Shown: piece after piece, positions 1 to 34,402 of the stretch
Numbering within the stretch: the stretch's first letter is position 1
How the letters are laid out: each line of letters starts with the position of its first letter
Made by a program: the position numbers and the translations under genes
Assembly (NCBI GenBank): GCA_963169675.1
Contig: CAUJFJ010000002.1
Location: forward strand, 1-34,402
Reading direction: 5' to 3'
Source: Bacteroidota bacterium
Lineage (GTDB): Bacteria; Bacteroidota; Bacteroidia; AKYH767-A; OLB10
DNA length: 34,402 nt
Notes under the pieces: model-generated
The model's database searches: none
What the model saw: the letters and a program-made list of their open reading frames with translations, nothing else
What the model was told of the DNA's origin: nothing

Positions 1-729
1 TAACAAAGCATCATTAATTCCGTATGCTGTATAGTCGATTTCTTCAGGATTCTTAGCAGAAATCATGTGCACCTTCTGACCATTAATGATAAGAGCTTTG
101 TTAGCCAGATCTTCAATTACTGTTCCGGGGAATGGACCATGAACAGAATCGGCACGTAATAAATCTGCACGTTTAATAATATCTTCATCCGACTTATCGC
201 GGGTAACAATAGCTCTCAAACGTAATTGCTCCCCTTTTCCGGCTTGTGAAACCATTTCACGAGCTAATATTCGTCCGATACGACCAAAACCGTAAAGGAT
301 TACATCTTTAGGAACAATTTTTTTCTTTTCATCGCCGATATAATCACGTAACTTTTCGTTTACGAAATCCTTGGAATTATTTTTGAATTTTTCCTTTTCA
401 TTGATCCATTCAGAAGCCAGACGTCCTACATCGATTCGTGATGGAGCTAAATGTAAATTGCTTAATTCTTTAGCAATAACTAAAGAATCATAAATAGAAA
501 TTGGCTTTTTAACAATCTCTTTTGCATATTGATGCAAAGCTAAAATCTGACTGGCACTACGATCAACCAGCTGATTGCGGAAAATGATCAGTTCTACTGA
601 TTTATCATACCAAAGTGAACCCATGATATGAATCAATTCAATTGCAGCTTTTTCCTGCTGAACCCAGTCATTTAAACCCGATTCATACTTTTCTTTGTTG
701 ATTTCTAATGTGGAGGAACCTGTTGACAT
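1..729 (-). CDS. gap: Glyceraldehyde-3-phosphate dehydrogenase, long form (3' end beyond the left edge)
   Basis: This is the first 243 codons of a GAPDH, the glycolytic enzyme that oxidises glyceraldehyde-3-phosphate with NAD(P) and phosphate to 1,3-bisphosphoglycerate. It starts at the ATG at 727-729 and stays open to the window edge. The Rossmann dinucleotide motif GFGRIGR lies at residues 147-153 and the substrate-domain signature DSVHGPF at 194-200. In ordinary GAPDH the GFGRIGR motif lies within the first 15 residues, so this protein has an N-terminal extension of about 140 residues. It belongs to the long GAPDH form of roughly 480 residues that is common in Bacteroidota. The catalytic Cys is beyond the edge and cannot be checked. 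The gene lies downstream of the rpoD terminator, so it probably has its own promoter, but I see no convincing one. Confidence 0.93.
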   Translation of the reverse strand, partial: MSTGSSTLEINKEKYESGLNDWVQQEKAAIELIHIMGSLWYDKSVELIIFRNQLVDRSASQILALHQYAKEIVKKPISIYDSLVIAKELSNLHLAPSRIDVGRLASEWINEKEKFKNNSKDFVNEKLRDYIGDEKKKIVPKDVILYGFGRIGRILAREMVSQAGKGEQLRLRAIVTRDKSDEDIIKRADLLRADSVHGPFPGTVIEDLANKALIINGQKVHMISAKNPEEIDYTAYGINDALL

Positions 730-772
730 TGTTGCAGTTTTTATAGTTAAATAAATTCAATTCAATGATAAA

Positions 773-803
773 CAAAAAAGTCCGCCAGAATAACTGCCGG
801 ACT
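773..803 (-). terminator. Intrinsic terminator of rpoD
   Basis: On the minus strand a 10-base stem (AGTCCGGCAG and CTGGCGGACT, one internal mismatch, five-base loop) is followed directly by six T. It begins 12 bases past the rpoD stop codon and separates rpoD from gap. Confidence 0.85.
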
Positions 804-815
804 CCCCGGGGATTC

Positions 816-1679
816 TTAACCCAGATATGCTTTTAACAGTCGGCTTCTCGACTTATGTCTGAGACGTCGGATAGCTTTTTCTTTAATCTGTCGCACACGT
901 TCACGGGTGAGATCGAACTTCGCTCCTATTTCTTCCAGAGTAAGGCCGTGATTCAATCCGATACCAAAAAATAATTTTATTACTTCACGTTCTCTTTCTG
1001 TCAATGTATTTAGTGAACGATCAATTTCTTTTTGCAATGATTCCGACATCAGCAAATTGTCGGCACGAGGCGAATCGGAATTTTCGAGTACATCCAACAA
1101 ACTGTTGTCTTCGCCATTCACAAAAGGCGCATCCATAGAAACATGTTTACCGGAAACACGCATGGTATCGGCAATCTTGTCGGATGAAATTTCGAGAATA
1201 TTTGCCAACTCATCAGAAGATGGTTCACGTTCAAATTCCTGCTCCAGCTTACTGAATGCCTTGCTGATTTTATTTAATGAACCAACCTGGTTCAATGGCA
1301 AACGAACAATCCGGGATTGTTCTGCCAATGCCTGTAAAATAGATTGACGAATCCACCAAACTGCATAAGAGATAAATTTAAAACCTCTTGTTTCATCAAA
1401 ACGCTTGGCTGCTTTGATAAGACCCAAATTTCCTTCATTAATCAAATCAGGTAAACTAAGACCTTGGTTTTGATATTGTTTAGCAACTGAAACCACAAAC
1501 CGGAGATTAGCTTTTGTCAATCTGTCGAGCGCTACCTGATCCCCTTCCCTGATTCTTCTTGCAAGCTTTACTTCCTCTTCGGCGTTAATAAGATCTTCTC
1601 GACCGATCTCCTGCAAATACTTCTCTAATGACTGACTCTCCCGATTGGTAATTGATTTGGTAATCTTTAGTTGCCTCAT
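816..1679 (-). CDS. rpoD: Primary RNA polymerase sigma factor (sigma-70 family)
   Basis: The 287-residue protein directs core RNA polymerase to housekeeping promoters. Region 1.2 begins near residue 15 ([10 protein letters not shown]). Region 2 spans about 50-120 and contains [18 protein letters not shown] and the -10 recognition segment [11 protein letters not shown]. Region 3 spans about 130-205. Region 4 spans about 220-282, with the helix-turn-helix [20 protein letters not shown] at 246-265. It lacks region 1.1 and the non-conserved insert of proteobacterial RpoD. This short form is the usual primary sigma factor of Bacteroidota, which reads the unusual -33/-7 promoters of that phylum. 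The ATG start is supported by the conserved N-terminus [11 protein letters not shown]. The gene has its own promoter and terminator, so it looks monocistronic. Confidence 0.96.
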
Positions 1680-1734
1680 TGATGGTGTGTTTATTTGGTT
1701 GTGTAAAGGTGTGGTTCCAAAAAATTGATCGGGG

Positions 1735-1766
1735 CAAAAGTATAACGAAAAAATTGGGAAGTCAAG
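1735..1766 (-). promoter_or_regulatory. rpoD promoter, Bacteroidota -33/-7 type
   Basis: On the minus strand TACTTTTG (plus 1735-1742) matches the -7 consensus TAnnTTTG exactly. CTTG (plus 1763-1766) lies 20 bases upstream at the place of the -33 TTTG element. The 5' leader to rpoD would be about 50 bases. Confidence 0.65.
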
Positions 1767-1839
1767 CCAGTGTTAATATGATCTTAGTCATTAACTTGTC
1801 GATTTTATTCTATAACTGAAGTTAAACTGTTCCTACTGA

Positions 1840-1861
1840 GCTTCCCTCCATCGCAGGAAGC
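1840..1861. other. Unassigned hairpin in the rpoD-htrA intergenic region
   Basis: GCTTCC (1840-1845) and GGAAGC (1856-1861) form a 6-bp stem with a 10-base loop. It lies in the 318-base gap 1680-1997, which otherwise holds only the rpoD promoter and the htrA terminator. No T-run follows and no coding potential is seen. It may be chance. Confidence 0.3.
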
Positions 1862-1939
1862 CTCTCAAAAATAAATGAAATTAATTCAAAATGATGCAAT
1901 AACGCCCTTTTCAGTCCAGATAAATATCGGTCATGACAT

Positions 1940-1967
1940 AAAAAAAAGGCCCCCCTTTCGGAGGACC
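1940..1967 (-). terminator. Intrinsic terminator of htrA
   Basis: On the minus strand GGTCCTCC pairs with GGGGGGCC (two G-T pairs) around a GAAA tetraloop and is followed by seven T. It lies 30 bases past the htrA stop codon. Confidence 0.88.
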
Positions 1968-1997
1968 CTTTACCTAACACATTAACACTAAAGCAAC

Positions 1998-3458
1998 TTA
2001 TAAACCGAACCCGTAATAGGCCCGCATACCATTTGGATAGATCCCTTCAATGAGTACGCCACCTTTTTTATTTTGGAGTGCCGATATAATATCATCGGTA
2101 CTTCTGACTTCCTTTTTATCGATATTCTGAATTATAAATCCTTCCCGGATACCCGCACTTCTTAATTTGCCTGCATTCAGTTTTGAAATTTTCACCCCAT
2201 TACTGATCCCTAACTTTGCTTCTTCATCACTTGAAAGTTGCTCAAATTCAGCACCCAGTAACGAAACCATTTCATTTTTAACAATTTTGGTATTCCCGTT
2301 TTTATTACGCAGAGTAACGGCTACAGTTTTGGCACTCTTACCGCGTAACAAGGCAACCTCAACTTTATCGCCGGGACGGAAACGACTCACTTGTTCCTGA
2401 AGCTCAGGAGAAGTATTAACCGGATTTCCGGCAACATGGGTAATAATGTCACCCTCTTCTATTCCTGCTTCAGCAGCAGCCCCGCCTTCTGAAAGACCGG
2501 CTACATAAACACCTTTCAGTGATGACATGCCTTTCTCTTCAGCCAGTTTCGAATCTATATCTCTGATATTGATTCCTATAAATCCACGTTGAACATTGCC
2601 ATACTCCAATAAATCATCTACCACCTTTTTCACCATGTTCACTGGAATTGCAAACGAATAACCGGTATAAGCACCTGTATTTGAAGCAATTGCCGTATTA
2701 ATTCCGATTAAATCACCTTCCGTATTTACCAGAGCGCCACCGCTGTTTCCAGGGTTTACTGCCGCATCGGTCTGGATAAATGATTCAATTGGAAACTGCT
2801 GATCAGGGAGAATATGAATATTACGGGCTTTAGCACTTACAATACCGGCGGTAACGGTAGAAGTAAGATTAAAAGGATTACCAACGGCTAACACCCATTC
2901 ACCAACCCTCACATTGTCAGAATTTCCATATGGAATAAAGGGCAAACCTTTTTCCTCAACCTTAAGCAATGCCAAATCAGTTGATGGATCCGTTCCAATT
3001 ACCTTGGCTGTGAATGTCCTTTTATCATTTAGGGTTACTTCAACTTTTTCAGCATTTTCAACCACGTGATTGTTCGTTACAATGTAGCCGTCATCTGTTA
3101 TAATAACTCCCGAACCGGAACTCATTGCAGGTGCCGGGGACTTAAATCCCTGATCACCCCAGAAAAAATCCCGGAAAGGATTATAGAATTGCTGCCCATT
3201 AGCGACTGCACTGTATGATGTTTTAACATGGACAACACCGGGAACGGAAGATTCTGACGCATCCACAAATTCTGTAGCCGCCATTGCGGGCTTATCATTG
3301 AGGAAATTTGCCAACCGCGCTGGTTGTTTTTCAACTTGTTGTGAGCCGGAAATTTGATTGTGTTTTTCAGTGACCTGATCATAAACACCGGCTCCGGCAA
3401 AGCCTGCAACAGCAGCCAGCAGGAAGAAGCCAATTGCTTTTTTAATGTTTGTTATCAT
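1998..3458 (-). CDS. htrA: HtrA/Deg family periplasmic serine endoprotease with two PDZ domains
   Basis: The 486-residue protein is a quality-control protease that degrades or refolds misfolded envelope proteins. An uncleaved anchor or signal peptide occupies about residues 8-25. The trypsin-like domain runs from about 65 to 285 and carries the full catalytic triad: His131 (TNNHVVENA), Asp161 (STDLALLKV) and Ser239 (NPGNSGGALVN). PDZ1 covers about 290-385 and PDZ2 about 400-480, which is the DegP/DegQ/MucD arrangement. The linker around residues 90-112 is rich in Phe and Pro (FYNPFRDFFWGDQGF), as in the flexible LA loop of DegP-type enzymes. A Bacteroidota-type -7 element lies upstream and a strong terminator lies downstream, so it is probably transcribed alone. 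Which Deg paralogue it matches (degP or degQ) cannot be told from sequence alone. Confidence 0.95.
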   Translation of the reverse strand: MITNIKKAIGFFLLAAVAGFAGAGVYDQVTEKHNQISGSQQVEKQPARLANFLNDKPAMAATEFVDASESSVPGVVHVKTSYSAVANGQQFYNPFRDFFWGDQGFKSPAPAMSSGSGVIITDDGYIVTNNHVVENAEKVEVTLNDKRTFTAKVIGTDPSTDLALLKVEEKGLPFIPYGNSDNVRVGEWVLAVGNPFNLTSTVTAGIVSAKARNIHILPDQQFPIESFIQTDAAVNPGNSGGALVNTEGDLIGINTAIASNTGAYTGYSFAIPVNMVKKVVDDLLEYGNVQRGFIGINIRDIDSKLAEEKGMSSLKGVYVAGLSEGGAAAEAGIEEGDIITHVAGNPVNTSPELQEQVSRFRPGDKVEVALLRGKSAKTVAVTLRNKNGNTKIVKNEMVSLLGAEFEQLSSDEEAKLGISNGVKISKLNAGKLRSAGIREGFIIQNIDKKEVRSTDDIISALQNKKGGVLIEGIYPNGMRAYYGFGL

Positions 3459-3523
3459 GATTGCTCAGTTTTTAAATGTTTTAGTAAAGTTTTTCTATAT
3501 GCCGATTTTAAAATTTACAGATG

Positions 3524-3531
3524 CAAAATTA
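3524..3531 (-). promoter_or_regulatory. Probable htrA promoter, -7 element
   Basis: TAATTTTG on the minus strand matches TAnnTTTG exactly and lies 66 bases upstream of the htrA ATG. The -33 element is poor (TTTA-like), so initiation may depend on another factor. Confidence 0.45.
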
Positions 3532-3616
3532 GATGGGCTGAATGAACGTAAAATGAAGAGAACCAGTAGTTTCATGAAATTTTGATGAAGAAAACTTCAC
3601 CTTTCTGTGCTTCTGA

Positions 3617-3648
3617 TTTCAAAAGGGATAAGCTATCTTTACCCTTTG
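3617..3648 (+). promoter_or_regulatory. Possible dapF promoter
   Basis: TTTC (3617-3620) is followed after 19 bases by TACCCTTTG (3640-3648), a -7-like element with three rather than two bases between TA and TTTG. It lies 67 bases upstream of the dapF start in the divergent htrA/dapF region. Confidence 0.4.
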
Positions 3649-3714
3649 AAATATTCATGCCGGTTGTAATAACACGACAACTTAACGCGAAAAAAGTTTA
3701 AAGCAATCTTTAAA

Positions 3715-4530
3715 GTGGAAAAGAAAGTCAGAAAAATTAAATTTCATAAATACCACGGTACCGGAAACGATTTTATTTTGATCGATAACAGGGATCAGAA
3801 AATAACGTTCGACAGTGACCGGGAAGTTGCATTTTTATGCGACAGACGGTTTGGCATTGGAGCCGATGGATTAATTCTGCTGGAACCATCAGGTATGTTT
3901 GATTTCAGAATGATTTATTATAATGCAGATGGCAAAGAGGGATCCATGTGTGGCAATGGTGGCAGAAGTATTGTTGCCTTCGCTGCGAACCTTGGATTGA
4001 TAGCAGGTAAAACTACTTTTGAAGCTGTCGACGGAATTCATGAAGCAACATTTCACAAAACAACCGACAACAATTACTATGTTGCTTTAATGATGAATGA
4101 TGTTGCAAGAATAGAAAAAAATCATTCCGACTATATTCTGAATACCGGTTCTCCTCATTATGTAATTTTTGTTGAGGATGCTCGCTTAACTCATGTTGTT
4201 GAAGAAGGAAAAAAAATAAGATATAATTCAGTATTTACAGACAAAGGAATAAATGTGAACTTCATTTCTAAAAATGAAGGACTCTTTCATATGAGAACCT
4301 ATGAACGCGGAGTGGAAGATGAAACGTTTTCATGCGGAACCGGAAGTGTTGCAGTTGCTCTTTGTCTGGAACTGGAAGGCCTCGCCCCTGCAGGCAATGA
4401 GGTTAAACTGAATACCAAAGGTGGCGAGCTTACTGTACGTTATGAAAGAAGTGGGAAAGGCTTTTCGGATATTCATCTTTGCGGACCTGCCACTTATGTA
4501 TTTGAAGGATTAATAACTATTCCGTATTAA
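3715..4530 (+). CDS. dapF: Diaminopimelate epimerase
   Basis: DapF interconverts LL- and meso-diaminopimelate, which supplies lysine and the peptidoglycan cross-link residue. The 271-residue length is normal. Both active-site cysteines are present in their motifs: Cys79 in GSMCGNGGR and Cys207 in ETFSCGTGS, so the cofactor-independent two-base mechanism should work. The N-terminal signature FHKYHGTGNDF is typical. The start is a GTG; no in-frame ATG lies close upstream, and the conserved motif begins nine residues in. The following acetyltransferase gene starts 4 bases after the stop codon, which indicates an operon. The gene is divergent from htrA. Confidence 0.95.
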   Translation: MEKKVRKIKFHKYHGTGNDFILIDNRDQKITFDSDREVAFLCDRRFGIGADGLILLEPSGMFDFRMIYYNADGKEGSMCGNGGRSIVAFAANLGLIAGKTTFEAVDGIHEATFHKTTDNNYYVALMMNDVARIEKNHSDYILNTGSPHYVIFVEDARLTHVVEEGKKIRYNSVFTDKGINVNFISKNEGLFHMRTYERGVEDETFSCGTGSVAVALCLELEGLAPAGNEVKLNTKGGELTVRYERSGKGFSDIHLCGPATYVFEGLITIPY

Positions 4531-4534
4531 AGAG

Positions 4535-5071
4535 ATGATAACAGGAAAAAAAATATTTCTGAGGGCAATCGAACCAACCGATGTGGATTTAATGTATCGA
4601 TGGGAAAACGACCTTACCATTTGGCCGGTGAGCGGCACACTGACTCCATTTTCAAGAACTACTGTGGAGCAATTTGTCAATATGGCTCATCAGGATATTT
4701 ACACGAACAAACAACTCAGACTAGCTATAGATAAATATAACGGTGATGAAAATCCTCCGCTTACAGTTGGGTTTATTGATCTCTTTGATTTCGAACCGGC
4801 ACACATGAGAGCTGGTGTTGGTATCCTTATTGGTGATAAAGAAAGCAGGCGTCAGGGACTTGCAGCAGAGGCGCTGGAACTAATGACCATGTATGCATTT
4901 AAAATACTTCATTTACATCAGCTCTATTGCCACATTCATGTCGATAACGAAGCCAGCATCAGACTATTCTCTGCCGGAGGATATGCCTGCACAGGCGAAC
5001 TCACGGACTGGACATTAAACAATGGCAGCTGGACCAATGTTTACTTCATGCAACGTATAAATCCGGAATAA
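4535..5071 (+). CDS. GNAT family N-acetyltransferase (RimJ/RimL/SpeG-like)
   Basis: The 178-residue protein has the GNAT fold of the Acetyltransf_3 type. Residues 6-30 (KIFLRAIEPTDVDLMYRWEN) match the start of RimL/SpeG-like enzymes. The acetyl-CoA pyrophosphate loop RRQGLA lies at 105-110. The segment HIHVDNEASIRLFSAGGYACTG is the conserved Asn-Ala-Ser-x-x-L-F C-terminal motif. The acceptor could be a ribosomal protein N-terminus, a polyamine or a small molecule and cannot be decided here. It is 4 bases downstream of dapF and 20 bases upstream of the cytochrome gene, so it is probably co-transcribed with both. Confidence 0.85.
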   Translation: MITGKKIFLRAIEPTDVDLMYRWENDLTIWPVSGTLTPFSRTTVEQFVNMAHQDIYTNKQLRLAIDKYNGDENPPLTVGFIDLFDFEPAHMRAGVGILIGDKESRRQGLAAEALELMTMYAFKILHLHQLYCHIHVDNEASIRLFSAGGYACTGELTDWTLNNGSWTNVYFMQRINPE

Positions 5072-5091
5072 TATTCCCGACTATTTCATCA

Positions 5092-7134
5092 ATGGAACTG
5101 CAATTCAAAAAACATTTTTCTAAACTGGTGGTTTTGGCTTTCAGTATGTCGTTTGTATTGGTAACAAATCTCCATTGTAAAACTGAAAAAAACAATTCCG
5201 CAACTGAACAACAGTATGCAGGTCTGAAACAAGAAACAAAATATGTCGGCATGGAAACCTGCAAGGGTTGTCACCAGGATATTTATGAAACATTTATCAA
5301 GACCGGCATGGGTAAATCTTTTGATCATGCTTCTGTAACCAAAAGTTCCGGCAATTACGATAACCACCAACCTGTTTACGATAAATTCCACGATTTTTAT
5401 TACTACCCATTTTGGGAAAAAGATAGTCTGATAATTATGGAATTCCGTTTGGAAGGTCGTGATACGATTCACAAGCGCATAGAAACTGTAAGTTATATTG
5501 TCGGGTCGGGGCAACATACCAATTCTCACATTTCAAATACAGGTGGTTTTTTACATCAGATGCCACTTACTTTTTATACGCAAAAAGGCAAATGGGATTT
5601 ACCACCGGGATTTGAAAATGGCGGCAACTCCCGGTTCAACCGCATCATTGGACTCGAGTGTATGAGCTGCCACAACAGCTACCCGAAATTCACTCCGGGT
5701 TCTGAAAATAAATATGAATTTGTTGCGAATGGTATTAACTGTGAGCGTTGCCATGGCCCCGGTGAAGCACATGTAAATGAAAAAAGAGCCGGTAAGTTGG
5801 TGGATATCAGAAAAGAAATTGATTATTCTATTGTCAACCCTGCAAAATTATCTGCCGACAAACAGATGGATGTTTGTCAGCGATGCCATATTCAGGGCAA
5901 TGCAGTGTTGAACGAAGGAAAAACATTTTTTGATTTTCGCCCTGGCATGAAATTATCGGATGTAATGCATGTATTTATGCCTGTTTACGAAGGTGCAGAA
6001 CAGGAACACATCATGGCATCTCATGCTGAGCGACTAAAACTCAGCAAATGCTATACCGAATCGGTGAAGCGAATGGAAAAAACTGCTGAGAATGCTTTGT
6101 TCCCATCAAAAAACAGCATCACCTGTATTACTTGTCACGATCCGCATGTGAGTGTAAAACAAACAGAAAATGCTGTATTTAATCAGGCATGTAATTCTTG
6201 TCATACGAATAATCACAACGGCTTATGCACAGCACATCCGGAGCAGCTGAAGCTTAAAAATAACAACTGTGTCAGTTGCCACATGCCCGGTTCCGGGGCA
6301 ACCGACATCCCACACGTTTCGGTACATGACCATAAAATTCAAATTCCGATTGATTCGGAACAAACAGAAAAAATAAGAAAGTTTGTAGGTATCACCTGTA
6401 TCAATGAACCAAATGCACCCGACAAAGTAAAGGCACAGGCTTTTATTAATTATTTCGAGAAATTTAACTTTGGTAAGGAAGTTTTGGATTCCGCGAAAAA
6501 ATATTTGAGATCGGGTACCACTAAAGATATAACCGACAATTTTCATGAGTTGATTCACGTTTCATTCCTTGAAAAAAATTACCGTCAGGTGCTTCAAACT
6601 GCTGAAAAAGTTACTGATCTGAATTCGAAACTGGTTCATCATGCCGGATCAAACAGAGATGCCTGGACTGCTTACCGGATTGGTGAATCTTATCGCGAAA
6701 CTGGTGTACTGGATAAGGCTACAACCTTCTTAAAGATAGCTTTTGATTTGGCACCTTACTCCCCTGATTTTGCCAATAAATATGGCTCAGCCCTTGTGGC
6801 AGGGGGAAATCTTGCAGGTGGTAGAGCAGTTTTTGAAAAACAAATTGCTCAGTATCCGAAGTATCCAGCAACACTTTCCAATCTGGGTTATCTTTATCTG
6901 GTAATGGATAACGATTCCATAGCAGCCGCAAAAATGTATAACCGCGCTTTAGCCCTTGATCCCGACTATGCACAGGCCATCATGAACAAAGCTGGTTTGT
7001 TTATGTTACAGGGAAAAGAAAAAGAGGCGCAATTATTGTTAAAGCGCTATCTCAAACAAAAACCCGACGATGCCACAGTTACCGAAATGCTGCGGCAAAT
7101 AATGAGTACTACATCCAATGGCAAAAAAAAGTAA
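5092..7134 (+). CDS. Seven-heme c-type cytochrome with C-terminal TPR domain
   Basis: This 680-residue exported protein contains seven CxxCH heme-attachment motifs, at residues 57, 190, 217, 262, 345, 367 and 393. The arrangement resembles the cytochrome c554-like multiheme proteins that carry a TPR tail. A hydrophobic signal segment covers about 10-27 and is followed by Cys29 in TNLHC, a non-canonical lipobox, so lipoprotein anchoring is possible but uncertain. Residues 500-670 form tetratricopeptide repeats (for example PATLSNLGYLYLVMDND and DYAQAIMNKAGLFMLQGKEK). Periplasmic or surface electron transfer is likely, but no donor, acceptor or catalytic heme can be named. Its last 17 bases overlap mltG. 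Proteins of this family keep a free Cys before the fifth heme, here Cys320. Confidence 0.88.
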   Translation: MELQFKKHFSKLVVLAFSMSFVLVTNLHCKTEKNNSATEQQYAGLKQETKYVGMETCKGCHQDIYETFIKTGMGKSFDHASVTKSSGNYDNHQPVYDKFHDFYYYPFWEKDSLIIMEFRLEGRDTIHKRIETVSYIVGSGQHTNSHISNTGGFLHQMPLTFYTQKGKWDLPPGFENGGNSRFNRIIGLECMSCHNSYPKFTPGSENKYEFVANGINCERCHGPGEAHVNEKRAGKLVDIRKEIDYSIVNPAKLSADKQMDVCQRCHIQGNAVLNEGKTFFDFRPGMKLSDVMHVFMPVYEGAEQEHIMASHAERLKLSKCYTESVKRMEKTAENALFPSKNSITCITCHDPHVSVKQTENAVFNQACNSCHTNNHNGLCTAHPEQLKLKNNNCVSCHMPGSGATDIPHVSVHDHKIQIPIDSEQTEKIRKFVGITCINEPNAPDKVKAQAFINYFEKFNFGKEVLDSAKKYLRSGTTKDITDNFHELIHVSFLEKNYRQVLQTAEKVTDLNSKLVHHAGSNRDAWTAYRIGESYRETGVLDKATTFLKIAFDLAPYSPDFANKYGSALVAGGNLAGGRAVFEKQIAQYPKYPATLSNLGYLYLVMDNDSIAAAKMYNRALALDPDYAQAIMNKAGLFMLQGKEKEAQLLLKRYLKQKPDDATVTEMLRQIMSTTSNGKKK

Positions 7135-8176
7135 TTCAGGTAAATTGAGAAAAATAATCATTGTCTCCATCCTACTGCTGATTCTTGCAGGCGGAGGTGC
7201 CGGTTATAATTTTTACAGGAAGGTATATTTTTCGAATGTACAGCTTGAATCGAGCAAACCTACCTATTTGTACATTCCTACAGGGTCAGCATTTAATGAC
7301 GTTTTAAAGCTTTTACAGGAAGAAAAAATGCTCATCAATTCCGCTTCGTTTGAATGGGTTGCCGAAAGGATGAATTATAAAAATCAGGTGAAGCCCGGAA
7401 GATACCTGATTGATCCGGGAATGAATAACAGAGAACTGATAACATTACTAAGAAGTGGCAAGCAGGAGCCTATTGATGTGGTGTTTAATAATGTCAGAAC
7501 CAAAGAGCAACTGGCAGGAGTCATTGGCCGCCAGTTAGAATGTGATTCCGCTGCCATAACTGGATTGTTGTCAAATGCCACTTTTTTGGATACTTACGGA
7601 TTTACTCCGCAAAACTGCATGGCTTTGTTTATTCCAAATACCTATGAATTTTACTGGAATACCGGAGAGAAAAAATTTGTTGAACGAATGGCCGGAGAAT
7701 ACAAAAAATTCTGGACCACAGCCCGGAAACAGAAAGCTGCTAAAATTGGCTTTTCACAGACAGAAGTGAGTATTCTTGCTTCTATAGTAGAACAGGAAAC
7801 ACGCCGGAATGACGAAAAACCAACTATTGCAGGTGTGTATATTAACCGCTATAAAAAAGGCTGGAAGCTGGAGGCAGATCCTACTTTAATATTTGCGAGT
7901 GGCGACTTCTCCATCCAGAGGGTTCTCAACATACATAAAGAAATTGATTCACCATACAATACCTACATGAATCAGGGCCTTCCTCCCGGTCCTATCTGCG
8001 TGCCTTCCATTTCTTCGCTTGATGCCGTTCTGAACCATGAAAATCATGAATATATGTTCTTTTGTGCCCGCGACGACTTCTCCGGATACCACAGTTTTGC
8101 CAAGTCTTACAGCCAGCACCTGGTGAATGCCAGAAGGTTCCAGAATGAGCTTAATCGCCGTAATATCAAATCATAA
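7118..8176 (+). CDS. mltG: Endolytic murein transglycosylase MltG
   Basis: The 352-residue YceG/MltG protein is an inner-membrane lytic transglycosylase that cuts nascent glycan strands and limits their length. A single transmembrane segment covers about 11-30. A LysM-like region covers about 48-115. The catalytic domain contains the hallmark ASIVEQETRR with catalytic Glu225, and further conserved motifs such as VYINRYKKGWKLEADPT, SPYNTY and GLPPGPI. It starts inside the end of the cytochrome gene (17-base overlap, +1 frame), where the sequence has a run of eight A; both genes read correctly without frameshifting. Co-transcription with dapF fits a shared role in peptidoglycan metabolism. Confidence 0.95.
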   Translation: MAKKSNSGKLRKIIIVSILLLILAGGGAGYNFYRKVYFSNVQLESSKPTYLYIPTGSAFNDVLKLLQEEKMLINSASFEWVAERMNYKNQVKPGRYLIDPGMNNRELITLLRSGKQEPIDVVFNNVRTKEQLAGVIGRQLECDSAAITGLLSNATFLDTYGFTPQNCMALFIPNTYEFYWNTGEKKFVERMAGEYKKFWTTARKQKAAKIGFSQTEVSILASIVEQETRRNDEKPTIAGVYINRYKKGWKLEADPTLIFASGDFSIQRVLNIHKEIDSPYNTYMNQGLPPGPICVPSISSLDAVLNHENHEYMFFCARDDFSGYHSFAKSYSQHLVNARRFQNELNRRNIKS

Positions 8177-8180
8177 GCAT

Positions 8181-8217
8181 AATTCAGAAGAAATAGTTAA
8201 TTTTACCCGTCTGAATT
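8181..8217. other. Hairpin enclosing a -7-like element upstream of the unknown secreted gene
   Basis: AATTCAGA (8181-8188) and TCTGAATT (8210-8217) are perfect 8-base inverted repeats with a 21-base loop. The loop contains TAATTTTA (8198-8205), one base off TAnnTTTG. It could be an operator, a weak terminator for mltG or chance. Confidence 0.3.
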
Positions 8218-8228
8218 GAGTTCAACGT

Positions 8229-9332
8229 ATGTCCCGCATTTATATACTATTTATAACCCTTTCGTTTCAGCTCCTTTCTTCCTTAGCTAAGGCCGATGAA
8301 GTTCCGGTGTTGCTGATGCTGAACAGATCGGAACAAATTGATACTTCCGGATGCAATTTTGTGGAACAATTAACAGCTTTGGTTTATAAAGAGATTATTG
8401 AAAACAGGGTAAAGCTATGGGACTCTCCATCCAAAGAAATTCAGATTACCGGTACAACTCTTAAAGAAATTGAACGGAATTCCAATACTTCATTCCTGAA
8501 TCAGGAAACTGTATTCATGTATGAAACATGGGATAATGTTAAGAGAGAAATTCAGACCAAAACTCTTGGATTTACTTTTCTTCACAAAAAGGAAAATGAA
8601 GAAGAGGTTTCGTATGGATATGTTGATTTTAAGGATTTGAATGAAATCTTCCTTAAAACAAAGATTAATACCAATGCAAATGGAATCTACAGTTCAACAT
8701 ATACCACCTACATCCTAAGTAAAAATTTCGCATTCAATATAGTGCAGTTTGCGGGAAAGCCTGTTAAGTCCGTTGCCGAATCCGATGAAATAAAAGTGAA
8801 CTATAAACGCAATTTACGTTTTAATTCATCCTTGCTGGGATATTATCCTCCCGACAAAATGGTGACTTTTCTGATCGATGGCAATCTGGAAGGTACCGAT
8901 CAGAAATCAATCAACAGCAAACAGCTTTTCCGGGAGATGGAAAATTTTCTCATCAATAATCAGGAAATTTTCTTCAACATGGGTGGCGACAGGATTACAT
9001 CCCACATTCAAAAAAATAAGCTTAAAGTTACCAGGGTTGAAGTGAATGAAATGTGGCGAAAAATAAATAATGAGATCACTTACGAAACCCGTTCCATGAC
9101 AATTTATGTGAATGATTCCGCTCTCAATGAAATGAGTCCAAGAGCCATCAACGATATGGAAATTTTTGTCAACGATACAACGCTACCTGTTTTCCTAAAA
9201 GATAAACAATACAATCTCATCATTACCAAAATAAATTCTCAAGTCATCAAACGAAAAGATTCCTATTTGTTCCTGAAAGGATTGATGGCTGCGCAATGGA
9301 ACAGGGTAATTGATTACGTGATTAATTATTAA
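8229..9332 (+). CDS. Secreted protein of unknown function
   Basis: I do not recognise this 367-residue protein. It has a clear N-terminal signal peptide (about residues 1-22, ending ...SSLAKA before DEVP), no further membrane segments, one Cys (residue 42) and many Asn, Lys and Glu residues. The middle (about 85-140) alternates aromatic and charged residues in a way that suggests beta strands. The C-terminal half contains two similar stretches, MTIYVNDSALNEMSPRAIND and MEIFVNDTTLPVFLKDKQ, possibly a small internal duplication. It lies 52 bases after mltG and 30 bases before the phosphoglucomutase gene, so it may be in the same transcript. A link to the envelope is inferred from the signal peptide and neighbours only. 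Confidence 0.75.
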   Translation: MSRIYILFITLSFQLLSSLAKADEVPVLLMLNRSEQIDTSGCNFVEQLTALVYKEIIENRVKLWDSPSKEIQITGTTLKEIERNSNTSFLNQETVFMYETWDNVKREIQTKTLGFTFLHKKENEEEVSYGYVDFKDLNEIFLKTKINTNANGIYSSTYTTYILSKNFAFNIVQFAGKPVKSVAESDEIKVNYKRNLRFNSSLLGYYPPDKMVTFLIDGNLEGTDQKSINSKQLFREMENFLINNQEIFFNMGGDRITSHIQKNKLKVTRVEVNEMWRKINNEITYETRSMTIYVNDSALNEMSPRAINDMEIFVNDTTLPVFLKDKQYNLIITKINSQVIKRKDSYLFLKGLMAAQWNRVIDYVINY

Positions 9333-9362
9333 AATATTTTTTAGATAATTTATTTACCGGAC

Positions 9363-10769
9363 ATGACAAAAATCAAATTCGGAACCGATGGATGGCGTGC
9401 GATCATAGCTAAAGATTTTACGGTTACCAATGTGGCACGTGTTACTGAAGCAACTGGCAGCTGGCTGCTGAAACAAAATAAAAATCCACTGGTAGTAATT
9501 GGACATGATTGCCGCTTTGGCGGGAAGTTGTTTGCTGAAACAGCAGCAAAAGTTTTGTGCAATCAGGGAATAAAAGTTTTACTCACTAAAGGATTTGTGT
9601 CCACTCCCATGATTTCTATGGGTGCCATGCATTTCAAATGTGATCTTGGGATTATTTTAACTGCCAGTCATAACCCTCCTGAATATAATGGGTACAAACT
9701 AAAGGGTGGCTATGGTGGACCACTTTTACCACGATTGGTTTCTGAAATTGAAGATTTAATTCAGGATCAATATGAAAAAAATTTAGATGCTGTTTCCATT
9801 GAAGAATGGGAAGCAAAAGGAATGATTCAATATGTAGATCTTGAAACGCTATACTGTGAAGCAGTAGAAAAATCTTTTGATCTGGAAACAATCAGAAATT
9901 CAAACCTGCAACTTGCGTACGATGCTATGTATGGCGCAGGCCAACAGGTGATGCGCCGGCTATTTCCGGATATTACATTTTTGCATTGCGATTACAACCC
10001 ATCATTTATGGGACAAGCACCGGAACCTATACACAAAAACCTCACTGAATTTTCTGATATGATACGGTTAGCGGGTGATATCGATTGCGGACTGGTAACA
10101 GATGGTGATGCCGATCGCATTGGCTTGTATGATGCGGAAGGTAATTTTGTGGATTCACATCACATCATATTACTGCTGATTCATTACTTGTACAAATACA
10201 AAGGAATGCGTGGCAAAGTTTGCACTGCATTTTCAACCACACCTAAAGTTGCAAAACTTTGTAAGCACTATGGATTAGAGCTCGATACAGTCAAAATCGG
10301 ATTCAAATATATTGCTGAGATCATGCTCAATGAAGATGTATTGATTGGTGGTGAAGAATCGGGTGGCATTGCCATTAAAGGTCATATTCCGGAGCGCGAT
10401 GGTATTTGGATGGGATTGGTATTATGGGAATTTATGGCTAAATCGGGTAAGTCGTTGCGGGAATTGATTCAGGAAGTGTACGATATTGTTGGACCTTTTT
10501 CATTTGAAAGAAACGATTTGCATATCAAAGAAGATATTAAGCAAAAAGTTCTCGAAAATTGCCGTGAAGGAAATTACAAAGCATTCGGAAAATATAAAAT
10601 CACAACCATTGAAGACATGGATGGTTACAAATATTTCTTTGAAAATGGCGATTGGTTGATGATACGAGCCAGTGGCACTGAACCTGTACTGCGAACTTAT
10701 GCGGAGTCAGCAACAAAAGCCGGAGCTTTCGATATTCTGGAAGCAGCAAAGATCACGCTTTTGAATTAG
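9363..10769 (+). CDS. Phosphoglucomutase/phosphomannomutase, alpha-D-phosphohexomutase family
   Basis: The 468-residue enzyme moves phosphate between C1 and C6 of a hexose phosphate. All four family motifs are present: the phosphoserine loop TASHNP with Ser102, the Mg-binding loop DGDADR at 247-252, the sugar-recognition loop GGEESGG at 329-335, and the phosphate-binding loop RASGTEPVLR at 435-444. The choice among phosphoglucomutase, phosphomannomutase and GlmM cannot be made safely. The GEESGG loop fits glucose/mannose substrates, and no GlmM-type signature was recognised. It would supply sugar phosphates for glycogen, LPS or exopolysaccharide. The DUF2279 gene starts 7 bases after its stop codon. 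Confidence 0.93.
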   Translation: MTKIKFGTDGWRAIIAKDFTVTNVARVTEATGSWLLKQNKNPLVVIGHDCRFGGKLFAETAAKVLCNQGIKVLLTKGFVSTPMISMGAMHFKCDLGIILTASHNPPEYNGYKLKGGYGGPLLPRLVSEIEDLIQDQYEKNLDAVSIEEWEAKGMIQYVDLETLYCEAVEKSFDLETIRNSNLQLAYDAMYGAGQQVMRRLFPDITFLHCDYNPSFMGQAPEPIHKNLTEFSDMIRLAGDIDCGLVTDGDADRIGLYDAEGNFVDSHHIILLLIHYLYKYKGMRGKVCTAFSTTPKVAKLCKHYGLELDTVKIGFKYIAEIMLNEDVLIGGEESGGIAIKGHIPERDGIWMGLVLWEFMAKSGKSLRELIQEVYDIVGPFSFERNDLHIKEDIKQKVLENCREGNYKAFGKYKITTIEDMDGYKYFFENGDWLMIRASGTEPVLRTYAESATKAGAFDILEAAKITLLN

Positions 10770-10776
10770 TTGTACG

Positions 10777-11730
10777 GTGAAATCTTACAGCACATATCGA
10801 ACTTTTCTGAAAACAAGTGCATTAAAATTCCTGTTCAGTTTTTTATTGATATCACAGCTGGTACCGGCATCAGCTCAGGATACCATTTCATTTTTCCGGA
10901 AAGCCGATCATTACATCCCGGCAAGGGGAAGAGCTATCGGAATAGGACTTGGAGTGACTTATGTTGCATCCATGACCGGACTGTATACTTTATGGTACAA
11001 AGATTATCCATTGGGAAATTTCCATGGGTTTGATGATAATGAAGAATGGTTGCAGGTTGACAAAGTAGGTCATTTTAGTTCGGCATACTATCTTGGTAAA
11101 TGGGGAATTGATTTGATGCAATGGACTGGAATGGAACGCAAACAAGCCATCTGGAAAGGGGGTGCCATTGGATGGGTATTTCTGACCGGGATTGAAGTCT
11201 TCGATGGCTTCTCGGACCAATGGGGCTTTTCAACCGGAGATATGATTGCAAATACTACCGGATCGGCACTTGCCATCGGGCAGGAACTTGCCTGGGATGA
11301 ACAACGCATTACGATAAAATTTTCATACCATCCATCCGGCATTGCAGGGTATCGTCCCGATCAGCTTGGAGCATCCCCAACAGAAAGTCTGTTTAAAGAT
11401 TATAATGGTCAAACTTACTGGTTATCGGCGAATATACACTCGTTTTTAGCTGATGATTCCAGATTTCCAAAATGGTTGAATGTAGCGTTCGGATATGGTG
11501 CCGATGGAATGACGGGAGCCCGTTCCAACATTGAGTTACCTGCTTCGTATAAACCATTTGAAAGACAGCGTCAGTTTTATTTTGCTCCCGATATTGATTT
11601 ATCTAAAATAAAAACAAACCGGAAAGGATTACAAACGTTATTCTCAGTGATAGGCTTTCTGAAATTCCCTGCTCCTGCTTTCGAAATTAGTGACAAAGGA
11701 GAAATAAACTGGCACATATTATATTTTTAA
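10777..11730 (+). CDS. DUF2279 family exported protein
   Basis: The 317-residue protein has a signal peptide (about 1-33, ending PASAQ) and the DUF2279/YfiM-like core: GFDDNEEWLQVDKVGHFSSAYYLG (written here as DNEEWLQVDKVGHF plus SSAYYLG), a run of small and aromatic residues around WKGGAIGWVFLTGIEVFDGF, and FSTGDMIANTTGSALA. Hydrophobic helices in the core suggest association with a membrane. The biochemical function of the family is unknown. The start is a GTG at 10777, 7 bases after the preceding stop; it gives a complete signal peptide. The next gene begins 12 bases after the stop codon, so it lies inside the operon. Confidence 0.82.
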   Translation: MKSYSTYRTFLKTSALKFLFSFLLISQLVPASAQDTISFFRKADHYIPARGRAIGIGLGVTYVASMTGLYTLWYKDYPLGNFHGFDDNEEWLQVDKVGHFSSAYYLGKWGIDLMQWTGMERKQAIWKGGAIGWVFLTGIEVFDGFSDQWGFSTGDMIANTTGSALAIGQELAWDEQRITIKFSYHPSGIAGYRPDQLGASPTESLFKDYNGQTYWLSANIHSFLADDSRFPKWLNVAFGYGADGMTGARSNIELPASYKPFERQRQFYFAPDIDLSKIKTNRKGLQTLFSVIGFLKFPAPAFEISDKGEINWHILYF

Positions 11731-11742
11731 ACTAAATCGAAT

Positions 11743-12768
11743 ATGAAATTTAATATAGGTGACCGGGTAAGTTTTATAAATGAAAAACAAGATGGAACCA
11801 TTCAAAAAATACTGAGTGGTGGCAGAGTGATGGTTGCTATTGAAGATGGGTTTGAACTGGAGGTTTCGGAAAAGGAACTGGTGAAAATTGCAGCTTCACC
11901 TAAAGCTGCTGTTCAACAAAAAGTTGAAGAACCTGCTACTGATGAGAGTAAAACATCATTTGATGATTTACTTCTCTTAGTTCAAAAAGGTCAGGTTGGG
12001 ATAATAACGCTTCCTGCCAGAAGTGGGGCTGTACTCACGGGGCCTGTTGATTTTTATATGGTGAACAATACAATTCACCAATTACTCTTTACTTTTTACG
12101 CCGACATAAATCAAAGATGGCGGGGCAAAAGCTCTGGAGTTCTTGAACCCGGTAGTTATAAAAAACTGATGGATGCCGATCGGCAAAATTTAATAGATGT
12201 AAAGTCCTTTTTTGTCCAGGGAATGCTTTATAATGAATCGGCACTGGAACAGAACAACTATTTCAAAAAAGAAATCACCTTACTGCTTCCTGATATCAGT
12301 TCAGGGAATAATGCCTTGAAAGGGTTGCTTGCATTTGCAAAGACACAACTCGTTTACAATTCACAAGGAGAAGAACCAATAGATCTCGATCAGTTGAAAG
12401 ATAAATTCTCGCCTTCGCCTGTGCTTTCTCAGAAAAATAAAAAACAAGCTGCCAATTCTCCGGATCCTAAAAAGTATGGTATTCTTGAAACAGAGAAAGA
12501 AGTGGATTTACATATTGAAGAATTAACAGATGATATCAGTGCCCTTTCCAATGGCGAAATGCTCAACATTCAAATGCAGCATTTCACAAAAGAAATGGAC
12601 AATGCCATCAGAAAAAATTTCCACAGAATAATTTTCATCCATGGAGTTGGAAATGGAAGGTTAAAACAGGAAATCAGGAAAGAATTGCATCACTACAAAG
12701 GAATACGTTTTCGGGACGCAGATGAATCCCGGTATGGACATGGCGCAACAGAAGTAATTTTACTTTAG
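11743..12768 (+). CDS. DUF2027 protein with C-terminal Smr domain
   Basis: The 341-residue protein combines an N-terminal SH3-like/KOW-type segment (residues 1-50, FNIGDRVSFINEKQDGTI), a DUF2027 middle part (about 75-205), a low-complexity linker (about 222-245) and a C-terminal Smr domain. The Smr signatures are VDLH at 254-257 and HGVGNGRLK at 300-308, followed by the typical YGHGATEVIL end. Smr domains of MutS2 and SmrA/B act as nucleases on DNA or on mRNA in stalled ribosomes. The nucleic acid handled by this stand-alone type is not known to me. There is no MutS ATPase domain. The gene converges with trxB with only 6 bases between the stop codons. Confidence 0.88.
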   Translation: MKFNIGDRVSFINEKQDGTIQKILSGGRVMVAIEDGFELEVSEKELVKIAASPKAAVQQKVEEPATDESKTSFDDLLLLVQKGQVGIITLPARSGAVLTGPVDFYMVNNTIHQLLFTFYADINQRWRGKSSGVLEPGSYKKLMDADRQNLIDVKSFFVQGMLYNESALEQNNYFKKEITLLLPDISSGNNALKGLLAFAKTQLVYNSQGEEPIDLDQLKDKFSPSPVLSQKNKKQAANSPDPKKYGILETEKEVDLHIEELTDDISALSNGEMLNIQMQHFTKEMDNAIRKNFHRIIFIHGVGNGRLKQEIRKELHHYKGIRFRDADESRYGHGATEVILL

Positions 12769-12774
12769 TTGCAA

Positions 12775-13719
12775 TTAGTGAATACCTTTTGCAGCAAGAT
12801 ATCTTTCAGCATCGATCGCTGCCATACATCCTGATCCTGCAGCAGTCACTGCCTGACGATAAATATGATCTTGTGCATCTCCGGCAGCAAACACACCTTC
12901 GATGTTAGTTCTAGTTGATCCGGGAATAGTTTTAATATATCCGGTCTCATCGAGATCAAGCCAGTTTTTAAAAATTTTGGTATTAGGATCGTGTCCAATG
13001 GCAACAAAAAATCCGGTTACCTCCAGAGTTCTGTCTTCACCTGTTTTATTGTTATGAACCAGTGCACCGGAAACACCTTTATCACCAAGAATTTCTTTTG
13101 TTTCAGAATTATATAGCACTTCAATATTAGCAGTATTCATTACGCGATGTTGCATAGCTTTAGAAGCACGCATTTCATCACGTCGAACAATCATATAAAC
13201 CTTACGACATAATTTTGCCAGATAAGTAGCTTCTTCAGCAGCAGTATCCCCTGCTCCTACTATTGCAACATCCTGACCTTTGAAAAAGAACCCATCACAA
13301 ACAGCACAGGCAGATACACCAAAGCCATTCAATCGCTGCTCCGATTCCAGACCAAGCCATTTGGCAGAAGCACCGGTTGCAATGATGATGGTATCAGCAG
13401 TCATTTCCGTTTTTTCATCCACAATAATTTTGTGCACCGGACCGGTAAAATCAACTGAAGATACATAACCCCAACGGATGTCGGTACCAAATCGTTCAGC
13501 CTGAGCCTTAAAATCTTCCATCATTTGCGGACCATGAGTTCCTTTCGGATAGCCGGGATAGTTTTCTACTTCGGTAGTGATTGTAAGCTGACCACCGGGT
13601 TGCATACCCTGAATCATTACCGGTTTAAGATCGGCACGTGCTGCATAGATAGCTGCGGTATAGCCTGCGGGACCTGATCCAATGATCAGACATTTATGAT
13701 GTTCGACTGTAGTTGACAT
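12775..13719 (-). CDS. trxB: Thioredoxin-disulfide reductase
   Basis: The 314-residue flavoenzyme passes electrons from NADPH through FAD to thioredoxin. The FAD-binding motif GSGPAGY lies at 14-20, the redox-active pair Cys138-Ala-Val-Cys141 in SACAVCDGFF, the NADPH-binding motif GAGDTAAEEA at 155-164, and the C-terminal FAD motif GVFAAGDAQD near residue 280. The length is normal for low-molecular-weight TrxB. It has a good -33/-7 promoter and a CRP-like palindrome upstream. It converges with the DUF2027-Smr gene, and no terminator is visible in the 6-base gap, so transcripts of the two genes must overlap or end inside the opposite gene. Confidence 0.96.
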   Translation of the reverse strand: MSTTVEHHKCLIIGSGPAGYTAAIYAARADLKPVMIQGMQPGGQLTITTEVENYPGYPKGTHGPQMMEDFKAQAERFGTDIRWGYVSSVDFTGPVHKIIVDEKTEMTADTIIIATGASAKWLGLESEQRLNGFGVSACAVCDGFFFKGQDVAIVGAGDTAAEEATYLAKLCRKVYMIVRRDEMRASKAMQHRVMNTANIEVLYNSETKEILGDKGVSGALVHNNKTGEDRTLEVTGFFVAIGHDPNTKIFKNWLDLDETGYIKTIPGSTRTNIEGVFAAGDAQDHIYRQAVTAAGSGCMAAIDAERYLAAKGIH

Positions 13720-13738
13720 ACGTTTAATTTTGAAAGTG

Positions 13739-13769
13739 CGAAAATAAGAAAACTCCGCGGATTCCCAAT
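13739..13769 (-). promoter_or_regulatory. trxB promoter, -33/-7 type
   Basis: On the minus strand ATTG (plus 13766-13769) is followed after exactly 19 bases by TATTTTCG (plus 13739-13746). These match TTTG and TAnnTTTG except for one base each. The implied start site is near 13735, close to the trxB ATG. Confidence 0.6.
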
Positions 13770-13784
13770 GTGATAAAGATCACC
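13769..13784. promoter_or_regulatory. CRP-like palindrome upstream of trxB
   Basis: TGTGATAAAGATCACC matches the CRP/FNR-type pattern TGTGA-N6-TCACA in nine of ten half-site bases and contains a perfect GTGAT/ATCAC inverted repeat. Its centre would be near -41 from the inferred trxB start, where class II activators bind. Bacteroidota carry CRP/FNR-family regulators, but their site preferences differ, so regulation is an inference. Confidence 0.35.
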
Positions 13785-13787
13785 GTA

Positions 13788-14669
13788 TCACTGAGCAACC
13801 ACAGTATCAAGGGTATAGGAAAATCCTTCCCATATACCGATGGCTCCCTCGACATTGGATTTCAATGGAGCAGCAGAGCCAAAGGGATTTCCATTTGAAG
13901 ACGACTGGGTTTCAGCTGCCCGCCAGAAATCGAAACTTTCTTTAGTGATGGAAGCAAACTTAACTACTATAGTATCACCCTTTTTATAATATCCGTCCTC
14001 CTCATTTTCATCTTCTTCAGCGGTTGAATTAGGAAGTTCACCACGGTTATAAACCAGATCGAACGACAATCCATTAAAAAATTTATCTTCAAAAACAGAT
14101 CCCGAAGGTGTAATAAAATCATCATCTTTATTAGTACGCTTAGCAAACCACCGGTAAGCATTGCCGGGTGTGCCCGGATCAGACAGCCTTGCCCACATCC
14201 AACCAAGAGAATCAAGATCGCCCTGAACTTTGAACCAAACGCTATCGAGAACAACCGGAGGCATGATAGTGCTGGATGATGTAGCCTCCTTGCCATCAGC
14301 AGTGCGGATGTACAAAGAATAAGTTTTTCCTACTTCACCTGTAAGTTGTGTAGAGACATACAAATATCCCAGATCAGGAAGTGGTGCAATAAGAGTATCG
14401 CTGATGATGCCATCGCTGACAACCACCAGAGCATTTTTTTCGGCATATCCTGCTAAAGAAGCTGAATCAACAGGTGCAAAAAATTCAGAGGTTCGGGAAA
14501 TAAAAACATAAGCAGGACCACCCGGATTAATATAACCTTCAACAACCAGCTCTTGTTCCGGAGTAGGTAAGTCAACGGTTATATCACGCTCACAACCTGA
14601 TGTTATCAGCAATGCAAATAGCACTGAAAGAACTAATGGAATACCAGGAATATTTTTAAGACTTTTCAT
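13788..14669 (-). CDS. DUF4249 family outer-membrane lipoprotein, TonB receptor partner
   Basis: The 293-residue protein has a lipoprotein signal peptide with lipobox ITSGC and lipidated Cys26. The DUF4249 start follows (ITVDLPTPEQELVVEGYIN, then GPAYVFISRTSEF). DUF4249 proteins in Bacteroidota are usually encoded next to a TonB-dependent receptor, as here. A role as a surface-exposed accessory in substrate capture is inferred by analogy with SusD-type lipoproteins, and the substrate is unknown. Its ATG shares one base with the receptor stop codon (TAATG), so translation is probably coupled. No terminator is seen before the trxB promoter region. Confidence 0.85.
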   Translation of the reverse strand: MKSLKNIPGIPLVLSVLFALLITSGCERDITVDLPTPEQELVVEGYINPGGPAYVFISRTSEFFAPVDSASLAGYAEKNALVVVSDGIISDTLIAPLPDLGYLYVSTQLTGEVGKTYSLYIRTADGKEATSSSTIMPPVVLDSVWFKVQGDLDSLGWMWARLSDPGTPGNAYRWFAKRTNKDDDFITPSGSVFEDKFFNGLSFDLVYNRGELPNSTAEEDENEEDGYYKKGDTIVVKFASITKESFDFWRAAETQSSSNGNPFGSAAPLKSNVEGAIGIWEGFSYTLDTVVAQ

Positions 14670-17107
14670 TAGAATTTAAAATTATAAGTTACAGAAGGGA
14701 TGATTGGAAAAAGCGACACTTGTTTCGCCTGCAGGCGGAACTCACCAGTTTCCTCATCTATAAAATCATCGAAATAAATAAAATATGGATTGTATCTGTT
14801 ATATACATTGAAGACTGAAAAATTCCAGCTTGATTCAAACTTTTTATTTTTCTGAACCTTTAATGTTGCTGAAATATCTAGACGATGATATGGAATCTGC
14901 CGGTAAGAATTACGGTCACCATAACCATAATAAATTTGTCCGGAAGTTGAACCACCATTGGCAAACAACTGCGCCAGATCAACCGGGCCATTTAAAAATA
15001 ATCTGCTTTCAGGAAGTGTGAGTGAGTTACCGGTAGCATAAACCCAGGTTGCACCGAAAGTCCATTTTTTGTTGAGTTCGTAAGTCAGTACAATAGACAC
15101 ATCATGCCGGCGATCATACTTTGCAGGATAAATTTTGCCATCATTCAAATCTACAAATTTTCGCTCTGTCCATGCCAGGGTGTAACCTACCCATCCATTC
15201 CAACGACCTTTGGTTTTCTTCACAAAAAATTCAGCGCCATACGACCAACCTTCTCCGAACACAAAATTATTATCCTGATTATTCTTAATATCTTCATCGG
15301 GTTGTGCACCTTCACGATATTCCACCTGATTCTTCATATCTTTATAGTAAACCTCGATGGATGTTTCCCATAAATTATCTTTAAAATTTCTAAAGTACCC
15401 CAGAGCATACTGCCATCCAATTTGTGGTTTTACCAATGTTGAAGAAGGCACCCAAACATCAGTAGGTAATGAGACCGAAGACAAAGATGCGAGGTGAATG
15501 TATTGGTAATTTTGCGTAACCGATGCCTTCACGGAAGAAGTTTTTCCCAGCACATACTTTCCGGAAAGTCTTGGTTCAATGTTATTATACATCTGGATGC
15601 TCTCACCACTTTTATATTCAATTGTATCAGAAACTTCCCGCTTTTCATTCAGGATATATCTTGTAAAAGGACCTACCTGATTGAAATGTGTATAGCGAAC
15701 CCCGACATTGACTGCCAGCTTTTCAGAAATATCCCATTCATCATTTACATAAACAGCTCCTTCATGAGAATAAAGCTTTACAATTTCACCTAAATCGAAT
15801 TCTGTTTCTCCGGAGCGTGCCGAGACATTCGATGGTGTGAAGATGTGATAAGTATAGTTCACACCAAACCGCACGTTATGCAGGATAGATGGAAAATAAT
15901 TGAAGTCGACTTTAGCATTCCAGTCTTGTATACCTGAAAATAATTTGAATTCGAACTGTTCCTGCTCTGCTTCAAATGAAAACTTATAATCTGAAAATAT
16001 TAACGCCGTGTTCATGAATAACCTGTCATTAAACAAGTGATTCCATCGTGCAGATCCGGTTGCATTTCCCCAGGGCACCTTAACTCCAAAACCGGAATCT
16101 CTACCTCTAAAGCTGAAAACATCCCTTCCAAAATAACCACTGATAAATAAACGGTCTTTATCTGATAACCGATAATTGATTTTTGTGTTTAAATCATAAA
16201 AAAAGTAGCTGTTGCCTTCTGCGGAAGATCCCTTTTTAACAAATGGTTCTCTGAGAAAAAGATCAATGAAAGTTCGACGAGCAGATATGATAAACGAAGC
16301 AGTATCCTTTTTAATAGGACCTTCGATAGTAAAACGGGAAGCAATGAAACCGATTCCACCCTGCATGTGATACTCTTTCGAATTTCCTTCTTTCATTGAA
16401 ATATCGAGAACGGAAGCTAACCTTCCGCCATACTGTGCAGGCATACCACCTTTAATGAGGGAAACATTTTTAACGGCATCGGCATTGAATACGGAAAAGA
16501 AACCGAATAAGTGAGAAGCATTATAAACAACTGCCTCATCGAGGAGCACCAGATTTTGATCGGGGCCACCACCACGAACATAGTAACCGGCATTACCTTC
16601 ACCGGCCGATTGCACTCCGGGCATTAACTGAATGGTTTTTAAAATATCGACCTCACCCATAAATGCGGGCAACGATTTTATTTTCTCAACATCCATCTCC
16701 ACGCGACCCATTTGCGTGCTCTGAATATTTTTATCTTCTTTCTCGCCGGTAATAACTACTTCTTTCGTGATATAGGCAGCATCAGCAAGTGAAATATTCT
16801 GGCGTATGTCTTTGTTTAATTCTATTGGAATAACTTGTTCTTTGTAACCTAAAAACGAAATTACCAGCTGATAATTTCCATCTTCAACAGTGATTGAATA
16901 AAAACCATACTGATTTGTTGAAGTACCCTTGAGCAATTCCTTGATATAAACATTCGCGCCAATCAGGTATTCGCCGGTATTCTGATCTTTGACATAACCG
17001 CTAACGGTATGTTTACCTTTAGGCTGAGCAAAAGAAATAGAAACGGTGGTTATTAAAAAGAGGGTTAGCAACCAAAAGGTTTTTAACCGGTGAGATGGTG
17101 AAAACAT
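14669..17107 (-). CDS. TonB-dependent outer-membrane receptor with CarboxypepD_reg-like domain
   Basis: The 812-residue receptor has a signal peptide (about 1-27, ending SFAQ), an N-terminal carboxypeptidase-regulatory-like beta sandwich (about 34-115, VSGYVKDQNTGEYLIGANVY), a plug domain (about 125-245, with PGVQSAGEGNAGYYVRGG and NLVLLDEAVVYNASHLFGFF) and a C-terminal beta barrel ending in FKF, the terminal aromatic needed for outer-membrane insertion. It is shorter than SusC proteins (about 1000 residues) and is the class typically paired with DUF4249. It would import a TonB-dependent substrate that cannot be identified here. No Fur box or riboswitch is apparent upstream; an exact -7 element lies about 30 bases before the ATG. 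Confidence 0.93.
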   Translation of the reverse strand: MFSPSHRLKTFWLLTLFLITTVSISFAQPKGKHTVSGYVKDQNTGEYLIGANVYIKELLKGTSTNQYGFYSITVEDGNYQLVISFLGYKEQVIPIELNKDIRQNISLADAAYITKEVVITGEKEDKNIQSTQMGRVEMDVEKIKSLPAFMGEVDILKTIQLMPGVQSAGEGNAGYYVRGGGPDQNLVLLDEAVVYNASHLFGFFSVFNADAVKNVSLIKGGMPAQYGGRLASVLDISMKEGNSKEYHMQGGIGFIASRFTIEGPIKKDTASFIISARRTFIDLFLREPFVKKGSSAEGNSYFFYDLNTKINYRLSDKDRLFISGYFGRDVFSFRGRDSGFGVKVPWGNATGSARWNHLFNDRLFMNTALIFSDYKFSFEAEQEQFEFKLFSGIQDWNAKVDFNYFPSILHNVRFGVNYTYHIFTPSNVSARSGETEFDLGEIVKLYSHEGAVYVNDEWDISEKLAVNVGVRYTHFNQVGPFTRYILNEKREVSDTIEYKSGESIQMYNNIEPRLSGKYVLGKTSSVKASVTQNYQYIHLASLSSVSLPTDVWVPSSTLVKPQIGWQYALGYFRNFKDNLWETSIEVYYKDMKNQVEYREGAQPDEDIKNNQDNNFVFGEGWSYGAEFFVKKTKGRWNGWVGYTLAWTERKFVDLNDGKIYPAKYDRRHDVSIVLTYELNKKWTFGATWVYATGNSLTLPESRLFLNGPVDLAQLFANGGSTSGQIYYGYGDRNSYRQIPYHRLDISATLKVQKNKKFESSWNFSVFNVYNRYNPYFIYFDDFIDEETGEFRLQAKQVSLFPIIPSVTYNFKF

Positions 17108-17135
17108 AATTCAGGGTTCAATTTTATTAAGAGCA

Positions 17136-17143
17136 CAAAACTA
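17136..17143 (-). promoter_or_regulatory. Probable TonB receptor promoter, -7 element
   Basis: TAGTTTTG on the minus strand matches TAnnTTTG and lies 28 bases upstream of the receptor ATG. No good TTTG element is found 17-22 bases further upstream. Confidence 0.4.
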
Positions 17144-17266
17144 CTGAATGCCAGTCAATGCGTGTATTAATAAACTATAAATAAACAATCGAAACCCGGA
17201 CTTGTTTACTCGAAAAATTCATTTATTCAACTGAATTACAAATACTTAGACTATATTCTGCATAAT

Positions 17267-17297
17267 TTTCCGGGAAAGGAATATTTCCGTAATTTTG
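17267..17297 (+). promoter_or_regulatory. tRNA-Pro promoter, -33/-7 type
   Basis: TTTC (17267-17270) is followed after exactly 19 bases by TAATTTTG (17290-17297), which matches the -7 consensus fully. The tRNA begins 20 bases downstream, leaving a short 5' leader. Confidence 0.7.
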
Positions 17298-17316
17298 CAC
17301 CTCGAAATTTATATTT

Positions 17317-17393
17317 CGGGGTGTAGCGCAGTCCGGTAGCGTATCAGCATGGGGTGCTGGTGGTCGCTGGTTCGAATCCAGTCACCCCGACCA
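17317..17393 (+). tRNA. tRNA-Pro (anticodon GGG)
   Basis: The 77-base cloverleaf folds completely: acceptor stem CGGGGTG/CACCCCG, D stem GCGC/GCGT, anticodon stem TCAGC/GCTGG with loop ATGGGGT and anticodon GGG at 17351-17353, and T stem CTGG/CCAG with loop TTCGAAT. The discriminator base is A and the CCA end is encoded (17391-17393). The first acceptor base C is typical of bacterial tRNA-Pro. It reads CCC and CCU codons. It stands alone with its own promoter and terminator and is followed by a tandem array that repeats its 3' end. Confidence 0.96.
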
Positions 17394-17395
17394 AA

Positions 17396-17527
17396 CAAAA
17401 AATTATTCAAAAAGTCCTGCTTTCGCAGGACTTTTTTTTGTTAGAAAAGCTTCAGTAGAAAGCTCGCTTTCGGATGAAGCTATTCTAACAAAAAACATCA
17501 CAAGGTGATGTTTTGAATAATTTTTTG
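17396..17527. repeat. Inverted duplication of the tRNA-Pro terminator flank
   Basis: CAAAAAATTATTCAAAA at 17396-17412 recurs as a perfect inverted copy at 17511-17527. GTTAGAAAAGCTTC at 17440-17453 recurs inverted at 17476-17489 with one mismatch. Between these matched flanks each arm has a different hairpin (17411-17432 and 17492-17514). The centre (17454-17475) holds a further small hairpin, GAAAGC/GCTTTC (17458-17471). The whole can fold as one long cruciform or stem. Confidence 0.8.
17409..17439 (+). terminator. Intrinsic terminator of tRNA-Pro
   Basis: AAAGTCCTGC and GCAGGACTTT form a 10-bp stem with a TTTC loop, followed by further T residues (eight T in all after the C). It begins 16 bases after the encoded CCA end. 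Confidence 0.9.
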
Positions 17528-17766
17528 GTTGAGTACCTCCCCCCTTCTGGATCATCCAGTCACCCCGCTTTCGGATGAAGCATTCCATAAAAAACCACAC
17601 AAAGTGTGGTTGTGTTGTTTTTTTTTGGTTGAGTACCTCCCCCTCCTGGATCATCCAGTCACCCCGCTTTCGGATGGAATAGAACTAACTAAAAACTGCA
17701 CGAAGTGAAGTTCAGAAGAATAATTTTGGTTGAGTACCACCCCACTCTGGATCATCCAGTCACCCC
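17466..17766. repeat. Three tandem ~100-base units repeating the tRNA-Pro 3' end
   Basis: Units lie at 17466-17566 (101 bases), 17567-17665 (99) and 17666-17766 (101), with a partial fourth start at 17767. Each has the same order: a GCTTTCGGATG box, a variable A-rich part with a hairpin whose core is CAC-NNN-GTG, a GGTTGAGTACC box with a following C-run, and CTGG-ATCAT-CCAG followed by TCACCCC. The last part reproduces the end of the tRNA T arm and acceptor stem; ATCCAGTCACCCCG is identical to tRNA positions 17376-17389. On the minus strand the three hairpins (around 17496-17510, 17593-17611 and 17694-17712) are followed by T-runs of five or six and look like intrinsic terminators. The stretch 17767-17925 holds a CCCC/GGGG hairpin (17763-17780) and a possible promoter, but no gene. 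Confidence 0.85.
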
Positions 17767-17879
17767 GCTTTCGCAAGGGGGACAAAATGGAAAAATTTTT
17801 AAGATGAGTCGTTAACCCCGAATAAGTCCATTTATTTTAGTTAAAATGATCAAATAATCATTGATTTTATTAACTTTGA

Positions 17880-17889
17880 TAATATTTGC
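17880..17889 (+). promoter_or_regulatory. Possible promoter of the split T9SS cargo gene
   Basis: TAATATTTGC resembles TAnnTTTGC with one extra base between TA and TTTG. It lies 36 bases upstream of the ATG at 17926. A TTG 16 bases upstream is a weak -33 candidate. Confidence 0.35.
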
Positions 17890-17925
17890 ACATCTATTCA
17901 AAAAAATCCATATTGAATTTTAAAA

Positions 17926-19428
17926 ATGAAATTTAACCTTCTGATTATATTTTTAATACTTATTTTAAATACCTCGGTCAGATCACAAGATATCGTTTGG
18001 GAAAATACTATAGGTGGCAGTTCAGATGATTATTTAACTTCTATAGTAAAAGTACCCAGTGGGGGTTATTTAATTGGAGGCTATTCAAATTCAAATATTT
18101 CAGGTGACAAAAGCGAGAACTCACAAGGCCTATCGGATTTTTGGATAATTAGGCTGGATAACAATGGTGCAATTATTTGGCAAAATACAATTGGCGGAAA
18201 CGGCGATGATAAACTAAAGTCCATAATTGCAACAAATGATGGTTACCTTTTAGCAGGGAATACGGGTTCTGTAATTTCAGGTGACAAAACTGCCCCTAAT
18301 TTGGGAGGCATTGATTATTGGATTGTAAAAATTGATACTTCTGGCAATATCATATGGCAACAAACTTATGGGGGTTCAAACAATGAGAATCTAACCTCAA
18401 TTGTCCAATGTAATGACGGAGGATTTTTAATTGGGGGAGATTCTAAATCAGATAGTACAGGGATGAAAAATGAGGACTCAAAGGGTGGAGATGATTTTTG
18501 GATAGTAAAAATAGATTCTGTCGGAAATTATGAATGGCAAAATACAATGGGGGGAAATGAGAATGATAGGCTAATTTCTGTACAACATGACTTTAGTTCA
18601 GGTTATCTGCTTGCGGGAACAACTATATCAACTATATCTTCAGACATTTCTGTCGGCACCCTGGATGGATATTATGATTATTGGTTTGTTCAAGTGGATT
18701 CTTCAGGGAATATTATCTACGAAAAAACACTGAATGAACCATATGATCAATTAGCTTACAATGCATGTATTGGTTCCTCTAATAAAATATTGATATGTGG
18801 CGAATCATGGTTTAACGGTTGTTCTAATAACGATTTTCAAATTAAAAATTATGATTATATTACCCAGACACAAAACAACCTCATATTTGGAGCTAACGAC
18901 GAAGATTGGGCCATAGCAATTAATAAAACAAATGATGATGGATATTTAATTATCGGAAGAACTAATTCTGATATAGGTTGCAATAAAACCGAAGATTTAT
19001 TGGGCAACTTCGATTTCTGGATAATTAAACTAGACTCACTTTTTAATATTGTGTGGCAAAACACAATTGGAGGATCAAACAATGATATTCCGTCAAGTAT
19101 TGCTAACATTGGTATGCATAGTTATGTAATTGGTGGTTATACAGATTCAAATACTTCATCTGATAAAAGTGAAAACTGCCTGGGCGGTATGGATTTTTGG
19201 GTAATTGAAATTGTTGGAAAAGAAGATTACAATCATGTCACAGGTAAAGCTTTTATCGACCTAAATTCTGACAATAATCAAGACATCGGTGAAAATTCTA
19301 TTCCAAATCTTAAAATAATAGATTCTGTTTCTCAAAAATTCAGTTTCACGAATAATTTAGGTGATTTCGATTTAGATATTCCACCATCCGGACCTTTTCA
19401 AATAAATTCTATTCCGACATCCAATTAA
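17926..19428 (+). CDS. N-terminal part of the split T9SS cargo protein (seven-repeat propeller)
   Basis: The 500-residue product has a signal peptide (about 1-20, ending VRSQ) and seven repeats of about 57 residues that run from about 24 to 432. The repeat consensus is W-Q-N-T-I-G-G...GGYLIGG...SGDK...DFWIIKID-GNI. Repeat five is degenerate. Seven blades of this kind suggest a beta-propeller like those of other Bacteroidota surface proteins. Residues 437-500 begin an SdrD-B-like beta-sandwich (VTGKAFIDLNSDNNQDIGEN). It ends at the premature TAA. The sequence is visibly more AT-rich than the housekeeping genes on either side. The function is unknown; adhesion or surface binding is an inference. 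Confidence 0.75.
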   Translation: MKFNLLIIFLILILNTSVRSQDIVWENTIGGSSDDYLTSIVKVPSGGYLIGGYSNSNISGDKSENSQGLSDFWIIRLDNNGAIIWQNTIGGNGDDKLKSIIATNDGYLLAGNTGSVISGDKTAPNLGGIDYWIVKIDTSGNIIWQQTYGGSNNENLTSIVQCNDGGFLIGGDSKSDSTGMKNEDSKGGDDFWIVKIDSVGNYEWQNTMGGNENDRLISVQHDFSSGYLLAGTTISTISSDISVGTLDGYYDYWFVQVDSSGNIIYEKTLNEPYDQLAYNACIGSSNKILICGESWFNGCSNNDFQIKNYDYITQTQNNLIFGANDEDWAIAINKTNDDGYLIIGRTNSDIGCNKTEDLLGNFDFWIIKLDSLFNIVWQNTIGGSNNDIPSSIANIGMHSYVIGGYTDSNTSSDKSENCLGGMDFWVIEIVGKEDYNHVTGKAFIDLNSDNNQDIGENSIPNLKIIDSVSQKFSFTNNLGDFDLDIPPSGPFQINSIPTSN

Positions 19429-20589
19429 TTCATTCCGGTTCCACTCACACATTCTGGAATCTTTTACACAAGCAAAGAAATAGATTCATTGAATAATTTC
19501 AGTTTTCAACCAAACGGCGTTTATAATGATCTTTGTGTTGAATTAATTCCAAAAAGTGATATGAGATCCGGTCTTCATGCGTATTATGAAATTAATTTTG
19601 GCAATTATGGCACCACGGTTCAAAATGGAACCATAATATTTTATCCAGACAGCAATATCAGTTTTATATCAGCTGATATTTTACCACTCTCCATTTCTTC
19701 AGATTCCATAATTTTCGATATTTCAACCCTACAACCATATCAATTTGGCAAAATAAATATCGAAGCTAAAGTTGATTCAGGCCTCACAATTGGATCAATA
19801 GTTACATCAAATGTAACCATTTTACCAGTCTCAGGGGATGCTAACCCAATTTGCAACATCAATACTTCAATAGCATCCATAATTGGTTCATTTGACCCTA
19901 ATGATATTCTGGTAAATAGATCAACTTTGTTTGATTACGAATTATCTACCGAACCATATCTTGAATATTTAATAAGATTTCAAAACACAGGAAATGATAC
20001 TGCCTTTAATGTTAGAATTCTCGATCACTTTGAACAAACAAGTGTACAACCCCTTTCTTTTGAAATAATTAGTTCGTCACACCCGGTTGAATTTCGGTAT
20101 CTTGGATATGAAAATAACTTTGAATTTTTATTCAAGGACATTTTATTACCTGACTCATCAACCAACAATTCTTTCAGTAATGGATATATAAAATTTAAAA
20201 TCAAACCTGTTCAAAATCTATTTGTTGGAGATGTAATTTTAAACTTTGCCACAATTTATTTCGATTTTAATGAAGGTATCAAGACAAATCATGTCAGCAC
20301 ATTGATTGTTGCTCCAGTTGGAACTGAAGAATTTACTGAAAATGATTTAAATATTTTTCCAATTCCTGCAACAGATCAATTGTCCTTGGAACTAACAAAT
20401 ACAGAAACTGAAATGATATCTGTTGAAATTATTAACGTACTTGGAGAATATGTAAAAAAAATTGATTTAAATACAATTAAAGGAATAAACAAATTACTAA
20501 ATTTAGATATTTCTAAATTTCCTACAGGGGTATACATTGTTAAAGTATCAGGCCAGAAATGTTTTTCGAAGAAATTCATTAAGCAATGA
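19429..20589 (+). CDS. C-terminal part of the split T9SS cargo protein (sorting domain)
   Basis: This is the in-frame continuation after the stop codon; the first possible re-initiation codon is TTG at 19489, which would give 366 residues. It has no signal peptide, so on its own it could not reach the periplasm. It contains a beta-rich domain with the motif SIIGSFDPNDILV, found in many Bacteroidota surface proteins just before repeat-like FQNTGNDTAFNV segments. It ends in a type A Por_Secre_tail (about the last 80 residues, FPIPATDQLSLEL to KFIKQ). That tail is the signal for outer-membrane translocation by the type IX system. Confidence 0.65.
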   Translation, partial: FIPVPLTHSGIFYTSKEIDSLNNFSFQPNGVYNDLCVELIPKSDMRSGLHAYYEINFGNYGTTVQNGTIIFYPDSNISFISADILPLSISSDSIIFDISTLQPYQFGKINIEAKVDSGLTIGSIVTSNVTILPVSGDANPICNINTSIASIIGSFDPNDILVNRSTLFDYELSTEPYLEYLIRFQNTGNDTAFNVRILDHFEQTSVQPLSFEIISSSHPVEFRYLGYENNFEFLFKDILLPDSSTNNSFSNGYIKFKIKPVQNLFVGDVILNFATIYFDFNEGIKTNHVSTLIVAPVGTEEFTENDLNIFPIPATDQLSLELTNTETEMISVEIINVLGEYVKKIDLNTIKGINKLLNLDISKFPTGVYIVKVSGQKCFSKKFIKQ

Positions 20590-20641
20590 ATTTTGTGTAA
20601 ATGATTCCAAATTATACTCCTGCCAAAATTGTAATTATCAA

Positions 20642-22153
20642 ATGAGAATAATAAAATTAGTTTTAGTATTTTTTGTTTTCGCTATTAATGCAACCGGCCA
20701 GGGTTACAATCACCAATGGTTATTAGGAAATTATTATTTCTTGCAAGATCCAAAAGGCAGAATGTTCATTGACAACAATTCAATAACACTCCAGACTGAA
20801 TTCAGAAAAATGCCATTTCTTGGCACGCAAGCCAATATCAGCGATGCCAATGGAAATTTATTAATGGCAAGTAACGGAATCTGGATTGCTAATGCTACTG
20901 GTGACACCATGTTGAATGGGGGTGGGCTAAATCCAAGTCCTTTCACCTCAAATTGGATGTTTGGTTTACCAATTAGTTTTAGTAATATTTTCCTTTCCTT
21001 TCCAAATGATTCTATTAACTATTTATTAATACATTCAACTTTATGGTCTACCCTCTTCCCTGCACTTTCAGGTATATATTATACAAAGGTTGATTTAAGT
21101 TTAGATGGTGGATTGGGTGGAGTTTCGTTAAAAAATGATACAATTTTTTCAGACAGTTTAAGTTGGGGAATCGGAGCGTGTCGACATGCAAATGGTAGAG
21201 ACTGGTGGGTTGTTGCAATGCGGGATAGAGAACCTGAATTATATACTTTATTGTTGACTCCAAATGGTATTGATACTGTATTCGTCCAACCCATTAGTTT
21301 TGCTTCAAATAGAGTAGGAAATGTATCATCTCTTGTATTTTCACCTGAGGGCGGCCACTTACTTTATTGTTTGCCTAGAGATCAGGGTTCTGGTGGATCG
21401 GTTGCAAATGGAACAGTGTTGATTTTTGATTTTGATAGATGTACTGGTTTAGTTAATAATATGAATTCCATTGAAACATCCCCATCAAGTTATTTATGGG
21501 GATTAGCATTTTCTTCTTCCGGAAATTACGCTTACGCTTGTAATAGCAACTACATTTTCCAAATAGATATGAATAATTTGTCTGTAAACACCGTTGCTCA
21601 ATATGATGGATACATATCTCCTCCAGGAGACCCTTGTTGCGCAACCTCATTTATGAACATGTACCTGGCGGCCAACGGTAAAATTTATGTAACAAGTGGA
21701 AGCAGTGTCCAGCATTTAACAGTTATAAATTACCCTGATAGCGCAGGGCTTGCATGTGATGTACAGCAACATTCTATTGATCTGGTCGATTACCTTCACC
21801 TCCGTTCCGTACCGAACCATCCTAATTATTATTTAGGGTGTGATACCACTTTGGGGTGTCCTTGTCTTACCACCGGTATTGAGGAGCATATTAGTCATGA
21901 TTTCAGGTTTAGTGTGGCACCAAATCCTACCAGTGGTAGTTTTAAAATCACTTACCTCCTCCCCCAAAACCATCCCGGTCAACTAGAAGTATTTGATATT
22001 AGCGGTCGACAAATATATGAAATGAACCTGCCTCATTGGAGTACCATGCAGGAGGTTATTTTGCCGAAAAGTATTTCGAGTGGAGTCTATAATTGTGTGA
22101 TAACGAGTGGTGTTGAGAGAGGAAGCTCGAAGGTGGTGGTTTATAAGGAGTAA
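20642..22153 (+). CDS. T9SS type A sorting-domain protein, secreted, function unknown
   Basis: The 503-residue protein has a signal peptide (MRIIKLVLVFFVFAINATGQ), a body with repeated beta-strand patterns that could be a propeller (for example SSLVFSPEGGHLLYCLPRD and WGLAFSSSGNYAYACNSN), and a C-terminal Por_Secre_tail (about 410-503, from VAPNPTSGSFKITYLL to KVVVYKE). I chose the ATG at 20642. The frame is open back to an ATG at 20537, but that start would overlap the previous gene by 53 bases and would bury the signal peptide 35 residues in. The C-terminal tail marks it for surface display or release by the type IX system. A partial copy of its last 19 codons lies just downstream. Confidence 0.83.
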   Translation: MRIIKLVLVFFVFAINATGQGYNHQWLLGNYYFLQDPKGRMFIDNNSITLQTEFRKMPFLGTQANISDANGNLLMASNGIWIANATGDTMLNGGGLNPSPFTSNWMFGLPISFSNIFLSFPNDSINYLLIHSTLWSTLFPALSGIYYTKVDLSLDGGLGGVSLKNDTIFSDSLSWGIGACRHANGRDWWVVAMRDREPELYTLLLTPNGIDTVFVQPISFASNRVGNVSSLVFSPEGGHLLYCLPRDQGSGGSVANGTVLIFDFDRCTGLVNNMNSIETSPSSYLWGLAFSSSGNYAYACNSNYIFQIDMNNLSVNTVAQYDGYISPPGDPCCATSFMNMYLAANGKIYVTSGSSVQHLTVINYPDSAGLACDVQQHSIDLVDYLHLRSVPNHPNYYLGCDTTLGCPCLTTGIEEHISHDFRFSVAPNPTSGSFKITYLLPQNHPGQLEVFDISGRQIYEMNLPHWSTMQEVILPKSISSGVYNCVITSGVERGSSKVVVYKE

Positions 22154-22223
22154 TTGCTTTGGTGAGGCGGATCTGAGATCCGCGCATTTCTATAGTCAGG
22201 ATCAGAGATCCCTCCGGCATATC

Positions 22224-22282
22224 GTGTGATAACTAGTGGTGGTGAGAGAGAAAGCTCGAAGGTGGTCGTGTATAAGGAATAA
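22224..22282 (+). pseudogene. Leftover 3' end of another T9SS cargo gene
   Basis: These 59 bases match 22095-22153, the end of the preceding gene, at 53 positions. They still encode the tail VITSGGERESSKVVVYKE and a stop, and at least two differences are synonymous. No gene body precedes it. It looks like the remnant of a paralogue whose body was lost, not a fresh duplication. Confidence 0.7.
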
Positions 22283-22326
22283 CTATGCTTTACTTGGGGT
22301 TTTAGTGACAGCTTAAATTGTTTTTG

Positions 22327-22613
22327 GTCAGTTGAAAATTCGTTGAAATGTAAAGTGTTCAATGCAAAATTCTAATGTAAAATGTTCGATGTAAAACGCA
22401 GAATGCAGAATTGAATGAGAATTTGTTTGTTAATGACCGGTAATCCTTAATCCTTAATTTTTAATCCTTAATTCTTTGGGTTGTCAGGATCAGAGATCCC
22501 TCCGGCTTTGCTTTTCGTCAGTTGAAAATTCGTTGAAATGTAAAATATTCAATATAAAATTCTAAATGTAAAATGTTCAATGTAAAACGTAGAATGCAGA
22601 ATTGAATGAGAAT
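22327..22613. repeat. Two direct repeats of about 96 bases
   Basis: Bases 22327-22422 and 22517-22613 are near-identical direct repeats that begin GTCAGTTGAAAATTCGTTG and end GAATGCAGAATTGAATGAG. Inside each, shorter imitations of AATGTAAAATGTTC recur. They are 190 bases apart and AT-rich, with no coding potential. Confidence 0.8.
22441..22475. repeat. Heptamer tandem repeat (TAATCCT)
   Basis: Five heptamers in a row: TAATCCT, TAATCCT, TAATTTT, TAATCCT, TAATTCT. This is a short degenerate microsatellite between the two larger direct repeats. Confidence 0.75.
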
Positions 22614-22652
22614 ACGATTGAATTTTAGTGTATAATTATCATCCTACATTCC

Positions 22653-23204
22653 TCATTCCCTCCTCATTACCCAATAAATTCCTTTAACATCATGTTCCCA
22701 ATTGGGAAGCATAAAAATAAGGATTGTTTCTTCGAGAGCATCTGCGATAAGCAAACCAATGGAAATATAAAAGAGCCATTCATAAAAGCCAAAATGTAAG
22801 GTAATAAGCATAAACATACCAATTCCCAGTGCAGCAGTTTTGGCAGTCCATGTATGAAAGCTGCTTGGCTTTTTATAACGCCATAAACTGAGGAGCAACT
22901 GTAAAAGATGCAAAGCAAACACAACTGAAACAATTACTCCATATTGCTTCAGTAATTCCCATTCAAAAACCAGGAGTCCTGCTAGACCTGAAAGGATAGT
23001 GATAGAATCACCCCACGAATCGAGTTTACTTCCAAGTGCCGAGACCCTCCTCATTTTTCGTGCAATTACACCATCAATTAAGTCGGTAAAAAAGGCATAG
23101 GTTAGCAACCATGCAAATGCTTGTTTATTACCTGAATAAATCAAATACCACAATATAGGTGCGGCAATAATCCTCGAGAATGTAATATAATTGGGGAAGC
23201 TCAT
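22653..23204 (-). CDS. CDP-alcohol phosphatidyltransferase family protein
   Basis: The 183-residue integral membrane enzyme has the complete family signature D-x2-DG-x2-AR-x8-G-x3-D-x3-D: Asp41, Asp44-Gly45, Ala48-Arg49, Gly58, Asp62 and Asp66. It moves a phosphatidyl group from CDP-diacylglycerol to an alcohol. The opening MSFPNYITFSRIIAAPILWY resembles phosphatidylglycerophosphate synthase (PgsA), but the substrate is not proven. Four to six membrane helices are expected. It lies downstream of a strong terminator, so it has its own promoter, which I could not identify. Its 3' end borders the repeat region. Confidence 0.87.
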   Translation of the reverse strand: MSFPNYITFSRIIAAPILWYLIYSGNKQAFAWLLTYAFFTDLIDGVIARKMRRVSALGSKLDSWGDSITILSGLAGLLVFEWELLKQYGVIVSVVFALHLLQLLLSLWRYKKPSSFHTWTAKTAALGIGMFMLITLHFGFYEWLFYISIGLLIADALEETILIFMLPNWEHDVKGIYWVMRRE

Positions 23205-23273
23205 CTTTTCATTTTTCTCCTCGAAATCCCTTATTCTCGTGAAGGTAATAAATATTAATGAACTATCAGCAAT

Positions 23274-23306
23274 AAAAAAAAAGAGTCGCCTTAATGAGGC
23301 GACTCT
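23274..23306 (-). terminator. Strong intrinsic terminator after terC, bidirectional shape
   Basis: AGAGTCGCCT (23282-23291) and AGGCGACTCT (23297-23306) form a perfect 10-bp stem with a 5-base loop. On the minus strand eight or nine T follow; on the plus strand five T follow. It lies 6 bases past the terC stop codon and closes the operon that begins with the amidase gene. Confidence 0.92.
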
Positions 23307-23312
23307 TTTTTC

Positions 23313-24140
23313 TTAAAGTATCTTTTTGGGATCCTTATGAATTTCTGATTTAATTTTCAATTGCCTTTTTTTGTGCATCCGCATATTGAGCGATTCCACA
23401 AGCAACGAGAATGCCATCGAGAAGTACACATAACCTTTAGGAACATGCACGTGGAATGCATCTATAATCAATATCATTCCAATCATCAGCAGGAACGCAA
23501 GCGCCAGCATTTTAATGGTAGGATTATCATTCACAAAATTAGAAACCCTTTCAGAGAAAATAAGCATGATTACCATGGCAACAATCACCGCTAAAATCAT
23601 TACCAGTAAGTTATCTACCAATCCGATAGCTGTTAAGATAGAATCAAATGAGAACACAATATCAATAAGTACAATCTGCATGATTGCAGCATTCAGGGTT
23701 ACTTTCTTCAAACTCGGATCCTGAAGATCATCTTCTCCTTCAATTTTATGTCTTATTTCAACTGTAGTTTTGTACAACAGGAATATACCTCCTGCAAGCA
23801 ATATTAAATCGCGGCCGGAACAACTCCATAAAGCACTCGCTGCCAAGTCATCGGTGAGATTGAAAACAAACCAGGGTGCAGCACTGAGCACATGAAATAT
23901 GGCTCCTTTCATACTTATAACCCAGGTTATACTGAACAACAATGCAACACGCATTACTAATGCCAGCATGAGTCCAATGGTACGAGCTCTTTTCTGGTGT
24001 TCCTTGGGTAATTTTCCTGCAACAATGGAAATAAAAATAATATTATCGATTCCCAAAACCACTTCCAACACTGAAAGGGTGAGCAGACTTACCAAAGAGG
24101 CAATTGTAAATAAGGATTCGAAATCCTGTGCTAAATGCAT
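23313..24140 (-). CDS. TerC/Alx family membrane protein
   Basis: The 275-residue integral membrane protein has the two characteristic acidic membrane motifs of the family: VLEVVLGIDNIIFISI with Glu26 and Asp32, and IVLIDIVFSFDSI with Asp160 and Asp166. Seven to eight hydrophobic segments are apparent. TerC/Alx proteins take part in metal homeostasis; some relatives export Mn2+ or help metallate exported enzymes. The original TerC belongs to tellurite resistance, but no ter operon is present here. The name terC would therefore be by family only. It is 22 bases downstream of the CaCA antiporter gene, so the two may act together in cation balance. Confidence 0.9.
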   Translation of the reverse strand: MHLAQDFESLFTIASLVSLLTLSVLEVVLGIDNIIFISIVAGKLPKEHQKRARTIGLMLALVMRVALLFSITWVISMKGAIFHVLSAAPWFVFNLTDDLAASALWSCSGRDLILLAGGIFLLYKTTVEIRHKIEGEDDLQDPSLKKVTLNAAIMQIVLIDIVFSFDSILTAIGLVDNLLVMILAVIVAMVIMLIFSERVSNFVNDNPTIKMLALAFLLMIGMILIIDAFHVHVPKGYVYFSMAFSLLVESLNMRMHKKRQLKIKSEIHKDPKKIL

Positions 24141-24162
24141 GGTCTTATATTTTAAATATGTA

Positions 24163-25116
24163 TTATCCTAATTGAACTAAATAAACAACGTATGCAATAT
24201 AAACTAAAATAAAAGCCACACCTTGCCATCTTTCCAGCATGTGTCGCTTGCCAATAAAAAGAAAGGCGAATAACAACACACTAGCCAGAATATTCATAGC
24301 AAAGTCGATGTTATTTCGTTGAAGAACCGGGATTGGATTTATTAGCGCACTGCATCCTAAAATCCAGAACGAGTTAAAAATATTGGATCCAACTACATTA
24401 CCAATTGCTATATCGGTATTCTTCTTATATGCAGCCACCGCTGAAGTTGCAAGTTCAGGTAGTGAGGTGCCAATAGCTACTATGGTCAAACCAATCAGAC
24501 TTTCACTGACACCCATTCCGGATGCCATTACTACAGCTCCATCTACAATCCATTTACCACCAAAAATTAGTCCGGTTAATCCTAATGCAATAAATAAAAC
24601 AGCTTTTTTAAGCGGTATTGGAACAACATCTGAATCGGTTGCCGTTTCAGCTTTAGCAATAGCAAAAATATAATAGATAAAAATAGAGAAGAAACCCAGT
24701 AACACCAATCCATCTCCGGTCGATAAAACTGCTTTATCTTCATAATCGAAAAGCATATCATTACAAAGGAATAATATTACTAATGATGCCAGCAATGCAA
24801 ACGGAATCTCTTTATACGTGGTATTTCTTTTGACTGTTAAAGGAAATATCACAGCTGAAATGCCCAGGATAAAAAAGATATTTACAATGTTGCTTCCAAG
24901 AATATTCCCAACGGCGATTTCTGAATTACCATTTAATGATGCAATTACATTAACTACAAGTTCCGGTGCCGATGTCCCCATGGAAACAATGGTTAACCCG
25001 ATTACGATATCAGAAATACCAAACCTTCTGGCAAGTGAGGACGAACCATCAACGAGCATATCTGCACCCTTGATGAGAATCACAAAACCCAGAATGAATA
25101 GTATGTAAATGATCAC
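24163..25116 (-). CDS. CaCA-family calcium/sodium:cation antiporter (YrbG-like)
   Basis: The 317-residue protein has the inverted tandem repeat of the Ca2+/cation antiporter superfamily. The first alpha-repeat contains MGTSAPE (46-52) and GNILGSNI (70-77). The second contains IGTSLPE (215-221) and GNVVGSNI (239-246). The acidic and polar residues that bind the ion (Glu51 and Glu220 regions) are kept. About ten membrane helices are expected. It most likely exports Ca2+ or another divalent cation in exchange for Na+ or H+. Spacing to neighbours (11 and 22 bases) places it inside the seven-gene operon. Confidence 0.92.
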   Translation of the reverse strand: MIIYILFILGFVILIKGADMLVDGSSSLARRFGISDIVIGLTIVSMGTSAPELVVNVIASLNGNSEIAVGNILGSNIVNIFFILGISAVIFPLTVKRNTTYKEIPFALLASLVILFLCNDMLFDYEDKAVLSTGDGLVLLGFFSIFIYYIFAIAKAETATDSDVVPIPLKKAVLFIALGLTGLIFGGKWIVDGAVVMASGMGVSESLIGLTIVAIGTSLPELATSAVAAYKKNTDIAIGNVVGSNIFNSFWILGCSALINPIPVLQRNNIDFAMNILASVLLFAFLFIGKRHMLERWQGVAFILVYIAYVVYLVQLG

Positions 25117-25127
25117 CGGAAAGGGAA

Positions 25128-25631
25128 TTAGGAAGTTTTCAATTCAGAGTTTATAAACTGAACAGGCCATGAATTCTGTAATTCAACTTTCCATCCTGCT
25201 TTAAATTCATTTAAATTCGACACGAGCGTATTATAAAAAAGCGAATTGGCATGAATTTTACCTTTTTCAATTTCAGCATTAAGTTTATGTACATGAACCG
25301 GAAGTAATCCTGAATCAGTGATTACTACAACTTTCATTCTGTCAAAAAAATCAATATTCAAATCATTTCCAAGCTGCTTTATGAAATGAACTTTTTTATC
25401 TACACTGCATCCGCTGGCATCGTTCACCGATTCATCCACAGCAATAGCAATAAAATAATTATCAATAATCGAAAAAGATGCTTTCAGGTCGGCCTGATGT
25501 GCTGTCCAGCCTGCCACAAAATTTTGCAACTTATTTTCGAGTGCGGATAATTCCTGCTCAGCAAATGGCCGGTTCGACTGGTAGATCCAGACTTTAGAAT
25601 TTGCAGGCATTGTTTCAAATGGTGCGTACAT
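25128..25631 (-). CDS. Conserved Bacteroidota protein of unknown function
   Basis: The 167-residue cytoplasmic-looking protein belongs to a family that I recall from many Bacteroidota (signature SKVWIYQSNRPF, FVAGWTAHQADLKASF, NDASGCSVDKKVHFI, NSLFYNTLVSNLNEFKAGW). Database entries for this family are often labelled ABC transporter ATPase, but no Walker A, Walker B or ABC signature is present here, so I do not use that name. It has no signal peptide or membrane segment. It starts 2 bases after the HdrB-like gene, which suggests a functional link with that iron-sulfur protein. Confidence 0.82.
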   Translation of the reverse strand: MYAPFETMPANSKVWIYQSNRPFAEQELSALENKLQNFVAGWTAHQADLKASFSIIDNYFIAIAVDESVNDASGCSVDKKVHFIKQLGNDLNIDFFDRMKVVVITDSGLLPVHVHKLNAEIEKGKIHANSLFYNTLVSNLNEFKAGWKVELQNSWPVQFINSELKTS

Positions 25632-25633
25632 TT

Positions 25634-26428
25634 TTATAAATCGTTTGCTTTAGCAATCAGTTCAGCAACATCCATGACTTTCACCTGATCTTCTTTTTCG
25701 AAATTTTTCACGCCATCGGTCATCATAGTCATGCAAAAAGGACAACCAACAGCAATTATTTCCGGATTTAGTCCAAGCGCTTCTTCTGTTCTTTCAATAT
25801 TAATATCCTTATTTCCTTTTTCAGGTTCCTTGAACATCTGTGCACCACCGGCACCACAGCATAAGCCATTGGCCCGACTTCTTTTCATTTCAGAAAGTGC
25901 TGCATCAAGTTTGCTGATCACCTGCCGAGGTGCTTCATAAACATCATTGGCACGACCTAAATAACAAGGATCGTGAAAAGTAATCTTCTTACCTTTAAAA
26001 ACTCCTCCTTCAACTTTAAGTTTACCTTCTGCAATTAACTGTTGCAACAATTCGGTGTGGTGAAGTACTTCATAATTTCCTCCCAAACCGGGATACTCAT
26101 TCTTAATGATATTAAAGCAATGCGGGCAACCGGTCACAATTTTTTTCACCTGATATCCATCTAAAACCTGAATATTGGTCATTGCCTGCATCTGAAATAA
26201 AAATTCGTTTCCGGCACGTTTGGCAGGATCACCAGTACAACTTTCTTCCGTACCAAGCACTGCAAAACTTACGTTTGCATGATGTAATATTTTAGCAATG
26301 GCTTTGGTTATCTTCTGAGCTCTGGAATCAAAACTTCCGGCACAGCCAACCCAAAACAACACCTCAGGAGTTTCACCTCTGGATGCCATTTCCGCCATCG
26401 TGGGCACATGAAAATTAGTTGTACTCAT
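25634..26428 (-). CDS. CCG-domain iron-sulfur protein, HdrB/GlpC-like
   Basis: The 264-residue protein has two cysteine-rich (CCG) domains. The first contains Cys29 (VGCAGSFDSR), Cys64, Cys101 and Cys104 (TGCPHC). The second contains Cys155 (DPCYLGR), Cys190-Cys191 (GLCCGAGG), Cys229 and Cys232 (VGCPFC). Such domains hold unusual [4Fe-4S] clusters in heterodisulfide reductase HdrB, GlpC, LutA and QmoB/C relatives. It is cytoplasmic and lies 12 bases after the HdrC-like membrane protein, so the two probably form one complex that links a cytoplasmic redox reaction to quinones. No HdrA-like flavoprotein is present nearby, and the substrate is unknown. Confidence 0.87.
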   Translation of the reverse strand: MSTTNFHVPTMAEMASRGETPEVLFWVGCAGSFDSRAQKITKAIAKILHHANVSFAVLGTEESCTGDPAKRAGNEFLFQMQAMTNIQVLDGYQVKKIVTGCPHCFNIIKNEYPGLGGNYEVLHHTELLQQLIAEGKLKVEGGVFKGKKITFHDPCYLGRANDVYEAPRQVISKLDAALSEMKRSRANGLCCGAGGAQMFKEPEKGNKDINIERTEEALGLNPEIIAVGCPFCMTMMTDGVKNFEKEDQVKVMDVAELIAKANDL

Positions 26429-26440
26429 TTAATTTATTGT

Positions 26441-27754
26441 TTAATCCTGATTCACCCAATTCATTCTGTCGGCAGGAGAGAATTGCCAGGGAGCACCATT
26501 GTTCTCGATTTTTGTAAACATTCCATTTAATTCTGCCGGAGCTGCCGATTGCTCCATCACCAGATAACGGCGCATATCAACAATGATTGATAAAGGATCG
26601 ATGTTAACCGGACAAGCCTGCACACATGCATTACAAGTTGTGCATGCCCATAATTCTTCCGGAGTGATGTAATCATTCAACAATGATTTTCCATCATCAT
26701 GATCTGGACCATGCATGTCAATATTTTTCCCAACCTCCTCTAATCGGTCACGGGTGTCCATCATTATTTTTCGGGGCGATAATGCTTTCCCGGTGATGTT
26801 TGCCGGACAAACGCTGGTGCATCTTCCGCATTCTGTGCATGAATAGGAATCCATCAGATTCTTCCAGGTTAAATCACGCACATCTTTGGCACCAAATCTT
26901 TGTGGCGCTGCATTCGGATCTACGGGAGGAGGAACAGCTGAAGGATCCAGCATTAACTTCACTTCATTAGTTACACTTTCCAAATTGGTAAACTTACCTT
27001 TCTTCTCCAGATTACTGTACCAAACATTCGGAAATGAAAGTAATATGTGAAAGTGTTTAGAAAAAGGAACGTAATTCAGAAACAATAATATTCCTGCTAT
27101 GTGTAACCACCAGCAGGAACGCTCTACCACAATGAGTGTGGCCGTCGACCATGAATCAAATAACGGAAAGAATATAGAACTCACGGGAAACGAACCTGCC
27201 ACTTCATAATGCGGCACTCCCCTGCTTTGCAAAACTGCATCGGCTGCATTCATGGCCAAAAACAACGACATTAAAATTATTTCTGTAACCAGAATAATAG
27301 TTGCATCACTACGTGGCCAGCCATTTAAATCGCGACTTATAAATCTCTTTAGCTTTAAAATATTTCTTCTTGCTAAAAACACCACACAAGCAATTAAGAC
27401 TCCTGCTGCAAGAATTTCAAAACTTCCTATCAGAAAATCATAGAATGGTCCAAGGGCAGAAGCAAAAATACGATGTGTACCAAAAATTCCATCAATGATA
27501 ATTTCCAATACCTCAATATTGATGATCACAAATCCCAGGTAAATGATGATGTGAAAAAAACCTGCTACAGGTCTGGTAACCATTTTCGATTGCCCTAAAG
27601 CAACCATGGTCATTGTCTGCCAGCGAAGAGCCGGATTATCGCTTCGGTCAATATCACGACCAAGCCTGATATTCCTTGAAATTTTCTTAATGCTGGAAGC
27701 AAAGAAAAATATTCCGGCACCAAGAAGTATAATAAATAGTATGCTGCTGATCAT
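26441..27754 (-). CDS. Membrane iron-sulfur protein, HdrC-like with heme-b-type membrane domain
   Basis: The 437-residue protein has an N-terminal membrane half with about five or six helices (2-235) that resembles the cytochrome-b subunit of nitrate reductase gamma/HdrE type. Histidines 68, 218, 234 and 236 are candidates for heme ligands. The C-terminal half has two [4Fe-4S] ferredoxin motifs: Cys306, 309, 312 and 316 (CTECGRCTSVCP) and Cys371, 374, 377 and 381 (CTTCNACVQACP). The arrangement is like QmoC or a fused HdrE-HdrC. Electrons would pass between the HdrB-like partner and the quinone pool. The gene follows the mlaD-like gene by 33 bases. Confidence 0.87.
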   Translation of the reverse strand: MISSILFIILLGAGIFFFASSIKKISRNIRLGRDIDRSDNPALRWQTMTMVALGQSKMVTRPVAGFFHIIIYLGFVIINIEVLEIIIDGIFGTHRIFASALGPFYDFLIGSFEILAAGVLIACVVFLARRNILKLKRFISRDLNGWPRSDATIILVTEIILMSLFLAMNAADAVLQSRGVPHYEVAGSFPVSSIFFPLFDSWSTATLIVVERSCWWLHIAGILLFLNYVPFSKHFHILLSFPNVWYSNLEKKGKFTNLESVTNEVKLMLDPSAVPPPVDPNAAPQRFGAKDVRDLTWKNLMDSYSCTECGRCTSVCPANITGKALSPRKIMMDTRDRLEEVGKNIDMHGPDHDDGKSLLNDYITPEELWACTTCNACVQACPVNIDPLSIIVDMRRYLVMEQSAAPAELNGMFTKIENNGAPWQFSPADRMNWVNQD

Positions 27755-27787
27755 AGTGTTGTTCCGTATATAACCATTAATACGTTC

Positions 27788-28756
27788 TTATTGTTCTGTT
27801 TTAGCAGGTTTTCCCTTCCCGCCAAAGATCGAGAAATGCACATAGCGCTTTGGATTCTGCTTCATATCAATTAACAGTTTATCAAGATCACTTGCAGTTC
27901 TTTCGAGAGAGACGTACAAACTATCGTCGTTGATCAACATGCCCATGGTGCCTTCACCTTTATTGATTTTCGCCATGATGGAGGCTGTTTCATTTAGAAC
28001 TCTGTCGGCATTCTGAATGGTGGAAGCCAGATTAGCCTTTACCAATGAATCACTGATCTGAGAAAAATTCTTCATCACATTACTCAGATTCTGATTGTTA
28101 TTCTTCACATTGGTAGTAATTGACTCCAGGTTGTCTATCATCTTCCTGAGTTTTCCATTTTCATTGGATATCATGAAGTCAATACTGTTAGATGCACTTT
28201 CAATGCTCTTTAATGACTTATTGAGATTATCGAAGCTGGCATTCAGGTTTTGTTTTGTTTGAGCATTAAAAACCTGATTCATAGAACTTGCCAGTGAGTC
28301 TAAAGTCTGGATTAAACTTTCTGCTTTGTCTTTTATAGGCTTCACCTGATCGGAAAGTGTGGTCTGTACAGAAGCTACCAATGTATCACCATCAACAGCA
28401 GGTTGTGAATCGGCATCCAGTTGAATATCAACTTTTCGACCACCCAATAAATCGGAACTTACAATCCTTGCCTCAGAATCTTTACCTATAAACACTTTTC
28501 CGCTCACCAGAAATGTAGCTAAGATTCTTCCGGTTTTATCGTTCAGAAAGGTAATATGAGTTACCTGACCAATTTTTACTCCGTTTAAAATAACATCGCT
28601 GGAGGGCACTAACCCATCAACATTCTGATAGACAGCATAATAAGTATTATCATTGGAAAATAAGTCGATACCTTTAAGGTAGTTCATTCCCCAGAATAAT
28701 CCGGCCAGTGCACCGGTAACAAGAATTCCAACCTTAACTTCTTTAGATAGCTTCAC
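27788..28756 (-). CDS. MCE/MlaD family lipid-transport protein
   Basis: The 322-residue protein has an N-terminal membrane anchor (about 8-26), one MCE domain (about 35-115, with YAVYQNVDGLVPSSDVILNG and VKIGQVTHI) and a long C-terminal helical part (about 140-290) rich in Asn, Ser and Leu that should form coiled coils. MlaD-type proteins bind phospholipids in the periplasm and work with an MlaE/MlaF ABC transporter. No mlaE or mlaF gene is in this window, so they must lie elsewhere. The gene sits 68 bases after the amidase gene. Confidence 0.9.
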   Translation of the reverse strand: MKLSKEVKVGILVTGALAGLFWGMNYLKGIDLFSNDNTYYAVYQNVDGLVPSSDVILNGVKIGQVTHITFLNDKTGRILATFLVSGKVFIGKDSEARIVSSDLLGGRKVDIQLDADSQPAVDGDTLVASVQTTLSDQVKPIKDKAESLIQTLDSLASSMNQVFNAQTKQNLNASFDNLNKSLKSIESASNSIDFMISNENGKLRKMIDNLESITTNVKNNNQNLSNVMKNFSQISDSLVKANLASTIQNADRVLNETASIMAKINKGEGTMGMLINDDSLYVSLERTASDLDKLLIDMKQNPKRYVHFSIFGGKGKPAKTEQ

Positions 28757-28824
28757 AAATTTGATTAAATGATTTACAGAACAATATTACAAAACCGGGG
28801 CAAAGTACCCAAGCTTGTGCGAAA

Positions 28825-30063
28825 TTACTTCCTTTTCAGCAAATCATTGGCCTCTGAAACAGAAATCCTTTTAGCTCCTGAAAAAGCAACGATAAAAGAA
28901 TCTTTGAAACCCTTTGTTTTCAACTGTTCCTGAGATTTTCTGGCAGAATCGGCAGAATCAAAAACACCTGAATAAAAGCGGGTCATACCATCATCCCCGA
29001 TTACCGGTCTGATCCCTTCAATTTTTTCAAATTTAATCGCATCAGCTTTGGAAGCATTTGCCACAGCACCTACCTGAACGGTAAAAAATACTCGCGATAA
29101 AGGTGCAGTCGCAGGCAATGAATCAGAAGTGGGCTTTGGCTCAGTTGATTGATTATCAGTATTTTTCACTTCTAAAACGGGCTCATTTTCCTTTTTCGGA
29201 GCGGTTTCTTCAGGCTTGGCTGCTTGATTTTTGTCATTTGATTCAGAAGGATCACCATCATTATGATTACCTCCTGCTTTACGTTCCGTTTCAGTTTTGT
29301 ACGATTGAAAAGCCTTCAGAATGGACTGAGCCATACTTTGTTGTCCTTTTTCACTGGCGAGAAATTTCTCATCTGATTTATTGGTCAGAAAGCCAAGCTC
29401 AATCAAAACACTTGGCATGGCTGTCCGGAATAAAACCAGGAAGCCTGCTTGTTTAACTCCGCGGTTGAAGCGCCCTGAATTATGCTCAAATTGCTTCTGC
29501 AAATGGGATGCAAAAAGCAGACTTTGATTCATGAATGTATTTTGATAAAGAGAGAATATAATATTGGCCTCCGGTGAGTTAGGGTCGAAACCATCATAAT
29601 TGGTTTTGTAATTTTTCTCTAACAAAATGGAAGAGTTTTCCCGTTTTGCTACCGATAAATTATCAGCTGTTTTGTGTAAACCCATCACATAAGTCTCTGC
29701 CCCAAAAGCTGCGGAAGGTCCTGAATTACAATGGATACAAACAAATAAATCGGCTTTTGCCCGGTTTGCAATTGCTGCTCTTTCGTGTAATTCAACAAAA
29801 ACATCGGTTTCGCGGGTATAGATTACTTTTACGTCGGGAAAATATTCTTCAATCAAAGCTCCCAGTTTCAAGGAAACCGCCAGAGCCACATGTTTTTCAT
29901 AAGACGATGATCCTAAACACCCTGAATCATGACCTCCGTGTCCGGGATCAATTACAATCGTCTTTATCCGATACTTTGGCAGTTTGTTTTCCGTTGAAAA
30001 AGAGATAAAAACAAACGATGTGAGTAATATTGTAAATAAGACGATGCGGTTCACTTTAGACAA
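28825..30063 (-). CDS. N-acetylmuramoyl-L-alanine amidase (Amidase_3) with C-terminal SPOR-like domain
   Basis: The 412-residue periplasmic enzyme cleaves the amide bond between muramic acid and the stem peptide. A signal peptide covers about 1-24. The Amidase_3 domain (about 32-250) keeps the Zn ligands His42 (DPGHGGHDSG), Glu56 and His111 (CIHCNSG), and the catalytic Glu222 (LIELGFLTN). A charged linker rich in Glu, Lys, Pro and Thr (about 255-325) is followed by a SPOR-like domain (about 328-400, FFTVQVGAVANASKAD) that would bind denuded glycans at the septum. The start is a TTG at 30063; a GTG three codons later (30054) is an alternative, and a stop codon lies just upstream. It is the first gene of the operon and divergent from lptD. 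Confidence 0.92.
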   Translation of the reverse strand: MSKVNRIVLFTILLTSFVFISFSTENKLPKYRIKTIVIDPGHGGHDSGCLGSSSYEKHVALAVSLKLGALIEEYFPDVKVIYTRETDVFVELHERAAIANRAKADLFVCIHCNSGPSAAFGAETYVMGLHKTADNLSVAKRENSSILLEKNYKTNYDGFDPNSPEANIIFSLYQNTFMNQSLLFASHLQKQFEHNSGRFNRGVKQAGFLVLFRTAMPSVLIELGFLTNKSDEKFLASEKGQQSMAQSILKAFQSYKTETERKAGGNHNDGDPSESNDKNQAAKPEETAPKKENEPVLEVKNTDNQSTEPKPTSDSLPATAPLSRVFFTVQVGAVANASKADAIKFEKIEGIRPVIGDDGMTRFYSGVFDSADSARKSQEQLKTKGFKDSFIVAFSGAKRISVSEANDLLKRK

Positions 30064-30090
30064 TTTTAATTTTCTTTAGCTTTGAGTCCT

Positions 30091-30098
30091 CAAAATTA
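30091..30098 (-). promoter_or_regulatory. Probable promoter of the amidase operon, -7 element
   Basis: TAATTTTG on the minus strand matches TAnnTTTG exactly and lies 27 bases upstream of the amidase start in the 52-base divergent region. No good -33 element is seen. It may drive all seven genes down to the terminator at 23274-23306. Confidence 0.4.
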
Positions 30099-30115
30099 CT
30101 CCTCTTTGGCGTCTG

Positions 30116-32677
30116 ATGCTGTTTAGCAAGAAATCGATATCAACAAAAATATTAACCACTTTAGTGGCACTTTTAGTGTGCATTTTGATGCCGGAAGGTT
30201 CGAAAGGACAGCAATCGCCCGATTCTACAGGTGTAGTGACGGTTTCTCAAGTTGCTGCAGTCGATTCCGTGACAACGGATTCCCTGTCATTGCAGGTAAA
30301 CAACGATCTCAAATCGAAAGTTCATTATACAGCCAAGGATTCGATCCGCTTTGATATTGCCTCCGAAAAGGTGTACCTGTATGGAAACGCCCATGTCGAT
30401 TACGAAGACATTACGATGGATGCCGCTTACATTGAAGTAGACTGGAGTACCAAAGTGCTATATGCAAAAGCAGGCACCGACAGTTTAGGAAATCCAACCG
30501 GGCTTCCGGAATTTAAGCAAAAGGATGAAAAATTCATTGCTCAGACTGTCACTTATAACTTCGATACTAAAAAAGGTAAAATTACACAGGTTAATACGCA
30601 GCAAGGTGATGGTTTTATTCTAGGGCAAACGGTAAAGCGGATTGATGAGCGGAATTATTTTATCAGAAATGGAGCTTATACTACGTGTAACCTTCCGCAT
30701 CCCCATTACTCCATTTCCTCCAACAAATTAAAAGTAATTCAAAACAACAAGGTTGTTACCGGTCCGGCTTATCTGGTAATTGCAGATGTACCTACTCCAC
30801 TGGCAATCCCTTTCGGATATTTTCCAACTCGCAAAGGCAGAGCATCCGGAATATTATTTCCATCGTATGGTGAATCGGCACGATTGGGCTTTTATTTTAA
30901 AGAAGGTGGATATTATTTTGGGATCGGAGATGTAGTTGACTTTGCACTTACCGGTGATATTTACACACTGGGTAGCTGGGGAACCCGGTTTATTTCGAAC
31001 TATGCAAGCCGCTACCATTTTAATGGAAATATTGCTCTGAGTTATTCAGAAATCAAAACATCAGAAAAAGAATTACCTGATTATAATCTCTATAAAGATT
31101 TCTTCATTCGATGGACGCATCGCCAGGATCCAAAAGCGCGACCGAACAGTGTATTCAGCGCCAATGTTAATGCAGGTAGTTCAGGATATTATCAAAATAA
31201 TATTGCATCAGCAAACAATTACCTGACTAATACTTTCCAGTCGTCAGTATCATGGTCGAAAAACTGGCCCGGAAAACCTTATGCTTTATCGGCTAGTCTT
31301 TCACATTCTCAAAACACACTCACGAAAGATGTTTCGATGAGTTTACCTAATGCCAACTTTAGTATTAACCGGCTTTTCCCTTTCAAACGGGTTGTTGCTG
31401 TAGGATCACAAAAGTGGTATGAAAAAATTGGCATCAGTTACCAGTCCAATTTACAAAATACCATCCAGACAAAAGATTCATTGTTATTCAGAAAAGAAAG
31501 CAAAGACCAATTCCGATATGGAATTTCACACAGCATACCATTGAGTACATCGATGCAGGTGTTCAAATACTTTACACTCTCCCCTTCAGTTTCCTACAAT
31601 GAAAGGTGGTATCTGCAAACCATCCGTAAAGAATTTAATACTGCTGAAAACACTGTTATTACCGATACTGTTCAGGGCTTCCGTTCTGCACGTGATTTTA
31701 TCACATCAGCTACTCTAAATACCAGAATTTATGGCATGGTAACGATGAAGAAAGGGAAAATTGCAGCCATCCGACATGTGATGTCCCCCACGATTTCATA
31801 TAGCTATCGTCCCGATTTCAGTGATCCTACCTTCAATGCATACAAAGTTTATCAAATTGATTCTGCAGGTACGCAAGGCACCTACTCCATTTTTGAGAAT
31901 GGAATTTTCGGTGGACCGCCTTCCGGAAAATATGGGGTGATTGGTTTTGCACTGGACAATAACCTGGAGATGAAAACCCGAACAGTTACCGACACTGCTG
32001 TAAATCTGAAAAAAATAAAAATATTCGAAAGTCTTGCTGTGGGGATGAGTTACAATACTGCTGCCGATTCACTGAACTGGTCGAATATAAATGTGAATGG
32101 TCGTACCATTTTATTCGACAGAGTGAACATCAATTTATCGGGAAGTTTCGATCCTTACATCTCTGATTCAATTGGAAGAAAGATAAATAAGTTTGAATTG
32201 AATGAAAATAATCGGCTAGGTCGGTTAACAAATGCTGCCATGAGTATTGGCTTCAATCTGAACAATACTACCATGAAAAAAAGTGATAAAGGAACAGAGG
32301 CAGAATTGGATGCCATTAATAGAAATCCGGGTAATTATGTGGATTATAATGTTCCTTTTAACCTCGCAGTCTCCTATAACTTATCCTATTCAAGAGCAGG
32401 CATACTAGAGGCTCAAATAAATCAGACACTCAACTTTAGCGGTGATTTAGCGGTTACTCCAAACTGGAAAGTTACTTTTAACTCAGGGTATGATTTTAAA
32501 GCAAAAGATCTTTCTTATACCAGCTTAGGCATATACCGCGATCTCCATTGCTGGGAAATGCGTATGAACTGGGTCCCATTCGGCCAGCAACAAAATTATT
32601 TTTTCCAGATAAATGTAAAGTCTTCCGTTTTACAAGACCTAAAGCTATCTAAGAAAAATGATATTTATGATCAATAA
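30116..32677 (+). CDS. lptD: Putative LPS-assembly outer-membrane protein LptD
   Basis: The 853-residue protein resembles the Bacteroidota form of LptD, which inserts lipopolysaccharide into the outer leaflet of the outer membrane. A signal peptide covers about 1-31. An OstA/LptA-like jellyroll domain covers about 70-240 (DSIRFDIASEKVYLYGNAHV, ITMDAAYIEVD, GAYTTCNLPHPHY). The rest is a large beta-barrel with many alternating aromatic strands. The segment IPFGYFPTRKGRASGILFPS is a typical LptD barrel-start motif. It uses an ATG only 52 bases from the divergent amidase start. purC follows after 37 bases. Confidence 0.9.
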   Translation: MLFSKKSISTKILTTLVALLVCILMPEGSKGQQSPDSTGVVTVSQVAAVDSVTTDSLSLQVNNDLKSKVHYTAKDSIRFDIASEKVYLYGNAHVDYEDITMDAAYIEVDWSTKVLYAKAGTDSLGNPTGLPEFKQKDEKFIAQTVTYNFDTKKGKITQVNTQQGDGFILGQTVKRIDERNYFIRNGAYTTCNLPHPHYSISSNKLKVIQNNKVVTGPAYLVIADVPTPLAIPFGYFPTRKGRASGILFPSYGESARLGFYFKEGGYYFGIGDVVDFALTGDIYTLGSWGTRFISNYASRYHFNGNIALSYSEIKTSEKELPDYNLYKDFFIRWTHRQDPKARPNSVFSANVNAGSSGYYQNNIASANNYLTNTFQSSVSWSKNWPGKPYALSASLSHSQNTLTKDVSMSLPNANFSINRLFPFKRVVAVGSQKWYEKIGISYQSNLQNTIQTKDSLLFRKESKDQFRYGISHSIPLSTSMQVFKYFTLSPSVSYNERWYLQTIRKEFNTAENTVITDTVQGFRSARDFITSATLNTRIYGMVTMKKGKIAAIRHVMSPTISYSYRPDFSDPTFNAYKVYQIDSAGTQGTYSIFENGIFGGPPSGKYGVIGFALDNNLEMKTRTVTDTAVNLKKIKIFESLAVGMSYNTAADSLNWSNINVNGRTILFDRVNINLSGSFDPYISDSIGRKINKFELNENNRLGRLTNAAMSIGFNLNNTTMKKSDKGTEAELDAINRNPGNYVDYNVPFNLAVSYNLSYSRAGILEAQINQTLNFSGDLAVTPNWKVTFNSGYDFKAKDLSYTSLGIYRDLHCWEMRMNWVPFGQQQNYFFQINVKSSVLQDLKLSKKNDIYDQ

Positions 32678-32714
32678 AAATTATTTAGTAAGCAGTTATT
32701 AATTTCAGTAAATT

Positions 32715-33662
32715 ATGAATACTCTAAAAGCCACTTCATTTCGTTTTCCCGGACAAACAACTTTTTACAAAGGAAAAGTCCGCGATGTTTATACCATTGA
32801 CAATAAATACATGGTTATGGTTGTGAGCGACCGTATTTCAGCTTTTGATGTCGTGTTGCCGGAAGCAATTCCATATAAAGGTCAGGTATTAAATCAGCTT
32901 GCAGCCTATTTTTTGGATGCTACAAAAGATATTGTTCCCAACTGGACTATTGCTGTGCCTGATCCTAATGTTACTATAGGACATATGTGTAGTCCTTTTC
33001 GTGTCGAAATGGTAATTCGGGGCTATTTAGCCGGACATGCCTGGCGCACGTACCAAAGTGGCAAACGAATACTTTGCGGAGTTGTTTTGCCTGAAGGATT
33101 AAAAGAAAACGACAAATTACCTGCTCCAATAATTACACCTACAACAAAAAGCGATCATGGTCATGATGAAGACATTTCAAGAGAGGAAATAATTGAGAAA
33201 GGTATTGTTGATGAAGATGATTATATCCAATTAGAAAATTATACCAGAGCACTTTTTAAGAAAGGGACAGAGATGGCTGCAGCTCAAGGCTTGCTTCTTG
33301 TTGATACCAAATATGAATTTGGAAAATCAAATGGTGTGATCAGAGTGATAGATGAAATTCATACACCTGATTCATCACGCTATTTTTATGCTGCGGGGTA
33401 CGAAGAAAGGCAACAAAAAGGGGAAGCTCAAAAACAACTCTCTAAGGAATTTTTGCGTCAATGGTTAATTGCTAACAACTTTCAAGGTTTGGAAGGACAA
33501 GAAGTTCCATTCATGAGCAAAGAGATTGTTCAAATGGTTTCTGACCGTTACATAGAATTGTTTGAACAGGTCAGAGGAGAGAAATTTCAAAGGGCTGCTA
33601 CAGATAATATACTTGAAAGAGTAGAAAAGAATGTGTTAGGCTGTCTGACAGATTTAAAATAA
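32715..33662 (+). CDS. purC: Phosphoribosylaminoimidazolesuccinocarboxamide (SAICAR) synthase
   Basis: PurC joins CAIR and aspartate with ATP in step seven (or eight) of de novo purine synthesis. The 315-residue length matches the long form, like yeast Ade1, while the common short bacterial form has about 240 residues. Conserved motifs are KGKVRDVY (19-26), [19 protein letters not shown] (38-56), [10 protein letters not shown] (98-107), [12 protein letters not shown] (near 145-156) and [10 protein letters not shown]. It lies 37 bases after lptD, and it converges with the following lipoprotein gene across a 6-base gap. Confidence 0.96.
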
Positions 33663-33668
33663 GCTTAG

Positions 33669-34082
33669 TTAATCTTCAGTAACCGGAACTGGAATTTCAA
33701 TTGTTCCGGATGTTGATTCCGTAATAAAAGGTATTCCTCCGCGAACCACTTCGCTGATTGAGGCATCATAACCTGCGCCATAGAAATAATAGATGCCGCA
33801 ACGCATATTTTCTACTTTAACTACATCTTCACCGGGTACACCTACAAAATAAGCATCATAGTTAGAAGGATCGGCACCAGGAAATTCCTGAGCACCATAT
33901 TTCATATAAATAGTATCTCTGTATGTTGAGGTGCTTGCAATTGGATCACCATGATGTTGTGGCTTAAATATAAAAGTGAGATTACCACCTTTACCGCACA
34001 CACAAACTTCTTCGTATGCTTCATCCTTACAGGAAACAAAGCTAACGGTAAACAGAACAGCAATTGCAAGAAATAATTTCAT
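33669..34082 (-). CDS. Small lipoprotein of unknown function
   Basis: The 137-residue protein has a lipoprotein signal peptide with lipobox VSFVSC (Cys18). The mature part has a CVCG motif soon after the lipid anchor and a further Cys in the motif MRCGIYYFYGAGYD. The rest looks beta-rich, and it ends in an acidic tail (VPVTED). I do not recognise a named family. It converges with purC with 6 bases between the stop codons and lies 23 bases after the small gene at the right edge, so those two may share a transcript. Confidence 0.75.
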   Translation of the reverse strand: MKLFLAIAVLFTVSFVSCKDEAYEEVCVCGKGGNLTFIFKPQHHGDPIASTSTYRDTIYMKYGAQEFPGADPSNYDAYFVGVPGEDVVKVENMRCGIYYFYGAGYDASISEVVRGGIPFITESTSGTIEIPVPVTED

Positions 34083-34105
34083 GATATTTTATTTTTATTC
34101 TATGT

Positions 34106-34402
34106 TTATTCTTTACTTCCTTTTTCTCCGACAAAATGATCCTTATCATCACGGAACAACACATTGAAAGTGGTTAAACTTCCATAAATACGAGTGATAT
34201 ATTGTTGCATATTCACTTTCTCTTCTTCAGAAAGTTTATCATTCGAATTAATTCGTTGTTCCAGAACTCTTAAACGATCTCTCAACATGATTATTTTATT
34301 AAAAAACATATCGATCGGAATTTCTTTCGGTTTGAGTGACGCACTGGCAGGCTGCAGAACCATTTTTCCTCCAGTCCATTTAGCCCCCATTGGTACTGTT
34401 TC
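34106..34402 (-). CDS. Small conserved Bacteroidota protein (5' end may lie beyond the right edge)
   Basis: The protein has 94 residues if translation starts at the ATG at 34388-34390. The frame stays open to the window edge (residues ETVP precede that Met), so the true start may lie further upstream. It is helical and charged, with IPIDMFFNKIIMLRDRLRVL and LSEEEKVNMQQYITRIYGSL as its most distinctive parts. I recall similar proteins in other Bacteroidota but know no function. It has no signal peptide. The central region could form a two-helix coiled coil. Confidence 0.72.
   Translation of the reverse strand, partial: ETVPMGAKWTGGKMVLQPASASLKPKEIPIDMFFNKIIMLRDRLRVLEQRINSNDKLSEEEKVNMQQYITRIYGSLTTFNVLFRDDKDHFVGEKGSKE

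Follow-up and report, generated by a model that had tools for sequence, protein, structure and literature searches.

A tandem array built on the end of tRNA-Pro(GGG)

The window, by which is meant the whole stretch of 34,402 nucleotides analysed, contains an intact tRNA-Pro(GGG) gene behind which part of the same tRNA recurs, and the question raised by this locus is whether the repeats encode an RNA or record the activity of something that inserts at tRNA genes. The array begins immediately after the tRNA, on the same strand (Table 1). A first-pass annotation had described three tandem units of 101, 99 and 101 bases downstream of tRNA-Pro(GGG) and its terminator, and the same structure was recovered by TRF (17465-17773, 3.1 copies, period 101, 79% matches, score 337) and by phasing on CTTTCG, which was used to set the unit boundaries. 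Its reading of the unit ends as CTGG-N5-CCAG plus a tail from the tRNA body is likewise borne out, N5 being ATCAT. Every unit terminates in CTGGATCATCCAGTCACCCCG, the 3′ end of tRNA-Pro(GGG) with its T-loop swapped out, of which the last 14 bases are identical to the end of the tRNA body; CTGG-ATCAT-CCAG-TCACCCCG is present in all three units, as is ATCCAGTCACCCCG, identical to the tRNA end. Ahead of each copy stands a conserved stretch, TTGAGTACC(T/A)CCCC, and the array end looks like a fusion between the tRNA end and the 3′ half of its terminator hairpin. The tail match at this locus scores 14/15 and is above chance, because none of 2,250 null comparisons, in which the ends of other tRNAs were set against the same downstream regions in three genomes, reached 13/15. 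The array occupies a single locus in its own genome, with no further copies of the kind expected of a dispersed REP or MITE repeat.

Table 1. Positions of the tRNA gene, repeat units and predicted secondary structures within the window
Feature	Position	Strand	Basis
tRNA-Pro(GGG), intact, parent of the repeated tail	17317..17393	+	ARAGORN; Rfam RF00005, 59.1 bits
Branched fold, outer stem 17392-17412 / 17511-17531 around T0, H1 (long) and H2 (short)	17392..17531	+	Inverted repeat I2; folds with z -7.9 and -10.5
T0, intrinsic terminator hairpin of the tRNA, loop CTTTCG	17409..17436	+	Terminator scan; inverted repeat I4
Hairpin H1, loop CTTTCGG	17434..17495	+	Inverted repeat I1, 87% complementary
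Unit 1, 101 bp	17467..17567	+	TRF and phasing on CTTTCG
Hairpin H2, unit 1	17492..17514	+	Counterparts at 17593-17611 (perfect) and 17694-17712 (imperfect)
Conserved linker TTGAGTACCTCCCC, unit 1	17529..17542 (counterparts 17629-17642, 17730-17743)	+	Alignment with G001, G004, G002 and G078
tRNA-Pro 3′-end copy 1, ATCAT in place of the T-loop	17547..17567	+	Sequence; repeat D3
Unit 2, 99 bp; 95/97 identity with sister-species unit 2	17568..17666	+	TRF and alignment
tRNA-Pro 3′-end copy 2	17646..17666	+	Sequence and repeat search
Unit 3, 101 bp; 98/100 identity with sister-species unit 1	17667..17767	+	TRF and alignment
tRNA-Pro 3′-end copy 3	17747..17767	+	Sequence and repeat search
Array end, CACCCCGCTTTCGCAAGGGGGAC	17761..17785	+	Sequence; compare terminator GTCCCGCTTTCGCGGGAC in G001

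The tRNA-proximal half of the locus corresponds to a large branched fold in which an outer stem encloses three hairpins (z about -8 to -10.5). The strong tRNA terminator T0, which lies between the tRNA and the array, is one of these. Units 2 and 3 start in the H1 loop CTTTCGG and keep the 3′ half of the fold alone. Control regions 3′ of other tRNAs gave a median z of -2.5, with 5 of 58 at -6.6 or below, and because such regions too can reach strong values, fold strength by itself is weak evidence. The architecture is alike in the sister species, and branched folds whose stem sequences differ are found 3′ of tRNA-Pro(GGG) in five genomes, namely that of the window (G000), G001, G004, G002 and G078. 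This recurrence at tRNA-Pro may point to a role for the predicted fold, either in RNA form or as a DNA structure.

Occurrence and divergence of the array in related genomes

A similar array beside tRNA-Pro in a related genome, for which the first-pass annotation had advised a search, does exist. In G001, the one genome of the same genus compared, the array is found at the same place, and flanks and array together are 91.8% identical over 1,980 nt. Window unit 3 matches G001 unit 1 and the second units match each other (identities in Table 1), so that the order is swapped, and window unit 1 has no G001 match above 88%. Since the proximal half pairs with the first unit in both genomes, alignment of these two members of the genus suggests that the proximal module was probably replaced whole in one lineage. 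The copies also differ in their T-loops, with ATCAT in all three window copies versus a small hairpin, ATCAACGCAGTTAAT, in two copies in G001, a difference suggestive of concerted change among copies of the array.

Beyond the genus, single-unit forms similar to the array were identified 3′ of tRNA-Pro(GGG) in G004, G002 and G078, and in the latter two the copied T-stem follows the respective genome's own tRNA. With corrected spacing, the linker-plus-copy pattern occurred in 14 of 395 genomes of the class, G001 and G078 being genuine among those looked at individually. In an earlier class-wide scan for the linker, the matches inspected lay in apparent coding sequence, with the exception of G078, and an exact-pattern scan of genome contigs for the array unit gave no match.

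Partial tRNA copies at other tRNA genes of the family

Across three genomes of the family, a 3′-end copy (at least 13/15) was found at 12 of 85 tRNAs and a 5′-end copy at 4 of 85, compared with 0 of 2,250 null comparisons for each end at 13/15 (0 of 4,500 together). In the window's genome, 3′ copies accompany tRNA-Ala (14/15) and tRNA-Pro, with a weaker one at tRNA-Val; 5′ copies accompany tRNA-Val and tRNA-Trp, with a weaker one at tRNA-Gly (12/15). A palindrome, TCCCGATAGCTATCGGGA, occurs three times in this genome, only in the 5′ copies of the Trp, Gly and Val genes.

Two of these loci can be described individually (L055, G000:C304, and L064, G000:C49, listed jointly for the two tRNAs). tRNA-Val(TAC) has a hairpin-bearing 5′-end copy on one side and the weaker 3′-end copy on the other, and the 3′-end copy at tRNA-Ala(GGC) carries CCCCGATAGCTATCGGGG in its T-loop.

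Small GIY-YIG ORFs beside tRNA genes

Small ORFs encoding GIY-YIG endonucleases were found to be closely associated with tRNA genes in Bacteroidota. A tRNA lies within 800 nt in 47 of 53 loci (53 contigs) and within 120 nt in 41 of 53; since the profile was built on proteins known to neighbour tRNAs (a subset of more closely related sequences, the 12-sequence alignment being too diverse), the proportion of 47/53 describes this subfamily and not all GIY-YIG proteins. The tRNA and the linked ORF are always on the same strand, with a median gap of 46 nt, and the linked tRNAs cover 11 amino acids. Of 32 testable loci with the ORF on the 3′ side of the tRNA, 17 carry a duplicate of that tRNA's own 3′ end (at least 13/15) past the ORF, while the ends of other tRNAs scored this well in 3 of 1,334 control comparisons; of 12 loci with the ORF on the 5′ side, 5 have a 5′-end copy ahead of it, the control figure being 2 of 481. 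Perfect palindromic stems of 6 bp or more occur in 28 of 38 tRNA-end copies, compared with 9.5% of mononucleotide shuffles and 19 of 85 parent tRNAs, a count to which adjoining terminator hairpins can contribute, as they do in the window's case. A search of the openly licensed literature, with subscription journals outside its coverage, returned no description of tRNA-linked GIY-YIG elements in Bacteroidota.

Such elements occur at the very tRNA that is the parent of the array. In three genomes of the Bacteroidia (G035, G129 and G122), tRNA-Pro(GGG) is followed by a GIY-YIG ORF and then a tRNA-end copy, and in G007, of the window's own family, by a GIY-YIG ORF broken by an internal stop together with a tRNA tail. 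Within genus g31, syntenic tRNA-Pro(GGG) loci (flanks 73-83% identical) are found empty, filled and decayed: G093 is empty on the 3′ side, G129 has an intact GIY-YIG unit with a 3′ copy and a duplicated terminator, and in G049 the ORF is truncated and the copy bears a hairpin. Downstream of tRNA-Asp in G006, also of the window's family, two non-coding units of 202 bp (201/202 identical) accompany one 475-bp GIY-YIG unit and have the 3′ part of the latter in common with it, the last codons of the ORF included, so that tandem non-coding deletion derivatives of GIY-YIG elements do arise. Repeated insertion at a tRNA 3′ end, which the first-pass annotation had offered as its second option, thus draws support from related loci, both those of g31 and the tandem derivatives within the family.

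Three further loci deserve description. At a tRNA-Met gene of G001 (L171, G001:C49), two tandem copies of the 5′ half lie upstream and a GIY-YIG ORF downstream, followed by a near-complete tRNA-Met copy whose D region, variable region and T-loop contain hairpins. Upstream of a tRNA-Ser gene (L079, G018:C102), two GIY-YIG units, nearly identical and spaced about 600 bp from each other, each follow a copy of the tRNA-Ser 5′ end, which makes them a 5′-side version of the element. At another tRNA-Ser gene (L077, G005:C11), the hairpin insert of the tail copy has itself grown into a series of repeats, each about 40 bp long (caagaggcatagctctcgatggcgagccaagcttttgc).

Origin of the array

With the tRNA-linked GIY-YIG elements the array shares an intact adjacent tRNA on the same strand and copies of the tRNA end, here three. 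Nothing at 17390-17800 could be recognised as a GIY-YIG ORF or as a piece of one, and a GIY-YIG search of the window's genome gave no match on the window's contig; the sole small GIY-YIG gene found intact in that genome lies at the edge of a contig, where no tRNA can be seen. Lacking the ORF, the array is not a member of these elements as defined and is at most a possible derivative. We nevertheless consider it reasonably probable, from comparison of the loci, that the array arose from a tRNA-targeting element as a tandem series of non-coding units that have lost the GIY-YIG gene. The comparison suggests, in other words, the remains of small selfish elements adjacent to tRNAs and not a new regulatory RNA. 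Descent from a GIY-YIG element would be preferred here over descent from an independent non-coding element that targets the same site. The array's unit sequence is in none of the GIY-YIG-bearing elements seen, and the predicted branched fold appears more elaborate than decay would need, which counts against derivation.

The element at its origin would adjoin an intact tRNA and end in a second, hairpin-disrupted tRNA-end copy and a terminator. Its nuclease would cut the tRNA gene, and repair would copy both the element and a tRNA end into the site, such that the gene stays functional. The disrupted copy would no longer be a cut site, with hairpins or the changed trailer protecting against recutting. 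If the ORF was then lost, and the repeated tRNA tails and CTTTCG hairpin loops served as sites of recombination, tandem non-coding units could result.

The first-pass annotation had drawn a parallel to the E. coli tyrT locus, and the layout does resemble that of RtT RNA (RF00391), in that tandem units downstream of a tRNA each contain a copy of its 3′ end; the array, known from sequence alone, differs in that it is unrelated in sequence, follows another tRNA and has units of about 100 nt compared with 178 nt. The small-RNA part of the parallel fared less well. The RtT covariance model gave no match at E<=5, the array contains no promoter of the sigma-70 type, although this pattern is possibly not valid for Bacteroidota, and tRNA and array are separated by a strong terminator, so that an rtT-like reading is left without positive support. 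A structured small RNA in a broader sense, whether rtT-like or a tRNA-tail decoy with the branched fold as its functional form, would explain the strong non-random folding (z -7.9 to -10.5), the conserved linker and the recurrence of the architecture with different stems in five genomes. Such an RNA is still unlikely: the tRNA terminator lies inside the fold, units 2 and 3 retain just half of it, Rfam at a lax threshold gave, besides the tRNA, weak sub-gathering matches only and none for the array, and the linker-plus-copy pattern is confined to the few class genomes noted above, the inspected matches of the earlier scan being apparently coding apart from G078.

Local duplication by replication slippage, with no element behind it, would account for an array confined to a single locus and for repeat junctions at the CTTTCG loops, which offer microhomology. 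It would not account for the hairpin-bearing partial copies beside several other tRNAs of the same genome and its relatives, which exceed the null given above, or for the GIY-YIG genes that relatives have in the same position, and we regard it as distinctly unlikely. Tyrosine integrases usually leave tail duplications at tRNA 3′ ends, and the duplicated tails fit such a footprint, which would make the repeats attachment-site scars of lost islands. The units are merely 99-101 bp long, however, no integrase was seen among the larger ORFs of the window (by eye) or among the five neighbouring ORFs scanned with Pfam, and neither 5′-end copies nor hairpins within copies would be predicted, all of which makes integrase scars very improbable.

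A wider and decidedly tentative proposal can be made, namely that a widespread selfish family in Bacteroidota inserts at either end of many tRNA genes, rebuilds the tRNA and leaves hairpin-tagged partial copies that are perhaps immune to recutting, with branched non-coding forms such as the window array mobilised in trans by GIY-YIG enzymes. Should this be true, a large share of the small ORFs labelled "GIY-YIG nuclease family" in Bacteroidota would be selfish elements tied to tRNAs, and unusual repeats that follow tRNA genes would be their remains, which would explain tRNA-tail arrays without invoking small RNAs. It would also provide a testable model for homing endonucleases living by essential RNA genes on bacterial chromosomes.

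Comparison with known elements

Rickettsia palindromic elements are palindromes inserted in RNA genes. The copies described here resemble them in having palindromes in the loops of RNA genes, and differ in that the palindromes are in duplicate tRNA fragments beside an intact tRNA; the palindrome tested was found only there in this genome. A precedent exists in phage T6, where SegB, a free-standing homing endonuclease of the GIY-YIG type, brings about the tandem amplification of a segment of phage tRNA genes (PMC13096335). Common to the T4/T6 SegB system and the loci considered here are a GIY-YIG gene by a tRNA gene, tandem amplification of a segment with tRNA sequence and, as proposed for the present loci, recombination between short shared sequences (PMC13096335). 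SegB is a phage gene, however, and whole tRNA genes are amplified (PMC13096335), whereas here the setting is a bacterial chromosome, the tRNA copies are partial and hairpin-disrupted, and the window array is without a nuclease gene.

Other features of the window

Two adjacent ORFs on the same strand occupy 17926-20589 (17926-19428 and 19489-20589). The second contains DUF7619 and a C-terminal sorting domain, and the pair possibly represents a single gene for a secreted protein that a stop or frameshift has interrupted. Short tandem repeats with 14-bp and 7-bp units are present at 22347-22587, in the intergenic region between two ORFs.
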